From NCBI GenBank assembly GCA_002862805.1, contig PKEA01000013.1:1-64000 (forward strand): DNA of 64,000 bases, given 5' to 3'. Source of the DNA: Flavobacteriaceae bacterium. Lineage in GTDB: Bacteria; Bacteroidota; Bacteroidia; Flavobacteriales; Flavobacteriaceae. Under the pieces are notes generated by a model that worked only from the letters and a program-made list of their open reading frames with translations, did no database searches and was not told the DNA's origin. Below are positions 1 to 64,000 of the stretch, in pieces; position 1 is the first letter of the stretch; every line of letters begins with the position of its first letter. A program made the position numbers and the translations under genes.

Positions 1-216
1 GTTTTTAATGCTTCACCTTCGTCAAATAGTTTGTCGATTGATGAAACGATTTTGCTAAAAAGACTCTTGGCTTTAAAGCTTGATAATACAGAAAATTATT
101 TTTCGGCTCATCAAAGACAAATTCTTCTAAAAGTCATCATCAATTATTTTACATTAAATGTCGATGGTTTTAAAACACCAAAATCGGTAGAAGTTTTCAA
201 AGAGGTTTTTAATTAG
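1..216 (+). CDS. recO: DNA repair protein RecO, C-terminal fragment
   Basis: An open frame runs from base 1 to a TAG at 214-216, so only the last 71 residues are in the window and the real start lies upstream; the TTG at 31 is just an internal codon. The tail (IINYFTLNVDGFKTPKSVEVFKEVFN region) has the form I associate with the C-terminus of Bacteroidota RecO, where a helical hairpin is followed by a G-F-K-x-P-K-S motif. RecO helps RecR load RecA on SSB-coated single-stranded DNA during gap repair. A recO-ileS order is common in flavobacteria as I recall. The call rests on a short fragment and on context, so it is likely but not certain. Confidence 0.65.
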   Translation, partial: VFNASPSSNSLSIDETILLKRLLALKLDNTENYFSAHQRQILLKVIINYFTLNVDGFKTPKSVEVFKEVFN

Positions 217-243
217 ACACTTTTTAAGTACCAAATCATCAAA

Positions 244-264
244 CTTTTGCCTTTTGCCTTTTGC
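244..264. repeat. Three tandem copies of CTTTTGC in the ileS promoter region
   Basis: The heptamer CTTTTGC occurs three times head to tail (244-250, 251-257, 258-264). The last copy supplies the TTTG that would act as the -33 element of the ileS promoter. A change in copy number would keep the sequence next to the -7 box intact, so the effect on transcription may be small. Confidence 0.8.
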
Positions 265-290
265 CTATTTACTATAAATCACTACTTTCG
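260..290 (+). promoter_or_regulatory. Probable ileS promoter
   Basis: TTTG at 260-263, a 19-base spacer and TACTTTCG at 283-290 match the Bacteroidota consensus TTTG-N17-23-TAnnTTTG with one mismatch in the -7 box. The ileS ATG follows 25 bases later. No T-box leader is visible. Confidence 0.5.
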
Positions 291-315
291 CAACTTCAAT
301 TAAGATTACGACAAA

Positions 316-3300
316 ATGAGTACAAAATTCACTGAATACAAAGGACTTAATTTGCCAACTGCGGCATCTGAAGTACTTGATTTTTGGAAAAAACAAAATA
401 TATTTGAACAAAGTGTAACTTCTCGTGAAGGAGCAACACCTTTTGTGTTTTTTGAAGGGCCACCTTCTGCAAACGGATTACCTGGAATTCACCACGTAAT
501 GGCGCGTGCTATTAAAGATATTTTTTGTCGTTATAAAACTCAAAAAGGTTTTCAAGTTAAGCGTAAAGCAGGTTGGGATACTCATGGTTTACCAGTTGAA
601 TTAGGTACTGAAAAAGAATTAGGAATTACCAAAGAAGACATTGGTACAAAAATCACCGTTGCAGAGTATAACGAAGCGTGTAAAAAAACCGTTATGCGTT
701 ATACAGATGTTTGGAACGATTTGACCGAAAAAATGGGTTATTGGGTAGATATGGAAGATCCGTATGTTACTTACAAATCAAAATACATGGAAACGGTTTG
801 GTGGTTGTTGAAAGAAATCTATAAAAAAGATTTAATTTATAAAGGATACACAATCCAACCTTATTCTCCAAAAGCAGGAACAGGTTTATCTTCTCACGAA
901 GTTAATCAACCAGGTTCTTATAGAGATGTTACCGATACTACAATTGTAGCACAATTTAAAGCTATCGAAAGTACATTGCCGAGTTTTCTTAAAGGTTTTG
1001 GAACAGTACACTTCATGGCTTGGACAACAACCCCTTGGACCTTGCCAAGTAATACAGCTTTAACAGTTGGACCAAAAATCGATTATGTTTTAGTAAAAAC
1101 ATTCAATCAATACACTTTTGAACCTATCAATGTTGTTTTGGCTAAAAATTTAGTTGGAAAGCAATTTGGAAAAGGATTTTTTGCAACTGAAGAAACTACC
1201 GATTTCGAAAATTATAAAGCAGGAGATAAAAAAATACCATACCAAATTATAGCCGAAGGAAAAGGAGCAGATTTAGTTGGAATTCGTTACGAACAACTAA
1301 TGAAATTAGCCTTACCAAATGACAATCCAGAAAATGCATTTAGAGTAATTTCGGGAGATTTTGTTACCACGGAAGATGGAACAGGAATCGTTCACACAGC
1401 GCCAACATTTGGAGCAGATGATGCTAAAGTGGCTAAAGAAGCTACACCAGAAGTGCCGCCAATGCTTGTGAAAGATGTTAATGATAATTTAGTGCCTTTA
1501 GTCGATTTACAAGGAAGATTTATTCAAGGTTTAGGTGATTATTCTGGGAAGTACGTTAAAAACGAATATTATAACGACGGTGAAGCGCCTGAGCGTTCTG
1601 TTGATGTAGAAATAGCTATTCAATTAAAAGAAGAAAATAAAGCCTTTAAGGTTGAAAAATATGTGCACAGTTATCCACATTGTTGGAGAACTGACAAACC
1701 TATTTTATATTATCCGTTAGACTCTTGGTTTGTTAAAGTAACCGAAGTAAAAGAACGTATGTTCGACCTTAACGAAACTATCAACTGGAAGCCAAAAGCT
1801 ACAGGAGAAGGACGTTTTGGAAATTGGTTAAAGAATGCTAACGATTGGAATTTATCTCGTTCAAGATATTGGGGAATTCCATTACCAATTTGGAGAACTG
1901 AAGATGGAGCAGAAGAAATGATTGTTGGTTCTGTTGAAGAATTATACAACGAAATCGAAAAATCAATTGCTGCTGGTTTCCAAAAAGAAAATCCGTTTAA
2001 AGGATTCGAAATTGGAAACATGTCTGAAGCAAATTATGATTTGGTTGATTTACATAAAAATGTAGTCGATGCAATTGTATTAGTTTCACCTTTAGGTAAA
2101 CCAATGCAACGCGAAAGCGATTTAATTGATGTTTGGTTCGATTCGGGTTCTATGCCTTATGCACAATGGCATTATCCTTTTGAAAATAAAGAAAAAATTG
2201 ATGAAAATCAAGATTTTCCAGCCGATTTTATTGCGGAAGGTGTCGATCAAACACGTGGTTGGTTTTATACGCTACATGCTATTGGAACGTTAGTTTTTGA
2301 TAAAGTTGCTTATAAAAATGTAGTTTCAAACGGATTAGTTTTAGATAAAAACGGACAGAAAATGTCAAAACGTTTAGGAAATGCTGTTGATCCTTTTGAA
2401 ACACTTTCAGAATATGGTGCCGATGCAACGCGTTGGTATATGATTTCTAATGCAAATCCTTGGGATAACTTAAAGTTTGATCTTGAGGGAATTGCTGAAG
2501 TTCGTCGTAAATTCTTTGGAACACTTTATAACACCTATTCGTTCTTTTCATTATATGCAAATATTGATGGGTTTACCTATGCTGAAGCAGAAATTCCATT
2601 AGAGGAAAGACCAGAAATTGACCGTTGGATTTTATCAGAATTACATACATTAATTAAAGACGTTGATGCTTTTTACGCAGAATATGAACCTACAAAAGCA
2701 ACAAGAGCTATTTCAGATTTCGTACAAGAAAACTTAAGTAACTGGTATGTTCGTTTATGCAGAAGACGTTTCTGGAAAGGTGAATACGCACAAGATAAAA
2801 TTGCTGCTTACCAAACGCTTTACACGTGTTTACTTACTGTGGCTAAGCTTTCTGCTCCGGTTGCACCTTTCTTTATGGACAGGTTATATTGCGATTTAAC
2901 ACAAGCAACGGGTTCTGAAAACTTTGAAAGTGTACACTTAGCAAACTTTCCGGTTTCGGTTGAAAACTTTGTTGATAAATCATTGGAAAGTAGAATGATG
3001 AAAGCACAAACGGTTTCTTCATTGGTTTTATCATTGCGTAAAAAGGAAATGATTAAAGTGCGTCAGCCTTTACAAAAGGTAATGATTCCGGTACTTGACG
3101 AAAATCAACGTGCTGAAATTGAGGCGGTTTCTGATCTTATAAAAGCAGAAGTAAACGTGAAAGAGGTGGTTTTAATGGACGACGCTTCTGGTGTTTTAGT
3201 GAAACAAATTAAACCTAATTTCAAAGCACTTGGACCTCGTTTTGGAAAAGATATGGGTCTGATTTCTAAAGAGATACAAAACTTTAGTCAAGATCAAATT

Positions 3301-3717
3301 AATCAAATTGAGAAGGATGGAAATCTTGAAATTGTTGTTTCAGGAAAAAATATTAATTTAACATCCGAAGATGTAGAGATTCTATCACAGGATATTCCGG
3401 GTTGGTTAGTAGCTAATGCAAACGGAATTACAGTTGCTCTTGATATTACAATTACTGATGAGTTGCGCAATGAGGGTATTGCAAGAGAGCTGGTAAATAG
3501 GATTCAAAATATTCGTAAAGATTCTGGTTTTGAAGTAACGGATAAAATTATTGTTCATATTCAAAATAATGAAGAAATTGAACAAGCTGTAGCAGCAAAT
3601 TTGAGTTATATTAAATCGGAAACCTTAACGAACGAGCTACTTTTTAAAGAAAATTTAGAAAATGGTACGGAAATTGAGTTTGATGACTTGAAAACATTAA
3701 TATTGATTTCGAAATAA
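316..3717 (+). CDS. ileS: Isoleucyl-tRNA synthetase
   Basis: Charges tRNA-Ile with isoleucine in the cytoplasm, using ATP. The 1133-residue protein has the class I HIGH-type motif as GIHH at residues 57-60 after FEGPPSANGLP, the KMSKR loop at 682-686, and the editing-domain signature WTTTPWTLPSNTAL near residue 236, which clears mischarged valine. The length, well above the roughly 940 residues of the E. coli enzyme, the lack of a C-terminal cysteine zinc finger and the extended C-terminus fit the type-2, eukaryote-like IleRS seen in Bacteroidota; members of that group are often insensitive to mupirocin, which is family knowledge and not shown here. It starts 99 bases after recO with its own promoter and is followed by the dksA-like gene. 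Confidence 0.97.
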   Translation: MSTKFTEYKGLNLPTAASEVLDFWKKQNIFEQSVTSREGATPFVFFEGPPSANGLPGIHHVMARAIKDIFCRYKTQKGFQVKRKAGWDTHGLPVELGTEKELGITKEDIGTKITVAEYNEACKKTVMRYTDVWNDLTEKMGYWVDMEDPYVTYKSKYMETVWWLLKEIYKKDLIYKGYTIQPYSPKAGTGLSSHEVNQPGSYRDVTDTTIVAQFKAIESTLPSFLKGFGTVHFMAWTTTPWTLPSNTALTVGPKIDYVLVKTFNQYTFEPINVVLAKNLVGKQFGKGFFATEETTDFENYKAGDKKIPYQIIAEGKGADLVGIRYEQLMKLALPNDNPENAFRVISGDFVTTEDGTGIVHTAPTFGADDAKVAKEATPEVPPMLVKDVNDNLVPLVDLQGRFIQGLGDYSGKYVKNEYYNDGEAPERSVDVEIAIQLKEENKAFKVEKYVHSYPHCWRTDKPILYYPLDSWFVKVTEVKERMFDLNETINWKPKATGEGRFGNWLKNANDWNLSRSRYWGIPLPIWRTEDGAEEMIVGSVEELYNEIEKSIAAGFQKENPFKGFEIGNMSEANYDLVDLHKNVVDAIVLVSPLGKPMQRESDLIDVWFDSGSMPYAQWHYPFENKEKIDENQDFPADFIAEGVDQTRGWFYTLHAIGTLVFDKVAYKNVVSNGLVLDKNGQKMSKRLGNAVDPFETLSEYGADATRWYMISNANPWDNLKFDLEGIAEVRRKFFGTLYNTYSFFSLYANIDGFTYAEAEIPLEERPEIDRWILSELHTLIKDVDAFYAEYEPTKATRAISDFVQENLSNWYVRLCRRRFWKGEYAQDKIAAYQTLYTCLLTVAKLSAPVAPFFMDRLYCDLTQATGSENFESVHLANFPVSVENFVDKSLESRMMKAQTVSSLVLSLRKKEMIKVRQPLQKVMIPVLDENQRAEIEAVSDLIKAEVNVKEVVLMDDASGVLVKQIKPNFKALGPRFGKDMGLISKEIQNFSQDQINQIEKDGNLEIVVSGKNINLTSEDVEILSQDIPGWLVANANGITVALDITITDELRNEGIARELVNRIQNIRKDSGFEVTDKIIVHIQNNEEIEQAVAANLSYIKSETLTNELLFKENLENGTEIEFDDLKTLILISK

Positions 3718-3724
3718 TGAAGCC

Positions 3725-3741
3725 GAAAGATTTTATCTTTC
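3725..3741. promoter_or_regulatory. Small hairpin between ileS and the dksA-like gene
   Basis: GAAAGAT (3725-3731), a TTT loop and ATCTTTC (3735-3741) form a perfect 7-bp stem directly after the ileS stop. No T-tract follows, so it is not a classical terminator. The right arm includes TATCTTTC, close to a -7 box, so the site may be part of a promoter for the downstream gene. Confidence 0.35.
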
Positions 3742-3769
3742 ACATTGTAAAACTATAAAAAAATAAGTT

Positions 3770-4150
3770 ATGGTAGAGGAAAAATTAAGATATTCTGATG
3801 CAGAATTAGCAGAGTTCAAGGCTTTACTACTTGACAAAATTGAAAAAGCAAATGCTGATTTAGCGCTTATTAAAAGTGCATATATGAACAATTCAAATAA
3901 TGGAACCGATGACACATCACCTACATTTAAAGCATTTGAAGAAGGAAGTGAAACAATGTCTAAAGAAGCAAATTCACAATTAGCTATTCGTCAAGAAAAA
4001 TTCCTTAGAGATTTAAAAAATGCTGTGGTTCGTGTTGAAAATAAAACGTATGGTATTTGTAAAGTAACGGGTAAATTAATTGCTAAAGAACGTTTAAAAG
4101 TTGTTCCTCATGCAACTATGAGTATAGAGGCAAAGAACTTGCAACGTTAA
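3770..4150 (+). CDS. DksA/TraR-family protein with a degenerate zinc finger
   Basis: DksA-family proteins bind the secondary channel of RNA polymerase and modify the response to ppGpp. The 126-residue protein has the family layout: an N-terminal helical, coiled-coil-like part with an acidic stretch at the turn (TDDTSP near 46-51), then a C-terminal finger module starting at YGIC (94-97) and ending in a P-H-A-T-x-S-I-E-A segment. Of the four cysteines of the canonical C4 finger only C97 remains; the other positions read T100, S118 and A121. The fold is probably kept without zinc, as in other cysteine-poor DksA relatives. It stands between ileS and lspA and ends at a strong terminator, so it is probably co-transcribed with ileS or from its own weak promoter. 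Confidence 0.85.
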   Translation: MVEEKLRYSDAELAEFKALLLDKIEKANADLALIKSAYMNNSNNGTDDTSPTFKAFEEGSETMSKEANSQLAIRQEKFLRDLKNAVVRVENKTYGICKVTGKLIAKERLKVVPHATMSIEAKNLQR

Positions 4151-4170
4151 TCTTTATATAAAAATTGACT

Positions 4171-4194
4171 AACGCTCCAACAGGAGCGTTTTTT
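4171..4194 (+). terminator. Rho-independent terminator after the dksA-like gene
   Basis: AACGCTCC (4171-4178), loop AACA and GGAGCGTT (4183-4190) form a perfect 8-bp stem that runs into a T-rich tail. Confidence 0.85.
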
Positions 4195-4209
4195 ATTTCA
4201 CAAAATTCT

Positions 4210-4217
4210 TACTTTTG
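4210..4217 (+). promoter_or_regulatory. -7 promoter box for lspA
   Basis: TACTTTTG is an exact TAnnTTTG match 16 bases before the ATG at 4234. It sits just after the dksA terminator, which shows that lspA is transcribed on its own and that any start upstream of 4234 is wrong. Confidence 0.65.
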
Positions 4218-4233
4218 TAAAAAAATATCCACA

Positions 4234-4851
4234 ATGTCTTTAAAAAGAGCTTATTTATTAGTTGTTCTTGTATTGTTAATAGATCAAATATCAAAGATTT
4301 ATATTAAAACCCATTTTTTTATTGGAGAATCTATCAATGTTTTAGGATTAGATTGGTTTCGTATTCATTTTATTGAAAATGAAGGAATGGCTTGGGGAGC
4401 TGTTATTCCTGGAGAATATGGTAAATTAATCTTAACTGTTTTTAGAATAGGCGCAGTATTTGGTATTGGCTGGTGGCTTTGGGATTCTGTTATAAAAAAG
4501 CAATCTACTTTTTTAATTGTAGCTATTGCATTAATTCTTGCAGGCGCTGTAGGTAATATTCTTGACTCTGTATTTTATGGTGTAATTTTTAACGACAGTT
4601 ATCACCAAGTGGCAACAGCTTTTTCAAGCGAGCCTTACGGAACTTGGTTTCATGGAGAAGTAGTTGATATGTTCTATTTTCCTATTTGGGACGGTGTTTT
4701 ACCTTCTTGGATTCCTGTTTGGGGCGGAAATCACTTTACATTTTTTAACGCTATTTTTAACGTTGCAGACATTGCTATTTCTACAGGTGTTGGAATTCTA
4801 ATTGTGTTCAATAAAAAAGCGTTTGGAAGTTCTGAAATTAAGATGGAATAG
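4234..4851 (+). CDS. lspA: Lipoprotein signal peptidase (signal peptidase II)
   Basis: Inner-membrane aspartic peptidase that cuts the signal peptide of prolipoproteins before the lipid-modified cysteine. The 205-residue form starts MSLKRAYLL; the longer frame from 4165 would begin inside the terminator and upstream of the -7 box and is rejected. It has four hydrophobic segments, the motif LIDQISKIYIK in the first, NEGMAWG, the catalytic-region motif GAVGNILDSVFYGVI and VVDMFYFP, and FFNAIFNVADIAIS, where the N-D and A-D aspartates form the dyad. It is slightly longer than the usual 160 residues, as is common in Bacteroidota. Its last 14 bases overlap the convergent XRE gene. The many lipoproteins in this window are its expected substrates. 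Confidence 0.95.
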   Translation: MSLKRAYLLVVLVLLIDQISKIYIKTHFFIGESINVLGLDWFRIHFIENEGMAWGAVIPGEYGKLILTVFRIGAVFGIGWWLWDSVIKKQSTFLIVAIALILAGAVGNILDSVFYGVIFNDSYHQVATAFSSEPYGTWFHGEVVDMFYFPIWDGVLPSWIPVWGGNHFTFFNAIFNVADIAISTGVGILIVFNKKAFGSSEIKME

Positions 4852-5161
4852 TAATCTCTTGAAGTAAATTAATTGTAGTTTCTAAATTTGCAATTCTATT
4901 TTGCAATAATTCAATGAGCATATTTTTTTCTTTTAATTGATCAAAGAGCATTCTATTTTCATTTAGCTCGCTAGTTTCTAATAATTCTGTAGGAGAAATA
5001 TTAAAAATAACACCTATTTTTGCTATATAGTTAAAAACGCTTTTGCTTTTTCCATTTTCTATACGCGCAGCCGATTGTGAAATACATAATAAATCGGCGA
5101 GTTCTTCTTGCGAGTATCCCTTCGATTTTCGTAGTTGGCGTAGTTTTGAAATTGAAATCAT
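4838..5161 (-). CDS. XRE-family transcriptional regulator with C-terminal coiled coil
   Basis: 107 residues. Residues 5-60 form a Cro/C1-type helix-turn-helix (LRQLRKSKGYSQEELADLLC, then SQSAARIENGKS as recognition region). The tail from about 70 to 102 is rich in leucine, isoleucine and glutamate in a heptad-like pattern (LKEKNMLIELLQNRIANLE), so a dimerising coiled coil is likely. It is transcribed away from the secreted-peptide gene at 5388, with a 226-base divergent region between them, and its 3' end overlaps lspA tail to tail by 14 bases. By position it is the likely regulator of the peptide/GLPGLI/barrel locus and perhaps of itself. That role is inferred from position only. Confidence 0.85.
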   Translation of the reverse strand: MISISKLRQLRKSKGYSQEELADLLCISQSAARIENGKSKSVFNYIAKIGVIFNISPTELLETSELNENRMLFDQLKEKNMLIELLQNRIANLETTINLLQEITIPS

Positions 5162-5187
5162 TATGGTTTTAATATAACATTAAAATA

Positions 5188-5195
5188 CAAATCTA
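5188..5195 (-). promoter_or_regulatory. -7 promoter box for the XRE gene
   Basis: On the minus strand this reads TAGATTTG, an exact TAnnTTTG match 27 bases before the XRE ATG. A run of 14 T lies directly upstream of it in the transcription sense, within the -7/-33 spacer. Confidence 0.5.
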
Positions 5196-5209
5196 TTTTT
5201 TTTTTTTTT
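5196..5209. repeat. 14-base poly-T tract in the XRE promoter spacer
   Basis: An uninterrupted run of 14 T on the plus strand (A on the coding strand of the XRE gene) lies next to the -7 box. Its length and place make slipped-strand variation of the promoter spacing possible. Confidence 0.7.
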
Positions 5210-5342
5210 CAATTTTGTAAAAAAAGCACAAGCTTTAACAAAATGTACAAATAATCTGTAACTGATGTTAAGAAATAATTCTTTATGTAAAAATTACATT
5301 GAAACATGCTATTTTAGCATAATGTTTTCTTGTTGTCCTATT

Positions 5343-5350
5343 TAGTTTTG
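5343..5350 (+). promoter_or_regulatory. -7 promoter box for the secreted peptide
   Basis: TAGTTTTG is an exact TAnnTTTG match 37 bases before the ATG at 5388. I see no good TTG at the right spacing, so the promoter may depend on an activator. Confidence 0.5.
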
Positions 5351-5387
5351 TATTATTAAATTAATGTTTAACTAAAATTTTTAAATT

Positions 5388-5594
5388 ATGAAAAATTTAT
5401 TTTTGTCACTAGCATTTATGCTAGTAAGTAGTTTTTCTTTTGCTTCTACTGGAGAGGTGAAAAATGATGTTTTAAAACCAATGCCTTATATTATTATGAC
5501 TTCTTGTGGAGCAACGGTTCAGGGAGTAGGTGATTTTACAGTGGATGAGTTTTTTGATTTAATGGATGCAATGGAATCAGCATTGTGCGGTTAA
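5388..5594 (+). CDS. Small secreted two-cysteine peptide, unknown function
   Basis: 68 residues that I do not recognise. Residues 1-19 are a clean Sec signal peptide (MKNLFLSLAFMLVSSFSFA) with likely cleavage before STGE. The mature part is about 49 residues, strongly acidic (roughly eight acidic against two lysines), hydrophobic near its start (PMPYIIM) and holds just two cysteines, C40 in TSCG and C67 in the terminal CG, which could form a disulfide outside the cytoplasm. The gene has its own -7 box and is followed within 12 bases by a hairpin with a T-tail, so it is probably transcribed in excess over the GLPGLI and barrel genes behind it. It could be a precursor peptide, a partner of the barrel, or an envelope protein; nothing in the sequence decides this. 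Confidence 0.75.
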   Translation: MKNLFLSLAFMLVSSFSFASTGEVKNDVLKPMPYIIMTSCGATVQGVGDFTVDEFFDLMDAMESALCG

Positions 5595-5604
5595 TCTAGT
5601 TAAT

Positions 5605-5629
5605 AGGAGGCTAAAGGCCTCCTTGTTTT
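5605..5629 (+). terminator. Hairpin terminator or attenuator between peptide and GLPGLI gene
   Basis: AGGAGGC (5605-5611), loop TAAAG and GCCTCCT (5617-5623) form a perfect 7-bp stem followed by TGTTTTT. It ends only 10 bases before the next ATG, and no new promoter is visible after it, so read-through would set the peptide to downstream-gene ratio. Confidence 0.8.
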
Positions 5630-5638
5630 TAGTATATT

Positions 5639-6424
5639 ATGAAAAAAAAAATTAAAATTTATCAATTTTGTATTGTTTTTTTATTTGTTAACATGTCTTA
5701 TAGTCAAGTAGAGAAATACGATGTAAAGTTTATTTACGATACCGAAATAATTTTAGAAAACGGAGATGTGCTTATCGAAAAAATGCAACTGCTTTATAGT
5801 CCCCAAAAAAGTGTTTATGTAAGCCCTGTAAAATTAATTTTAGATTCTTTAAAAATAGAATTTCGTAAACAAGGCGATATATATGGCTATTTAGAAGCAA
5901 AGGCAAAATATCCAGAAAACAGATTGCAATATGTTGTTTTTAAAGAACATAAATCATATAAATATCAATTAGTTGGTGTTGATAAAACTAATATTGAAAT
6001 AAATAATGAAACACCTCAATTAGAGTGGCAGTTGCAACAAAAATATGATTCTATATTAAACTATAAAACACAACTTGCTACTGCAATATATAATAATACT
6101 GAATATGAGGCTTGGTTTACGGCAGATATACCTATAAATAATGGGCCATATTTTTACCAAGGCTTACCAGGATTAATTGTAAAAATAAAAAATAAAAAAC
6201 TAAATTATAACATACAACTTGTTGGGATAGAAAATAAAAAAGGTATTATGCCAGAACCATTAACTGAAAAAATAGCAACTATAAAGTTTAGCCAATTATA
6301 CACTACAATACTTGGGTCTCATAGAAGTTTAATAAAATGGGCTGGAGTTGATAACGAAAGTGAAAAAAAGATTATTGAAGCAGGTGAAAATAAAGTTGAA
6401 AAAAAGTATTTATTTGAATTTTAA
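5639..6424 (+). CDS. GLPGLI family protein
   Basis: 261 residues. The family (TIGRFAM type GLPGLI) is exported, restricted to Bacteroidota and of unknown function. An N-terminal signal peptide (about 1-22, ending MSYSQ) precedes a beta-rich body. The name-giving motif GLPGLI stands at 175-180 inside the typical context EYEAWFTADIPINNGPYFYQ before it and VKIKNK after it. It begins just after the hairpin behind the secreted peptide and ends 13 bases before the barrel gene, so the two large genes form one transcription unit. The adjacency to a TonB-receptor-like barrel, which is frequent for this family as I recall, suggests a periplasmic or surface partner of the barrel. Base composition is very AT-rich. 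Confidence 0.93.
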   Translation: MKKKIKIYQFCIVFLFVNMSYSQVEKYDVKFIYDTEIILENGDVLIEKMQLLYSPQKSVYVSPVKLILDSLKIEFRKQGDIYGYLEAKAKYPENRLQYVVFKEHKSYKYQLVGVDKTNIEINNETPQLEWQLQQKYDSILNYKTQLATAIYNNTEYEAWFTADIPINNGPYFYQGLPGLIVKIKNKKLNYNIQLVGIENKKGIMPEPLTEKIATIKFSQLYTTILGSHRSLIKWAGVDNESEKKIIEAGENKVEKKYLFEF

Positions 6425-6437
6425 CAATTAATATTTC

Positions 6438-9065
6438 ATGAAGGGTTATTCAGTATTTTATTTCATACTAATTTCAAATTTTATTTTTTCTCAAACAATT
6501 TTAAAAGGTACTTTAAAAGACGTTGAAAATAATCTAGTTTCAAACTTGAGTGTTGTTGTTTACGACAATGAAGAAAACATTTTAGGCTATGCTATTTCCG
6601 ATTTTGATGGAAATTATTCACTTTCTTTTTCAACCAATTTAGAAAATGTTAACTTAAAAATAAAAGGCTTTAATTTTGAAACAATTTCAGAAACAATAGA
6701 AAACACTTCCCAAATAAAAAACTTTGTACTACAGCCTTCAGTAACTCAATTAAAAGAAGTAATAGTAAAGGAAAATATAATAAAACAAAAAGGCGATACT
6801 ATTAGTTATAATGTTGCCTCGTTTGCAAGTGAAAAAGACAGAACAATAGCCGATGTGTTGTCTAAAATGCCTGGAATTGATGTGTTATCTGATGGAAAAA
6901 TTTTATATCAAGGCAAACCGATTAATAAATACTATATTGAAGGTTTAGATTTATTAGAAGGAAAATATAATTTAGCAAATAAAAATTTACCATTTAATCA
7001 AGTTTCAAAAGTTCAAGTTTTAGAAAACCATCAGCCTATAAAATTATTAGATAGCCTAACTTTTTCTGAAAACGCAGCATTAAATATTAAATTAAAAAAT
7101 AATATTTCGTTTACAGGTCAAGCAGAATTAGGTATTGGAACAAATCCAATATTATATCATGCGAATATTACACCAATGCTTTTTTCTAAAACAAGGCAAA
7201 TTATTGCTTCGTATCAAGCTAATAATGTGGGTAATAATATAAGCAATCAAAATAAAGTATTAACTATCGAGGATTTAATTGATAAATTGGATGCAAATAA
7301 TGAAAAAGAGGATTGGCTATCTATTCAGGCTTTAAGTGCTCCAAGTTTTTCCGAAAAGCGGTGGCTTAATAATAACACGCATTTAGCATCGGTAAATTTC
7401 TTACAAAAGCTAAAAAACGAACTCCAATTAAAAGCCAATTTTTCGTATTTTAATGATTATCAACAGCAAAATGGATATGCTCAAACAAATTTTTATACAA
7501 TAGCCGATACAATTAAGCTTTTAGAAATAAAACAAAATAAAATTTTCACAAACAATCTTGATGCAAACATTACGCTAGAACAGAATACTAAAAAGAAATA
7601 CTTTAAAAATAAATTTCAGTATAAAGCTTTTTGGGATAGTCAAACGGGTTATTTAAATGTAAATAATTCGGAAATTCAACAACGTTTAAGTAATCAGTAC
7701 TTTACTATAAATAATAATTTCAAACGAGTTTTTGTTATAGGCAAACAATTGTTTACAATACATTCTAATGTAGCATTAAGTAAAACGCCTCAAAACCTTA
7801 TTGTTTCTCCAGGTCAATTTGGAGATTTACTTAATAATGGAGATAATTATCAATTGTTACAACAAAATGCAAAAAGCACTAAATTAATTACGAATAATGC
7901 TTTAAACTTTACTAAAGCACTACATTCATTTACTATAAATCAACGTTTGGGATTTTTGTATGAAAATGAAAATCTTAATTCTGAAATAGTTGTAAATAAT
8001 ACAATACTAAATTCAACAGATTTTCATAATAATCTTAGTTTTAATAAGTATAAAATTTATTTAGAGCCACAAATTCAATACAAAAAAAACAATTGGCGGC
8101 TTGAGTTTAAAGCACCTGTAAATAATTATTTTTTTAAATGGCAACACACACAAAATTTAAACAATCAGAAAAATAAGATTGCTTTTGAACCTAAGATAAA
8201 TATTTCAAAAGAACTTAATGCTTTATGGAAAATAAGTACAAGTTACAACAGAAGCTTTCAATTTGGGAAAACCAATCAAATTTATGGAGGTTACATTTTA
8301 ACTAATTATAGAAATATTCAACGTTTTAATGCGGTTTTACCAGAAAGTATTAGCAACAGTTATAATTTAGGTGTGAATTATAAAAACCCTATATCATCTT
8401 GGTTTGGCTATGTTTTTTATACGTTTTCAAATACACAAAATAATATTTTATACAATTCTTCAATTAATCAGTTTGGAGCGGTAGAAGTGCAAGCCGTTCA
8501 AATGGATAATAAAAGAAAAAATTATAATGTAAATTTCAAATTAAGTAAATATGTGTCTAAAATTAATTCAACTTTTAGTTTTAACTCAATCTTTTCGCAA
8601 TCAATTTTCTCACAATTAATTAATAACAATTTAAATCAAATTGCAAACAATAATATAGTTTTAGAATTTAAAATTAATTCAGAAATAGTAAAATGGTTTG
8701 AAGTTGAGATGAAATCGAATTCTAGTTTTTCTAAAAACAAAATAGGAAGTTCCAAAATCAAAACTATTACAAATCAACTGCATAGTTTAAATTTAAATTT
8801 TTATCCAAAAGAACTGCATTATTTTGCTTTTAACACAGAATTTTTAATTAATAATTCATTCGATAAAAATAACGAATATAATTTTTTAGATTTTTTATAT
8901 CGTTATACTTGGAAAAAGAAAAATATTGATTTCGAATTTCAATTAAATAATATTTTTAACACGGCAAACTATACAACAATTTCAGTTTCCAATTTTAGTT
9001 ATGTTGAAACAAATTTTCAATTAAGACCTAGACAAGTTTTTTTTAAAATGCGATTTTCACTTTAA
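6438..9065 (+). CDS. TonB-dependent receptor-like outer-membrane barrel with carboxypeptidase-like N-terminal domain
   Basis: 875 residues. A signal peptide (1-19, ending FIFSQ) is followed by a carboxypeptidase-regulatory-like beta-sandwich (about 20-105, TILKGTLKDVENN to FVLQPS), a plug-like segment (about 108-220: GDTISYNVASFASEKDRTIADVL, PGIDVLSDGKILYQGKPI, YYIEGLDLLEG) and a long region of amphipathic strands to the C-terminal FFKMRFSL, whose final aromatic/hydrophobic pattern suits outer-membrane insertion. No TonB box is obvious, so energy coupling is uncertain. It is the last gene of the peptide/GLPGLI locus and ends directly against the convergent folate cyclo-ligase gene with no bases between the stops. 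It is unusually rich in Asn, Ile and Lys. Substrate unknown; a peptide is one possibility given the neighbour. Confidence 0.85.
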   Translation: MKGYSVFYFILISNFIFSQTILKGTLKDVENNLVSNLSVVVYDNEENILGYAISDFDGNYSLSFSTNLENVNLKIKGFNFETISETIENTSQIKNFVLQPSVTQLKEVIVKENIIKQKGDTISYNVASFASEKDRTIADVLSKMPGIDVLSDGKILYQGKPINKYYIEGLDLLEGKYNLANKNLPFNQVSKVQVLENHQPIKLLDSLTFSENAALNIKLKNNISFTGQAELGIGTNPILYHANITPMLFSKTRQIIASYQANNVGNNISNQNKVLTIEDLIDKLDANNEKEDWLSIQALSAPSFSEKRWLNNNTHLASVNFLQKLKNELQLKANFSYFNDYQQQNGYAQTNFYTIADTIKLLEIKQNKIFTNNLDANITLEQNTKKKYFKNKFQYKAFWDSQTGYLNVNNSEIQQRLSNQYFTINNNFKRVFVIGKQLFTIHSNVALSKTPQNLIVSPGQFGDLLNNGDNYQLLQQNAKSTKLITNNALNFTKALHSFTINQRLGFLYENENLNSEIVVNNTILNSTDFHNNLSFNKYKIYLEPQIQYKKNNWRLEFKAPVNNYFFKWQHTQNLNNQKNKIAFEPKINISKELNALWKISTSYNRSFQFGKTNQIYGGYILTNYRNIQRFNAVLPESISNSYNLGVNYKNPISSWFGYVFYTFSNTQNNILYNSSINQFGAVEVQAVQMDNKRKNYNVNFKLSKYVSKINSTFSFNSIFSQSIFSQLINNNLNQIANNNIVLEFKINSEIVKWFEVEMKSNSSFSKNKIGSSKIKTITNQLHSLNLNFYPKELHYFAFNTEFLINNSFDKNNEYNFLDFLYRYTWKKKNIDFEFQLNNIFNTANYTTISVSNFSYVETNFQLRPRQVFFKMRFSL

Positions 9066-9629
9066 TTAAAATTCTATAATCTCATCACTCGTCACACAAA
9101 AGTCTAATTTTACATCACTTTCAAATACATCTTCAATTAATTCTTCAGGTTCAAAGAATGAAAGACCAATTTTAACAACATCTGGTTTGCATCCGCTAAG
9201 AAATTTATCGTAGAATCCTTTTCCGTAGCCAACTCTGTTTCCTAGTTTGTCATAGGCTAAAAGCGGTACAAAAACTACATCAATCATTTCTGTAGGGACA
9301 TTTAAACCATTAATAGGTTCAGGAATATTGTAATCGTTTTTTTTAATCTTGGTGTTTTCTGTTAGTAAAAAATGCAACATGGAAGTAGTGGCGAAATCAC
9401 TTTTAGAAATCACAATTTCTTTATCTTTTGCTTGTAAAATATTTAAAATATATTCAGAATTAACTTCTTTTTGTTCTTCAATAGGTAAAAATAAATGGTA
9501 ATAGGTTTTATCCCAAATGTCCAGTTGAACCAATTGATTCGCTATAGCCAAACTCTTCTCTTCAATTTCTTGTTCGGTTAACTTTTCCCTTTTTCCTTTA
9601 TACTTTTTCCTTAATTCTTTCTTAAACAT
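9066..9629 (-). CDS. 5-formyltetrahydrofolate cyclo-ligase
   Basis: Converts 5-formyl-THF to 5,10-methenyl-THF with ATP in the cytoplasm, recovering a folate form that would otherwise inhibit one-carbon enzymes. The 187-residue protein has the usual length, the basic N-terminal K-K-x-L-R-x-x-Y-K start with substrate-binding residues, the FLPIEEQKEV segment and the signature NRVGYGKGFYDKFL near 133-146. It overlaps the upstream PLP decarboxylase gene by 8 bases (9622-9629), which indicates translational coupling. Its stop codon touches that of the convergent barrel gene. Confidence 0.93.
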   Translation of the reverse strand: MFKKELRKKYKGKREKLTEQEIEEKSLAIANQLVQLDIWDKTYYHLFLPIEEQKEVNSEYILNILQAKDKEIVISKSDFATTSMLHFLLTENTKIKKNDYNIPEPINGLNVPTEMIDVVFVPLLAYDKLGNRVGYGKGFYDKFLSGCKPDVVKIGLSFFEPEELIEDVFESDVKLDFCVTSDEIIEF

Positions 9630-10854
9630 GTAAAGACGCTTTCAATTCGTCTATAAAAGTAGTTAAATGTTCTATTTCTACGTGGTCCATGAGTACAATT
9701 TTATACCATTTGTTGTCATCATTGTGTTGTTGAGGTACTAAATCGTATTTTTCTGCAATTTCATGAGGAATATTTTCTGCATGAATGGTTACAATGTTCA
9801 TGTGTGGTTCTCTGAAATATGAAATATTTAGTTTGTCTAATTCATTACAAAGAAATTGTGTGCGCATTTGTAAGATGCTTATTTTTTCAAACCAACCGTT
9901 TGGTCCATATGTAAATAATATCATCCAAACCGCTACCGCATTTGCGCCAGAACGACTTCCGCAAAGCGTTAAATCCATTCCTTCTACATATTCGGCTTCT
10001 TTAGTAAGTACGTTTTCAATTAATCCTTTACGACAAATGAAAACACCAGTTCCGTATGGAGCTTGTAGCATTTTATGTGCATCAATTGTAATTGAACTAA
10101 TTTTAGGATTACTAAAGTTAATTACTGAATCTTTATTACTAAACGGATAAACAAATCCGCCGTAAGCGCCATCAATATGTAATTTATATGCAACATTGTG
10201 CTTTTCTAAAAGTGAAGTATAATCGTCTGGATTATCAACCGAACCAAACATAGTTGTACCCATATTAGAAACTGCAATAAAGTATTTTTTACCATTTGCT
10301 TTGGCATCTACAATAATTTGTTCTAAAGCTGTTTTGTCAATATTTCTTTCATTGAAATGAACAGGAATTTTCATCCATTCAATTTGCAATAAGTTAGAAG
10401 CTTTTGGAATGGAATAATGCGTGTCTTCTGAAGCTAAAATGACAATTTCCGATAATTTTGCGTCAAAATTATGCATGAAATAATTTCTAAATACCCAAAT
10501 AGCTTGAATGTTTGCCTCAGTTCCTCCAGGAGCAATGTATCCATCAAATTCATCAAGATTAAAAACGTCTGTGGCTAAAACATTTAAAACTTCGCGCTCA
10601 ATTTCTTGTGTACCGCTAAAAGCAGTTTCAGAAGTTCCAAAAGTATGGCAGCCAATATTGTTTGGATTAGCGACATACGTTTGTAAGGTAGGAGCGTCTT
10701 TTAAAAAGGGAGCATCGTCATAAAAAACTTTTCCGTCTAATTTTGATGCGGGGTAACCCAAAGAAATATCTTTAGAAAAATTTACATTTTCAAATAATGC
10801 TTTTTGTACTCTTTCTTTTAACTGTTCTTGTTTTAACTTTTTCCAGTACTTCAT
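9622..10854 (-). CDS. PLP-dependent group II decarboxylase family protein
   Basis: 410-residue cytoplasmic PLP enzyme of the fold I decarboxylase group (histidine, glutamate, aromatic amino acid decarboxylase relatives). Visible motifs: APGGTEAN (109-115), H146 in SEDTHYS, the ring-stacking position, HIDGAYGG with D228 contacting the pyridine nitrogen, and the Schiff-base lysine K261 in ITIDAHKMLQAPYGTGVF. The substrate cannot be read from sequence; histidine decarboxylase-like is a plausible annotation. A TAGTTTTG -7 box lies upstream on the minus strand, and the gene leads the cyclo-ligase gene with an 8-base overlap. Confidence 0.85.
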   Translation of the reverse strand: MKYWKKLKQEQLKERVQKALFENVNFSKDISLGYPASKLDGKVFYDDAPFLKDAPTLQTYVANPNNIGCHTFGTSETAFSGTQEIEREVLNVLATDVFNLDEFDGYIAPGGTEANIQAIWVFRNYFMHNFDAKLSEIVILASEDTHYSIPKASNLLQIEWMKIPVHFNERNIDKTALEQIIVDAKANGKKYFIAVSNMGTTMFGSVDNPDDYTSLLEKHNVAYKLHIDGAYGGFVYPFSNKDSVINFSNPKISSITIDAHKMLQAPYGTGVFICRKGLIENVLTKEAEYVEGMDLTLCGSRSGANAVAVWMILFTYGPNGWFEKISILQMRTQFLCNELDKLNISYFREPHMNIVTIHAENIPHEIAEKYDLVPQQHNDDNKWYKIVLMDHVEIEHLTTFIDELKASLHV

Positions 10855-10870
10855 TATACTATAGTTTTTA

Positions 10871-10878
10871 CAAAACTA
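10871..10878 (-). promoter_or_regulatory. -7 promoter box for the PLP decarboxylase operon
   Basis: Minus strand TAGTTTTG, an exact TAnnTTTG match, 17 bases before the ATG at 10854. The -33 region has no clear TTG. Confidence 0.5.
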
Positions 10879-10915
10879 AAGATTGAAGAAACATGAAAAC
10901 ATGATAATTGTTAGG

Positions 10916-11884
10916 TTACTCTTCTAATTTGGTAGATATGTGAAAAATAGCATCTCCTTGATAGACAATTGGCGCATCATTTACATTGATTAAATAGCCG
11001 TCATTTGGCGCTTTAACTTTGTGCTCTACTTTTCCAAATGGATCTGAAATAGTTGCCAGTATATCACCTTTATTTACAAAGCTCCCAGCTTTTATTAAAC
11101 CAATAAACATTCCTGAAAAGTGAGCTCTAATCCAATTTGATTTTTCTATAAATAACGTTTCGTCGTAGGTAAAATTAGCTTCTTTTTTAGGGTTTAGCAT
11201 GTCTAAATGTGCTAAGAAACGTTTTGCTCCGTCAACACCTTCTTCAGTAATTTCAGCATTTAAGTCTAATGATTTTCCACCTTCAAAAAGCAACATTTTT
11301 ACACCTAGTTTTGTAGAAGCATTTCTAAACGAACCTTGAATGTTTTTAGAATAAAGTGTAAACGGGGCATTGAATACTTTTGCCAATTCCTTTAATTCTG
11401 CATTATTTGGGATAATTCTTATTTGAGCGGCGTTAAAACGACTTGCTCCGCCGGCATGAAAATCGACCGCATAATCTACAACCGGAATAACGTCTTTTAC
11501 TAAAAAGTGTGCAAATCTGCTTGCTAAGGAGCCATTTTTACTTCCTGGAAAAACACGATTTAAATCGCGACCATCAGGAAATTGACGACTTTGGTTTACA
11601 AATCCAAAAATATTGATAATTGGAATGCAAATTATGGTTCCGCACTTTGGTTTATTTATTTTATTTATAATTAATTGTCGTACAATTTCGGTTCCGTTAA
11701 TTTCATCGCCATGTAACCCAGCACTAAATAATACAACCGGACCTTCAATTTTAGATCGCTCTATAATTATCGGAATTTTAAGCTTGGTCATGGTGTGTAA
11801 TTTTGCAATTTCTACTTCAATAGTTTTGCTTTCACCAGGTAAAATGGTTTCGCCTAAAAGTTGTATGATGTTGTTGTTTTTCAT
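10916..11884 (-). CDS. Succinylglutamate desuccinylase/aspartoacylase family metalloprotein
   Basis: 322 residues of the AstE/AspA (M14-like) family, zinc deacylases. The zinc site reads GLHGDE with H58 and E61, followed by DGRDLNRVFPG with the substrate-binding Arg pair, and VDFHAGG with the third metal histidine. The C-terminal 90 residues form a biotinyl-lipoyl-like beta domain (AGSFVNKGDILATISDPFG), as in the shorter bacterial branch of the family. The true substrate in this branch is unknown; it is often annotated with ATP-grasp peptide ligases, but no such gene is next to it here. It is followed by the PLP decarboxylase 61 bases downstream, which has its own -7 box. Confidence 0.85.
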   Translation of the reverse strand: MKNNNIIQLLGETILPGESKTIEVEIAKLHTMTKLKIPIIIERSKIEGPVVLFSAGLHGDEINGTEIVRQLIINKINKPKCGTIICIPIINIFGFVNQSRQFPDGRDLNRVFPGSKNGSLASRFAHFLVKDVIPVVDYAVDFHAGGASRFNAAQIRIIPNNAELKELAKVFNAPFTLYSKNIQGSFRNASTKLGVKMLLFEGGKSLDLNAEITEEGVDGAKRFLAHLDMLNPKKEANFTYDETLFIEKSNWIRAHFSGMFIGLIKAGSFVNKGDILATISDPFGKVEHKVKAPNDGYLINVNDAPIVYQGDAIFHISTKLEE

Positions 11885-11952
11885 AAATCTATAATATCTG
11901 TTAAAAGTAGTAATTTCAGGAATAGAAAATAGTAGTAGAATAAAAATCTATG

Positions 11953-11960
11953 TAAATTTG
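11953..11960 (+). promoter_or_regulatory. -7 promoter box for uvrC
   Basis: TAAATTTG is an exact TAnnTTTG match 24 bases before the uvrC ATG. No good TTG lies at -33. Confidence 0.5.
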
Positions 11961-11984
11961 TGAATTAAGCGATATCTTTAATCA

Positions 11985-13784
11985 ATGTCTACTACAAATC
12001 TCGAGCTTCAAATACAAACTTTGCCCGACAATCCTGGCGTTTATCAATATTTTGATAAAGACGACAAGATTTTATATGTTGGTAAAGCAAAGAATTTAAA
12101 AAAAAGAGTTTCGAGTTATTTTACTAAAAGTCACGATAATTATAAAACCAGTGTTTTAGTAAAAAAAATAGTTTCCATTAAACATATTGTAGTTGCCACA
12201 GAATCAGATGCGCTTTTATTAGAAAACAATCTGATTAAAAAACTACAACCAAGATATAATATTCTTTTAAAAGATGATAAATCCTATCCATGGATTTGCA
12301 TTAAAAACGAACCCTTTTCAAGAATATTTCCAACAAGAAGAGTTACAAAAGATGGTTCAGAATATTATGGTCCGTATACCAATTTTAAGATTGTCAATAC
12401 GATTTTAGAAATGATTAAAGAATTATATCCTTTACGAACTTGCAACTATGATTTGTCACATGCTAATATAAAATCAGGAAAATATAAAGTTTGTTTAGAA
12501 TATCATATTGGAAATTGTAAAGGTCCTTGTGAAGGTTTTGAGTCATTAGAAAATTACCAAAAACAAGTAGAAGCTATTCGACAAATTTTAAAAGGAAATT
12601 TTAAAGACAGTTTAAAAGAATTTAAAATTCAAATGAAAGCGTTTGCTGAAGATATGGAATTTGAAGCGGCTCAAAAAATCAAAGAAAAAATACAAGTTTT
12701 AGAAAGTTATCAGGCAAAATCAACAGTTTTAAATCCGAAATTATCTAATATTGATGTGTTTTCAATTGTTTCAGATGAAGCAATGGCTTATGTGAATTTC
12801 TTACAAATTTCTCACGGAGCAATTGTGCGTTCGCATACTATGGAAATTAAGAAAAAGCTAGAAGAAACTGATGAAGAGCTTTTAGAATTGGCAGTAGTTG
12901 AGCTTAGAGAACGTTTTAAATTATTGTCGCGCGAAATTATTTTACCATTTCCACTTTCATTGGGAGAAAATTTAAAAATTACAGTTCCGCAATTAGGTGA
13001 TAAACGACAAATCTTAGATTTATCCATTCGAAATGCTAAATATTATCGAATGGATCAATTGAAACAAATTAAAATTGTAGATCCAGATAGGCATACCAAT
13101 AGAATTATGGCTCAAATGAAGAAAGATTTACGTCTTTCGGTTGAACCAAGACACATAGAGTGTTTCGATAATTCTAATATTCAAGGAACAAACCCTGTAG
13201 CGGCTTGTGTAGTTTTTAAAGATGGAAAACCCAGTAAAAAAGATTACCGTCATTTTAACATCAAAACAGTGGAAGGTCCAGATGATTTCGCTTCCATGGA
13301 AGAAGTTGTTTATAGAAGATACAAACGTTTGCTCGATGAAAAAGAACCATTACCACAATTAATCATTATTGATGGAGGAAAAGGACAATTGTCTTCGGCT
13401 TTAAAAAGTTTAGACGATTTAGGTTTGCGTGGAAAAATTGCTATAGTTGGAATTGCAAAAAGACTTGAAGAATTGTTTTATCCAGAAGATCCCATTCCAT
13501 TATATTTGGATAAAAAATCGGAGACTTTAAAAATCATTCAGTTTCTTAGAAATGAAGCGCATCGTTTTGGAATTACACATCATAGAGATAAAAGAAGTAA
13601 GGCAGCATTAACAAATTCATTAGAATCTATTCCTGGAATTGGCGAAAAAACAATGATAACGTTACTAAAACATTTCAAAAGTGTTAAAAGAATGCAATTG
13701 GCAACGGAAAAAGAAATTTCAGAGGTCGTTGGGCTTTCTAAAGCAAAAAAAATTACCGACTTTTACAAAACAATACAACAATAA
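11985..13784 (+). CDS. uvrC: Excinuclease ABC subunit C
   Basis: Makes both incisions in nucleotide excision repair with UvrA and UvrB. In the 599-residue protein the GIY-YIG nuclease is N-terminal (Y20, YVG at 31-33, R41, catalytic E80 in LLLENN). Four cysteines C153, C170, C178 and C182 match the cluster-binding pattern known in UvrC. A UVR helix pair for UvrB contact lies near 205-242, an RNase H-like second nuclease domain follows (ECFDNSNIQG, IIDGGKGQ, the EAHRFGITHHR segment), and a helix-hairpin-helix pair (SIPGIGEKTMITLL, VVGLSKAKKI) ends the protein. The patatin gene starts 7 bases after the stop, so both are probably on one transcript. Confidence 0.98.
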   Translation: MSTTNLELQIQTLPDNPGVYQYFDKDDKILYVGKAKNLKKRVSSYFTKSHDNYKTSVLVKKIVSIKHIVVATESDALLLENNLIKKLQPRYNILLKDDKSYPWICIKNEPFSRIFPTRRVTKDGSEYYGPYTNFKIVNTILEMIKELYPLRTCNYDLSHANIKSGKYKVCLEYHIGNCKGPCEGFESLENYQKQVEAIRQILKGNFKDSLKEFKIQMKAFAEDMEFEAAQKIKEKIQVLESYQAKSTVLNPKLSNIDVFSIVSDEAMAYVNFLQISHGAIVRSHTMEIKKKLEETDEELLELAVVELRERFKLLSREIILPFPLSLGENLKITVPQLGDKRQILDLSIRNAKYYRMDQLKQIKIVDPDRHTNRIMAQMKKDLRLSVEPRHIECFDNSNIQGTNPVAACVVFKDGKPSKKDYRHFNIKTVEGPDDFASMEEVVYRRYKRLLDEKEPLPQLIIIDGGKGQLSSALKSLDDLGLRGKIAIVGIAKRLEELFYPEDPIPLYLDKKSETLKIIQFLRNEAHRFGITHHRDKRSKAALTNSLESIPGIGEKTMITLLKHFKSVKRMQLATEKEISEVVGLSKAKKITDFYKTIQQ

Positions 13785-13790
13785 AAATTT

Positions 13791-16004
13791 ATGAAAAAGT
13801 TAATCTTGTTAATAAGCCTACTAATGATTTCCCAAATCAGCTTTGCACAAGATTCAATTACAACTAATAAAAAACCAAAAATTGGATTAGTTTTAAGTGG
13901 TGGTGGAGCCAAAGGACTTGCTCATATAGGTGTTTTAAAAGTAATTGATTCATTAGGAATAAAGGTTGATTATATTGGTGGGACAAGTATGGGCGCTATA
14001 ATTGGGGGTTTATATGCTTCTGGTTATAGTGGTAAAGACTTAGAGTACTTATTCAACCATGTTGATATTGAAGCTTTGTTACAAGATTATACACCAAGAA
14101 ACTCAAAGTCTTTTTATGAAAAAAGAAACGATGAAATTTATGCAGTAACACTACCTTTTTATAAATTTAAAGTAGGCCTACCCTCTGGTTACTCTAAAGG
14201 TCTTTATAATTTTAATTTGCTTTCAAAATTAACACTTCATGTTGCTGATGTAAATGACTTTAGTAAATTAAAAACACCTTTTTTTTGTATTGCTACAGAT
14301 GCAGAAACAGGAGAAGAGGTAATTCTAGATAAAGGTAATTTGGCAAAAGCTTTAGTGACGAGTGGAGCTTTGCCTACTTTGTATAATCCTATAGAGATTG
14401 ATGGAAAGCTTTTAATTGATGGAGGTGTAGTTAATAATTACCCGGTTGAAGAATTAAGAAAAAGAGGCGCAGATTTTATAATTGGAGTAGATGTACAAGA
14501 CGGACTTAAAAGCAGAGATCAATTAAATGATGTTACCAGTTTGTTAGGTCAAATTAATAGCTATTCTATGGCTGAAAAAATGACAAAAAAAATTAAACAA
14601 ACAGATATATATATTAAGCCAGATATTAAAGGGTATAACGTTATTTCTTTTGATAAAGTTTCAGAGTTAATTCCTAAAGGCGAAGTTGCAGCCAAACAAC
14701 TTCTGTGTAGCTCTCCTTTATTAGAAAAAAACCAAACAACGCTTTTAAAAGATGAAATTATTGTTTCAAATGCTATTTATATAAGTAATGTTGAAATTAA
14801 CAAACTAGAAAATTTTACCCGAGCCTATGTTATGGGTAAGTTGAAAATTAAACAAAACACCATTGTATCTTTTGAAGATCTTGAAAAAGGAGTAAATAAT
14901 TTAAATGCTACTCAAAATTTCAGCTCTGTTTTTTACTCATTTAAAAATGTTGAAGATGGCACAAAATTAATTCTAGAATTAAAAGAAAAAAAAGTCAATA
15001 GGTTTTTAAAATTTGGGCTACATTATGATGATTTGTTTAAAAGCGGCGCTTTATTAAATGTCACTCAAAAAAAAATAATAGTAAAAAATGACGTACTTTC
15101 ATTAGATTTAATTTTAGGGGATAATTTTAGATACAATTTAAATTACTATATAGATAACGGTTTTTATTGGAGTTTTGGAATTAACTCTAGATATTCAACT
15201 TTTAATAAAAATATTCCATCAGATTTTAATAATGGAGTTACTTTAACAACATTAGGAATTAGTTCGTTAAATGTTGATTATTCTGATTTATCGAATCAAA
15301 TTTATTTACAAACAATATTTGCTCAAAAATTTTCCATTGGAGGAGGATTAGAGTTAAAACATTTAAAAATTAAATCTGAAACATTATTGTCTACTAATCC
15401 TGTCTTTGATAAAAGTGATTATTTATCTTTTTTTGGATATTTAAAATTTGATACTTTTAATCAAAAGTATTTTCCAAAAAAAGGAGCTTATTTTAATGGA
15501 GATTTTAAAACATTTGTTTATTCATCTGATTATAATGATGATTTCGAAAATTTTTCAATTGTAAAAGGAGATGTTGCTGTAGTTCAAACCTTTTTCAAAA
15601 AAATAGCGGTTAAATTACAATCAGAAGCAGGATTTGCGATTGGCGAGAAAAGTACAAGTTCTTTTGATTTTGCTTTGGGAGGTTATGGTTTTACAAGTTT
15701 AAATAATTTAAGGCCCTTTCTTGGCTATGATTTCGTGAGTTTGCTGGGAGATAGTTATATTAAAGGTAGTGTAGTTGCCGATTATGAATTTTTTAAAAAA
15801 CATCATTTAGAATTTTCCGCAAACTACGCAAACATTGGAACGAATATCTTTGAAGATGATACTTGGGTGTCTAAGCCAATGTATTCTGGTTACGGCATTG
15901 GTTATGGATTTGAAACCATTATTGGGCCAATTGAAATAAAACATTCTTGGTCACCAGAAACCGGTAAACATTTTACTTGGTTTACGGTTGGATTTTACTT
16001 TTAA
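13791..16004 (+). CDS. Patatin-like phospholipase fused to an outer-membrane barrel
   Basis: 737 residues. Signal peptide 1-20 (ending ISFAQ). The patatin domain (about 31-300) has the oxyanion loop GGGAKG at 37-42, the nucleophile S66 in GGTSMG and the dyad aspartate D210 in IDGG. After it comes a POTRA-like stretch (about 320-400) and a C-terminal Omp85/BamA-type barrel to about 737 ending in WFTVGFYF. This layout is that of PlpD-type (type Vd) autotransporters, in which the lipase is presented at or beyond the outer membrane. Expected activity is phospholipase A. It sits 7 bases behind uvrC, which is probably a transcription convenience and not a shared pathway. Confidence 0.92.
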   Translation: MKKLILLISLLMISQISFAQDSITTNKKPKIGLVLSGGGAKGLAHIGVLKVIDSLGIKVDYIGGTSMGAIIGGLYASGYSGKDLEYLFNHVDIEALLQDYTPRNSKSFYEKRNDEIYAVTLPFYKFKVGLPSGYSKGLYNFNLLSKLTLHVADVNDFSKLKTPFFCIATDAETGEEVILDKGNLAKALVTSGALPTLYNPIEIDGKLLIDGGVVNNYPVEELRKRGADFIIGVDVQDGLKSRDQLNDVTSLLGQINSYSMAEKMTKKIKQTDIYIKPDIKGYNVISFDKVSELIPKGEVAAKQLLCSSPLLEKNQTTLLKDEIIVSNAIYISNVEINKLENFTRAYVMGKLKIKQNTIVSFEDLEKGVNNLNATQNFSSVFYSFKNVEDGTKLILELKEKKVNRFLKFGLHYDDLFKSGALLNVTQKKIIVKNDVLSLDLILGDNFRYNLNYYIDNGFYWSFGINSRYSTFNKNIPSDFNNGVTLTTLGISSLNVDYSDLSNQIYLQTIFAQKFSIGGGLELKHLKIKSETLLSTNPVFDKSDYLSFFGYLKFDTFNQKYFPKKGAYFNGDFKTFVYSSDYNDDFENFSIVKGDVAVVQTFFKKIAVKLQSEAGFAIGEKSTSSFDFALGGYGFTSLNNLRPFLGYDFVSLLGDSYIKGSVVADYEFFKKHHLEFSANYANIGTNIFEDDTWVSKPMYSGYGIGYGFETIIGPIEIKHSWSPETGKHFTWFTVGFYF

Positions 16005-16035
16005 AACTTATTTTTTTTTACGATATTTGTACTAT

Positions 16036-16101
16036 ATGAAACCAAATTGGATCGGTTTATTAGCGCATTTAAAATTCCTTATCAAGAGAAATCCTGAATG
16101 A
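16036..16101 (+). other. Short open frame of 21 codons in the hmgA leader
   Basis: In the 153-base gap between the patatin gene and hmgA an ATG at 16036 opens a 21-residue frame (MKPNWIGLLAHLKFLIKRNP plus E) ending at TGA 16099-16101. It could encode an amphipathic, basic micropeptide or a leader peptide, but there is no ribosome-binding support and such frames also arise by chance. The rest of the gap shows no clear promoter consensus; GATATTTG at 16022-16029 is one base from a -7 box. Confidence 0.25.
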
Positions 16102-16157
16102 GGTGCATTTTTTGTAATTAAAGTAAAATAAAAATTAACCCTTTAAACAAAAAAAAC

Positions 16158-17315
16158 ATGCCGTTTTATCATAAATTAGGGCAAATTCCACCCAAAAGAC
16201 ATACACAATTTCGTAAACCAAATGGTGATTTGTATTCTGAACAATTATTTGGAACAGTTGGTTTTGACGGAATGTCTACCAACTCATATCATGAACAAAG
16301 ACCAACTCAAGTAAAAGAGATTAGAAGACAATATAGTATTGCTCCAAAAATTGCTAAAGAGAACAATATACAATCGTATCGGTTAAGAGGTTTTCAAGTG
16401 GCACCAGAAAATGATTACTTGGAAAGTAGAAAAATTGTCTTAACAAATTCCGATTGTCATATTGCTTTAGCAGCACCAAAAAAATCTACTACCGAATATT
16501 TTTATAAAAACACCGATTCAGATGAAATGATTTTTATTCATCGTGGAACAGGTAAATTAAGAACTATTTACGGAAACCTTGATTTTAAATATGGAGATTA
16601 TTTAATTATTCCTCGTGGAATTATTTATAAAATAGATTTCGATACAGAAGACAACCGTTTGTTTATTGTAGAATCTCATTCGCCAATTTACACACCAAAA
16701 CAATATAGAAACTGGTTCGGACAATTGCTAGAACATTCTCCTTATTGTGAAAGAGATATTCGTCGTCCTTATGAATTAGAAACTAATGATGAAAAAGGCG
16801 AGTTTCTAATTAAAGTAAAAAAGAAAGACGAAATTTTTGACATGATTTATGCTACGCATCCATTTGATGTAGTGGGTTATGATGGTTTTAATTATCCATA
16901 TGCATTGTCCATTCATGATTTCGAACCTATAACTGGTAGAATACATCTTCCGCCACCTATCCATCAAACTTTTGAAACAAATGCATTTGTAATTTGTTCA
17001 TTTGTACCAAGATTATACGATTATCATCCATTATCAATTCCTGCCCCTTACAATCATAGTAATATTGATGCCGATGAGGTTTTATATTATGTAGATGGTG
17101 ATTTTATGAGCCGAAATGATATTGAAGCAGGGCATATCTCTTTACATCCTGCAGGGATAGCTCACGGCCCACATCCAGGTGCAGCAGAGAGAAGTATTGG
17201 TAAAACAGAAACACAAGAATTAGCCGTAATGGTTGATACCTTTAAGCCTTTAATGGTTACAGAAGAAGCAATGAAAATTGCAGATGAAAAATATTATCAA
17301 TCTTGGTTAGACTAA
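16158..17315 (+). CDS. hmgA: Homogentisate 1,2-dioxygenase
   Basis: Opens the ring of homogentisate to maleylacetoacetate with Fe(II) and O2, the committed step of tyrosine and phenylalanine breakdown. The 385-residue protein begins with the family-typical YHKLGQIPPKRHTQFRKPNG and EQLFGTVGFDGMSTNSYH. The cupin-like core carries GDYLIIPRG (146-154), and the C-terminal iron region has H300 and E307 in YNHSNIDADEVLYYVDGDF and H330/H336 in HPAGIAHGPHPG. It lies 50 bases before hppD, whose product makes its substrate. The later genes of the route (maleylacetoacetate isomerase, fumarylacetoacetase) are not in this window. Confidence 0.96.
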   Translation: MPFYHKLGQIPPKRHTQFRKPNGDLYSEQLFGTVGFDGMSTNSYHEQRPTQVKEIRRQYSIAPKIAKENNIQSYRLRGFQVAPENDYLESRKIVLTNSDCHIALAAPKKSTTEYFYKNTDSDEMIFIHRGTGKLRTIYGNLDFKYGDYLIIPRGIIYKIDFDTEDNRLFIVESHSPIYTPKQYRNWFGQLLEHSPYCERDIRRPYELETNDEKGEFLIKVKKKDEIFDMIYATHPFDVVGYDGFNYPYALSIHDFEPITGRIHLPPPIHQTFETNAFVICSFVPRLYDYHPLSIPAPYNHSNIDADEVLYYVDGDFMSRNDIEAGHISLHPAGIAHGPHPGAAERSIGKTETQELAVMVDTFKPLMVTEEAMKIADEKYYQSWLD

Positions 17316-17365
17316 AAATAGATAAACAACATTAAAAAGCAATTTAGCTTAAAAAATATAAGATC

Positions 17366-18529
17366 ATGAGTGAAGAATTAAAATCAGTAAACTACGGTTT
17401 AGAAAAAATATTTGAAGGAGCGCAAGATTTCCTTCCCCTTCTAGGGACAGATTATGTTGAGTTTTATGTAGGTAATGCAAAACAAGCAGCACATTTTTAC
17501 AAAACAGCATTTGGATTTCAATCTCTTGCTTACGCAGGATTAGAAACCGGCGTAAGAGATAGAGCATCGTATGTTTTAAAACAAGATAAAATCCGCATTG
17601 TGTTAACAACTGCTTTAAATAGTAACTCGCCTATTGGAGAACATGTAAAAAAACATGGAGATGGTGTTAAAGTAATTGCGCTTTGGGTTGAAGATGCGCG
17701 TTCAGCATTTGAAGAAACTACAAAACGAGGAGCAAAACCTTATTTTGAACCAGTAGTAGAAAAAGATGAAAACGGAGAAGTAGTTCGTGCAGGAATTTAT
17801 GGCGCTTACGGGGAAACAGTTTTTGTTTTTGTAGAACGTAAAAATTATAATGGAATCTTTTTGCCAGGATATAGTGAATGGAAATCAGATTACAACCCAG
17901 AGCCAGTAGGGTTAAAATTTATCGACCATATGGTTGGAAATACAGGATGGAACAGAATGAATGAAGCCGTTAAATGGTTTGAAGATGTAATGGGGTTTGT
18001 AAATTTTCTTTCATTCGACGACAAACAAATTACTACTGAATATTCAGCTTTAATGTCTAAAGTAATGTCTAACGGAAACGGTAGAATTAAATTTCCAATT
18101 AATGAGCCTGCAAACGGTAAAAAACGTTCACAAATTGAAGAATATTTAGATTTTTATGAAGACGAAGGAGTTCAGCACATAGCAGTTGCTACCGATGATA
18201 TTATTAAAACAGTTGCCGATATGCGCTCTAGAGGTATAGAGTTTTTAAGCACCCCACCTCAAGCTTATTATGATGCAATTCCAGATCGATTAAAAGATCA
18301 CATGCATAAATTTAAAGAAGATATCAATGAGCTTCAAAAATTAGGCATCATGATCGATGCTGACGAAGAAGGGTATTTATTGCAAATTTTTACTAAACCA
18401 ATTGAAGATAGACCAACATTGTTTTTTGAAGTAATTCAAAGAATGGGAGCAAGAGGATTTGGTGCAGGTAACTTTAAAGCTCTTTTTGAATCAATTGAGA
18501 GAGAGCAAGAATTGCGAGGAACGTTATAA
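17366..18529 (+). CDS. hppD: 4-hydroxyphenylpyruvate dioxygenase
   Basis: Converts 4-hydroxyphenylpyruvate to homogentisate with Fe(II) and O2. The 387-residue enzyme has two vicinal-oxygen-chelate modules (about 28-155 and 184-345). The iron triad is readable as H188 (FIDHMVGN), H271 (QHIAVATDD) and E354 (FFEVIQRMG). The C-terminal helix (GARGFGAGNFKALFESIE) that closes the active site is intact. It forms an operon with hmgA upstream and is followed by a 290-base gap that holds a candidate RNA gene. Confidence 0.97.
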   Translation: MSEELKSVNYGLEKIFEGAQDFLPLLGTDYVEFYVGNAKQAAHFYKTAFGFQSLAYAGLETGVRDRASYVLKQDKIRIVLTTALNSNSPIGEHVKKHGDGVKVIALWVEDARSAFEETTKRGAKPYFEPVVEKDENGEVVRAGIYGAYGETVFVFVERKNYNGIFLPGYSEWKSDYNPEPVGLKFIDHMVGNTGWNRMNEAVKWFEDVMGFVNFLSFDDKQITTEYSALMSKVMSNGNGRIKFPINEPANGKKRSQIEEYLDFYEDEGVQHIAVATDDIIKTVADMRSRGIEFLSTPPQAYYDAIPDRLKDHMHKFKEDINELQKLGIMIDADEEGYLLQIFTKPIEDRPTLFFEVIQRMGARGFGAGNFKALFESIEREQELRGTL

Positions 18530-18614
18530 AAAGCAATAATAATTGAGAATAATACAATAAACCAATAATTTAAAAAGTATTTTTTGTGTTAAAAATGTTA
18601 AAGTTGATTTTTTG

Positions 18615-18646
18615 TTGAGAATAATTTAAAAACAACAGTACATTTG
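18615..18646 (+). promoter_or_regulatory. Consensus promoter in front of the candidate RNA
   Basis: TTG at 18615-18617, a 21-base spacer and TACATTTG at 18639-18646 match the Bacteroidota vegetative promoter exactly. No gene-sized frame starts behind it, so its product should be an RNA starting near 18652. Confidence 0.7.
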
Positions 18647-18652
18647 CACTCG

Positions 18653-18766
18653 CAAAAATGAGGGAGTAGTTACCCTTATTTATTGTAAGTAAATTTTCAT
18701 AATTTATAGTTTTTTGGTTGGTTAATAGCATAAAAACTCAGTCATTATTTTGACTGGGTTTTTTTG
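18653..18766 (+). ncRNA. Candidate structured small RNA of about 115 bases
   Basis: Between a consensus promoter and a strong terminator there is no usable open frame (the only ATG gives MRE-stop). The predicted transcript opens with a hairpin: AAATGAGGG (18656-18664), an 8-base loop and CCCTTATTT (18673-18681), nine pairs with one G-U. An AT-rich single-stranded middle and the terminator stem follow. It has no T-psi-C arm or other tRNA features. It could be a trans-acting RNA or an attenuated leader of the DUF3108/TDO genes, but the latter have their own promoter inside the terminator. Family not recognised. Confidence 0.5.
18735..18766 (+). terminator. Terminator of the candidate RNA
   Basis: AACTCAGTCA (18735-18744), loop TTATTT and TGACTGGGTT (18751-18760) pair over ten positions with one G-U, followed by TTTTTTG. 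Confidence 0.85.
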
Positions 18767-18780
18767 TTTTAGTATTTTTG
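18749..18780 (+). promoter_or_regulatory. Promoter of the DUF3108 gene, embedded in the terminator
   Basis: TTTG (18749-18752), 20 bases, TATTTTTG (18773-18780) is an exact consensus promoter. Its -33 element is made of the terminator loop and right arm, so DNA use for one feature overlaps the other. Confidence 0.6.
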
Positions 18781-18819
18781 GAACAGAAATTGCAATTTAT
18801 AATACAAAACGAATAAATT

Positions 18820-19590
18820 ATGAAAAAAATAGGACTTTTATTACTGCTTTTCATTACTACAAATTCTTTTGTGTCGCAAGAAAAATCTTACACAACCGGT
18901 GAATTTATTAAATTAAGAATTCATTATGGTTTAGTTAATGCTGGATACGCTACTTTAGAAGTAAAGGAAGCTGTCAAAAACAATAAAAAAGTACATCACG
19001 TTATAGGAAAGGGGTATACTGTTGGAATGACAAAATTTTTCTTTGAGGTAGATGATGATTATCAAAGTTATTTTGATAAAACCACTAATAAACCTTATCA
19101 GTTTTTAAGAAAAATTGATGAAGGCGGTTATACCAAACATCAAGAAGGCTTTTTTAATCAAAATAGCAATACTGTATTGGTTAAAGATTATAAAAAGAAT
19201 ACAGAAAAAACATTTTCTGTAACTGAAGATGTTCAAGATATTGTTTCAGCGTTTTATTATTTAAGAAATCACCCAAAAATTGATAAATTAAAAACAGGAG
19301 AAGCTATTTATATAGACATGTTTTTTGACGATGAAATTACAAAGTTTAAGTTAAAATTTCTTGGTAGAGAGGATATAAAAACTAAATTTGGTAAAGTTTC
19401 TTGTATGATATTTAGACCTTATGTACAAGCAGGAAGAGTTTTTAAGGAAGATGAGAGTTTAACTGTTTGGATATCAGATGATGAAAACAAAATTCCAATA
19501 AGATTAAAAGCTAGTTTAGCAGTAGGTTCTTTAAAAGCAGATATTGAAACATTTAAAGGTTTAAAAAGCACTTTAAAAGTAAAAAAATAA
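18820..19590 (+). CDS. DUF3108 domain-containing exported protein
   Basis: 256 residues with a signal peptide (1-19, LLLFITTNSFVSQ) and a beta-rich body of the DUF3108 type, a family of periplasmic proteins of unknown role that share a fold idea with LolA/VioE-like lipid carriers as far as I recall. Typical segments are GEFIKLRIHYGLVNAGYATLEV near the start, HVIGKGYTVGMTKFFFEVDD, and a C-terminal LTVWISDDENKIPIRLKA. The stop and the start of the tryptophan dioxygenase gene share one base (TAATG), so translation is coupled. Why an exported DUF3108 protein is coupled to a cytoplasmic heme enzyme is not clear. Confidence 0.85.
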   Translation: MKKIGLLLLLFITTNSFVSQEKSYTTGEFIKLRIHYGLVNAGYATLEVKEAVKNNKKVHHVIGKGYTVGMTKFFFEVDDDYQSYFDKTTNKPYQFLRKIDEGGYTKHQEGFFNQNSNTVLVKDYKKNTEKTFSVTEDVQDIVSAFYYLRNHPKIDKLKTGEAIYIDMFFDDEITKFKLKFLGREDIKTKFGKVSCMIFRPYVQAGRVFKEDESLTVWISDDENKIPIRLKASLAVGSLKADIETFKGLKSTLKVKK

Positions 19591-20519
19591 TGGAATTAGA
19601 AAAATATAAAGATCAATTAGAAAAAATTGAAAAAAAATTCTCTGATATTAATCAAAATACAGAAACACATTTAGAAGGACTTCTTTGGTCTAAACCAATA
19701 AATTATTGGGATTATATTCAAACGGATGCTCTTTTAAATCTGCAAATTCAAAGAACAACTTTACCAGATGAAATGGTGTTTATCATGTATCATCAAGTAA
19801 ACGAATTGTTGTTTAAAATGATTTTATGGGAAATCGACCAATTGTCTCATAAAGAAAAACCATCAACTTCTTTTTTTACAGAAAAACTAGGAAGAATTAG
19901 TAGATATTTTGATATGCTTACCACTTCCTTTACAATTATGATGGATGGTATGGAGCCTGAGCAGTATCTAAAATTTAGAAATACTTTAACGCCTGCAAGT
20001 GGTTTTCAAAGTGCACAATATAGATTGATTGAATTTGCTTCTACTGATTTAATTAACCTTATTGATAGAAGATTTAGAGACAATATTGACAGAAATACGC
20101 CTTACGATCATGCTTTTGAACATTTATATTGGCAAGCTGCAGGTAAAGATTATCATACAGGTGAAAAATCATTTCTTTTAACAGGTTTTGAAAAGAAATA
20201 CAAAAAAATGTTCTTGAGTTTTATGGAAGAATATAACACCATAAATGTTTGGAGAAAATTCAAGGAACTTCCTGAAGCAGATCAACAAAATACAGAACTT
20301 ATTAAAGCAATGCGTCATTACGATGAAACGGTCAATATTACATGGGTAATGGGTCATTTTAATGCTGCTAAAAAATATATTGAAAGTGTTCCAGGGAATC
20401 ATGAAGCTACAGGCGGAAGTGATTGGAAAAAATACATGTTACCAAAATATCAAAAAAGAATTTTCTTTCCGGAATTATGGACAAAAGAAGAAATGGATAA
20501 CTGGGGAGAAAATTTATAA
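19590..20519 (+). CDS. Tryptophan 2,3-dioxygenase
   Basis: Heme enzyme that opens the indole ring of L-tryptophan to N-formylkynurenine, first step of the kynurenine path. In the 309-residue protein the family marks are FIMYHQVNELLFKMILWEI with H68 near the heme, FRNTLTPASGFQSAQYRLIE with R130, the probable proximal ligand H256 in WVMGHFNAA, and TGGSDWKKYM (274-283) that binds the amino acid. Length is close to the bacterial norm of 280-310. Its ATG overlaps the DUF3108 stop by one base, and an M23 lipoprotein gene follows 18 bases later. Together with hmgA and hppD it gives this region an aromatic amino acid breakdown theme. Other kynurenine genes are not in the window. Confidence 0.93.
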   Translation: MELEKYKDQLEKIEKKFSDINQNTETHLEGLLWSKPINYWDYIQTDALLNLQIQRTTLPDEMVFIMYHQVNELLFKMILWEIDQLSHKEKPSTSFFTEKLGRISRYFDMLTTSFTIMMDGMEPEQYLKFRNTLTPASGFQSAQYRLIEFASTDLINLIDRRFRDNIDRNTPYDHAFEHLYWQAAGKDYHTGEKSFLLTGFEKKYKKMFLSFMEEYNTINVWRKFKELPEADQQNTELIKAMRHYDETVNITWVMGHFNAAKKYIESVPGNHEATGGSDWKKYMLPKYQKRIFFPELWTKEEMDNWGENL

Positions 20520-20537
20520 TTACAAAAAACATTACAA

Positions 20538-21761
20538 TTGAAATATTTATCTGCATTAATTTTTTTAAGCCTTTTTGCCTCTTGTATAAAAGAAAAGGGA
20601 GAAGATTCTACGCCAATTATTGAACAAAAAAAAGAAGTTATAGTAAAAGATTTTGGACTCGTTTTTAATGATTATAAAGTGTTAAAAGACACGATTAAAT
20701 CGGGAGATGTTTTTGGAACTATTATGGATAAATATGTTTTTCCAGATAGTTTAAATGTGCATCAAGTAACAGAAAAAATTAGAAGTTCATTTAATCCAAG
20801 AACAATTAAAGCAGGTAAGCCTTTTTTTATTTTTTTAGATAAAGAAAATCCAAAAAATATAAAAGCTTTTGTTTATGTAAATAATAAAATTAACTATACG
20901 TTTATCGATTTTAGAGACTCAGTAAGCGTAGTTAATAAGGAAAGGCCAACAACTATTAAAAGAAGAACAATTGCAGCTAAAATTGATGGGTCGTTATCTG
21001 AAACTTTAAGTAAAGCAGGAGTTAGCGCTTCTTTAGCACCAAAGTTAGCTAGTGTATACGCTTATTCAATTGACTTTTTCAAAATTCAAAAAGATGATAA
21101 TTTTGCAGTAACTATTTACGAAAAATTCATTGAAGATTCTATATATGTTGGTGTTGAAAGAATTGAATCATCTTTTTTTGAACACAAAGGAAAAAAATAT
21201 TATGCTTTTCCATACAAAACTTCAGATTCTCAAAAAGAATACAGTTATTATGACGAGAATGGTAGAGGCTTAAAAAGTATGTTTCTTAAAGCGCCTTTAG
21301 ACTTCTTTAGAATATCATCTAAGTTTTCAGGAAGAAGATTTCACCCTGTACAACAAAGATGGAAAGCACATAACGGAACAGATTATGCTGCAGCTCATGG
21401 AACACCAATTAAAACAACAGCAACTGGTGTTGTTGAAAGAACTGGTTACACGGCTGGTAATGGAAATTATGTTAAAATAAAACATAACAGCACATATTCT
21501 ACACAATACCTTCACATGTCTAAAATTTTGGTAAAAAGAGGTCAACATGTTACGCAAGGTCAAATTATTGGTAAAGTTGGAAGTACAGGTTTAGCTACAG
21601 GACCTCATGTTTGTTATCGTTTTTGGAAAAATGGAGTTCAAGTTGATCCACTTCGTTTAAAACTACCGAATACCGAACCTATGAACGAAAGTGTTAAAGG
21701 AAAATATTTACAATATATAAAACCTTTAAAAGAAGAATTAGATAATATAGAGGTTAAATAA
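20538..21761 (+). CDS. M23 family metallopeptidase lipoprotein with altered zinc motif
   Basis: 407 residues. A TTG start fits best: it gives MKYLSALIFLSLFASC with a lipobox and C16, and no ATG is near. A long spacer with LysM/OapA-like parts (about 38-240) precedes the LytM/M23 domain (about 265-375). Zinc and catalytic residues: H278 and D282 in HNGTDYA, H326 in QYLHMSK, H357 in GPHVCYRFW. The usual H-x-H motif reads H-V-C, so C359 replaces the third zinc ligand. Cysteine can bind zinc, so activity is possible, though the protein could instead be a non-catalytic amidase activator. Probable role is cell-wall cross-link cutting or its control. pgi starts 2 bases after the stop, so both share a transcript. 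Confidence 0.88.
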   Translation: MKYLSALIFLSLFASCIKEKGEDSTPIIEQKKEVIVKDFGLVFNDYKVLKDTIKSGDVFGTIMDKYVFPDSLNVHQVTEKIRSSFNPRTIKAGKPFFIFLDKENPKNIKAFVYVNNKINYTFIDFRDSVSVVNKERPTTIKRRTIAAKIDGSLSETLSKAGVSASLAPKLASVYAYSIDFFKIQKDDNFAVTIYEKFIEDSIYVGVERIESSFFEHKGKKYYAFPYKTSDSQKEYSYYDENGRGLKSMFLKAPLDFFRISSKFSGRRFHPVQQRWKAHNGTDYAAAHGTPIKTTATGVVERTGYTAGNGNYVKIKHNSTYSTQYLHMSKILVKRGQHVTQGQIIGKVGSTGLATGPHVCYRFWKNGVQVDPLRLKLPNTEPMNESVKGKYLQYIKPLKEELDNIEVK

Positions 21762-21763
21762 TA

Positions 21764-23401
21764 ATGATTCTATCCAACATAAACCCTACCCAAACAGTTG
21801 CTTGGAAAGCACTTGAAAAACATTTTGGTAAAATAAAGAATTCAGAAATGAATGATTTTTTTGCTCTTGATGATTCAAGAGTAGAAAACTTTCATGTAAA
21901 ATGGGAACAGTTTTTACTGGATTATTCTAAAAACAGAATTGATAATAAAACCAAAGAGCTTTTAATAGATTTAGCCAATGAGTTAAATTTAAAACAAAGT
22001 ATTACTTCTTATTTTCAAGGAGAAAATATAAATGAAACTGAAAACAGAGCAGTTCTTCATATGGCTTTACGTGCTAAAGGATCTGAATCTTTTTTAGTGA
22101 ATGGTGAAAATGTGGTTCCAGAAGTATACAGGGTTAAAAATCAGATTAAAAAATTCTCTAGTCAAATTATAAAAGGAAATTTAAAAGGAAACTCAGGAAA
22201 GGTATTTACTGATGTTATTAATATTGGTATTGGTGGTTCTGATCTTGGCCCGTCAATGGTTGTAAATGGATTGAGCTATTATAAAAATCACTTACAAACG
22301 CATTTTATTTCAAATGCTGATGCTGACTTTGTTCAAGAAGTATTAAAAAAATTAAATCCAGAGACTACATTAATTGTAGTAGTTTCTAAAACATTTACTA
22401 CAAGAGAAACTATAGATAACGCTCGTTTAATTAAAGAGTGGTTGTTGAGTTCTGATAAAATTATAAGCGCAGATGATCATTTTGTTGCAGTTACAGCGAA
22501 TGTAGAAGAAGCGTTGTCATTTGGGGTAAATAAAAATTTTGTTTTCCCTATTTGGGACTGGGTTGGTGGTCGTTTTTCATTATGGAGTGCAGTTGGTTTA
22601 ACAATAAGTTTAAGTCTTGGTTTTGATAATTTCGAAAAATTACTAAAAGGAGCAAATGAAATGGATTTGCATTTTAAAGAATCATCTTTTGATAAAAATA
22701 TACCTGTTTTACTTGCTTTAATAGGTATTTGGAACAATAATTTTTTAAAAGCTGAGACCGAAGCGGTGATTCCTTATTCGCAATATTTACAAAAATTACC
22801 TTCTTATTTACAACAAAGTGTAATGGAAAGTAATGGAAAAAACATTGATAGAAATGGTGAAGAGGTTAATTACCAAACTTCTCAAATTGTTTGGGGAGAA
22901 CCAGGAACGAATGCTCAACATGCATTTTTTCAGTTATTTCATCAAGGAACAAAAATTATTCCTGTAGATTTTATAGGTTTTAAAAAACCACTTTCTGCTT
23001 CAATGCATAAACATAATGAGTTTATGGCAAATTTTTTTGCGCAATCAGAAGCGTTGTTAAACGGAAAATCATTAGAAGAGGTAAAGGAAGAATTAACTAA
23101 AGAAGGCTGCTCTTTTGAAGAGGTTCAAAAACTGGCTCCTTTTAAAGTTTTTAAAGGTAATAAGCCTTCAAATACTATATTGATAGACAAATTAACGCCT
23201 GAAAATTTAGGTTCACTAATTGCAATGTATGAGCATAAAATATTTGTTCAAGGTGTTATTTGGAACATCTTTAGTTATGATCAATGGGGAGTTGAGCTAG
23301 GAAAAAAATTGGCATCTACAATAATAAAAGAGCTAAACTTTGGTGTAAAATCAAATCACGACGCTTCAACTTCTTTTTTATTAAATGAATTTAAGAATTA
23401 A
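21764..23401 (+). CDS. pgi: Glucose-6-phosphate isomerase
   Basis: Interconverts glucose 6-phosphate and fructose 6-phosphate in glycolysis and gluconeogenesis. The 545-residue protein has the phosphoglucose isomerase signatures: NIGIGGSDLGPSMV, SKTFTTRET for phosphate binding, DWVGGRFSLWSAVGL, MESNGKNIDRNG with the catalytic-base region, and HKHNEFMANFFAQSEAL. Length is standard. It sits directly behind the M23 gene and before a small membrane protein at 23438. Confidence 0.97.
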   Translation: MILSNINPTQTVAWKALEKHFGKIKNSEMNDFFALDDSRVENFHVKWEQFLLDYSKNRIDNKTKELLIDLANELNLKQSITSYFQGENINETENRAVLHMALRAKGSESFLVNGENVVPEVYRVKNQIKKFSSQIIKGNLKGNSGKVFTDVINIGIGGSDLGPSMVVNGLSYYKNHLQTHFISNADADFVQEVLKKLNPETTLIVVVSKTFTTRETIDNARLIKEWLLSSDKIISADDHFVAVTANVEEALSFGVNKNFVFPIWDWVGGRFSLWSAVGLTISLSLGFDNFEKLLKGANEMDLHFKESSFDKNIPVLLALIGIWNNNFLKAETEAVIPYSQYLQKLPSYLQQSVMESNGKNIDRNGEEVNYQTSQIVWGEPGTNAQHAFFQLFHQGTKIIPVDFIGFKKPLSASMHKHNEFMANFFAQSEALLNGKSLEEVKEELTKEGCSFEEVQKLAPFKVFKGNKPSNTILIDKLTPENLGSLIAMYEHKIFVQGVIWNIFSYDQWGVELGKKLASTIIKELNFGVKSNHDASTSFLLNEFKN

Positions 23402-23437
23402 TATTTAATTATATTTGTTAAACTAAAACACCTATTT

Positions 23438-23863
23438 ATGTATCAAATTTTACAACCTGCACATTCAATATTTGCTTATATTGTTTTATCTATTTTACTT
23501 TTAGCATCTATTAATGCCATTTCTGGAGTAGTTTCAAAAAGAGTATTTAGCACAAAAGATTTAAGAATCTCTTTATTTACCATAATATTAACTCATTTTC
23601 AATTACTTATTGGATTGATACTCTATTTTATTTCTCCTTTAGGTTTTGATTCTGCAGGGAATATGAAAGACGCTGCTTTAAGACTTACTTCTATAGAGCA
23701 TCCGTTAATAAATATTATAGCAATTGCTTTAATCACTATAGGTTGGTCTAAACATAAAAAAGAAGAAAGTAATAATGGTAAATTTAAGAAAATTGCTCTC
23801 TTTTATACGTTAGGGTTAGTTTTAATATTAGCTAGATTACCTTGGGCAAGCTGGTTTAACTAA
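23438..23863 (+). CDS. Four-helix membrane protein, possible cytochrome b-like
   Basis: 141 residues with four hydrophobic segments (about 10-30, 44-66, 88-105, 117-135). Three histidines are at or in the membrane helices: H9 before the first, H53 in LTHFQ of the second, H88 in IEHPL of the third, which would suit heme or metal binding. Homologues in flavobacteria carry names such as cytochrome b or, wrongly, ribosomal protein L27; this protein has nothing of L27. Real function unknown. It follows pgi by 36 bases. Confidence 0.65.
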   Translation: MYQILQPAHSIFAYIVLSILLLASINAISGVVSKRVFSTKDLRISLFTIILTHFQLLIGLILYFISPLGFDSAGNMKDAALRLTSIEHPLINIIAIALITIGWSKHKKEESNNGKFKKIALFYTLGLVLILARLPWASWFN

Positions 23864-23870
23864 TTGGCAC

Positions 23871-23878
23871 TATTTTTG
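23871..23878 (+). promoter_or_regulatory. -7 promoter box for rlpA
   Basis: TATTTTTG, an exact TAnnTTTG match, 23 bases before the ATG at 23902. Confidence 0.5.
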
Positions 23879-23901
23879 AAAAATCTTAAATAAAAATTTT
23901 T

Positions 23902-24342
23902 ATGAAAAAGTATTTAAGATATTTTTTAATCATTCTTTTAGGGTTTTTTACCCTTAGTTTTTCTTTAAAAGAACGTTCTTTTAAAAAAGAAGATATAGTT
24001 CTTTCTGTTTTTCAAGATAGCTTAGAAACACATAAAACTAAATTATACAAACAAAATGTTCATGCATCTTATTATTCAGATAAGTTAAATGGAAGAAAAA
24101 CAGCAAGTGGACAAGTGTTTAGTAATTCTAAATATACTGCAGCTCATAAAACCTTAAAATTTGGAACAAAACTAAAGGTAACCAATACGGTAAATAATAA
24201 ATCTGTTATCGTTACAATTAACGATAGAGGTCCATTTACAAAAGGAAGAGAAATCGACCTCTCCAAAAAGGCCTTCATGGAAATTGCAAAAAACAAACAA
24301 AGAGGAGGTTTAATAGTAAACCTTGAAATAATAAAAGAATAA
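23902..24342 (+). CDS. rlpA: RlpA-like septal ring lytic transglycosylase family protein
   Basis: 146 residues: an N-terminal signal or anchor segment (about 7-22, YFLIILLGFFTLSFS), a short linker and a double-psi beta-barrel domain (about 50-146). Conserved stretches are ASYYSDKLNGRKTASGQVF, AAHKTLKFGTKLKV, VTINDRGPFTKGREIDLSKKAF, where the DRGPF aspartate belongs to the catalytic site in RlpA. No SPOR domain is present, so septal targeting of the E. coli or Pseudomonas kind is not expected. It has its own promoter and terminator. Confidence 0.88.
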   Translation: MKKYLRYFLIILLGFFTLSFSLKERSFKKEDIVLSVFQDSLETHKTKLYKQNVHASYYSDKLNGRKTASGQVFSNSKYTAAHKTLKFGTKLKVTNTVNNKSVIVTINDRGPFTKGREIDLSKKAFMEIAKNKQRGGLIVNLEIIKE

Positions 24343-24343
24343 A

Positions 24344-24370
24344 AATCAGCGAAAGCTGATTTTTTTTTTT
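24344..24370 (+). terminator. Terminator after rlpA
   Basis: AATCAGC (24344-24350), GAAA tetraloop, GCTGATT (24355-24361) and a run of T to 24370. Confidence 0.88.
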
Positions 24371-24395
24371 GCTATAAAGTTTAACAAAAAATTAT

Positions 24396-24436
24396 GTTCG
24401 GTTAGTTCGGTAATTTGTGAACCAAATTTATCTTTG
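24396..24436 (+). promoter_or_regulatory. Promoter and candidate operator of the efflux operon
   Basis: The -7 box TATCTTTG is at 24429-24436, 16 bases before the ATG at 24453. Directly upstream lie a direct repeat GTTCGG at 24396-24401 and 24405-24410 and an inverted repeat AATTTG (24412-24417), TGAAC, CAAATT (24423-24428). Such repeats over the -33 region are where the GbsR- or TetR-type repressor of the operon would be expected to bind. The link is inferred. Confidence 0.55.
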
Positions 24437-24452
24437 TAAAAAAATAATCAAG

Positions 24453-24944
24453 ATGGAGGCAGAAAAACAAGAGATTATTGAAATGTTTGGAGTACACTTC
24501 GAACAGCTTTATAACATTCCACCTTTAGCAGCCAGGATATTAGGTACATTAATTATTGATGGGTGTAAAAGTGGTTTAACCTTTGAAGAATTAGTTGAAA
24601 AGATGCAAGCTAGTAAAAGTTCAATTTCAACAAACCTAAACTTGCTTCAAAAAATGGATAAAATAAACTATTTCACCAAAATTGGGGATAGAAAAAAATA
24701 TTTTAAAGCCGCTCCTTTAAGTCAACGACTGAATAATTATTTAACCTTAGTAAATAATGAAAAAATTCTAATTGATAAAATTATAAGGTATAGAGAAAAA
24801 AACATCTCTTGCTCACAGGAAGAAATTAATTTGCAAAATAGTTATGCATATCGGGAGCATATGTTAAAAGCGGAACAACTTTTAATGACTACAATAAACA
24901 ATTTTAAAGAAATAGAAATAAAAAATCAATCCAATAAAAAATAG
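24453..24944 (+). CDS. GbsR/MarR-family transcriptional regulator
   Basis: 163 residues from the ATG at 24453; the longer frame from 24417 would start upstream of the -7 box and is rejected. A winged helix-turn-helix domain spans about 15-95, with the recognition region MQASKSSISTNLNLLQKMDKI and the wing FTKIGDRKKYFKAA, followed by a helical dimerisation tail. It is the first gene of an efflux operon; the adaptor gene starts 8 bases after its stop. This arrangement points to an autoregulated repressor whose release by a ligand turns on export. Confidence 0.88.
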   Translation: MEAEKQEIIEMFGVHFEQLYNIPPLAARILGTLIIDGCKSGLTFEELVEKMQASKSSISTNLNLLQKMDKINYFTKIGDRKKYFKAAPLSQRLNNYLTLVNNEKILIDKIIRYREKNISCSQEEINLQNSYAYREHMLKAEQLLMTTINNFKEIEIKNQSNKK

Positions 24945-24951
24945 TATCAAA

Positions 24952-26061
24952 ATGAAAAAGAAAGCATATTTTTTAAGCAGCTTAATACTAACAATTAGCT
25001 TGCTTTCTTGCAACAATAAGCAAGATGTTAAAAAGGAAAATACTCCAATGTCTTATAAGGTCGTTCAAGTATCAAATGAAAACACAACACTTTTAGCAGA
25101 ATATCCAACTAAATTAGAGGGAATTACCGATATAGAAATTCGTCCAAAAGTAGATGGATATATTGAAAAAATCTATGTAGATGAAGGTCAAGAAGTAAAA
25201 AAAGGACAAATACTATTTAAATTAGAAACCCAAACCGCTACTCAAGATGCCGCTGCCGCTAAAGCAAAAGTTGATGCCGCTTTAGTTGAAGTTAACAGAT
25301 TAAAACCACTTGTTGAAAGAAAGATCATTAGTGATGTTCAATTAGCAACAGCTAATGCAAATTTAGCTAATGCAAAAAGCACCTACCAAAGTATAGTTGC
25401 AAGAATTAACTATGCTACAATTAAAAGCCCTGTAAACGGAATTGTAGGAACATTACCTCTAAGAATAGGTAGTTATGTAAGTAGTCAAACCGCAGAACCC
25501 TTAACACGAATTTCAGATATTAGTAAAATATATGCTTACTTTTCAATCAATGAAAAAGAGCAATTAGATATTATGATGAATGCTGAAGGAAAATCATTTC
25601 AAGATAAAATTAAAAAAATGCCAGCAATAAATTTGGTTTTAAGTAATGGATCGATTTATCAAGAAACTGGAAAAATCGAAACTTTCAGCGGTCAAGCAAA
25701 TACACAAACAGGCTCGTTTAATGTAAGAGCTAGTTTTCCAAACCCAAATAAACTTTTGCGTTCTGGAGGTAGTGGAACAATTCAAATTCCTACAAATTTA
25801 AAAGATGTGACTTTAATTCCACAAAGTGCCACTATCGAATTACAAGATAAAAGAATTGCTTTAATTGTTAATAGTGAAAGCAAAGTTAAATTTGTTCCTA
25901 TCGAAGTACGCCCAGTACCAGGTGGAAAATATTTCGTAGTTGATAAAGGATTGAATGCCAATGATAAATATTTAGTTGAAGGTGTCGGTATCATTACAGA
26001 AGGAACTCCAATAAAACCAGAAATTACCAGTTTAAAAGAATTAGATACGCCTAAAAAATAA
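24952..26061 (+). CDS. RND efflux periplasmic adaptor (membrane fusion protein)
   Basis: 369-residue AcrA/MexA-type adaptor that bridges the inner-membrane pump and outer-membrane channel. The lipobox is LTISLLSC with C20, so it is lipid-anchored. Split barrel-sandwich hybrid (IEIRPKVDGYIEKIYVDEGQEVKKGQ and YATIKSPVNGIVG), helical hairpin (about 95-140), beta-barrel (SKIYAYFSINEKEQLDI) and membrane-proximal domain are in the usual order. It is the second gene of the operon, 8 bases after the regulator and 19 before the pump gene. Confidence 0.95.
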   Translation: MKKKAYFLSSLILTISLLSCNNKQDVKKENTPMSYKVVQVSNENTTLLAEYPTKLEGITDIEIRPKVDGYIEKIYVDEGQEVKKGQILFKLETQTATQDAAAAKAKVDAALVEVNRLKPLVERKIISDVQLATANANLANAKSTYQSIVARINYATIKSPVNGIVGTLPLRIGSYVSSQTAEPLTRISDISKIYAYFSINEKEQLDIMMNAEGKSFQDKIKKMPAINLVLSNGSIYQETGKIETFSGQANTQTGSFNVRASFPNPNKLLRSGGSGTIQIPTNLKDVTLIPQSATIELQDKRIALIVNSESKVKFVPIEVRPVPGGKYFVVDKGLNANDKYLVEGVGIITEGTPIKPEITSLKELDTPKK

Positions 26062-26079
26062 TCAAAAAACCAATCAATT

Positions 26080-29000
26080 ATGTTTTCAAAATTTATTGAC
26101 AGACCTGTATTGTCAACGGTAATTTCTATTATTATCGTGATATTGGGAATTTTAGGATTAATTACTCTTCCAGTATCTCAATATCCAGAAATAGCACCTC
26201 CAACGGTTACGGTTTCGGCAAGTTATCAAGGAGCTAGTGCAGAAGTTGTAATGAATTCGGTTGTAATTCCCTTAGAAGAACAAATTAATGGTGTGGAAGA
26301 TATGAGTTACATGACTTCCACGTCTAATAATGATGGTTCTGCCAGCATTAATATTTATTTTAAGTTAGGTACAAATCCAGATTTGGCAGCGGTAAATGTT
26401 CAAAATAGAGTATCTAGAGCAACTTCATTACTTCCACAAGAGGTAACTAAAGCCGGAGTTACCACCTCAAAAAAGCAAAGTGATAATATTTTAATTGTTT
26501 CACTTTACAGTGAAAATCCGGAATATGATGATACGTTTCTTCAAAATTATGCCAACATCAATATTTTACCAAAAATTAAACGTGTAGCTGGAGTTGGAGA
26601 TGCTGTAATATTTGGACAAAGAGATTACTCAATGCGTATTTGGTTAAAACCAGATATCATGGCTTCTTATAGTCTAGTGCCATCGGATATAACTGCTTTG
26701 TTGGCCGAACAAAATATTGAAGCTGCACCTGGACAATTAGGTGAAAGCGGTGATCAAACATTTCAATATGCTTTAAAATATAAAGGAAGATTAAAAAGTA
26801 CAAAGGAGTTTGAAGATATTGTAGTTAAGTCTACTGAAAATGGAGAAGTACTTCGTTTAGGAGATGTGGCTAGAATTGAATTAGGAGCTGTTAGCTATGC
26901 TGGTAGTGCGAATACTAACGGTAATAAATCAGTAGCCATAGCTATTGCTCAAACTGCTGGTTCAAATGCACAAGAAGTAATAGAAGGTTCTTTAAAAGTT
27001 TTAGACAATTCATCAGTTAATTTTCCTAAAGGTGTAAATTATGCAACTTTGATTAATGCTAATGATTTCTTGGAAGAATCTATTTCAAAAGTAATTAGCA
27101 CTTTAATTGAAGCATTTTTATTAGTGTTTTTAGTGGTTTTTGTATTCTTACAAGACTGGAGGTCTACGCTTATTCCTGCTATTTCTGTACCTGTTGCCAT
27201 TGTTGGAACTTTCTTTTTCCTAAGTATATTTGGTTTTACAATTAATTTACTTACACTATTTGCATTAGTACTTGCTGTTGGAATCGTAGTGGATGACGCT
27301 ATTGTAGTTGTGGAAGCCGTGCATGCCAAAATGGAAGCTGGAGAACACGACCCTAAAAAAGCAACTCATAGTGCAATGGGCGATATTAGTAGTGCTATTA
27401 TTTCTATAACCTTGGTTATGTCGGCTGTTTTTATCCCTGTATCATTTATTAGTGGGTCAGCGGGTGTTTTTTATAAGCAATTTGGATTAACCTTAGCTGT
27501 AGCTATTGTTTTATCTGCTGTTAATGCTTTAACATTATCACCTGCATTATGTGCTATTTTCTTAAAGCCTCATAGTGAAGAAGAAAAGAAAAAAGGATTC
27601 TTACAACGTTTTTATACCGCATTTAACGTTGGTTTTGAAGCTACAACTGTAAAATATAAAAGAGGAGTTGAATTTTTTATTAAACGCAAATGGGTTGCCT
27701 TTTTGGGGATTGCTGTTTTTGCAGGAATATTTATTTTACTTTTAAACATTACACCCAAAGCATTTGTGCCAGGGGAAGATACTGGAGCAATTTTATCAGA
27801 TGTTTCACTTCCTCCAGGAACTTCATTAGAACGAACAGAAGAGGTGTTATTGCAAATTGAAAATCAAGTAAAAGATATTCCCGAGATTAAAGAAGTTTTA
27901 CGTATATCTGGTAGAAGTTTAATTAGTGGTACCGGAAGCAATTATGGAATGGTTATCGTAAAACTAAAACCATGGGCTGATCGTCCTGATGCTAACCAAG
28001 AAATTACGGCTGTTGTTGGGGAATTGTTTAAACGTGCATCAGTTGTAAAAGATGCAAAAGTATTGTTTTTTGGACGTCCAACATTGGTAGGGTTTGGATT
28101 TACCAATGGATTTGAATTTCAATTACAAGATCAAAAAGGAGGAACTATTAAAGAATTAAGTGATGTAAATAATAAGTTTTTAGCTGCTTTAAATAGCCGT
28201 CCAGAGATTAAATATGCTGCAACTTCGTTTTCACCTAATTATCCGCAATATCTAATTAACTTAGATGTACCAAATATTAAGAAAGCTGGCTTGTCAGTTA
28301 CAGATGTGTTAGGTACTATGCAAGGGTATTATGGAGGAGTTTACGCTTCTAACTTTAATAAATTCGGAAAACAATATAGGGTTGTTTATCAATCTGACCC
28401 TAAATTTAGAGCTGACCCTGCTTCCTTAAATAGCGTTATGGTACGTAATGATAAAGGCCAAATGGCTCCAATTTCACAATTTGTAACATTGGAAAAAGTA
28501 TTTGGTCCTCAGGCAATTGATCGTTTTAATTTATTTACTTCTGTAAAAGTTACAGGTGCTCCTAATGATGGATTTAGTACTGGAGATGCTATTCAAGCTG
28601 TACAAGAAGTTGCTACTGAGAGTTTACCATTAGGATATGGTTATGAGTTTTCTGGAATGACACGTGAAGAGATCAGTGCTGGAAGTCAAACATTATATAT
28701 TTTTATGTTGTGTTTGATATTTGTGTACTTCTTGTTAGCTGCTCAATATGAAAGTTATATGTTGCCGTTTGCAGTGTTATTATCATTGCCAGTTGGTTTA
28801 GCAGGTGCTTACATTTTTGCCTATTTATTTAATGTAAGTGATAATATTTACCTTCAAATCACTTTGATTATGCTTATAGGTTTATTGGCTAAGAATGCTA
28901 TTTTAATTGTAGAATTTGCAGCAGAAGCCCGTAGAAAAGGTTGGAGTATTGCACAAGCTGCAATTCAAGGAGCTACGGCTCGTTTACGTCCTATTTTGAT

Positions 29001-29226
29001 GACATCGTTTGCCTTTATTCTTGGGTTATTGCCGTTAATGTTAGCAAAAGGTGCTGGAGCTGTTGGAAACAAAGCTATTGGTACTGGAGCAATTGGAGGA
29101 ATGTTAATTGGAACTATTTTAGGGGTTTTTGTTATTCCAGTTTTATTTATCATCTTCCAAACTTTACAAGAAAAAGTTAGTACAAAGACTATTGAAACCA
29201 CTAAAGAAGATACTGAAAATTTATAA
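26080..29226 (+). CDS. RND multidrug efflux pump, inner-membrane subunit (HAE1 type)
   Basis: 1048 residues, the length of AcrB/MexB. Twelve membrane helices are expected; TM1 starts at residue 12 after FSKFIDRPVLSTV. Proton-relay aspartates D405 and D406 are in VGIVVDDAIVVVEAVH, and the C-terminal half carries the lysine of LIGLLAKNAILIVEFA. Porter-domain segments such as PEIAPPTVTVSASYQGASAEVV match hydrophobe/amphiphile exporters. Substrates probably include drugs, dyes or bile-like detergents, but cannot be named. The outer-membrane factor gene starts 10 bases downstream. Confidence 0.96.
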   Translation: MFSKFIDRPVLSTVISIIIVILGILGLITLPVSQYPEIAPPTVTVSASYQGASAEVVMNSVVIPLEEQINGVEDMSYMTSTSNNDGSASINIYFKLGTNPDLAAVNVQNRVSRATSLLPQEVTKAGVTTSKKQSDNILIVSLYSENPEYDDTFLQNYANINILPKIKRVAGVGDAVIFGQRDYSMRIWLKPDIMASYSLVPSDITALLAEQNIEAAPGQLGESGDQTFQYALKYKGRLKSTKEFEDIVVKSTENGEVLRLGDVARIELGAVSYAGSANTNGNKSVAIAIAQTAGSNAQEVIEGSLKVLDNSSVNFPKGVNYATLINANDFLEESISKVISTLIEAFLLVFLVVFVFLQDWRSTLIPAISVPVAIVGTFFFLSIFGFTINLLTLFALVLAVGIVVDDAIVVVEAVHAKMEAGEHDPKKATHSAMGDISSAIISITLVMSAVFIPVSFISGSAGVFYKQFGLTLAVAIVLSAVNALTLSPALCAIFLKPHSEEEKKKGFLQRFYTAFNVGFEATTVKYKRGVEFFIKRKWVAFLGIAVFAGIFILLLNITPKAFVPGEDTGAILSDVSLPPGTSLERTEEVLLQIENQVKDIPEIKEVLRISGRSLISGTGSNYGMVIVKLKPWADRPDANQEITAVVGELFKRASVVKDAKVLFFGRPTLVGFGFTNGFEFQLQDQKGGTIKELSDVNNKFLAALNSRPEIKYAATSFSPNYPQYLINLDVPNIKKAGLSVTDVLGTMQGYYGGVYASNFNKFGKQYRVVYQSDPKFRADPASLNSVMVRNDKGQMAPISQFVTLEKVFGPQAIDRFNLFTSVKVTGAPNDGFSTGDAIQAVQEVATESLPLGYGYEFSGMTREEISAGSQTLYIFMLCLIFVYFLLAAQYESYMLPFAVLLSLPVGLAGAYIFAYLFNVSDNIYLQITLIMLIGLLAKNAILIVEFAAEARRKGWSIAQAAIQGATARLRPILMTSFAFILGLLPLMLAKGAGAVGNKAIGTGAIGGMLIGTILGVFVIPVLFIIFQTLQEKVSTKTIETTKEDTENL

Positions 29227-29235
29227 GTAATTATC

Positions 29236-30627
29236 ATGAAAAAACAACATATAATCAAAGGAAGTCTTTTAGTTTTTACCATGTTTGTAGTACAATCATG
29301 TTTTGTAGCTAAAGATTACAAGAAGCCAGAAGTTAATATAGACAACCTTTATAGAACAGAACAAGCTATAGATAGTACATCTTTAGCAATGGTATCTTGG
29401 GATAAACTTTTTTCTGATCCAAAATTGCAAGGATATATTACTGAAGGTTTGCAAAATAATTTAGACATGAAAATTGCTTTGCAAAATATGGCAGCTGCTG
29501 AAGCCATGATGAAGCAAGGAAAAGCAGGTTATTTTCCAACAATTAATGGAAACGCAACTTGGACACATCAAGAAACTTCAGAGAATAGTCAATTTGGGAC
29601 TTTATTTAGTAGTATAGATCAATATGAATTGTCTGCAAAATTATCTTGGGAAGCTGATATTTGGGGAAAAATAAGAAGTAATAAAAGAGCTTCGGTAGCT
29701 CAATATTTACAAACAGAAGCGGCTAAACAAGCTATTCAAACAGAATTGGTAGCCAACATTGCTTCTTTATATTATCAATTATTAGCTACCGATGCGCAAA
29801 TTAATGTAGTAACTAAAACTATTGAAAACCGAGTTAAAAGTGTTGAAGTAATACAAGCCTTAAAAGAATCTGGAAGCGTAAATGAAGTGGCTGTAAAACA
29901 AACAGAAGCTCAAAAATATGCTACAGAAATCATTTTAAAAGACTTAGAGTATAATCGTAAGGTTTTAGAAAATTCATTTAATCAACTTTTAGGTAAAACA
30001 CCAGGAACTGTTGAACGTTCAATTTTTGAAAATCAAGAAATTAATACCGATATAAAAGTAGGTTTGCCAACTTATTTATTGAGTAAAAGACCCGATGTAA
30101 TTACTGCTGAGCTAAATTTTAGAAACTCATTTGAATTAACTAATGTTGCAAAAAGCTATTTTTATCCTTCGTTAACATTAACTGCAACAGGAGGTTTACA
30201 AGCTCTAGAGTTGGAAGACTGGTTTAGTACTAAATCAATTTTTGCGAACGTAATAACAGGTTTAGCACAACCAATTTTTAATCAACGACAAAACAAAACA
30301 CGTTTAGAAGTTGCCAAGGCAAATCAACAAAAAGCTTATTTGCAATTTGAAAAATCTTTATTAGTAGCAGGTAAAGAAGTTTCCGATGCTTTAGCAAATT
30401 ATGAAAACGAAACTCAAAAGTTAACTATTCGTAAGAAACAATTGGTAGCACTTCAAGCTGCAGCTGATTATTCTGACGAATTGTTAAAGTATGGAATGGT
30501 AAATTATTTAGAAGTTTTAACTGCAAAAGACAATGCTCTAAATACAGAAATAAATTACATAGACAATAAATATAAACAACTTAATGCTGTTATTAATCTC
30601 TATAAAGCATTAGGAGGAGGTAATTGA
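29236..30627 (+). CDS. Outer-membrane efflux lipoprotein (NodT/TolC family)
   Basis: 463 residues. Signal and lipobox: LVFTMFVVQSC with C22, then AKDYKKPEVN, typical of NodT-type factors. Two outer-membrane-efflux repeats follow (about 60-240 and 270-455) with long helices and motifs KAGYFPTINGNATWT, LSWEADIWGKIRSNKRA and YFYPSLTLTATGG. With the adaptor and pump it completes a tripartite exporter. A terminator with a GAAA loop stands directly behind it. Confidence 0.95.
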   Translation: MKKQHIIKGSLLVFTMFVVQSCFVAKDYKKPEVNIDNLYRTEQAIDSTSLAMVSWDKLFSDPKLQGYITEGLQNNLDMKIALQNMAAAEAMMKQGKAGYFPTINGNATWTHQETSENSQFGTLFSSIDQYELSAKLSWEADIWGKIRSNKRASVAQYLQTEAAKQAIQTELVANIASLYYQLLATDAQINVVTKTIENRVKSVEVIQALKESGSVNEVAVKQTEAQKYATEIILKDLEYNRKVLENSFNQLLGKTPGTVERSIFENQEINTDIKVGLPTYLLSKRPDVITAELNFRNSFELTNVAKSYFYPSLTLTATGGLQALELEDWFSTKSIFANVITGLAQPIFNQRQNKTRLEVAKANQQKAYLQFEKSLLVAGKEVSDALANYENETQKLTIRKKQLVALQAAADYSDELLKYGMVNYLEVLTAKDNALNTEINYIDNKYKQLNAVINLYKALGGGN

Positions 30628-30633
30628 TTTAAA

Positions 30634-30658
30634 AAATCCCTGCGAAAGCAGGGATTTT
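30634..30658 (+). terminator. Terminator after the efflux operon
   Basis: AAATCCCTGC (30634-30643), GAAA loop, GCAGGGATTT (30648-30657), then T and AT-rich sequence. The T-tail is short, so read-through into the TetR gene is possible. Confidence 0.8.
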
Positions 30659-30671
30659 AATTTAATTAAAA

Positions 30672-31256
30672 ATGAGAGAAGAAATAATTCAAAAAGCATT
30701 AAATCATTTTCTTAAAAATGGAAGCAAAATTATTACAATGGATGATATTGCTAATGAATTTGGATTGTCTAAAAAAACCCTTTATACTTTATTCAAAAAT
30801 AAAGAAGCTCTCATCACTGAAGCAGTTAATTTATTGTGGAATGATTATTTAAAAGATGTTCAAGAGATACTAGAAAGTGAAGAAAATCCAATTAAAAAAA
30901 TCATCTTAATTTATAAAAGAGCTATTGAAATTGTGAGCAGCATTGAGCCAATATTTATTGTAAGTTTAAAGAAATATCACAATAAAATTATGTGTTTATA
31001 TGTGGCTAATAGAAATGCTTTAATAGATGATTTTATTTTACCTTTATTAGAAAAAGCTCAGAAAGAAAGTCAAATAGACTCAAACGTAAATCTACTCTTA
31101 TTTTGTGAAGTTAATTTCAAATATTTTGATGAAAGAATTTGGAAAAATAATTTTTTACATAAGTATTCAAAAGAAGAAGCATTAGAATATTTCATCACCA
31201 GAAGATTAAAAGGAATTCTTTCAAAAGATTTTTTGTATTTGACGGAAATAAAATAA
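30672..31256 (+). CDS. TetR/AcrR-family transcriptional regulator
   Basis: 194 residues with an N-terminal TetR helix-turn-helix (about 4-50: IIQKALNHFLKNG, ITMDDIANEFGLSKKTLYTLFKNKEALI) and a helical ligand-binding half. It follows the efflux operon behind a weak-tailed terminator and has no promoter of its own that I can see. A second regulator for the same pump, with different ligand, is the likely role. Its stop lies one base from that of the convergent CYTH gene. Confidence 0.88.
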   Translation: MREEIIQKALNHFLKNGSKIITMDDIANEFGLSKKTLYTLFKNKEALITEAVNLLWNDYLKDVQEILESEENPIKKIILIYKRAIEIVSSIEPIFIVSLKKYHNKIMCLYVANRNALIDDFILPLLEKAQKESQIDSNVNLLLFCEVNFKYFDERIWKNNFLHKYSKEEALEYFITRRLKGILSKDFLYLTEIK

Positions 31257-31257
31257 T

Positions 31258-31725
31258 CTACCAATTTTTATAAGGATTTTTACTTAAATAAGCATTATAA
31301 TATCGTTCGTCACCAGTAACTTCTTTTCCAAGCCAACTTGGTTTTTCAAAAGATTCATTTTCATTTGTTAATTCAATCTCTGCAATAACTAAACCTTTAT
31401 TGTCTTTTGCAAAAACGTCTACTTCATAAACATGAACACCAACAATTACTTCATATCTAATTTTATCAATTACACCTTTTTCACATATACTTAATAAATT
31501 TTCAGCATCAGTATAAGAAATTTCTTTTTCCCATTCAAAACGACTTAAACCACTTTCATTGCTTTCTCCTTTGATAGTTAAATAACCATTTTCTCCTTTA
31601 AGACGAATTCTAACGGTTCTTTTCGGGTCAGATGACAAATAACCTTGAACAATTCTATTTCGTGTTTTATATTGCTTTAAAAAAACATCTGAATTTACTA
31701 AAAATTTGCGTTCAATTTCTATCAT
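31258..31725 (-). CDS. CYTH domain protein (triphosphate tunnel metalloenzyme)
   Basis: 155 residues. The E-x-E-x-K motif is at 3-7 (IEIERKFLV), then charged strand residues typical of the triphosphate tunnel: TVRIRLKG, YLTIKGE, RFEWEKEIS, YEVDVF, LVIAEIEL. Small bacterial members act as triphosphatases or adenylate-cyclase-like enzymes; inorganic triphosphatase is the most common activity. The active side chains appear intact. It stands alone on the minus strand and meets the TetR gene tail to tail with one base between them. Confidence 0.88.
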   Translation of the reverse strand: MIEIERKFLVNSDVFLKQYKTRNRIVQGYLSSDPKRTVRIRLKGENGYLTIKGESNESGLSRFEWEKEISYTDAENLLSICEKGVIDKIRYEVIVGVHVYEVDVFAKDNKGLVIAEIELTNENESFEKPSWLGKEVTGDERYYNAYLSKNPYKNW

Positions 31726-31796
31726 GGGTGTTGTTTTTTTTATATTTTCGACTAATTTAAGAAATGATTTTTTAAAATAACTAATTCATTCTATTT

Positions 31797-33827
31797 ATGA
31801 ATGTAAGGCATCAGTTTCAACAGGATAAATCTATCAAGGAACTCTTTGAAAATCATTTCGATAAGGATACTTATGCCGACGAAAAACTATTGTTTTTAGT
31901 TGATTTAATTCATGTCATTAGGCCAAAAAAACCTAAAGAAATTCAACAAGTTTCTTTAATAGATTTCATTAATTTTCTTAAAGATAATCCCGTTTACATT
32001 TCTCTTTTTAGAAATTACTTTAAAACGATAGTAAATAAGAATAAATTTTCTCGACTTTTAACCGATTCTGGAATTCTAAATGATAATCATTTTGTAACTG
32101 AAATTAAAAAAAGAATTTTTGATAAATTTTTACCTTTTCAACCCGAAAAAGGAACGCTACAATTTGTTTTAAATCAGGTTTTTTATTTAAGTACAGATCC
32201 AATTTGGATAAATAAGATTCCTTATAACGAAATTGTAATTGTATACGAATTGTTAGGTTTCAAAGATATTTATGGAAACATAAAAGAAGAAACCCCTTTT
32301 TCTGAAATCATTTTAGCGATGCAAATTTTAGCACAAAGAATGAGTGGAAGAGCTTTAGAAAATGATGTAATAAAAATGGTTCCCGAATATTCTAATTTTG
32401 AAAGTCCTTTTTTAGGTTTTGAAAAAGAATTAAATCATCTAGAACATATTATTCGCACTAATAATTATCATTATATTAATTCATCTGAGCTGGTTTATAA
32501 GCAACTTTTGTTATTACATAAACAATGTGATGATTTTGTAGATAAAGCCTTTTTAAACAGCTCTAAATACGGAATTTCATTAACGGTTAATCAAAGTTTA
32601 CTGCGCATTAGACAACAATTGGTGCGTATTAAAGAATTATTGCCGTTAATAGTAGTTGAAATTGAAGAAGATAAAGTTAGAAACAGCACCTTAATTTTGC
32701 TTAAATTAATTCGATACAATTGTTATAAAAATAATATCAGAAAATTATTTTTAGAAAGCACTCAATTAATTTCTTACGAAATAACTCAACACACAGCAAA
32801 ATCAGGACACAAATACATTACAGATGGTTATAAAGAATATTTTTCAATGTTCTACAAAGCTATAGGTGGTGGATTTATTGTTGGCTTTTTATGTTTATTT
32901 AAGTTGTTGTTTTCAAAAGTAGATACTTCGGCTTTTGGTCATGCTTTTTTATATAGTTTTAATTATGCTTTTGGATTCATTCTAATTTTTTTATTAGGAT
33001 ACACTTTAGCTACAAAACAGCCTGCAATGACAGCTGCAACTATAGCACAAACATTAGAAGAAGGCATGAAAAATAAAAATCAAGCCAATGATAAACATAA
33101 GTCGTTTGCCAAATTATTTGCACGTATATTTCGAACACAATTTATTGCTTTTGTAGGTAATGTGCTTTTTGCTTTTCCTGTTTCTTTACTTCTAATTTGG
33201 TTTTTAGATTTTTTATTAGGAACTAATTTAGCGGAAGCAAAAGCCGAAAAATTAATATCAGATTTAAGTCCCATTCATTCTTTAGCTCTTTTACATGCTG
33301 CAATTGCTGGAGTTTTCTTGTTTTTATCAGGAATTATTTCTGGTAATATTTCTAACAGAAACAAACATTATCAAGTAGCTTATCGTATTCAAGAAAACCC
33401 TTTTTTAAAACAAACTTTTGGAATTCAAAAAACAAAAAGTATATCTAATTGGGTGAATGAAAATTGGGCAGGTGTTGTTTCAAACTTATGGTTTGGAATT
33501 TTTCTTGGAAGCACGGCTTCACTCGGCATTTTCTTTGGTTTAAATTTAGATATTCGTCACATTACTTTTGCTAGTGGAAATTTTGCCTTGGGTTTATACG
33601 GAAGTCATTTTACCATTAATTTTTGGTCGTTTTTTTGGTCTATAATTGGAATTGGCTTAATAGGTTTTATCAATTTTATAGTGAGTTTTACTTTGTCAAT
33701 GCTTTTGGCATTTCGCTCTAGAAATATTCCATTGTCAGAATTGCACTTATTGAATAAATCAATTTTTAATTACTTTAAGAAAGCACCTTTAAACTTCTTT
33801 TTTCCACTAAAAGATAAAGTAATTTAA
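31797..33827 (+). CDS. Membrane protein of the so-called site-specific recombinase family (PF10136-like)
   Basis: 676 residues. The N-terminal 330 residues are soluble and helical (LFLVDLIHVIRPKKPKEIQQ, LRIRQQLVRIKELLPLIVVEIEED). The second half has several clear membrane helices (near 353-375, 385-402, 450-472, 495-515, 560-585, 610-640). The family is named after a Neisseria gene once linked to recombination, but nothing here resembles a recombinase: no tyrosine- or serine-recombinase motif is present. An integral membrane protein of unknown function is the honest call. dinB starts 23 bases after its stop and may be co-transcribed. Confidence 0.75.
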   Translation: MNVRHQFQQDKSIKELFENHFDKDTYADEKLLFLVDLIHVIRPKKPKEIQQVSLIDFINFLKDNPVYISLFRNYFKTIVNKNKFSRLLTDSGILNDNHFVTEIKKRIFDKFLPFQPEKGTLQFVLNQVFYLSTDPIWINKIPYNEIVIVYELLGFKDIYGNIKEETPFSEIILAMQILAQRMSGRALENDVIKMVPEYSNFESPFLGFEKELNHLEHIIRTNNYHYINSSELVYKQLLLLHKQCDDFVDKAFLNSSKYGISLTVNQSLLRIRQQLVRIKELLPLIVVEIEEDKVRNSTLILLKLIRYNCYKNNIRKLFLESTQLISYEITQHTAKSGHKYITDGYKEYFSMFYKAIGGGFIVGFLCLFKLLFSKVDTSAFGHAFLYSFNYAFGFILIFLLGYTLATKQPAMTAATIAQTLEEGMKNKNQANDKHKSFAKLFARIFRTQFIAFVGNVLFAFPVSLLLIWFLDFLLGTNLAEAKAEKLISDLSPIHSLALLHAAIAGVFLFLSGIISGNISNRNKHYQVAYRIQENPFLKQTFGIQKTKSISNWVNENWAGVVSNLWFGIFLGSTASLGIFFGLNLDIRHITFASGNFALGLYGSHFTINFWSFFWSIIGIGLIGFINFIVSFTLSMLLAFRSRNIPLSELHLLNKSIFNYFKKAPLNFFFPLKDKVI

Positions 33828-33850
33828 TAATTTTACAGAAATAGAATTAC

Positions 33851-34951
33851 ATGTCATTTCCACAACGTAAAATAATTCACGTTGATATGGATGCCTTTTA
33901 CGCCTCTGTAGAACAAATGGATTTTCCTGAATTAAAAGGGAAACCATTAGCTGTTGGTGGAAGTGAAAATAGAGGTGTTGTGAGTGCAGCAAGTTACGAA
34001 GCTAGGAAATTTGGAGTTAGAAGTGCCATGAGTGGTATTCAAGCCAAAAGAAATTGCCCAGATTTAATTTTTGTTAGACCACGATTTGATAGATATAAAG
34101 AAATTTCTAAAAAAATTAGAAAAATTTTCTTTGAGTACACAGATTTAGTCGAACCTCTTTCTTTAGACGAAGCATATTTAGATGTTACAGTGAATAAAAA
34201 AAATAATCCTAGTGCATCTTTAATCGCTCAGGAAATTAGAAAGCGCATTTTTGAAGAAGTTGGATTAACTGCTTCTGCTGGAATTTCCGTAAATAAATTT
34301 GTAGCTAAAATTGCTTCTGATTATAACAAACCAAATGGACAAAAAACGGTAAATCCTAATGAGGTTTTGGATTTTTTGGAAAAATTAGATATAAAAAAGT
34401 TTTACGGTGTTGGTAAAGTAACTGCTGAAAAAATGTATCAATTAGGTATTTTTACGGGATATGATTTAAAACAAAAATCATTAGAATATTTAGAAAAAAA
34501 CTTTGGGAATAGCGGAAAACACTATTTTCAAATTGTAAGAGGAATTCACAATAGCTCGGTTAAACCGAATAGAAAGATTAAGTCTATAGGTGCCGAACGA
34601 ACTTTTAAAGAAAATTTATCTTCTGAAATTTATATGGAAGATCGATTATTCAATATCGCATCTGAATTGGAAAGAAGGTTACATAAAAGTAAAATTTCAG
34701 GGAAAACCATTACTCTAAAAATAAAGTATTCCGATTTTAGTCTTCAAACTAGAAGTAAAACATTGCAATATTTTATAGCTGATAAAGATTTGATTTTTGA
34801 TGTCGCAAAAGATTTATTGTATCAAGAACGATTAAAAAATTCGGTTCGATTGTTGGGAATTTCCGTTAACAATTTAAATAACGAAGAAAAGAAAGAAAAA
34901 GAAATGCCTAAAAGTATTTCGGTTCAACTAAAATTTGAGTTTAAAGAATAA
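33851..34951 (+). CDS. dinB: DNA polymerase IV (Y-family)
   Basis: Error-prone translesion polymerase. In the 366 residues, the metal-binding motif IIHVDMDAFYASVEQ has D11 and D13 at the start and PLSLDEAYLDV has the second acidic pair. The thumb carries helix-hairpin-helix motifs (KKFYGVGKVTAEKM), the little-finger domain follows (about 235-345), and the tail MPKSISVQLKFEFKE may include a weak clamp-binding peptide. Length is standard. No SOS box can be named for this lineage. Confidence 0.95.
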   Translation: MSFPQRKIIHVDMDAFYASVEQMDFPELKGKPLAVGGSENRGVVSAASYEARKFGVRSAMSGIQAKRNCPDLIFVRPRFDRYKEISKKIRKIFFEYTDLVEPLSLDEAYLDVTVNKKNNPSASLIAQEIRKRIFEEVGLTASAGISVNKFVAKIASDYNKPNGQKTVNPNEVLDFLEKLDIKKFYGVGKVTAEKMYQLGIFTGYDLKQKSLEYLEKNFGNSGKHYFQIVRGIHNSSVKPNRKIKSIGAERTFKENLSSEIYMEDRLFNIASELERRLHKSKISGKTITLKIKYSDFSLQTRSKTLQYFIADKDLIFDVAKDLLYQERLKNSVRLLGISVNNLNNEEKKEKEMPKSISVQLKFEFKE

Positions 34952-34954
34952 AAA

Positions 34955-34981
34955 AATCCCGCCAACAGCAGGATTTTTTTA
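34955..34981. terminator. Bidirectional terminator between dinB and the Bax-inhibitor gene
   Basis: AATCCCGC (34955-34962), loop CAACA, GCAGGATT (34968-34975), with A- and T-tracts on both sides. One C-A mismatch on the plus strand becomes a G-U pair on the minus strand, so it should work better for the minus-strand gene. Confidence 0.75.
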
Positions 34982-35001
34982 TTTTATATATTTTAAAAAA
35001 A

Positions 35002-35760
35002 TTAATCTCTACTTGACAATTTAGAAAGTAAACGTAAAAATTCAACGTATAACCATACTAATGTAATCATTAATCCCATTGCACTGAACCATTCCATATA
35101 TTTTGGCATTTGTTTAGCCGCACCTTTTTCAATTTCGTCAAAATCTAAAAATAAATTTAAAGCTGCAATAACAATTACAAAAACACTTATTCCTATACTC
35201 ATTAATGAATTACCATGATGAACCGCCTCAAATGTGATGAAAAAAGACAAAATCCAAGACAATAGATAATATGTCATAATAGCTAAAGTAGCAGCAATTA
35301 CAATAGATTTAAAACGCTCAGTTACTTTTACAATTTTGTATTTGTATAAAGCAAAACATACAATGAATGTAATAAATGTGCAACTTACAGCTTGTATTAC
35401 AATTCCAGGGTATGATGCTTCAAAAAATGCAGAGATTCCACCAATAAATAAACCTTCAAACAAAGCATATCCTGGTGCGACCCAAGTAGATGTATGAGGT
35501 TTAAAAGCAGCAATAAGCACTAAAATAAAACCAACAATTGCTCCTCCAATTGTAAGTACTAAAGGATTATAACCATTAAATGCTAACCACCAAGTAATAC
35601 ACGCTGTAGTAAGTAACATAAATAATAACATGAAACTTTTGTTAATCGCTCCACTTACAGTCATTGTTTCTTGTTGTATGGCAATTGTTTCATCAGCATT
35701 TTTACTTGTATTAGTAAATGCTTTACTTCCTAAAAAAGGATTTTTTGATTCAAATTTCAT
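35002..35760 (-). CDS. Bax inhibitor-1/YccA-like membrane protein
   Basis: 252 residues with about 45 soluble N-terminal residues and seven hydrophobic helices (from FMLLFMLLTTACITWWLAF to MGLMITLVWLYVEFLRLL). The NLFLDFDEIEKGAAKQMPKYMEW stretch between the last helices is diagnostic of the bacterial BI-1/YccA group, with conserved acidic residues thought to gate calcium leak in relatives. Role in this organism unknown. It has a TACATTTG -7 box upstream on the minus strand and a terminator behind. Confidence 0.9.
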   Translation of the reverse strand: MKFESKNPFLGSKAFTNTSKNADETIAIQQETMTVSGAINKSFMLLFMLLTTACITWWLAFNGYNPLVLTIGGAIVGFILVLIAAFKPHTSTWVAPGYALFEGLFIGGISAFFEASYPGIVIQAVSCTFITFIVCFALYKYKIVKVTERFKSIVIAATLAIMTYYLLSWILSFFITFEAVHHGNSLMSIGISVFVIVIAALNLFLDFDEIEKGAAKQMPKYMEWFSAMGLMITLVWLYVEFLRLLSKLSSRD

Positions 35761-35788
35761 ATAAAAAAATTATAAATGTTTATTATTT

Positions 35789-35796
35789 CAAATGTA
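35789..35796 (-). promoter_or_regulatory. -7 promoter box for the Bax-inhibitor gene
   Basis: Minus strand TACATTTG, exact TAnnTTTG match, 29 bases before the ATG at 35760. It lies in the 44-base gap after pyk. Confidence 0.5.
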
Positions 35797-35804
35797 AATA
35801 AAAT

Positions 35805-37229
35805 TTATTCGATTTCTGATACTCTTAATGTATTTACCATACCTTTTTTAATAATAGGCATTGCGGCAAGATTAATAATCATATCGCCTTTTTCAACATG
35901 TCCATGTTCTTTGCATATTAAGTTGATGTCTTCAACGGTATCATCGGTACTCACAAATTTATCATAATAGAAAGCTTTAACTCCCCAAAGTAAATTTAAT
36001 TGAGTTAAAATTCTTTTATTAGAAGTGAAAACTAAAATAAGTGAATTTGGTCTCCATGCTGAAATTTGAAAAGCTGTATAACCACTATTGGTTAACGTTG
36101 TTATTGCTTTTGCATTTATATCATCGGCCATAATTGCTGCATGGTAGCAAATAGACTTTGTTACAAATCGATTTGTTCTAATATAAGGAGCGTTTAAAGG
36201 CACTTTAATTAAAGGTGAATCTTCAACACTTCTAATAATTTTTGACATTGTTTCTATTACTTGAACTGGATAACTTCCTACTGATGTTTCTCCAGAAAGC
36301 ATAACTGCATCTGCACCATCCATTACTGAGTTGGCAACATCATTTACTTCTGCTCTAGTAGGTGTTAAACTTGTAATCATTGTTTCCATCATCTGTGTTG
36401 CCACAATTACTGGAATACGAGCTGTCTTTGCTCTATGGATTAGTTTCTTTTGAATTAATGGAACTTGTTCTGCTGGAATTTCAACACCTAAATCACCACG
36501 AGCAACCATCAATCCGTCACAAAAAGCAACAATTTTGTCTATATTTTCAACAGCTTCAGGCTTTTCAATTTTTGCAATGATTGGAATTTTATGGTCAGAA
36601 TGTTTTACAATTAAATCTTGCAATTGCTCTAAATCTTCGGGAGTTCTAACAAAGGATAGTGCAATCCAGTCTACTTTATTTTCAATCGCAAATAATGCGT
36701 CTTTTATATCTTTTTTTGTTAAAGCTGGTAAAGAAACTTTTGTGTTAGGAAGATTTACCCCTTTTTTAGATTTTAAAGGTCCGCCTTGAACAACTATTGC
36801 TTCAACTTCAGTTTTTTTATCGGTTTTTACAACTTCAAAGATTAATTTTCCGTCGTCTAAAAGAATTCTTTCACCTGGATTTACATCTTTTGGAAATTCT
36901 TTGTAATTCATGTACACCTTTTCTGCAGTTCCTAATATGTCTTCTGCAGTTGTAAATGTAATTTTATCGCCTTTGCTTACAATTACATCTTCTTTCATTA
37001 CTCCAACTCTTAGTTTTGGTCCTTGTAGATCGGCAAGTATTGATGTTGTGTAGTTAAATTCAGCATTTAATTCACGAATAGTATTTATTCTAGCTAAAAC
37101 ATCTTCATAGTCTGCATGAGAAAAGTTAATTCTAAAAACATTTACTCCTGCGTCAATCATTTCTTTAATAGTTTCTTTAGTGCTGCAAGCAGGACCTAAA
37201 GTTGCTACAATTTTAGTTTTTTTATTCAT
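35805..37229 (-). CDS. pyk: Pyruvate kinase
   Basis: Transfers phosphate from phosphoenolpyruvate to ADP, last step of glycolysis. The 474-residue protein starts KTKIVATLGPACS and has the B domain (about 70-165), the catalytic lysine and metal signature IPIIAKIEKPEAVEN, MVARGDLGVEIP with the metal aspartate region, and TRAEVNDVANSVMDGADAVMLSGE. The C-terminal allosteric domain is short and complete. It is the last gene of the acpP-fabF-rnc-IPExxxVDY-pyk run, 11 bases after the gene before it. Confidence 0.97.
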   Translation of the reverse strand: MNKKTKIVATLGPACSTKETIKEMIDAGVNVFRINFSHADYEDVLARINTIRELNAEFNYTTSILADLQGPKLRVGVMKEDVIVSKGDKITFTTAEDILGTAEKVYMNYKEFPKDVNPGERILLDDGKLIFEVVKTDKKTEVEAIVVQGGPLKSKKGVNLPNTKVSLPALTKKDIKDALFAIENKVDWIALSFVRTPEDLEQLQDLIVKHSDHKIPIIAKIEKPEAVENIDKIVAFCDGLMVARGDLGVEIPAEQVPLIQKKLIHRAKTARIPVIVATQMMETMITSLTPTRAEVNDVANSVMDGADAVMLSGETSVGSYPVQVIETMSKIIRSVEDSPLIKVPLNAPYIRTNRFVTKSICYHAAIMADDINAKAITTLTNSGYTAFQISAWRPNSLILVFTSNKRILTQLNLLWGVKAFYYDKFVSTDDTVEDINLICKEHGHVEKGDMIINLAAMPIIKKGMVNTLRVSEIE

Positions 37230-37240
37230 TTATATTTTAG

Positions 37241-37714
37241 TTAAAATATTAAATTATTTTTTGATTTTAAGTTTACTTTATCAATTAAGTATGACATTGA
37301 AACGTTATTTATTGATTCTATTTTTTTTGTTACTTCTTTAGTTTTAAAAAACGAATCAACATTTTCAATTTTTAAAAGGAAGTCAGCTTTTTTAAATTCA
37401 GGGATTAAATATACGTTAACTTCCATATTCTCAAATATACCAGCTGATTTTTTATTAGTAGAATTTATAGTGGTTTTGTTTTCTATTAAACTCCATTGAA
37501 TGTCTGTTTTTTTATCATCATAAAAATAATGATTAAAAGAGCTTTTTCCTTCTTGAGTTTCTATAGCAATGTTTAAATTGTTTTTGCACAGCTTTATATT
37601 TAATTCTCTGTTTAAAAAATAAGCGAGTCTATAATCCTCTATTGATGTATGAATGGCAATTAATTCATAATCAATTGATAAAAAGTCAACTATTTGAATT
37701 TTATGAACGGCCAT
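37241..37714 (-). CDS. IPExxxVDY family protein
   Basis: 157 residues of a small Bacteroidota-only family of unknown function. The name motif shows here as IPEFKKADFLLKIE (near 103-116), where V-D-Y is replaced by A-D-F. The N-terminus DYELIAIHTSIEDYRLAYFLNRELNIKL is also typical. It is probably a cytoplasmic protein, with no signal or membrane segment. It lies between rnc and pyk, a constant neighbour pair in this group as I recall, which hints at a link to RNA processing or glycolysis but proves none. Confidence 0.8.
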   Translation of the reverse strand: MAVHKIQIVDFLSIDYELIAIHTSIEDYRLAYFLNRELNIKLCKNNLNIAIETQEGKSSFNHYFYDDKKTDIQWSLIENKTTINSTNKKSAGIFENMEVNVYLIPEFKKADFLLKIENVDSFFKTKEVTKKIESINNVSMSYLIDKVNLKSKNNLIF

Positions 37715-37771
37715 TTGTGTGAATTGTTTTTGTAAATATACAATTTATGAAATGGGTGTGTGTTAAGAAAA

Positions 37772-38512
37772 TTATTTTTTTGAAATAATTTCTTGTAAAG
37801 CAAAATAAGCTCTTTTTGCAGCTTTCTCTTCAGCTTTCTTCTTTGATGTTTCTCTTGCTTTTGCAACAGTTTTATTATCAATATCTAACTTTACTCCAAA
37901 AAAGCGTTGTTCTTCTGTACCATTATCTTCAAAAGTTTCAAAAACAAACTTCTTTTTTTCTTTTTGACACCATTCAATAATTAAACTTTTATAGCTAATA
38001 ACTTTTCCTTCAAGCTTAGGAATGTCTACATAAGGTTGGATAACTTTGTTAAAAATAAATTTTTCACAATAAGAAAACCCTCTATCTAAATAAATGGCTC
38101 CAACTAAACCTTCAAAAATATTGCCATGTATATTGTCACTAAAATGCTGAGGATTAACTTTACTATCAACAAATTGAATTAGTTTTAAATCTCTGCCTAG
38201 TTCGTTTAAATGTTCTCTACTTACAATTTTAGAGCGCATTTTGGTTAAATAACCTTCATCACCACTTGGTACTTCGTTGTATAAATGTGCTGCAATAACA
38301 CTGCCTAGCATGGCGTCTCCTAAAAATTCTAATCTCTCATAATTAAAAGGATAGCCGTTTTCTCCAATTTTATTTGTAGAACGATGTGTAAAAGCTTTCT
38401 GGTAATAAACCAAATTTAGTGGTTTGAAACCTAAAATTTTGCTGATTTTGTCAAAAAAAATCCCGTCTTCTTGAGAACGGGAGTTTTTAATTATTTTTTT
38501 AAAAAAACGCAT
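37772..38512 (-). CDS. rnc: Ribonuclease III
   Basis: Cuts double-stranded RNA in rRNA maturation and antisense decay. In the 246-residue protein the signature YERLEFLGDAMLG is at 58-70 with D66, and the second catalytic acid is E134 in NIFEGLVGAIYLDRG. A double-stranded RNA-binding domain fills about 165-240 (SYKSLIIEWCQKEKKKF, FGVKLDIDNKTVAKA, KKKAEEKAAKRAY). It starts 6 bases after fabF, an acpP-fabF-rnc order widespread in bacteria. The N-terminus is about 20 residues longer than in E. coli. Confidence 0.97.
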   Translation of the reverse strand: MRFFKKIIKNSRSQEDGIFFDKISKILGFKPLNLVYYQKAFTHRSTNKIGENGYPFNYERLEFLGDAMLGSVIAAHLYNEVPSGDEGYLTKMRSKIVSREHLNELGRDLKLIQFVDSKVNPQHFSDNIHGNIFEGLVGAIYLDRGFSYCEKFIFNKVIQPYVDIPKLEGKVISYKSLIIEWCQKEKKKFVFETFEDNGTEEQRFFGVKLDIDNKTVAKARETSKKKAEEKAAKRAYFALQEIISKK

Positions 38513-38518
38513 CCGTTC

Positions 38519-39772
38519 TTATTCTTCTATTTTCTTAAATAATACGCAAGCATTATGTCCTCCAAAACCAAAAGTATTACTCATAGCGACTTTAACATCT
38601 CTTTTTTGTGCTTTATTTAAAGTTAAATTTAACTCTGGATTAATGTTTTCATCTACAACAGAATGATTAATTGTAGGAGGAACAATTCCGTGTTTTATTG
38701 ATAATACCGAAGCAATAGCTTCAATTCCACCTGCAGCACCTAAAAGATGGCCGGTCATAGATTTTGTTGAATTAATGTTAATATTTTTAGCATGGTCGCC
38801 AAAAACAGCACTTATTGCTTTTAATTCGGCAACATCACCTAATGGTGTTGATGTTCCATGTGTGTTAATATGATCAACTTCATGTGGTTGCATCCCTGCG
38901 TCTCTTAAAGTATTATTCATAACGGCTATTACTCCTAATCCTTCAGGGTGTGGAGCTGTTAAATGGTAAGCATCAGAAGACATTCCACCTCCGCCAATCT
39001 CACAATATATTTTAGCACCACGTGCTTTTGCGTGTTCATATTCTTCAAGTACTAGAGCGCCAGCTCCTTCACCTAAAACAAAACCATCTCTAGTTGCGTC
39101 AAAAGGTCTAGAGGCAGTTTCTGGGCTTTCATTTCTTGTTGATAAAGCATGCATAGAATTAAATCCACCCATTCCAGCAATTGTTACGGCTGCTTCTGAA
39201 CCACCAGAAATAATAACGTCACACATTCCTAAACGAATATAATTAAATGCATCTATCATTGCATTTGCAGAAGAAGCACAAGCAGAAACAGTTGTGTAAT
39301 TTGGACCCATAAACCCATTTCTCATTGAAATGTGAGCAGGGGCAATATCTGCAATCATTTTAGGAATAAAGAAAGGATTAAATTTTGGAGTTCCATCACC
39401 TTTGGCATAGTATAAAACTTCTTCTTGAAAAGTTTCTAAGCCTCCAATTCCTGCTCCCCAAATAACTCCAACTCTATGTTTGTCAACATTCTCAGCTGTA
39501 ATACCGGCATCTTTAATAGCCTCATCACTTGCAACAACAGCATATTGTGCAAACTTATCCATTCTACGAGCTTCTTTACGGTCAATAAAATCCTCTATAT
39601 TGAAGTTTTTAACTTCACAAGCAAATTTTGTTTTATGTTTTTCAGTATCATAGTAAGTAATAGGTGCGGCACCACTTTTACCATTAATCAATCCTTCCCA
39701 ATATTCTTGAATATTATTTCCAATAGGGGTAAGGGCTCCTAGACCAGTTACAACAACACGCTTTAATTGCAT
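38519..39772 (-). CDS. fabF: 3-oxoacyl-ACP synthase II
   Basis: Condenses malonyl-ACP with acyl-ACP in fatty-acid elongation. The ATG at 39772 gives 417 residues beginning MQLKRVVVTGLGALTPIG, the family start; the frame that extends to 39838 adds 22 residues of leader and is rejected. The Cys-His-His triad reads C165 (VSACASSAN), H305 (NTHGTSTPLGD) and H342 (SMTGHLLGAAGG). acpP lies upstream behind a hairpin, and rnc follows by 6 bases. Confidence 0.97.
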   Translation of the reverse strand: MQLKRVVVTGLGALTPIGNNIQEYWEGLINGKSGAAPITYYDTEKHKTKFACEVKNFNIEDFIDRKEARRMDKFAQYAVVASDEAIKDAGITAENVDKHRVGVIWGAGIGGLETFQEEVLYYAKGDGTPKFNPFFIPKMIADIAPAHISMRNGFMGPNYTTVSACASSANAMIDAFNYIRLGMCDVIISGGSEAAVTIAGMGGFNSMHALSTRNESPETASRPFDATRDGFVLGEGAGALVLEEYEHAKARGAKIYCEIGGGGMSSDAYHLTAPHPEGLGVIAVMNNTLRDAGMQPHEVDHINTHGTSTPLGDVAELKAISAVFGDHAKNININSTKSMTGHLLGAAGGIEAIASVLSIKHGIVPPTINHSVVDENINPELNLTLNKAQKRDVKVAMSNTFGFGGHNACVLFKKIEE

Positions 39773-39920
39773 ATAATTAAATTTTGGTTTTATATAAAAA
39801 ACCCAATGTACTTTTAATAATGTAACTAAAAGAAACAATGGGTATTACATAGTTTTTTATTTTAATGATTGTAATACAATCAATGTTTTCTTCAAATCTA
39901 ATAAAAGATTTTAAAATTTC

Positions 39921-39963
39921 GAAGAAAAAATAATAACACTCATGAGTATAAACCCACGAGTGT
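39921..39963 (-). terminator. Terminator or attenuator between acpP and fabF
   Basis: On the minus strand ACACTCGTG (39963-39955), a 10-base loop and CATGAGTGT (39944-39936) pair over nine positions with one G-U, followed by an AT-rich run with six T. It lies 8 bases after the acpP stop. Carrier protein is needed in large excess over FabF, so partial termination here makes sense. Confidence 0.7.
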
Positions 39964-39971
39964 CTAAAATA

Positions 39972-40208
39972 TTATTTTTTAGCTTCTTCGATGTAAGAAA
40001 TAGCTTGACCTACAGTAGCAATGTTTTCTGCTTGATCATCTGGGATTTGAATATCAAATTCTTTTTCAAATTCCATAATTAGCTCAACAGTGTCTAATGA
40101 ATCAGCTCCTAAATCATTTGTGAAGCTTGCTTCTGTTACAACTTCGTTTTCGTCAACACCTAATTTGTCTACGATAATCGCTTTTACTCTTGATGCAATG
40201 TCTGACAT
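39972..40208 (-). CDS. acpP: Acyl carrier protein
   Basis: 78-residue acidic carrier of acyl chains in fatty-acid synthesis. S37 in [12 protein letters not shown] takes the phosphopantetheine arm. Length, charge and helical pattern are standard. It leads the run acpP-fabF-rnc and has an exact consensus promoter on the minus strand. Confidence 0.98.
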
Positions 40209-40237
40209 AATCTTTTAATTTTAATTTAATTTGTTGG

Positions 40238-40266
40238 CAAAAATAAAAAACTTTATTTTAAAACAA
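40238..40266 (-). promoter_or_regulatory. Consensus promoter of acpP
   Basis: Minus strand TTG (40266-40264), 18 bases, TATTTTTG (40245-40238), exact Bacteroidota consensus, 29 bases before the acpP ATG. The rest of the 175-base gap to purN shows only AT-rich sequence; no clear purN promoter was found. Confidence 0.7.
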
Positions 40267-40383
40267 CAATTTTGTTTCTAAATGTGACTACGAATTTAAA
40301 AAAAAATAATTCACAAAGACCTCTTTTTTCTATTTTTTACCAATTATTATTCTTTTTTTTGTGTAATTAAAATTACAGGATAA

Positions 40384-40950
40384 ATGAAAAAAATAGTGCT
40401 ATTCGCTTCTGGCAATGGTTCCAATGCCGAAAAGATCATATTACATTTCAAAAAATCAACCTTTGCAAATGTAGTCACTATCTTTACAAACAATCCTGAT
40501 GCCAAAGTGTTAGAAAAAGCAAAAAATCATCAAATGGAGGCTGTTATTTTTACAAAATCTGACTTAAATAATGATTTTGTTCTTCAAAAACTCAAAAAAA
40601 TTGATCCAGATTTAATTGTTTTAGCTGGATTTTTATTGAAATTTCCAGAATCTATCATAAATCAATATCCTAATAAAGTAATTAACATTCACCCTGCTCT
40701 TTTGCCTAAATATGGTGGAAAAGGAATGTATGGAATGAACGTGCACAAAGCGGTTTTAGAAAATAACGAAAAAGAAACCGGAATCACTATTCATTATGTA
40801 AACGAACATTATGATGAAGGTGAATACATTTCTCAGCATAAAGTTTCTATAGAGAATTGTGTTTCTGCTGAAGAAATTGCAAATAAAGTACATCAACTAG
40901 AACATGAATATTTTCCGATTGTTATTGAACAATTAATCACTAATCACTAA
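40384..40950 (+). CDS. purN: Phosphoribosylglycinamide formyltransferase
   Basis: Third step of purine synthesis: moves a formyl group from 10-formyl-THF to GAR. The 188 residues include GNGSN (10-14) for phosphate binding and the catalytic N101, H103 (INIHPALLPKYGGKGMYG) and D144 (EHYDEG). Folate use links it in function to the cyclo-ligase at 9066, and purF at 42990 catalyses the first step of the same path. rnhA follows 11 bases later. Confidence 0.95.
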   Translation: MKKIVLFASGNGSNAEKIILHFKKSTFANVVTIFTNNPDAKVLEKAKNHQMEAVIFTKSDLNNDFVLQKLKKIDPDLIVLAGFLLKFPESIINQYPNKVINIHPALLPKYGGKGMYGMNVHKAVLENNEKETGITIHYVNEHYDEGEYISQHKVSIENCVSAEEIANKVHQLEHEYFPIVIEQLITNH

Positions 40951-40961
40951 TCATTATTTAC

Positions 40962-41441
40962 TTGAGTCACGAAGTTCACATATATACAGACGGCGCTGCT
41001 AAGGGAAATCCTGGTCCGGCGGGTTATGGCGTAGTTATGGAAATGGTAGGAACTCCTTATAAAAGGGAATTTTATGAAGGTTTTCGAAAATCTACCAATA
41101 ATAGAATGGAACTTTTAGCTGTTATTGTAGGTTTAGAAAAACTAAAAAACTTAAAAACGAAAGTATTAGTCGTTTCCGATTCTAAATATGTGGTAGATGC
41201 TGTTGAAAAACGTTGGGTTTTTCAATGGGAAAAGAAAAATTTTGCAGGAAAAAAGAATCCCGATTTATGGATGCGCTTTCTAAAAGCGTACCGAAATCAT
41301 AAAGTAGATTTTCAATGGGTAAAAGGGCATAATAATCATCCTCAAAACGAGCGTTGCGATGAGTTGGCAGTAATGGCTTCTCAACAAGAGAAATTATCTG
41401 TAGATACTTTTTACGAAAAAGAAGAAACGAAGTTGTTGTAG
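40962..41441 (+). CDS. rnhA: Ribonuclease HI
   Basis: Removes RNA from RNA-DNA hybrids. The start is a TTG at 40962, giving MSHEVHIYTDGAAKGNPGPAG; no ATG is near, and the family start needs this position. Catalytic acids D10, E50, D73 and D133 and H123 (WVKGHNNHPQNERCDELA) are all present in the 159 residues. It is probably transcribed with purN. Its stop lies one base from that of the convergent gene at 41443. Confidence 0.96.
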   Translation: MSHEVHIYTDGAAKGNPGPAGYGVVMEMVGTPYKREFYEGFRKSTNNRMELLAVIVGLEKLKNLKTKVLVVSDSKYVVDAVEKRWVFQWEKKNFAGKKNPDLWMRFLKAYRNHKVDFQWVKGHNNHPQNERCDELAVMASQQEKLSVDTFYEKEETKLL

Positions 41442-41442
41442 A

Positions 41443-41868
41443 CTATTTTTTAAAATCACTTATTTTATATTTTATACCTTGAGGATTATCACTGTATTTA
41501 AAAACTAAATAATTTGAGTTTTTCTTATTTAAAGAGAGCTTGAACTTTCCGTTTAATTCAGTTAAAAGAAGAGTATCAATTATTTTATTGTTTTCACTGC
41601 ACTCTAGAATAACTATTTTGTTTTTTAATTCTTTTTCAGACCCACTTAGCATTTCCTTACTTTGAACAATTCCTTCAATCATAATTTTTTCACCTTCACA
41701 AAAACAATTATCGAAATTTGGACTTATTTTTAACTCTCCTATATTAACTGAAACGTTTTCGAAGTTATTTGATTCAGAATTCCAATTGACAAAAGAATAA
41801 CCTCCTTTAAATTGACATTCACAAGTTTTCAAGGAAAGTAAGGTAATAAGAAAGAATAACTTGTTCAT
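41443..41868 (-). CDS. Exported hypothetical protein
   Basis: I do not recognise this family. From the ATG at 41868 it has 141 residues beginning MNKLFFLITLLSLKTCEC, a signal peptide; an ATG six codons further up (41886) is also possible. The cysteine context LKTC is a poor lipobox, so lipid anchoring is doubtful. The rest looks beta-rich: a two-cysteine FCEGEK area near the middle, ELNGKFKLSLNKKNSNYLVFKY in the last third, which resembles a small carboxypeptidase-regulatory or transthyretin-like sandwich. It stands alone on the minus strand. Confidence 0.55.
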   Translation of the reverse strand: MNKLFFLITLLSLKTCECQFKGGYSFVNWNSESNNFENVSVNIGELKISPNFDNCFCEGEKIMIEGIVQSKEMLSGSEKELKNKIVILECSENNKIIDTLLLTELNGKFKLSLNKKNSNYLVFKYSDNPQGIKYKISDFKK

Positions 41869-41914
41869 CCAAATTTTTTTTAACATTTCAAAATTAACAA
41901 AAAACTCTTTAAGA

Positions 41915-41950
41915 AACTTTTAAACCTATAAACTTTTAAACTTCTAAACT
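41915..41950. repeat. 8-bp tandem repeat AACYTNTA, 4.5 units
   Basis: Units AACTTTTA (41915-41922), AACCTATA (41923-41930), AACTTTTA (41931-41938), AACTTCTA (41939-41946) and AACT (41947-41950) follow each other without gaps just before the -7 box of the PfkB gene. The same unit recurs at 57869-57894. Confidence 0.75.
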
Positions 41951-41956
41951 AAAACT

Positions 41957-41964
41957 TATCTTTG
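41957..41964 (+). promoter_or_regulatory. -7 promoter box for the PfkB gene
   Basis: TATCTTTG, exact TAnnTTTG match, 23 bases before the ATG at 41988. The -33 area lies inside the 8-bp tandem repeat and has no proper TTG. Confidence 0.5.
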
Positions 41965-41987
41965 CCTCTTATTTCAAATTGAAAAGA

Positions 41988-42917
41988 ATGAATAAATTAT
42001 TGATAGTAGGAACGGTAGCTTTTGATGCTATTGAAACGCCTTTCGGAAAAACAGATAAAATTTTAGGTGGTGCAGCAACTTATATTGGTTTAGCTTCTAA
42101 CTTTTTTAATGTAGATGCAGCAATTGTTTCGGTAGTAGGTGAAGATTTTCCTCAAGAGTATTTAGATTTATTAACCAATAATGGTGTAAATATAGACGGA
42201 ATTGAAGTGGTTAAAGGCGGAAAAACATTCTTTTGGAGTGGAAAATACCATAACGATTTAAATTCTCGTGATACTTTAGTTACTGAGTTAAATGTTTTAG
42301 CAGATTTTAATCCGGTAGTTCCTCAAGCATATAAAAATTCTGAAGTAGTTTTATTAGGAAATCTACATCCTTTAGTACAATCTGGTGTTTTAGATCAAAT
42401 GACAGAAAAGCCTAAGTTAATTGTTTTAGATACAATGAACTTTTGGATGGATTGTGCCTTGCCAGAATTATTAGACGTTATTAAACGTGTTGATGTAATT
42501 ACAATTAATGATGAAGAAGCGCGTCAATTATCGGGTGAATATTCATTAGTAAAAGCAGCTCAAAAGATTCATACGATGGGGCCAAAATATGTGGTAATTA
42601 AAAAAGGAGAACACGGAGCGTTATTGTTCCAAGACAAAGAAATTTTCTTTGCTCCGGCATTACCTTTAGAGGAAGTGTTTGATCCAACAGGAGCTGGTGA
42701 TACATTTGCAGGTGGTTTCGCAGGTTATATTGCTCAAAGTGAAAACATTTCGTTTGATAATATGAAAAACGGAATTATTTACGGTTCAAACTTAGCTTCA
42801 TTTTGTGTGGAGAAATTTGGAACTGAGCGCATGCAAAAATTAGACAAGGAAGAAGTTAATATGCGTTTAAAACAATTTAAAGCATTAACACAATTTGAAA
42901 TTGAATTAGAAGAATAA
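41988..42917 (+). CDS. PfkB-family carbohydrate or nucleoside kinase
   Basis: 309 residues from the ATG at 41988 (a TTG three codons upstream is less likely). The N-terminal glycine motif is ILGGAATYIGLASNFF and the C-terminal ATP/catalytic motif is FDPTGAGDTFAGGFAG with the base Asp in GAGD. Length fits ribokinase-type enzymes. The substrate is not clear: ribokinase, adenosine kinase or sugar kinase are all possible; its place 73 bases before purF, beyond a terminator, makes a ribose or nucleoside role attractive but unproven. Confidence 0.85.
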   Translation: MNKLLIVGTVAFDAIETPFGKTDKILGGAATYIGLASNFFNVDAAIVSVVGEDFPQEYLDLLTNNGVNIDGIEVVKGGKTFFWSGKYHNDLNSRDTLVTELNVLADFNPVVPQAYKNSEVVLLGNLHPLVQSGVLDQMTEKPKLIVLDTMNFWMDCALPELLDVIKRVDVITINDEEARQLSGEYSLVKAAQKIHTMGPKYVVIKKGEHGALLFQDKEIFFAPALPLEEVFDPTGAGDTFAGGFAGYIAQSENISFDNMKNGIIYGSNLASFCVEKFGTERMQKLDKEEVNMRLKQFKALTQFEIELEE

Positions 42918-42922
42918 AAACG

Positions 42923-42947
42923 TGCCTCGAATTTTCGGGGCATTTTT
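42923..42947 (+). terminator. Terminator after the PfkB gene
   Basis: TGCCTCGA (42923-42930), loop ATTT, TCGGGGCA (42935-42942) pair over eight positions with one G-U, followed by five T. Confidence 0.8.
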
Positions 42948-42989
42948 GTATACATTACAGTAAGCATTAAACAACACAACAACAACACA

Positions 42990-44888
42990 ATGAGTGACGC
43001 TATTAAACATGAATGCGGAATTGCACTATTAAGATTAAAAAAACCGTTAGAGTTTTACAAAGAAAAATACGGTACAGCTTTTTACGGAGTTCAAAAAATG
43101 TATTTGCTAATGGAAAAACAGCACAATCGCGGTCAAGATGGTGCAGGTTTAGCAAGTATAAAATTAGATGTTGCTCCAGGGCAACGTTATATAAGCCGTA
43201 TACGTTCTAATGATGCAAATCCTATTAAAGATGTTTTTGCACAGGTTAATGAACGAATTAATCACGAACTTTTAGAACACCCAGAATATCAAAATGATGT
43301 TCAGTTACAAAAAAATAATATTCCTTATATAGGCGAGTTATTTTTAGGACACGTACGTTATGGAACTTTTGGAAAAAACAGTATCGAAAGCGTACATCCA
43401 TTCTTGCGTCAGAATAATTGGATGCACCGCAATCTTATTGTTGCCGGGAATTTTAACATGACAAATGTTAAAGAGCTTTTTGATAGTTTGGTTGAATTAG
43501 GTCAGCATCCAAAAGAATTAGCTGATACTGTTACTGTAATGGAAAAAATAGGTCATTTTTTAGATGATGAAGTTACCGAAATTTACAAACAAGCAAAATT
43601 AGAAGGATTTACAAAGCAAGAAGCTTCAAAAGTAATTGTAGATAGATTAAATATTCCTAGAATATTAGAGCGTGCATCTCGTAACTGGGATGGAGGTTAT
43701 GCAATGGCTGGTTTATTAGGTCATGGAGATGCATTTGTAATGCGAGATCCAGCAGGTATTCGCCCGGCTTATTTTTATGAAGATGATGAAATTGTTGTTG
43801 TAGCTTCTGAAAGACCAGTTATTCAAACGGTTTTTAATGTTCCTTTTGATAAAGTACAAGAATTAACACCTGGAAACGCTATTGTAATTAAAAAAGATGG
43901 TTCTGTTTCACTTAATGAAGTGAGAACACCTTTGGTTAAAAAAGCATGTTCGTTTGAACGTATTTATTTTTCTCGTGGAAGTGATGCAGAAATTCACCAA
44001 GAACGTAAGAAATTAGGAAGATTGATTTTCCCAGCCATTTTAAAATCAATCGATAACGATACTGATAACACGGTTTTTTCATACATACCAAACACTGCCG
44101 AAACTTCTTTTTATGGAATGACAGAAGCGGCTCAAGACTTTTTGAATCAGAGAAAAACGGCTGAAATTTTAAAAAATAGAGATACGCTTTCAGAAGAAAA
44201 ACTAGCTGAAATTCTATCAGTTAAAATTCGAACAGAGAAAGTAGCAATTAAAGATGCAAAATTAAGAACTTTTATTACTGAAGACAGTAGTAGAGATGAT
44301 TTAGTTGCCCATGTGTATGATGTTACTTATGGAGTTGTGAAAACGACTGACAATTTGGTTATCATTGACGATAGTATTGTAAGAGGAACAACGCTGAAGC
44401 AAAGTATCATTAAAATGATGGATAGGCTTAAACCAAAGAAAATTGTTGTTGTGTCATCTGCACCACAAATTCGTTATCCTGACTGTTACGGTATTGATAT
44501 GGCTAAACTTGAAGGATTAGTTGCTTTTAGAGCCGCTATGGAGCTACTAAAAGACAGAGGTTTACTTCATATTGTTGAAGAAGTTTATAAAAAATCAAAA
44601 GCGCAAGAAAATTTAAAAGATGCTGAGGTTGTAAATTTTGTAAAAGAAATTTATGCTCCCTTTACAGATGAAGAAATATCAGACAAAATATCTGAAATGT
44701 TAACTCCAGAAAACACTCATGCTGAAGTTAAAATTATTTATCAAACGGTTGAAGATTTACATATAGCATGTCCAAAAAATCTTGGAGATTGGTACTTTAC
44801 AGGAGATTATCCTACAAATGGAGGAAACAGAGTTGTAAACAGAGCTTTCTTAAATTTTTATGAAGGAAATGATGCAAGAGCATATTAA
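42990..44888 (+). CDS. purF: Amidophosphoribosyltransferase
   Basis: First committed step of purine synthesis: PRPP plus glutamine to phosphoribosylamine. The 632 residues are longer than the E. coli enzyme (505), as usual for this branch. C9 in MSDAIKHECGI is the nucleophile, exposed after removal of an 8-residue propeptide. The Ntn glutaminase domain holds RGQDGAGL, GHVRYGTFG and AGNFNMTN. The PRPP site is VIIDDSIVRGTTLKQSI near 454-470. A roughly 100-residue stretch between (ERKKLGRLI to SSRDD) is the part that makes it long. Behind it lie the two tandem RNA candidates. Confidence 0.93.
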   Translation: MSDAIKHECGIALLRLKKPLEFYKEKYGTAFYGVQKMYLLMEKQHNRGQDGAGLASIKLDVAPGQRYISRIRSNDANPIKDVFAQVNERINHELLEHPEYQNDVQLQKNNIPYIGELFLGHVRYGTFGKNSIESVHPFLRQNNWMHRNLIVAGNFNMTNVKELFDSLVELGQHPKELADTVTVMEKIGHFLDDEVTEIYKQAKLEGFTKQEASKVIVDRLNIPRILERASRNWDGGYAMAGLLGHGDAFVMRDPAGIRPAYFYEDDEIVVVASERPVIQTVFNVPFDKVQELTPGNAIVIKKDGSVSLNEVRTPLVKKACSFERIYFSRGSDAEIHQERKKLGRLIFPAILKSIDNDTDNTVFSYIPNTAETSFYGMTEAAQDFLNQRKTAEILKNRDTLSEEKLAEILSVKIRTEKVAIKDAKLRTFITEDSSRDDLVAHVYDVTYGVVKTTDNLVIIDDSIVRGTTLKQSIIKMMDRLKPKKIVVVSSAPQIRYPDCYGIDMAKLEGLVAFRAAMELLKDRGLLHIVEEVYKKSKAQENLKDAEVVNFVKEIYAPFTDEEISDKISEMLTPENTHAEVKIIYQTVEDLHIACPKNLGDWYFTGDYPTNGGNRVVNRAFLNFYEGNDARAY

Positions 44889-44932
44889 TTGTGCACTTTA
44901 TCGATTATTTTATACGTTAAACAATTTTTTAA

Positions 44933-44962
44933 TTGATTTAACATTTGTCTATCATACTTTAG
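44933..44962 (+). promoter_or_regulatory. Promoter of tandem RNA copy 1
   Basis: TTG (44933-44935), 19 bases, TACTTTAG (44955-44962). The -7 box has one mismatch (A for T) to TAnnTTTG, and the same box TACTTTAG stands before copy 2. Confidence 0.5.
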
Positions 44963-44964
44963 CA

Positions 44965-45038
44965 CTACCAGAAAAATTAGTAGGTTAAGTTTTATGGTAG
45001 ATTTGGGGCAAAAAGGTGAAAGCAATTTCACCTTTTTT
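44965..45038 (+). ncRNA. Tandem small RNA, copy 1
   Basis: A roughly 75-base transcript predicted from the promoter position and terminator. It contains a 45-base core (44972-45016) that is repeated without change at 45171-45215. CTACCA at 44965-44970 can pair with TGGTAG at 44995-45000. The 3' end is an 11-bp stem AAAAGGTGAAA / TTTCACCTTTT (45011-45021, 45026-45036) with a GCAA loop and T-tail. A 22-codon frame starts at the internal ATG at 44994 (MVDLGQKG...), but it would run through the terminator. Known RNA classes of flavobacteria such as Flavo-1 exist; I cannot recall that consensus well enough to accept or exclude it. Confidence 0.65.
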
Positions 45039-45154
45039 TATTTATATAATTTCAATTGTTAATTAATAGTTTCTTAAATAAAAGCAAAAAACACCTTTTA
45101 TCGAATTTTTGAACAGTTTGTCAATTTTTTTATGCACGCATAATAAATTCAATC

Positions 45155-45162
45155 TACTTTAG
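45155..45162 (+). promoter_or_regulatory. -7 promoter box of tandem RNA copy 2
   Basis: TACTTTAG, identical to the box of copy 1 and exactly 200 bases from it. The -33 position has ATG (45132-45134, spacer 20) instead of TTG. Confidence 0.45.
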
Positions 45163-45164
45163 CT

Positions 45165-45238
45165 GAACCAAAAAATTAGTAGGTTAAGTTTTATGGTAGA
45201 TTTGGGGCAAAAAGGGTATGCAATGCATACCTTTTTTA
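45165..45238 (+). ncRNA. Tandem small RNA, copy 2
   Basis: Same layout as copy 1. The 45-base core (45171-45215) is identical to 44972-45016. Its terminator stem is different in sequence: GGTATGC (45215-45221), loop AAT, GCATACC (45225-45231), extended by an A/T-paired base and followed by T. The 5' part reads GCTGAACCA instead of GCACTACCA, so only ACCA can still pair with TGGT in the core. Core identity beside freely changed but structure-preserving terminator arms is the pattern of duplicated RNA genes, not of a coding sequence. Confidence 0.65.
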
Positions 45239-45262
45239 TTTTGTAAATATTTCAAATACAAA

Positions 45263-45289
45263 AAAAGGTTCGCAAAATGCGAACCTTTT
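45263..45289. terminator. Terminator of sodA (works on both strands)
   Basis: AAAAGGTTCGCA (45263-45274), loop AAA, TGCGAACCTTTT (45278-45289): a perfect 12-bp stem with A and T runs on its flanks. On the minus strand it ends sodA; on the plus strand it is a back-up for RNA copy 2. Confidence 0.88.
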
Positions 45290-45310
45290 ATATTTTAGCT
45301 TAAGAAGATG

Positions 45311-45916
45311 TTATTTTGCTACAACAAATCTTCTAGTAACTTCCGTCCAGTTGATTACATTAAAGAAAGCTTCAATATAATCTGGTCTTCTGTTTTGATA
45401 GTTTAAATAATAAGCATGTTCCCAAACATCCATTCCTAAAATTGGAGTTCCACCACAACCTACACCAGGCATTAAAGTATTGTCTTGGTTTGGAGTTCCA
45501 CAAACTTCAAGTTTTCCGTCTTTTACACAAAGCCAAGCCCATCCTGATCCAAATTGAGTTGCGCCAGCTTTAGCAAACGCAGCTTTAAAAGCATCAAATG
45601 ATCCAAATGCGCTGTCAATAGCATCTGCTAATTCACCAGTTGGTAAACCACCACCGTTTGGAGACATTACTGTCCAAAACAAACTATGGTTGTAAAAACC
45701 ACCACCGTTATTTCTTACGGCTGCATTACTCATGTCTAGGTTCAATAAAATATTTTCAATCGTTTTTCCTTCTAAATCTGTTCCTGCAATTGCGTTATTT
45801 AGATTGGTTGTATATCCATTATGGTGCTTAGTGTGATGTATTTCCATCGTTCTAGCATCAATATGTGGTTCAAGGGCGTCATACGCATATGGTAATTGTG
45901 GTAATTCGAAAGCCAT
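45311..45916 (-). CDS. sodA: Superoxide dismutase (Mn/Fe)
   Basis: Dismutes superoxide in the cytoplasm. The 201-residue protein has the metal ligands H27, H77, D163 and H167 ([19 protein letters not shown]). The N-terminus [18 protein letters not shown] and the [13 protein letters not shown] segment are typical. Mn or Fe preference cannot be fixed by eye; QFGSGWAWL is found in both. It is transcribed alone, from a palindromic divergent promoter region shared with the addA-like gene, and ends at a strong terminator. Confidence 0.96.
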
Positions 45917-45944
45917 AATTTTTTTATTTAGATTAGTATTAATG

Positions 45945-45974
45945 AATCCAAAGTTATAAATTTAACTTTGGATT
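45945..45974. promoter_or_regulatory. Perfect 12-bp palindrome with a -7 box on each strand, between sodA and addA-like
   Basis: AATCCAAAGTTA (45945-45956), TAAATT, TAACTTTGGATT (45963-45974). Each arm contains TAACTTTG, an exact TAnnTTTG box: one on the minus strand (45956-45949) pointing to sodA, one on the plus strand (45963-45970) pointing to the gene at 46024. Good -33 elements are missing on both sides. It can serve as a two-way promoter, as an operator for a dimeric regulator, or both. Confidence 0.65.
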
Positions 45975-46023
45975 AAAAAATAGATTGTTCTTATACCACT
46001 ATAATTAAGAAAAATATAACACA

Positions 46024-49000
46024 TTGAACACACCCGCCTTTAGTTTATACGACGCTTCTGCTGGATCTGGTAAAACTTATACCCTTACAAAAGAGTATTT
46101 AAAAATTTTATTTAATTCACCTACAAACGATGCTTACAAGAAAATTTTAGCCATTACTTTTACAAATAAAGCGGTAGAAGAAATGAAATCGCGTATTATT
46201 GATAATCTTTATGATTTTTCAAAAGAGAATACTTCTGCAAAATCAATGATGTTATTAAAAGAGATTGCTAAAGAAATAGGTTTATCAGTAGCAACAATTA
46301 AAGATAAGGCCAAAGCAATTATTAAAAACATTATTCATAATTATACTGCTTTTGGTATTTCTACTATCGATAAATTTACACACAAGGTTATTCGTGCGTT
46401 TGCACAAGATTTAAATTTACCTGCCAATTTTGAGGTTTCTTTAGATACGGATGCGCTTTTGCAAGAAGCCGTCGATTTAGTAATTTCAAAAGTTGGAGAA
46501 GAACAAATACTTACTGATTTATTAATTGAATTCACAAAAAACAAAACCGACGAAGATAAAAATTGGGATATTTCAAAGGAATTATTTGAAGTTTCAAAGT
46601 TAATTACCAATGAAAATAATGCAAACGAATTGACTCAATTTGAAGATAAGACGTTTGACGATTTTAATCACATTAAGAACGTATTAAAATCAAAAATTGA
46701 AGAAACTATTCAAGAAACAATTGAAAACGGAAAACAAATAATTCTTTTTATTGCTGAAAATGGTGTTGAAATGGATTCTTTTCAAAAATATTTCACAGAT
46801 CATTTAAATAATATCGCCAATAATGAATTAAAACCAACTCAAAAGAAATATTTTATTCCAGAAGATATAAAAATCAAGAAAGGAGCTAAAGACGCTGCAA
46901 TTATTGAATCTATTGTGGATGAAATTTTACATAAATTAGCTAAAACGTATGCGCTTTACGGAAAAATCTCATTTTATCAAGCATTTCTCCAAAATATCAA
47001 TCCACTTTCGTTATTAAATACAATTCATTTAGAATTTAAAAACATTCAAGAAGAGAAAAATATACTTTCCATTTCTGATTTTAATAAAATTATTTTTAAC
47101 GAAATACAAAATCAACCAGCTCCTTTTATATATGAACGATTAGGTGAAAAATACCGACATTTCTTCATCGATGAATTCCAGGACACGTCTATTATGCAAT
47201 GGAAAAATTTAATACCATTAATTGATAATGCGGTTGCAAGTGAAGAAAACGAAGTAAAAGGAACGTTAATGTTGGTTGGCGATCCAAAACAATCTATTTA
47301 CCGTTGGCGTGGCGGAAAAGCCGAACAATTTATTAAGCTAAGTAAAACCGATAATCCAAACGATTTGGATGAATATCCGTTTTCAAACAAAGAAAAAGAA
47401 GTTTTTAGATTGGGTACAAATTACAGAAGTTATTCGGAGGTGATTTCGTTTAATAACCGTTTTTTTGCTCATTTATCAAGTAAATTCTCTAATGAAGATT
47501 ATGCCGATTTATATTTAAATCACAGTCATCAGGAAATAAACAGTAAAATTGGCGGTTATGTAAATCTTTCATTTATAGAAGTTCCAAAAGAAGAAAATGA
47601 AGATTTTTTCAGTGAATTTGACGAAGACAATACCTATTCTGCTAAAACAAAATATTACTTAAGTAAAACATTAGAAACCATTTCTAGTATTAAAAATAAA
47701 GGTTTTCAATATAAAGATATTGTTTTGCTTACGCGAAAAAAATCAGACGGAGTTGCTTTGGCAAACTTTTTAACCGAGAATCAAATTCCTATTTTGTCTT
47801 CGGAAACCTTATTGATTCAAAATGCAACTGAAGTTAAGTTAATCGTCAATTTATTAAAATATTTAAAAAGCAATAAAGACCAAGAATCAAAAGCATATGT
47901 TTTGTATTATGTTGCAAAAAATTTACAAAATAAATATTCAACACACGATTTTATTGCTGCAACTAAAGACTTGTCTGAAAACGATTTGGAATTATTTTTA
48001 AGAAAATTAAATATTTCTGTGTCCTTTCAAAATTGTAGAAAAAAATCATTGTACGAAGCGGTTGAAATCATTGTAGATGTGTTTATTCAAGAGAAAACCA
48101 ACACTTCTTACGTACAATATTTTTTAGATTTAGTTTTAGAACGCGATAGTAAATTACAGTCAAGTATTGGCGATTTTTTAGAATATTGGGAAAAAACTGG
48201 GTTTCAAAAAAGTATTCCTTCGCCTGAAGGAAATGATGCTATTCGTATAATGACTATTCATAAATCAAAAGGACTAGAGTTTCCAGTAGTCATTTATCCT
48301 TTTGCAGATGAGGATTTTAATAGAAAAATTAGAAATAAAATTTGGGTTGATTTTGATGATGATGAAGAAATAGAATTTCCAAAAGCATTGGTAAATTCAA
48401 AAAAAGAAGTAGTTGACTATGGGGAAAAAGCAAAAGAAATCTATGATACAAAAAGCCAAGAAGAGATTCTAGACATCATAAATGTTTTATACGTTGCGTT
48501 AACAAGAGCTGAAGAGCAATTGTATGTAATTTCTAATCATTTGTTGAATAAAACGGGTTTGCCTGATAATTTATCATCTTACTTTATTGAGTATTTGCAA
48601 AACATAGGAATGTACGATGAAACAAAATTAGAATACGAATTTGGAAATCCCGAAAAACTTTCTGCCGAAAAACATGAAATTAAACAGCAAAAAACAATTT
48701 CATTGGTAAAGGAAAAGCTCAACTCTAGTAGTATAAAAATTGCACAACGAGAAGCTTTAATGTGGAATACCGATCAGCAACAAGCAATTGAATTTGGAAA
48801 TATTTTGCACGAAATCATGTCGTTTATAATTTCAAAAGAAGATTCAGATTTTGCAATTCAAAAAGCAATTGAAAATGGATTAATTACAATTTCTCAATTA
48901 GATATTTTTAAAGATAAAGTTCAGCAAATAATTTCAAATAATGAGTTGACTGACTTTTTTAACGGACAAGGATTGGTTTATAATGAAGAAACGATTTTGA

Positions 49001-49206
49001 AAAATGGTTATAAAAATCTAAAACCAGATAGAGTAGTTGTTTTTAATAATGAAGTATATCTTTTGGATTATAAAACCGGGGAGAAAAATCAAAAACACCA
49101 AAATCAAATCAATGATTATGCTTCTGTGCTTCAAGAAATGAACTATACAATTGCAAAAAAAGCATTAGTTTATATAGGAGAAAAAATAGAAGTTGTACTT
49201 TTGTAA
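46024..49206 (+). CDS. AddA-like UvrD-family helicase-nuclease
   Basis: 1060 residues. TTG start (46024) gives MNTPAFSLYDASAGSGKTYTLTKEY with the Walker A box at 13-18; no ATG gives a full motif. Further superfamily 1 motifs: ITFTNKAVEEMKSRI (Ia), HFFIDEFQDTS (II, near 380), LMLVGDPKQSIYRWRGG (III), FRLGTNYRS (IV), RIMTIHKSKGLEFPVVI (V, near 740), LYVALTRAEEQLYV (VI). A C-terminal PD-(D/E)XK nuclease has GNILHEIM near 925 and VYLLDYKTGEK near 1010. It would work with the AddB-like protein at 52018 in double-strand break repair (RecBCD/AddAB role), though two other genes stand between them. It shares the palindromic promoter region with sodA. Confidence 0.88.
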   Translation: MNTPAFSLYDASAGSGKTYTLTKEYLKILFNSPTNDAYKKILAITFTNKAVEEMKSRIIDNLYDFSKENTSAKSMMLLKEIAKEIGLSVATIKDKAKAIIKNIIHNYTAFGISTIDKFTHKVIRAFAQDLNLPANFEVSLDTDALLQEAVDLVISKVGEEQILTDLLIEFTKNKTDEDKNWDISKELFEVSKLITNENNANELTQFEDKTFDDFNHIKNVLKSKIEETIQETIENGKQIILFIAENGVEMDSFQKYFTDHLNNIANNELKPTQKKYFIPEDIKIKKGAKDAAIIESIVDEILHKLAKTYALYGKISFYQAFLQNINPLSLLNTIHLEFKNIQEEKNILSISDFNKIIFNEIQNQPAPFIYERLGEKYRHFFIDEFQDTSIMQWKNLIPLIDNAVASEENEVKGTLMLVGDPKQSIYRWRGGKAEQFIKLSKTDNPNDLDEYPFSNKEKEVFRLGTNYRSYSEVISFNNRFFAHLSSKFSNEDYADLYLNHSHQEINSKIGGYVNLSFIEVPKEENEDFFSEFDEDNTYSAKTKYYLSKTLETISSIKNKGFQYKDIVLLTRKKSDGVALANFLTENQIPILSSETLLIQNATEVKLIVNLLKYLKSNKDQESKAYVLYYVAKNLQNKYSTHDFIAATKDLSENDLELFLRKLNISVSFQNCRKKSLYEAVEIIVDVFIQEKTNTSYVQYFLDLVLERDSKLQSSIGDFLEYWEKTGFQKSIPSPEGNDAIRIMTIHKSKGLEFPVVIYPFADEDFNRKIRNKIWVDFDDDEEIEFPKALVNSKKEVVDYGEKAKEIYDTKSQEEILDIINVLYVALTRAEEQLYVISNHLLNKTGLPDNLSSYFIEYLQNIGMYDETKLEYEFGNPEKLSAEKHEIKQQKTISLVKEKLNSSSIKIAQREALMWNTDQQQAIEFGNILHEIMSFIISKEDSDFAIQKAIENGLITISQLDIFKDKVQQIISNNELTDFFNGQGLVYNEETILKNGYKNLKPDRVVVFNNEVYLLDYKTGEKNQKHQNQINDYASVLQEMNYTIAKKALVYIGEKIEVVLL

Positions 49207-49253
49207 CTTCAGTAAATCATAAAAATAACGAATAACCAAATCAACATTTAAAA

Positions 49254-50450
49254 ATGTACGGTAAAATACAACAACACTTAGAAAATGAATTAAACGCTAT
49301 TCGTGAAAACGGATTGTTTAAAAAAGAACGAATCATAACTACACCTCAAGGAGCTGAAATTAAAGTTTCAACTGGAGAAACAGTTTTGAATTTTTGTGCA
49401 AACAATTATTTAGGACTTTCTTCTCATCCAGAAGTGGTTCAAGCTGCAAAAGACGCTTTAGATTCTCATGGATTCGGAATGTCGTCTGTTCGTTTCATTT
49501 GTGGAACTCAAGATATTCATAAAGAATTGGAAAAAAAAATAGCTGATTTTTATGGAACTGAAGACACTATTTTATATGCAGCTGCTTTTGATGCAAATGG
49601 TGGAGTTTTTGAACCTTTATTAGGTGAAGAAGATTGTATTATTTCTGATAGTTTAAATCACGCTTCAATTATAGACGGAGTTCGTTTATGTAAAGCGGCT
49701 CGTTATCGTTACCAAAATAATGATATGGCTGACTTAGAAACGCAACTTATTGCAGCAACTGAAAAAGGACATAGATTTAAGCTAATTGTTACTGATGGTG
49801 TATTTTCAATGGACGGTTTAGTTGCTCCATTAGATAAAATTTGTGATTTAGCAGATAAATACGATGCTTTAGTAATGGTTGACGAATGTCACGCTGCGGG
49901 TTTTATTGGCGCAACTGGAAAAGGAACTTTGGAAGCTAAAAACGTAATGGGTCGTGTAGATATCATTACGGGAACGCTTGGAAAAGCTCTTGGTGGAGCA
50001 ATGGGAGGTTATACAACTGCTAAAAAAGAAGTCATCGAAATTTTGCGTCAGCGTTCACGCCCTTATTTGTTTTCAAACTCTTTAGCGCCATCAATTGTAG
50101 GGGCTTCTTTAAAGGTTTTCGAATTATTAGAAAAAGACACTTCACTTCGAGATAAATTAGAATGGAATACTAATTATTTCAAAGATGGAATGAAAAAAGC
50201 GGGTTTCGATATTATTGATGGAGACTCTGCAATAGTACCTGTTATGCTTTATGATGCTAAATTGGCGCAAAAAATGTCGGAAGAATTACTTCAAAAAGGA
50301 GTTTATGTAATTGGTTTCTTTTTTCCAGTAGTTCCAAAAGAGAAAGCGAGAATTAGAGTTCAATTGTCTGCTGCACACACTCAAAACCATTTAGATAAAG
50401 CTATCAATGCTTTTATAGAAGTGGGTAAAAATCTAAAAATCATTAAATAA
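49254..50450 (+). CDS. kbl: Glycine C-acetyltransferase (2-amino-3-ketobutyrate CoA ligase)
   Basis: PLP enzyme of the alpha-oxoamine synthase group: cleaves 2-amino-3-ketobutyrate with CoA to glycine and acetyl-CoA in threonine breakdown. In the 398 residues are H136 ([10 protein letters not shown]), D210 and H213 ([13 protein letters not shown]), and the PLP lysine K244 in [15 protein letters not shown]. Length is standard. Threonine dehydrogenase, its usual partner, is not in the window. Serine palmitoyltransferase and KBL are related; the near-perfect KBL N-terminus ([20 protein letters not shown]) favours kbl. Confidence 0.93.
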
Positions 50451-50484
50451 TATAAATTTAGTAGTACTTTTTTTAACAAAATTT

Positions 50485-50513
50485 TTTGTAATTAAAAAAA
50501 AATATTACTTTTG
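50485..50513 (+). promoter_or_regulatory. Consensus promoter of ompA
   Basis: TTTG (50485-50488), 17 bases, TACTTTTG (50506-50513), an exact match to the Bacteroidota promoter and among the best in the window, fitting an abundant outer-membrane protein. Confidence 0.75.
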
Positions 50514-50549
50514 CTATAATTATAACGTATTGTAATTAAATTATAAAGT

Positions 50550-51953
50550 ATGAAACATCTAAACAAATTATTTATTGCTGCTTTAATGTTTGCTGGAGTA
50601 ACTTCGCAAGCACAAGACAGTAACAATCCATGGGCTGTATCTTTCGGAGCTAATGCGGTTGACACAAAAATAAGTATGTCAGGAAATGACAAACTTGTTT
50701 TTAAAGAGTTGTTAAACGCTCAAGACAATTGGAACATGATTCCTTCTGTATCTTCTTTAACGGTATCTAGATACGTTGGGGATAATTTTTCATTTGGTTT
50801 AACGGGTTCTGTTAACAAAATCAGTAAAATGATTGATAAAGTTCCTATGACATCAAGTACTTATGTGGTTTCAAACCCAGGAGATTTAAGTTATTATGCT
50901 ATTGATGGTACAATTAAGTATAGTTTTCAAGACATGCTTAAATCTAAATGGTTAGACCCTTCTGCACATGTTGGTGGAGGTTATACTTTCTTTGGTGATG
51001 CTTCTGCAGGAACTGTAAATGGAGGTTTAGGTTTAACTTTTTGGTTAACTGAGCATGTTGGTATAAGTTTACAGTCATCTCTTAAGTATTCATTTGATGA
51101 TGAAAGAACTCCAGACGCAGATGTACCTACAGTTATGCAACACTTTGCAGGTCTTACTTTCAAATTTGGTGGTAAAGATACTGATGGTGATGGTGTATAT
51201 GATAAAGACGATGCATGTCCAGAAACTCCAGGTTTAAAAGAGTTTATGGGATGCCCTGATACTGATGGTGATAAAATCGCAGATAAAGATGATTCTTGTC
51301 CAGAAGTTTTTGGATTAGCTGAATTTAATGGATGTCCTGATACTGATGGAGACGGAATCGTTGATAACGAAGATGCTTGTCCAGAAGTAAAAGGTACTAA
51401 AATTATGAAAGGTTGTCCAGATGCTGACGGAGACGGAGTAGCTGATAAAGATGACAACTGTCCAGAAGTAAAAGGACCTAAAGCTAACGCTGGTTGTCCT
51501 TGGCCTGATACTGATGGAGATGGAGTAGCTGATAAAGATGACCAATGTCCAACAGTAGCTGGAACTGTAGCTAACAATGGATGTCCTGAGGTTTCTGAAG
51601 AAGCAATCAACAAATTAAATAGCTATGCTAAAACTATCTTGTTTAACTCTGGAAAATCTTCTTTCCAAAAACAAACAATGCCAGTTTTACAAGCAATTAC
51701 TGCAATCTTAAAAGAATATCCAAGTGCTAACTTCATGATTGAAGGTCACACTGATAGTCAAGGTTCAGATTCATTAAATCAAAAATTATCTGAAGATAGA
51801 GCAGCTGCTGTTAAAACTTATTTAGTTGAAAACGGAATTGATGCTGCAAGATTAACTTCAGCTGGTTTTGGAGAGTCTAAACCAATTGATTCTAATAAAA
51901 CTTCTAAAGGAAGAGCTAACAACAGAAGAGTTGAAGTGAAATTAGTAAAATAA
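50550..51953 (+). CDS. OmpA-family outer-membrane protein with thrombospondin type 3 repeats
   Basis: 467 residues: signal peptide 1-22 ([13 protein letters not shown]), an eight-strand-type barrel (about 25-205), five calcium-binding thrombospondin type 3 repeats (about 208-350, each D-x-D-x-D-G-x-x-D-x-x-D-x-C-P), and a C-terminal OmpA peptidoglycan-binding domain (about 355-467) with [12 protein letters not shown] and [10 protein letters not shown]. It is a typical abundant flavobacterial surface protein that ties the outer membrane to the wall. It has a consensus promoter and a strong terminator of its own and lies between kbl and the addB-like gene without sharing their function. Confidence 0.95.
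51172..51587 (+). repeat. DNA repeats encoding five thrombospondin type 3 units
   Basis: Repeats of 78-87 bases, each with a GATACTGATGG-type start and a TGTCC/TGCCC end, correspond to the protein repeats. The last two units are most alike (GATGGAGATGGAGTAGC form), so unequal recombination could change copy number. Confidence 0.75.
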
Positions 51954-51977
51954 TTTCTTCCAAAATATAATATAGAA

Positions 51978-52007
51978 AACGCCCTGATTATTCAGGGCGT
52001 TTTTTTA
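51978..52007 (+). terminator. Terminator after ompA
   Basis: AACGCCCTGA (51978-51987), loop TTAT, TCAGGGCGTT (51992-52001), perfect 10-bp stem, then T run. The next ATG is 11 bases further, so the addB-like gene must rely on read-through or an unseen promoter. Confidence 0.88.
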
Positions 52008-52017
52008 TTTTTATAAA

Positions 52018-54798
52018 ATGAATGAAACAACTTTTTTAGACCAGTTAGCAAATCAAATAATTATTGATTTTCAGCATAAATTAAATAATATTCAAATTGT
52101 TTTGCCTAATAAAAGAGCGAAAGTTTTTTTATTGCAGTGTCTAAAAAATAAATTAACTACAACAGTATTTGCTCCTAAAATTATAAGTATTGAGGACCTT
52201 GTTCAAGATATTTCAGGAATCCGTTCAATTGATTCTATTGAAATTTTATTTGAGTTTTATGATGTTTATTTACAAATTACTCCAAAAGACCAGCAACAGT
52301 CATTTGAATTGTTTTCTAATTGGGCCAAAACATTACTACAAGATTTTAATGAAATTGATCGTTACTTAATAGAGCCAAAATTAGTTTTTTCTTATTTAAA
52401 AGAAATTGAAGCACTTAAAAGATGGGATTTAGAACCTGCTCAGAAAACATTTTTAATAGATAATCACCTTGAGTTTTGGAATAAACTTCCGCTTTATTAT
52501 GAAACATTTTACAAGCATCTTTTAAATAAAAAATCTGGATATCAAGGATTAATTTATAGAGAAGCAGATAAAAAATGTAAATCATTTGCAGAGAAACTTA
52601 GTGATGAAATTATTGTATTTGCGGGTTTCAATGCTTTAAATCAGGCTGAAGAAAAAATAGTTCAACATTTATTATATACAAATCAAGCAAAAATTTATTG
52701 GGATATCGATGATACTTTTTTAAAAGACCCTTTTCATGATGCAGGTTTGTTTATAAGACGTTTTAAACAAAATTGGAAAAATTATTCTTCACAACCATTC
52801 GAATGGATAACGAATTGTTTTCAAGATGAGAAAAATATTCAAATCATTGGAACACCAAAATCAGTTGGACAAGCAAAAATTGCAGGAAATATAATTGAAA
52901 AATTATCTATTAACGGAGCAAATATTAACAAAACCGCTTTGGTTTTAGGTGATGAAAATTTATTAATTCCTATTCTTTACGGATTGCCAAATACAATTGA
53001 GAGTTTGAATATTACGATGGGTTATTCAGGTAAGAATAATCCGGCTCAAATTTTAATTACTAAACTTTTCAAGTTGCATACAAATGCAATAAACAGAAAC
53101 GAAAAATCTTACACGCTTTATTATAAAGATGTTTTAGAAGTTTTAAATCATCCGTTGGTTGAATCTTATGTTAAGGTTTCAGAGCTTATTTCGGTTATCA
53201 ATGATAATAACTTTACGTTCTTTTCTCATGACACTTTAATAAGACTTTATAATGAGAAATATCCCAATTCAAATAATACTTTTTTCGACTTATTGTTTAA
53301 TAAGTGGAATTCAAATTGCGATGAAGTTTTAAAAACACTATCACTAATTTTACTTCAAATAAAAGAGCATTTGAGTAATGATGTAGAAGAAGAAAAAGTG
53401 TCTAAAACATTCGTTTATGCGATTTATAAAGTCATTAATAAGTTAATCAGTTACCAAGAAAAATACGGTAAAATAGATACAATTGAAACTTTACAAGTTA
53501 TTTACAAACAAATTTTAGATTTAGCCGAAGTTTCTTTCGAAGGCGAACCATTATCAGGTTTACAAATTATGGGAGTTTTAGAAAGTAGAGTTTTGGACTT
53601 TGAAAACGTAATTATAACTTCTGTAAATGAAGGTAAGTTTCCATCGGGCAAATCACAAAATTCATTTATTCCTTTCGATGTTAAAAGAGAATTAGGTTTG
53701 CCAACTTATAAAGAGAAAGATGCTATTTACAGTTACCATTTCTATCATTTGTTGATGCGAGCAAAAAATATTTATTTACTTTATAACACCGATAATGAAG
53801 GAATTGATGCTGGTGAAAAAAGTCGATTCTTAACTCAGTTAGAAATTGAGAAGCAACCTAAGCATACATTAACTCACGAAATTTATAATGCTGTATTGCC
53901 AAAAACAGCATATGAAATAATGGAAATTGAAAAAACGGAGAAAGTTCTTGAACGCTTAAAAGAAATTGCAACTGATAAAGGTTTTTCTCCATCTTCACTT
54001 ACGAGTTATATTCGTAATCCAATGCAATTTTATTTTCAAAGGGTCTTAAGAATAAGAGATGTTGAAGAAGTAGAGGAAAGTGTAGCTGTAAATACACTAG
54101 GAACAATCATTCACGAGGCGTTAGAAGAGCTTTACGAACCTTTTGTTGGAGTTTACCTATCAGTACAAAATGTTGAGATAATGTTGTCTAAAATCGAAGA
54201 GGTGACTTTAAAACAATTTAAGATAGTTTATAAAGAAGGAGAAATTAAAAAAGGGAAAAACTTATTGGCATTTGAAGTGGCTAAACGAAATATTTATAAT
54301 TTTTTAAATTCTGAGAAAAAAGCAATTCAAGATAAAGATGCTATAAAAGTACTGTGCCTTGAAGCTCCTTTAGAAGTTATTATTGAACATGAAGATTTGC
54401 CATATCCGGTTAAAATTGCAGGAAAGGTTGACCGAATTGAAGAACGAAATGGAAGTATTCGAATTATTGACTATAAATCAGGGAAAGTATTAGGAAACAC
54501 ATTAAAGATTAATGATTTTGAAGGTTTAACTGCTAATCTTAAAAATGAAAAAGTAATTCAATTACTTTGTTATGCAATGATGTTCCAAAATAGTGGAATG
54601 TTCCAAAATCAAGATATTCAAGCCGGAATAATTTCGTTCAAAAACATGAAAGAAGGCTTCATGCCTTTTGGTTTAGGAAAAGGAAAAAATGCAATAACTG
54701 AAATCAATTTAGAAACTATTGAATCATTTAAAATAGAATTAGTACATTTAATACTAGAAATTTTAAATCAAGAAATTCCGTTCAAAGAAACGTTATAA
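52018..54798 (+). CDS. AddB-like PD-(D/E)XK nuclease family protein
   Basis: 926 residues. The N-terminal two thirds resemble inactivated helicase modules (NIQIVLPNKRAKVFLLQCL, VIITSVNEGKFPSGKSQNSFIPFDVKRELGLPTYKEKDAIYSYHFYHLLMRAKNIYLLYN as separate stretches) without a usable Walker A. The C-terminal nuclease has GTIIHEALEELYEP (near 694), IRIIDYKSGKVL (near 814) and a QLLCYAMMF motif. The cysteines that hold the iron-sulfur cluster in Bacillus AddB are missing (SYIRNPMQFYFQRVL has N where the first Cys stands). Probable partner of the AddA-like protein at 46024. mscS starts 8 bases after its stop. Confidence 0.85.
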   Translation: MNETTFLDQLANQIIIDFQHKLNNIQIVLPNKRAKVFLLQCLKNKLTTTVFAPKIISIEDLVQDISGIRSIDSIEILFEFYDVYLQITPKDQQQSFELFSNWAKTLLQDFNEIDRYLIEPKLVFSYLKEIEALKRWDLEPAQKTFLIDNHLEFWNKLPLYYETFYKHLLNKKSGYQGLIYREADKKCKSFAEKLSDEIIVFAGFNALNQAEEKIVQHLLYTNQAKIYWDIDDTFLKDPFHDAGLFIRRFKQNWKNYSSQPFEWITNCFQDEKNIQIIGTPKSVGQAKIAGNIIEKLSINGANINKTALVLGDENLLIPILYGLPNTIESLNITMGYSGKNNPAQILITKLFKLHTNAINRNEKSYTLYYKDVLEVLNHPLVESYVKVSELISVINDNNFTFFSHDTLIRLYNEKYPNSNNTFFDLLFNKWNSNCDEVLKTLSLILLQIKEHLSNDVEEEKVSKTFVYAIYKVINKLISYQEKYGKIDTIETLQVIYKQILDLAEVSFEGEPLSGLQIMGVLESRVLDFENVIITSVNEGKFPSGKSQNSFIPFDVKRELGLPTYKEKDAIYSYHFYHLLMRAKNIYLLYNTDNEGIDAGEKSRFLTQLEIEKQPKHTLTHEIYNAVLPKTAYEIMEIEKTEKVLERLKEIATDKGFSPSSLTSYIRNPMQFYFQRVLRIRDVEEVEESVAVNTLGTIIHEALEELYEPFVGVYLSVQNVEIMLSKIEEVTLKQFKIVYKEGEIKKGKNLLAFEVAKRNIYNFLNSEKKAIQDKDAIKVLCLEAPLEVIIEHEDLPYPVKIAGKVDRIEERNGSIRIIDYKSGKVLGNTLKINDFEGLTANLKNEKVIQLLCYAMMFQNSGMFQNQDIQAGIISFKNMKEGFMPFGLGKGKNAITEINLETIESFKIELVHLILEILNQEIPFKETL

Positions 54799-54806
54799 AA
54801 ATATTT

Positions 54807-55649
54807 ATGGATAAATTAATTGAAAAACTACAGTTTTACTACGATACCATTTTACAAAATGCACCTGGTTTTTTAATTGGCGTTGTTGTTTTAGTTATAG
54901 GTTTTACAATTGCTAATTTTGGAAAAAATTTCACACAAAATCGTATTAAATCTAAAGTTAAAAATACGTTGTCCGGACTTTTTATTGCGCAAATAATTTC
55001 TGGAATTATTAAAACAATTACGATTGTTTTCTTCTTAGATTTAATAGGTTTTCAAGGGGTAACGACAAAGTTATTGGCTGGTGCCGGAATTCTTACTTTT
55101 GTAGCTGGTTTTGCTTTTAAAGATATTGGTGAAAATTTCCTTGCCGGAATTTTATTAGCTTTCAAAAGTCCGTTTAAAGAAAACGATTTAATTGAAACTG
55201 AAAATGTAATTGGTTATGTGAAAGAGTTAAGAATTAGAGAAACCGTTATTAAAACCACCGATGGAAAAGATGTTTTTGTGCCCAATTCTCAAATTTTAAC
55301 TTCTCCATTAATTAATTATACTATTGATGGTTTTCTAAGAAATGAGTTTATGCTTGGTTTGGATTATTCTAGTGATCTTCAAAAAGCAATTGAAATAATT
55401 ATTGAATCGGTTTCTAAAACAGAAGGGGTTTTACTTGGCGAAAAAAAACCAACAGTTGTAATTGATGAATTTGCAACAAGTACAATTAATTTAAAGGTGT
55501 TTTTTTGGTTAGATACATTTAAAAGTTCGTCAAAAAGCTATCATTTAGGAGTTAGAACACAAGTAATGAAAAATGCTTTGCAGACACTAACGGATAATGG
55601 ATTCTCACTTCCATCTTCTATTGTGGAAATTAAACAATATGAAGGTTAA
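54807..55649 (+). CDS. Small-conductance mechanosensitive channel (MscS family)
   Basis: 280-residue inner-membrane channel that opens under membrane tension to release solutes. Three hydrophobic helices (about 18-36, 58-80, 86-112); the third, pore-lining one is GAGILTFVAGFAFKDIGENFLAGILLA, rich in Gly/Ala. The cytosolic beta domain follows (DLIETENVIGYVKELRIRETVIKT, VFVPNSQILTSPLINYT). Length is close to E. coli MscS (286). It is probably transcribed with the addB-like gene and overlaps the convergent hydrolase by 4 bases. Confidence 0.95.
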   Translation: MDKLIEKLQFYYDTILQNAPGFLIGVVVLVIGFTIANFGKNFTQNRIKSKVKNTLSGLFIAQIISGIIKTITIVFFLDLIGFQGVTTKLLAGAGILTFVAGFAFKDIGENFLAGILLAFKSPFKENDLIETENVIGYVKELRIRETVIKTTDGKDVFVPNSQILTSPLINYTIDGFLRNEFMLGLDYSSDLQKAIEIIIESVSKTEGVLLGEKKPTVVIDEFATSTINLKVFFWLDTFKSSSKSYHLGVRTQVMKNALQTLTDNGFSLPSSIVEIKQYEG

Positions 55650-56428
55650 ACTTTCTTCAAAAAACCTAATAAAACTTTCGTAAGTTCGTCTCTGTTTTCA
55701 ATGTGACTCATGTGTCCGTCGTTGAAAGTAACTAATTCAACATCTGAATTTTCAACTTGGTCTTTTGTTTCTTCGTAGTTTAAAACAGGATCTTTTTTCC
55801 CTAAAATTAATACTTTAGGATACGGAGTTAAATGCAATAAAACCTCTCTGTCGTTACGTACTTTCATGCCTTCTTGCGCAGCAACAATTCCTTGTAAAGG
55901 AGTTTTTAAAGCTTCTTCTTTAACCACTTCGATTTCGTCAACTAATCTATCTCTATTTTCTTCGCTAAATAAATTAGCAATTGCCATACGAATTGCGGTA
56001 ATGTAACTCTTCTTAACAGCTAAAATAGCTCTGTTTCTGTTTAGTTTTCGTTCGTCACTATCTGCTCTTGCGGTTGAGTTTACTAAAACCAAACCTTTCA
56101 TCATATCAGGGTATAATTCGGCTAAAGCCAAAGCAACATAACCACCCATAGAATGCCCAACTAAAACTACTTTGCGCAACTTTAATTCGTGTAACACATG
56201 GTGTACAGCATCTGCCATATCTTCCATAGTATGCACGTAACCCAAACAATCTGTTGAACCATGACCCAGTAAATCCACACAAATAACACGGTGTTTTTTA
56301 GCCAATTCTTCTATGTGGGCGTTCCACATGGTTGAATTTTCTAAAAAACCATGCAAAAGAACAATGGCAGTTCCTTTTCCAATATCTGAATACGTTATTT
56401 TGGTGTTTTTGTAAAAAGTGTGTTTCAA
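55646..56428 (-). CDS. Alpha/beta-fold hydrolase
   Basis: 260 residues when started at the TTG at 56428 (MKHTFYKNTKITYSDIGKGTA). The ATG at 56464 would put the first codons over an exact -7 box (TATTTTTG at 56460-56453), so it is probably not used. The catalytic triad is Ser in GHSMGGY (nucleophile), Asp in GKKDPVLN and His in DGHMSHIEN. LLHGFLENSTMW holds the oxyanion turn. Substrate unknown; esterase or lipase-like activity is likely. It meets mscS tail to tail with a 4-base overlap and is divergent from abiH. Confidence 0.88.
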   Translation of the reverse strand: MKHTFYKNTKITYSDIGKGTAIVLLHGFLENSTMWNAHIEELAKKHRVICVDLLGHGSTDCLGYVHTMEDMADAVHHVLHELKLRKVVLVGHSMGGYVALALAELYPDMMKGLVLVNSTARADSDERKLNRNRAILAVKKSYITAIRMAIANLFSEENRDRLVDEIEVVKEEALKTPLQGIVAAQEGMKVRNDREVLLHLTPYPKVLILGKKDPVLNYEETKDQVENSDVELVTFNDGHMSHIENRDELTKVLLGFLKKV

Positions 56429-56452
56429 TGGGTTGTTGATAAGTTGGTAGTG

Positions 56453-56460
56453 CAAAAATA
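56453..56460 (-). promoter_or_regulatory. -7 promoter box for the alpha/beta hydrolase
   Basis: Minus strand TATTTTTG, exact TAnnTTTG match, 24 bases before the TTG at 56428. It decides the start of the gene. Confidence 0.55.
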
Positions 56461-56462
56461 AC

Positions 56463-56486
56463 ATTTACGTTTTTAAAAATGTAAAT
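56463..56486. promoter_or_regulatory. 24-bp near-perfect palindrome between hydrolase and abiH
   Basis: ATTTACGTTTTT (56463-56474) and AAAAATGTAAAT (56475-56486) match as an inverted repeat at 11 of 12 positions with no loop. It lies between the two divergent -7 boxes and overlaps the box of abiH, the place for a shared operator. Confidence 0.5.
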
Positions 56487-56489
56487 TTG
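56482..56489 (+). promoter_or_regulatory. -7 promoter box for abiH
   Basis: TAAATTTG, exact TAnnTTTG match, 20 bases before the ATG at 56510. Confidence 0.5.
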
Positions 56490-56509
56490 AGAAAAGCATT
56501 TTTAGATTT

Positions 56510-57751
56510 ATGAACAGATTAGTTATTATTGGAAACGGTTTTGATTTAGCACATAATTTACCAACTTCGTACGGGCATTTTATTGATGATTTTTGGAGGT
56601 TTTTAAAAGAAAATTGTTCCAATGAAAATATTAAAAAACTTGTCTTTGTTGACGATAATTATTTAGGAATCTTTGATTTTGAAGATGTAAACAATTTTTC
56701 AGACTTTAAAAAAAGTGTAAGACAATATTCTGACGAGTATGGGAAAATAAATATTGAGGATTCTACAAAAGGTTTTATTTGTTTTGAAAGCCAGAATTCA
56801 AGGAAGCCAATCTTTAAATTTGAGAATGATTTTTTTAGAATAATTAATGAAAAAAGATTAGAGAAATGGGTTGATATAGAAGACCTGTATTATAAAATTT
56901 TAAAAGACAAACTAAATGGAAATAGGTTTTTTAGTTATTACAAGAGTGTTGCTGAATTGAATGATGAGTTTGAGCAAGTAAAAAATCTTCTAGAGAGATA
57001 TTTGATAGAGAAAGTCGAACAAAAATATAGTTTTGATTACAATGAAAATGAATCTCATCAATTAATGCCTATTTATAATTTTTTAAAGCCAATTTCACTT
57101 TTGAGTAATGAGCATAATGTATTGAAAGAGTTTTCTGGCTCAGATGATGTGGATGAAATAAAAAAACATTTTGAAAAAGAACATAGGGAAGAATTAGTAA
57201 ATAAGTTATATTTCTTAAACTTCAATTACACGCCAACAATTGAAATTTACAGTAATTTGTTAAATAAAGATGACCGAATTGAAGTTAAACTAAATTACAT
57301 TCACGGTGAACTTGGAAATAAAACACTTAATAAGCTTAATTTTGGTTTTGGAGATGAAATGGATGATGATTATAAGTTAATTGAGAATTTAGATGATAAT
57401 GAATACCTAAAAAACTTCAAGTCTTTTCAGTATCTACAAAATTCAAATTATAGTAATTTGTTGTCTTACGTGAATAGCGATAAATTTCAAGTAATAATCA
57501 TAGGTCATTCTTGTGGTTTGTCAGATAGAACTTTATTAAACACTATTTTTGAACATGAAAATTGCCGTTCTATAAAAGTGTTTTATCATCAAGAAGAAGA
57601 CGAAAATGGTGATATTAAAGGAGATAATTATACAGATTTAGTTCAAAATATTTCTCGTCATTTTAATGATAAAAAATTAATGAGAAGTAAACTTGTCAAT
57701 AAAGAACTTTGTAAACCTTTACCTCAAATACAATTACCTAAAAAAGAATAA
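56510..57751 (+). CDS. AbiH family protein (possible phage abortive infection)
   Basis: 413 residues of the AbiH family, named after a lactococcal plasmid gene that blocks phage growth; the mechanism is not known. Typical marks are the N-terminus MNRLVIIGNGFDLAHNLPTSY with a G-N-G-F-D nucleotide-binding-like turn, the middle NFNYTPTIEIY followed by YIHGELGN, and the C-terminal VIIIGHSCGLSDRTLL with H-S-x-G-x-x-D. Length is usual. It is a single gene without toxin, antitoxin or nuclease partners next to it, flanked downstream by a REP-like palindrome, so it may have been gained recently. The defence role is by family only. Confidence 0.85.
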   Translation: MNRLVIIGNGFDLAHNLPTSYGHFIDDFWRFLKENCSNENIKKLVFVDDNYLGIFDFEDVNNFSDFKKSVRQYSDEYGKINIEDSTKGFICFESQNSRKPIFKFENDFFRIINEKRLEKWVDIEDLYYKILKDKLNGNRFFSYYKSVAELNDEFEQVKNLLERYLIEKVEQKYSFDYNENESHQLMPIYNFLKPISLLSNEHNVLKEFSGSDDVDEIKKHFEKEHREELVNKLYFLNFNYTPTIEIYSNLLNKDDRIEVKLNYIHGELGNKTLNKLNFGFGDEMDDDYKLIENLDDNEYLKNFKSFQYLQNSNYSNLLSYVNSDKFQVIIIGHSCGLSDRTLLNTIFEHENCRSIKVFYHQEEDENGDIKGDNYTDLVQNISRHFNDKKLMRSKLVNKELCKPLPQIQLPKKE

Positions 57752-57763
57752 GACACAATCTTG

Positions 57764-57817
57764 TCATTTCGACAAAGGAGAAATCACATTAGTGAGATTC
57801 TTCCTTCGTCAGAATGA
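57764..57817. repeat. REP-like palindromic repeat behind abiH
   Basis: Arm 1 is 57764-57785 (TCATTTCGACAAAGGAG...), arm 2 is 57796-57817 (...CTTCGTCAGAATGA); they match as an inverted repeat at 17 of 22 positions around a 10-base loop. Sequences of this form (TCATTTCGAC...AGAATGA) recur in many flavobacterial intergenic regions as I recall. Only this copy is in the window. Confidence 0.65.
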
Positions 57818-57830
57818 TAACTTTGAGCAT

Positions 57831-57862
57831 AAAAAAACGATTTACATTTCTGCAAACCGTTT
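57831..57862 (-). terminator. Terminator of pepP
   Basis: On the minus strand AAACGGTTTGCA (57862-57851), GAAA loop, TGTAAATCGTTT (57846-57835) pair over twelve positions with two G-U, followed by T. On the plus strand the same two pairs are mismatched, so it mainly serves pepP. Confidence 0.75.
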
Positions 57863-57868
57863 CTTTTA

Positions 57869-57894
57869 AACTTATAACCTATAAACTCTTAAAC
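57869..57894. repeat. Second copy of the AACYTNTA tandem repeat
   Basis: AACTTATA, ACCTATA, AACTCTTA and AAC follow one another with a 7-8 base period at the 3' end of pepP. The unit is the same as at 41915-41950. Confidence 0.55.
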
Positions 57895-57899
57895 AAAAT

Positions 57900-59192
57900 T
57901 TAAGAATTCATTATCGACTCAATTTCATCGATCTCAATAGGAATGTTGCGCATCAAATTAAATGGCTCTCCATTAGCTTGAATTACAACATCGTCTTCTA
58001 AACGAATTCCAAAACCTTCTTTTGGAAGATAAATTCCTGGCTCAACGGTAAAAACCATATTTGCTTGCATTGGCTCGAACAACAAACCATAATCGTGCGT
58101 ATCTAATCCCATGTGATGCGAAGTTCCGTGCATAAAGTATTTTTTATACGCTGGCCAATCTGGGTTTTCATTTTGAACATCGGCTTTGTCCAATAACCCC
58201 AAACCTAATAATTCAGAAGTCATTAATTTTCCAACTTCAACATGATATTGTTTCCATAATGTACCTGGAACAAGCATTTTTGTAGCTTCGTTTTTTACAC
58301 GTAAAACAGCATTATAAACAGCAGCTTGCCTTTCAGTAAATTTCCCAGAAACAGGAATAGTTCTACTCATATCACTAGAGTAATTGGCGTATTCTGCACC
58401 AACGTCTAATAAAATTAAATCGCCAGCATTACATTGTTGGTTGTTTTCAATATAATGTAAAACATTAGCATTATTTCCAGAAGCAATAATTGGCGTATAA
58501 GCAAAACCTTTAGAACGATTTCTTAAAAATTCATGAGCAAATTCAGCTTCAATTTCGTATTCCATTACGTTTGGTTTTACGAAATTTAAAATTCGTCTAA
58601 AGCCTTTTTCGGTAATATCACATGCTTGTTGAATTAAATCTAGTTCTTCACTTTCTTTAACCGAACGAATGCGTTGTAAAATTGGGTTTGATTTTTCTAC
58701 TTTATGAGCAGGATAATCGTTTTTCCATTTTTTTATAAAACGAGCTTCACGCGTTTCAGTTTCAATTGTTGCTCTATAATGTTCATTTGTATTAATGTAC
58801 ATGGTATCGGCATACGACATTAACTCTTTCAATGTTTTGTCAAAATCTTGTAACCAAATTACGTTTTTAATTCCCGAAACTTCAAAAGCACGTTCTTTAG
58901 TCAGTTTTTCACCTTCCCAAACCGCAATATGGTCGTTTGTTTCTTTTAAAAATAAAATCTCACGTTGGTTTTCATATGGAGCATCTGGAAAAAGCAACAA
59001 AATACTTTCTTCTTGATCTACGCCGCTTAAGTAAAAAATATCTCTATGTTGAGCAAAAGGCAAAGTACTATCTGCTGAAACTGGGTAAATATCGTTTGAA
59101 TTAAAAATAGCAAGTCCGTTTGGTTTCATTTGAGAAGCAAACTTTTTTCTGTTTTTAATAAATAAGTCTTTGTCTATTTGATGGTATTTCAT
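57900..59192 (-). CDS. pepP: Xaa-Pro aminopeptidase (M24B)
   Basis: 430 residues from the ATG at 59192; the frame that begins at 59225 would start at the -7 box (59223-59230) and is rejected. Cuts the N-terminal residue before proline. An AMP-N domain (about 1-165, FIKNRKKFASQMKPNGLAIFNSND) precedes the pita-bread fold. Metal ligands: Asp pair in LLDVGAEYANYSSDMSRTIPVSG, His in FMHGTSHHMGLDTHD, Glu in TVEPGIYLP and IRLEDDVV. All ligands are intact. It is a single gene, divergent from the gene at 59319. Confidence 0.95.
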   Translation of the reverse strand: MKYHQIDKDLFIKNRKKFASQMKPNGLAIFNSNDIYPVSADSTLPFAQHRDIFYLSGVDQEESILLLFPDAPYENQREILFLKETNDHIAVWEGEKLTKERAFEVSGIKNVIWLQDFDKTLKELMSYADTMYINTNEHYRATIETETREARFIKKWKNDYPAHKVEKSNPILQRIRSVKESEELDLIQQACDITEKGFRRILNFVKPNVMEYEIEAEFAHEFLRNRSKGFAYTPIIASGNNANVLHYIENNQQCNAGDLILLDVGAEYANYSSDMSRTIPVSGKFTERQAAVYNAVLRVKNEATKMLVPGTLWKQYHVEVGKLMTSELLGLGLLDKADVQNENPDWPAYKKYFMHGTSHHMGLDTHDYGLLFEPMQANMVFTVEPGIYLPKEGFGIRLEDDVVIQANGEPFNLMRNIPIEIDEIESIMNS

Positions 59193-59222
59193 TGTGCAAT
59201 ATTGTTTTATTAAACTTTGACT

Positions 59223-59230
59223 CAAAAATA
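59223..59230 (-). promoter_or_regulatory. -7 promoter box for pepP
   Basis: Minus strand TATTTTTG, exact TAnnTTTG match, 30 bases before the ATG at 59192. Confidence 0.5.
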
Positions 59231-59318
59231 ATAACTTTAAAAGGAATAGTTGTTAATTCCGATGTAAAATTTTGACATGCAGCAATTATTGGTTAATTTT
59301 CCAATCAAATTTTTCCTC

Positions 59319-61907
59319 ATGAAGAAACTTCTTTTATTCTCCTTATTTATTTCATCTGTTGTTTTTGCACAAGACAATTTGTTTACCAAAGTTGCTTTTC
59401 AAAATATTGGACCAACAATTATGAGTGGTAGAATTGTTGATTTAGCAGTAAATCCTGAAAATCCAACCGAATTTTATGCCGCTTATGCTTCTGGTGGACT
59501 TTGGTACACGAATAATAACGGGAATAGTTTTAGGCCAGTCATGGATTCGGCTCCAACTTTAAACTGTGGTTCAGTTACGGTTGATTGGAAATCGGGAACA
59601 ATTTGGGTAGGAACTGGTGAAGTAAACGCATCGCGTTCATCGTATTCAGGGATTGGTGTTTTAAAATCTTCGGATAAAGGAAAAACATGGGAAAATTTAG
59701 GTTTACCTGAAAGTCACCACATAAGTAGAATTTTGGTTAACCCAAAGGATACTAATGAAATTATTGTTGGAGTTACAGGACATTTATATACTAAGAATAA
59801 AGAAAGAGGAATTTACAAAACTTTAGATGGTGGAAAAACATGGCAACAAACTCTTTTTGTTAATGATGAAACCGGAATTATTGATGTTGTGGTTGATTCG
59901 AATAATTTCAATATTCAATACGCTGCTGCTTGGCAAAAAGACAGAAAAGCATGGGATTTTAAAGGAAATGGTAACGGTTCTGGAATTTACAAAAGTACAG
60001 ATGCCGGCTCTAATTGGAACTTAATTTCAAGTTCAGAAAGTGGATTTCCTGCAGATGAAGGAGTTGGTAGAATCGGACTTTTTGCAGTCAATGATTCTGT
60101 AGTGTATGCAGTTTTGGATAATCAGAATAAGCGACCAAATTCAAAAATGGAAAAACCAAAAGATGCCAACGCAGCTCTTTTTGAAACGGAAGTTATAGGT
60201 TGCGAATTATATAAATCTATTGATGGTGGAATTTCTTGGAAAAAAACGCATGAGAACTACATTGACGATTTGTATTACAGTTATGGTTATTATTTTGGAA
60301 ATATAGCGGTAGATTTAACGAATGAAAATAGGATTTATCTTGGTGGCGTTCCGTTGATTTTTTCGGAAGATGGAGGAAAAACCTTTAAGTCAATTAGCAA
60401 AGAAAATGTGCATGCCGATCATCATGTAACGTGGATAAACCCAAAAAATCCAAATCATATTATTAACGGAAACGATGGTGGAGTTAACATTACATATGAT
60501 AATGGAGAACATTGGTTCAAATGCAACAATCAAGCAGTTGGGCAATTTTATACGGTGAATGTAGATGATGAAAAACCATATAATGTTTATGGCGGCTTGC
60601 AAGATAATGGCGTTTGGGTTGGGCCAAATAATTACGAACATTCATTAGATTGGCAACAAGAAGGTAAATATCCGTATGAATTTTTAATGGGTGGTGATGG
60701 AATGCAAGTGCAAATAGATAATCGCGATGCAAATATTGTGTATACAGGATATCAGTTTGGTAATTATTATAGAATTGATAGAAAATCTGGTAAAAGAGAT
60801 TTCATAACACCAAAGGTTAAAAAAGAGGAAGAAGCATTACGTTTCAATTGGCAAACACCTATTTTATTATCGTCTCATAACCAAGATATTTTATACATGG
60901 GTTCTCAGTTTTTATACCGTTCAATGAATCAAGGTAAAAATTGGGAGAAAGTATCTGGCGATTTAACAAAAGGTAAAGTAGAAGGCAATGTAGCTTTTGG
61001 GACTATTACAACAATTGCAGAAAGTAATTCTCAGTTCGGATTATTATATGTGGGTTCAGATGATGGGTTAATCCATGTTTCAAAAGATGGGGGTATTACA
61101 TGGTTAAAAATTTCTGAAAATCTTCCTCAAAATTTATGGGTATCACGAGTTGTTGCTTCAAAATATAAGAAAGAACGAGTTTATGCAACTTTAAACGGTT
61201 ATCGAAACGACAATTTTAAATCGTATGTTTTTGTTTCAGATGATTATGGAACAACCTGGACAAATATTTCAAAGGGCTTGACTAATGCTGTAAACGTAAT
61301 TATTGAAGATTCAGAAAAAGAAAATATTTTATATGTTGGTACTGATAATGGTTTGTTTATTTCAATGGATAAAGGTTTGTCTTGGCAAGATTTTTCTTCA
61401 GTAATGCCAAATGTTGCTGTTCATGACTTGGTTATTCAAGCTAAAGCCAAAGAACTAGTGGTGGCGACACATGGCCGATCAATTTATAAAGTGAATTTAG
61501 ATAAAATACAAGCATTGGATGCTAAAATTTTAGCAAAAGAAATTCATGTTTTTGATGTGGAAAAAATAAAAAAATCAGATCGTTGGGGTAGTTCTTGGAG
61601 TTCTTGGTCTGAAATATTTGAACCAAAAACAAATATTTCAGTTTATTCAAACTCTAAAAAAGAAGTAGTTCTAAATGTTAAAAATGAAAAACAGAAATTA
61701 TTGTTTACAAGAAAAGTTTCTTTGGTTAAAGGATTGAATTTTGTGGAGTATGATTTATCGGTAGACGAAAAATATTCAAATAAAGAGAAAATTACTAAAG
61801 CAAAAAACAATAAATATTACTTAAATGAAGGTGCTTATTTTGTTGAAATTGAGGTAAATAAAATAAAATATAGTTCAAAATTAATTATTGAAATGCCAAA
61901 GCAATAA
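59319..61907 (+). CDS. Secreted Asp-box (sortilin/BNR-like) beta-propeller protein
   Basis: 862 residues from the ATG at 59319 (MKKLLLFSLFISSVVFAQ, a clean signal peptide); the 14 residues further up have no support. About ten Asp-box motifs S-x-D-x-G-x-x-W are spaced through residues 85-720, for example SSDKGKTW, TLDGGKTW, STDAGSNW, SIDGGISW, SKDGGITW, SDDYGTTW and SMDKGLSW. They mark the corners of one or two beta-propellers as in sortilin (VPS10) domains and sialidases. Flavobacterial homologues are called glycosyl hydrolase, but no sialidase catalytic set is visible, so binding is as likely as catalysis. A C-terminal strand-rich domain (about 740-862) may be for anchoring. Confidence 0.85.
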   Translation: MKKLLLFSLFISSVVFAQDNLFTKVAFQNIGPTIMSGRIVDLAVNPENPTEFYAAYASGGLWYTNNNGNSFRPVMDSAPTLNCGSVTVDWKSGTIWVGTGEVNASRSSYSGIGVLKSSDKGKTWENLGLPESHHISRILVNPKDTNEIIVGVTGHLYTKNKERGIYKTLDGGKTWQQTLFVNDETGIIDVVVDSNNFNIQYAAAWQKDRKAWDFKGNGNGSGIYKSTDAGSNWNLISSSESGFPADEGVGRIGLFAVNDSVVYAVLDNQNKRPNSKMEKPKDANAALFETEVIGCELYKSIDGGISWKKTHENYIDDLYYSYGYYFGNIAVDLTNENRIYLGGVPLIFSEDGGKTFKSISKENVHADHHVTWINPKNPNHIINGNDGGVNITYDNGEHWFKCNNQAVGQFYTVNVDDEKPYNVYGGLQDNGVWVGPNNYEHSLDWQQEGKYPYEFLMGGDGMQVQIDNRDANIVYTGYQFGNYYRIDRKSGKRDFITPKVKKEEEALRFNWQTPILLSSHNQDILYMGSQFLYRSMNQGKNWEKVSGDLTKGKVEGNVAFGTITTIAESNSQFGLLYVGSDDGLIHVSKDGGITWLKISENLPQNLWVSRVVASKYKKERVYATLNGYRNDNFKSYVFVSDDYGTTWTNISKGLTNAVNVIIEDSEKENILYVGTDNGLFISMDKGLSWQDFSSVMPNVAVHDLVIQAKAKELVVATHGRSIYKVNLDKIQALDAKILAKEIHVFDVEKIKKSDRWGSSWSSWSEIFEPKTNISVYSNSKKEVVLNVKNEKQKLLFTRKVSLVKGLNFVEYDLSVDEKYSNKEKITKAKNNKYYLNEGAYFVEIEVNKIKYSSKLIIEMPKQ

Positions 61908-61973
61908 AAAAATGTTAAATCCGTTATAAATTATAGCATGGTTTTTGATTGTTTTAACATAAAATTACAAAAC

Positions 61974-62843
61974 ATGAGGTTGAAAGTTTTTTTAGCGGCA
62001 ATTTTACTCGGATTTATATCTTTTTCTTGTTCAGATAAAGATGATGTTTCTGTTGAACCACAATTAATCATTAAATTTAAATTTGATCCTACTCAGGTTA
62101 GATTGAATAATTTAGGTCAACCTTCATTGGTTCCTGTCGGAAATGCGGCACAATCTCCTATTTTTAATTCAATAAGTGCACATTATTTTGAATTAGCTCC
62201 AAATCAATATACGGCATTAGGGCAAGGTTCTGTTTTGTATCATGCACCAGAAACAATGGCAGGAGGAGACTTGGCTATTGATTTTAGTAGAGCTAAAATT
62301 GTTGGAGAAGACGAAATCTTTTTGTCAATACCTTTAAGTCAAGTTCCGCAAGGAAATTACGAATACGTTCGCGTTTCTCTTTCTTATCAAAATTATGAAA
62401 TTTCTGTAAGAAGCAATGCTGTTGATTATATCGGAACTTTAGAAAGTTTTGTGGGTTATAATTCCTATATTACAACACATTATATAGGGAACAATTCCTT
62501 TCCTGTTAATGGAAATCGATTGCAAGGATATTGGGCTTTTGGGTTAAATGGTTTGCCTTATGCTGCTTCAGGGCAAGCGCCTTCTGGTGCAACAACGGTT
62601 CCTAATCCAATTGCATCTACTTCGCCTATTCCTGCTGGATCTTGTGTGGTTACTGGTAAATTTCAAAATAATTTAGTTATAACCAACAATGAAACAAGCG
62701 ATGTTTATGTAACACTTTCCTTGTCTAACAACAACAGTTTTGAATGGGAAGAAGTTATTGCTGACGGAAAATATGAGCCATCAATAGGTGAAAATGTTGT
62801 AGATATGGGGCTTAGAGGTTTAATTCCTTCTTTTGAAAGATAA
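61974..62843 (+). CDS. Hypothetical lipoprotein
   Basis: 289 residues from the ATG at 61974; the longer frame from 61938 has no signal at its start. MRLKVFLAAILLGFISFSC is a lipoprotein signal with C19, followed by SDKDD; acidic residues there resemble the export signal that takes Bacteroidota lipoproteins to the surface. The body is beta-rich with many Gly, Asn and Pro and has QLIIKFKFDPTQVRLNNLGQPS, a segment I have seen in flavobacterial proteins of unknown function. No domain can be named. It follows the Asp-box gene by 66 bases and may belong to its transcript. Confidence 0.6.
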   Translation: MRLKVFLAAILLGFISFSCSDKDDVSVEPQLIIKFKFDPTQVRLNNLGQPSLVPVGNAAQSPIFNSISAHYFELAPNQYTALGQGSVLYHAPETMAGGDLAIDFSRAKIVGEDEIFLSIPLSQVPQGNYEYVRVSLSYQNYEISVRSNAVDYIGTLESFVGYNSYITTHYIGNNSFPVNGNRLQGYWAFGLNGLPYAASGQAPSGATTVPNPIASTSPIPAGSCVVTGKFQNNLVITNNETSDVYVTLSLSNNNSFEWEEVIADGKYEPSIGENVVDMGLRGLIPSFER

Positions 62844-62984
62844 AACGTTTTTTTAATATTGGTTTTGCATAGCTTAAACGTTTTTTAAATTCATTATAAA
62901 TTAGCTTGAAAAGGTTGTAGTTAATGGTAATATGGTGTATTTTTGTTTGGTTTTAAATAAAATAAGAACAATCAAATAAAAATT

Positions 62985-63854
62985 ATGGCAAAATCAGCAC
63001 TTTTAAAGTCGTCTATTGGTAAAAAATACTGGATGGCTCTTACAGGTTTATTCTTATGCTTGTTTTTGGCAGGACATTTAGCAGGTAATCTACAATTAAT
63101 CTTTGGAACACCGCTTCAGTTTAATGAATATGCTTTATTCATGACTACAAATCCAGCTGTAAAACTGCTTTCTTATCTAACTTACATTTCTATTTTATTT
63201 CACGCAGTAGATGGAATATTATTAGCAATTCAAAACAAAAAAGCCAGGCCAATAGGTTATGCGAAAAATAATGCTGCTGCTAATAGTGGTTTCGCTTCTA
63301 GAAATATGGCGGTTTTAGGAACTTTAATTTTAGTTTTCATCGTTACACACATGGTCAATTTTTGGGCTAAAATGCATTTTGATAAAAACATGCCTTTAAT
63401 GACTAAATCTATCGAAGTGCAGCCTGGAATGTCTCAAGATTTTTATGTTGGAACTTCAGTAGGGCAATATTACCCTGTTGATCAAGTACAAGCTGAAAAT
63501 GAAAAATTACAAGAAGGTGCAATGCCAAAACAACTTGTGATTAAGAACAAAACAGAAGTTTATAATGTTCAAGCAAATGTAAAAATGGCAGATTTATATA
63601 AAGATCTACATAAAATTACTTTTGCATTTTTTAAGAACCCAAAAACGGGTTTAATTGCAACAATTGCATACGCATTGGCAATGATTGTTTTAGGTTTTCA
63701 CTTATGGCATGGTTTTGCAAGTGCTTTTCAATCGTTAGGAGTTAATAGTCCTAAGTTGAATAATACAATTAAATTTTTAGGAAAAGCATTTGCGGTTATT
63801 GTACCGTTATTATTTGCTATCATTCCATTATATATTCACTTTATTTCTAAATAA
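62985..63854 (+). CDS. sdhC: Succinate dehydrogenase/fumarate reductase cytochrome b subunit
   Basis: Membrane anchor of complex II with five helices and heme b, passing electrons to menaquinone. In the 289 residues the heme histidine candidates are H31 (LAGHLAGNLQ), H77 (ILFHAVDG), H127 (VTHMVNFW) and those of GFHLWHGF near 246. Compared with the usual 220-230 residues there is an extra loop between helices 3 and 4 (about 135-205, VQPGMSQDFYVGTSVG to YKDLHKI). The helix set is complete. sdhA starts 18 bases behind, as in other Bacteroidota (order C-A-B). Confidence 0.92.
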   Translation: MAKSALLKSSIGKKYWMALTGLFLCLFLAGHLAGNLQLIFGTPLQFNEYALFMTTNPAVKLLSYLTYISILFHAVDGILLAIQNKKARPIGYAKNNAAANSGFASRNMAVLGTLILVFIVTHMVNFWAKMHFDKNMPLMTKSIEVQPGMSQDFYVGTSVGQYYPVDQVQAENEKLQEGAMPKQLVIKNKTEVYNVQANVKMADLYKDLHKITFAFFKNPKTGLIATIAYALAMIVLGFHLWHGFASAFQSLGVNSPKLNNTIKFLGKAFAVIVPLLFAIIPLYIHFISK

Positions 63855-63872
63855 TATTTATCCGAAAAGATT

Positions 63873-64000
63873 ATGGCTTTAGATTCTAAAATACCAAATG
63901 GTCCAATTTCTGATAAATGGACAGACTACAAAAACCATATTAACTTAGTAAACCCAGCTAATAAACGTAATATTGATATTATTGTTGTTGGAACTGGTTT
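63873..64000 (+). CDS. sdhA: Succinate dehydrogenase/fumarate reductase flavoprotein subunit, N-terminal fragment
   Basis: The frame opens at the ATG at 63873 and leaves the window at base 64000 after 42 codons. It reads [16 protein letters not shown] and then [10 protein letters not shown], the start of the FAD-binding Rossmann motif. Placement directly after sdhC makes the call firm. Confidence 0.92.

Follow-up and report, generated by a model that had tools for sequence, protein, structure and literature searches.

A candidate multicopy small RNA family kept behind a purF-like gene in Flavobacteriaceae

Small RNAs (sRNAs) are known to occur as tandem siblings, and in PrrF1/PrrF2 and the Neisseria pair the neighboring copies share the same core while each has its own promoter and terminator. 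The Flavo-1 RNA (RF01705) was found in Flavobacteria and has no known role. In Bacteroides, FopS comprises multicopy paralogous sRNAs, with 14 copies in B. thetaiotaomicron; according to passages of PMC11697453, these copies are scattered over intergenic and antisense positions and one 3′ untranslated region and are conserved within the Bacteroidaceae. SusC-like targets and RbpB binding have been shown for FopS, FopS/GibS represses susC mRNAs, and the same passages name the Neisseria sRNAs as a sibling pair (PMC11697453). In F. psychrophilum, 85 new RNAs were described, including Rfp18, which is reported to pair with protease mRNAs through its third stem-loop; when Rfp18 is deleted, the levels of two protease mRNAs are lower in stationary phase (passages of PMC9723704). 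F. columnare sRNA candidates without Rfam matches have been described as well (PMC5395568).

The window analyzed here is a stretch of 64,000 nucleotides from a Flavobacteriaceae bacterium. Two RNA genes occupy its gap at 44889-45310, where the ORF list holds no open reading frame of 60 amino acids or more. The initial annotation had pointed to two identical 45-base cores, each behind the same −7 box and each ending in its own terminator stem, and these observations were reproduced. The cores form a 45-nt direct repeat with 100% identity (44972-45016 and 45171-45215; start spacing, 199), the box TACTTTAG occurs at 44955-44962 and 45155-45162 on the plus strand, 200 apart, and terminator scans found intrinsic terminators of 12 pairs at 45010-45037 and of 13 pairs at 45209-45237 (both plus strand), the first also being supported by covariation within the family. 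With starts placed at a conserved ACCA, sRNA copy 1 is predicted to span 44967-45040 and copy 2 to span 45167-45239, each about 72 nt and on the plus strand; the covariance model R1 matches them at 44963-45040 (88.1 bits) and 45163-45239 (84.1 bits). In copy 1, a predicted 5′ hairpin (44967-44998, plus strand; from the fold and two-sided pair changes) carries the apical loop GUAGGU at 44980-44985 and is followed by a nearly invariant unpaired linker, GAUUUGGGGC, at 45000-45009, the proposed seed. The corresponding loop and linker of copy 2 lie at 45179-45184 (GUAGGU) and 45199-45208, and the best single fold of this copy has a different 5′ structure from that of copy 1. Compared with dinucleotide shuffles, the two RNAs folded better than most (z scores of −3.2 and −2.7), whereas the 5′ parts without the terminator (z of about −0.8 each) did not. 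Five terminator-like sites were found in the gap on both strands, the one behind the superoxide dismutase (SOD) gene included, versus a mean of 0.1 in shuffles. The genome of the window holds these two sRNA copies only, at an E value of ≤0.001.

The upstream neighbor (42990-44888, plus strand) had been called purF. PurF is indeed its best NCBIfam match, and PurF chains are among the solved structures matching this 632-amino-acid protein, but the score of 122 bits is below the cut-off of 350; we therefore call the gene purF-like. Its product is possibly a paralogue of PurF or else a longer variant of it. The convergent neighbor (45311-45916, minus strand), annotated as sodA, encodes an Fe/Mn superoxide dismutase of the sodA/sodB type, with both Pfam domains, Sod_Fe_N and Sod_Fe_C. 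A terminator-like stem behind this gene, at 45263-45289, was found on both strands and could stop read-through from the array too.

The locus differs from PrrF1/PrrF2 and the Neisseria pair in belonging to another phylum and in having an array that is kept at one place across the family. Flavo-1, about 76 nt by model length, is similar in size but has no match in the window, where no Rfam 15 family reached its gathering cut-off. All 36 Rfam matches up to an E value of 10 were below the cut-offs, and the four alignments inspected span terminator stems; the RNAs are thus not Flavo-1, a check that the initial annotation had proposed. In 14 relatives, Rfam returned one Flavo-1 RNA only, apart from the sRNA copies, and that relative (L019) carries both RNAs as separate loci. 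There, the Flavo-1 RNA (L019:2846-2925, minus strand; 82 bits) lies upstream of the SOD gene, and four sRNA copies are present too. Compared by description only, the sRNA is like FopS in being multicopy, in its size (FopS, ~65 to 70 nt), in a shared 5′ sequence, in primary sigma factor promoters and in its phylum, and it is unlike FopS in forming an array at one place, the FopS copies being scattered (passages of PMC11697453).

To describe the promoter region, 209 of the 212 copies found were used, one copy without the anchor and two with a short flank or N being excluded. The −7 box follows TAnnTT(A/T)G, with T, A, T and T at four fixed places in at least 206 of the 209 copies each, a figure favored by the choice of the best box within a short window. 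The box starts 12 nt before ACCA in 193 of the 209 copies, with ties broken towards 12. In F. psychrophilum, the primary sigma factor box is TAnnTTTG at −12 to −5 (passages of PMC9723704). Since the distance from box to ACCA fits that position, the sRNAs should start at ACCA, at 44967 and 45167.

Further upstream, a second repeat of 37 nt (44897-44933 and 45097-45133; 73% identical) is part of a conserved upstream element. Its half-sites lie 20 bp apart at 44897-44906 and 44917-44926 for copy 1 (element, 44897-44926) and at 45097-45106 and 45117-45126 for copy 2 (element, 45097-45126), all on the plus strand. Over the 209 copies, the motif TTTcATCGatTTTtT..gTTcAaCaat shows a 20-bp period as a direct repeat. 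At this lag, the z score was 4.3 in the 154 copies from the genus search and the 24-mer scan, mostly Flavobacterium, and again of 4.3 in the 55 copies from other genera, where the motif letters differ; z was computed over other lags and from related copies, which makes it a guide and not a probability. A strict upstream pattern found the two copies only in the genome of the window and nothing in 12 other genomes, 8 of which are genus members with a differing element. LytTR regulators bind repeats of 9 to 11 nt with 11 to 13 nt between them, and E. coli YpdB binds repeats of GGCATTTCAT (passages of PMC4847170). Many copies read GCATTTCATCGA, the 20-bp period fits only the lower edge of the LytTR repeat geometry, and a crude motif scan of 464 kb of the genome of the window found no LytTR protein. 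A LytTR-like activator, suggested by the spacing, is a guess.

The initial annotation had proposed duplicated RNA genes under selection on the core, with stems free to change, and the wider family bears this out. In alignment A4 (117 distinct rows), 9 of the 11 terminator pairs are changed on both sides while 99.8% of cells remain paired, and the core is scarcely altered; to judge from these alignments, the core is fixed in sequence and the terminator is kept in structure only. The core consensus of 64 copies, mostly from other genera, is ACCAtAA-cATaAGTAGGTTAAG-TTyATGGTAGATTTGGGGC-AAAAA. More distant genera show a variable linker (GGGGC, GGGGA, GGGACG), sometimes one base longer, and CCATARCATAAGTAGGTTAAGTTYATGGTA and GATTTGGG are kept in nearly all copies (type I). 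For the whole structure, 89.8% of cells are paired in A4 versus at most 61.2% when the structure is slid, and 18 of 500 shuffles attained its 12 pairs with two-sided changes, while no shuffle matched any of the other measures; these figures are favored by the fitting of A4 to the structure. In A1, which was aligned without the structure, 91.5% of cells are paired versus at most 62.2% when slid, and 7 pairs have two-sided changes. The same number of such pairs arises in one slid version, with 13 cells versus 34. The 5′ hairpin appears less sure than the terminator. In A4, 82% of its cells are paired, some outer and middle pairs often fail, its inner three pairs are paired in 99% of cells in A1 and in 75.5% in A4, and its two-sided changes (two pairs in A1, three in A4) rest on single sequences.

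The family is far wider than the strain. A first DNA query with the copy matched 29 of 60 genomes, its own included, 28 of them in the genus; the sole match outside the genus (G058) covers the terminator end only. An exact 24-mer scan returned 38 stretches (two from one record), mostly labelled Flavobacterium, the other labels being at family to class level plus one Chryseobacterium gleum. The latter, a metagenome-assembled genome (L042), has the sRNA and a purF-like gene at 76% identity, as in several Flavobacterium-labelled loci, and its label may be wrong. We infer that the sampled genus is Flavobacterium, because its loci equal named Flavobacterium loci (e.g., L005 and L052), and that the family is thus Flavobacteriaceae. 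Model R1, built with a hand-made structure from an alignment of 67 of 96 distinct copies, was counted at E values of ≤0.001, with strict filters in the large searches that lose weak matches. It matched 347 of 398 genomes in the genus sample (297 of 333 good ones) and 314 of 397 in the family sample (280 of 330 good ones; 195 of 237 genera), with 1 to 7 matches per positive genome and the genome of the window counted in. In the order and phylum samples, 41 of 296 and 26 of 296 genomes matched, all of them in the same family, and no match was found outside it in either sample.

Weak rows, with a best E value above 1e-6, numbered 13 in the genus search and 5 in the family search; a diverged copy sits behind the purF-like gene in each of the 10 genus rows that were inspected. 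In eight more genus genomes and in ten genomes from nine other genera, the purF-like gene is present and no sRNA copy was seen within 1.5 kb, and matches of 21 to 24 bits in two of these loci were taken for terminators. In G016, no purF match was found. Behind the purF-like gene of another genome (G084, locus L263), the promoter is present while the core and the stretch after it read N, so that the lack of a model match in G084 is probably a false negative. A second model, R2, was run on 38 genomes (20 in-family genomes without a hit and 18 of other families), of which 31 gave some match at an E value of ≤0.1, the best of 39.9 bits. The six loci examined are plain terminators, and none of the four neighbor genes occurs in the 20 loci returned.

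Genomic place and copy number were counted over 127 distinct loci, after removal of 23 duplicates and exclusion of the loci of the window's own genome and of L031, L032 and L236; these are mostly the best-scoring loci returned and no random sample, and there may be overlap between named and unnamed records. The purF-like gene lies directly upstream on the same strand in 120 of the 127 loci (median gap, ~90 nt); of the others, one is at a contig edge and six are ectopic. A convergent sodA is present within 1.5 kb in 97 loci and absent despite room in 21, and 9 records end too early. One copy was found in 42 loci, two in 47, three in 27 and four to six in 11, with a median copy spacing of 203 bp (123 of 139 within 170 to 260). 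The surroundings of the six ectopic copies are of five kinds: beside a TerB/DnaJ-domain gene (L111 and L120), beside a PLP decarboxylase gene (L112), near rhodanese genes (L240), past the end of a gene for a TonB-dependent receptor, on the opposite strand (L241), and with one partial ORF as the only neighbor (L238). The genomes of L238, L240 and L241 also hold the usual array. Because 120 of the 127 loci lie behind the purF-like gene and ectopic copies exist, we take the place of the array to be old and inherited and the RNA to be independent of its neighbors.

Ten genus genomes with weak R1 matches (L264 to L273, outside the 127-locus count) have diverged copies behind the purF-like gene, mostly reading AAATAGCATTAGTAAATTAATTTTTACGGTATTTTTGGGGGCAA, here called type II; one of them (L273) has six type II matches. 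Another locus (L232) also has a type II copy behind the purF-like gene, with no Rfam match at cut-off. Type II is a diverged form that one subclade carries at the same place. Its upstream element is similar to that of type I by eye, the AUG is lost in most copies, which read ACGG, and in the three copies folded the 5′ arm pairs further downstream and the GUAGG loop is not displayed. Despite the altered loop and stem, nearly all type II copies share the UUUGGGG linker with type I. We name the linker as the seed because this G-run before the terminator is common to both types. The spread of the family, its old place behind the purF-like gene and type II are all beyond the view of the initial annotation.

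A promoter-like box, a terminator, a shared core and several copies without an ORF are the features of a multicopy, intrinsically terminated sRNA family, and on this sequence evidence we are nearly certain that the family is real and separately transcribed. The overall reading that we favor, and think rather probable, is a regulatory sRNA that occurs in several copies, acts in trans and uses a G-rich linker as its seed. Each copy would be a separate transcription unit served by the primary sigma factor, and an activator binding the 20-bp direct repeat, LytTR-like at a guess, would switch it on. The 5′ hairpin would expose GUAGG(U), followed by the unpaired linker and the terminator; the linker would serve as the common seed for base pairing in trans and the loop as a second contact, and several copies would raise the dose of one activity. 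Action in trans is favored by the six ectopic copies, of which three share a genome with the usual array. That the sRNA acts mainly by base pairing has about an even chance, and we rank it first because the unpaired G-rich linker is kept in type II, because of the ectopic copies and by analogy with FopS. Against the favored reading as a whole, the best fold of copy 2 differs in its 5′ structure and some hairpin pairs often fail.

Screens for pairing partners bear on this ranking. In the genome of the window, a search for the linker-region complement (18 nt, at most 3 mismatches) gave one site besides the sRNAs, against two for the reversed control; this one site falls within a long frame whose strand has the sRNA-like sequence. 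With the 14-nt linker complement and up to 1 mismatch, 41 genomes gave 216 sites versus 52 for the reversed control, about 59 being sRNA copies; nine genomes without type I (two with type II) gave 32 versus 11. Since the excess is as large in these nine genomes, it is not due to the sRNA. Among the matches listed, 20 sites chosen for three spellings were examined: 14 fall in long frames whose strand carries the sRNA-like sequence, 3 fall in long frames on the pairing strand, well inside genes (L302, L309 and L310), and 3 fall in no long frame (L294, L303 and L311). Complements of the loop with up to 3 mismatches numbered 1151 versus 2877 for the control, and every one of the 41 genomes had fewer of them than of the control. 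Duplex energies at 400 ORF starts in 464 kb (17% of the genome of the window; 10 shuffles per seed) were no better than those of mid-gene windows; the best duplex, at a small protein starting MKKTNLL, had −27.1 kcal/mol, and the lowest of 30 shuffles had −26.3. The start regions of the four neighbors had z scores of −1.7 to 1.0 (25 loci, 60 shuffles each, one consensus core) and gave no candidates.

In the protein-binding reading, which we rank second after base pairing, an RNA-binding protein would be held or titrated by the invariant hairpin and linker, with copy number setting the amount titrated. The near invariance of about 33 nt exceeds what a pairing seed needs and also fits such a role, as do a core fixed in the loop and both stem arms, the frequent occurrence of several copies per genome and target screens without any target. 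On the other hand, type II alters loop and stem together, so that a binding protein would have to follow, and no candidate protein is at hand (Hfq and RRM proteins were outside the searches); as the main mode of action, this is possible but rather unlikely. A partly different reading is that the array is a core regulatory RNA of the whole family, ancestral in place, whose slowly changing partner is a general RNA-binding protein, the ribosome or a large group of mRNAs that have one site in common, and that loop and stem changed together in one Flavobacterium subclade (type I to type II), with the G-rich linker retained. As loop and stem switched together, the partner or its site must then have changed too; we hold this reading only tentatively. 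The sRNA could also be F. psychrophilum Rfp18 or another of the 85 new Rfp RNAs, an identity compatible with the favored trans-acting sRNA. Read-through of two copies would give four stem-loops, whereas one copy here has two and Rfp18 is said to pair through its third (passages of PMC9723704; compared by description only), and we consider this identity rather improbable. Expression of the sRNA may already be on record under another name; three 16-nt core spellings had no match in open-access papers, and no family-wide sRNA behind purF was among the matches listed from the open-access literature.

Two further explanations fare worse. As a processing or termination element in cis to the purF-like or SOD mRNA, the array would gain from its fixed place in 120 of 127 loci, yet the copies carry separate promoter-like boxes at a fixed spacing, six copies lie elsewhere, and the purF-like and SOD genes are adjacent without an array in some genomes (e.g., L275 and L276), which leaves a cis element very improbable. 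Less probable still is a small coding gene (AUG GUA GAU UUG GGG...). An AUG does lie within the type I core, but single-base linker insertions in other genera break the frame, most type II copies read ACGG in place of the AUG, and third codon positions are, by eye, as fixed as the others; the insertions and the start loss mean that no conserved reading frame was found. A mobile element was rejected, with no match in plasmid and phage records at an E value of 1e-5 and no exact pattern in viral contigs. Thus, neither a mobile nor a coding match, nor a lack of core matches beyond the strain, either of which had been named as grounds against RNA genes, was encountered.

The initial annotation was right about the two genes, and the family is far wider. 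With a near-fixed core in about four-fifths of the sampled Flavobacteriaceae genera (195 of 237), and usually in one place, the RNA would offer a handle on posttranscriptional control in a very large environmental family, and because it is absent from the Rfam release searched, Rfam-based annotation will miss it. The split between types I and II is a natural test of the binding partner of the core, and because the array has a constant position and only one to a few copies, it can be removed from a laboratory Flavobacterium in a single step. In L223 to L231, the linker subtypes GGGGCAAAA, GGGGAAAAA and GGGACGAAAA lie side by side in one array, and such mixing may be a division of labor among copies. 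In 3 of 258 copies (L055, L060 and L070), a complement of the linker lies behind the terminator of one copy, giving an extended palindrome.
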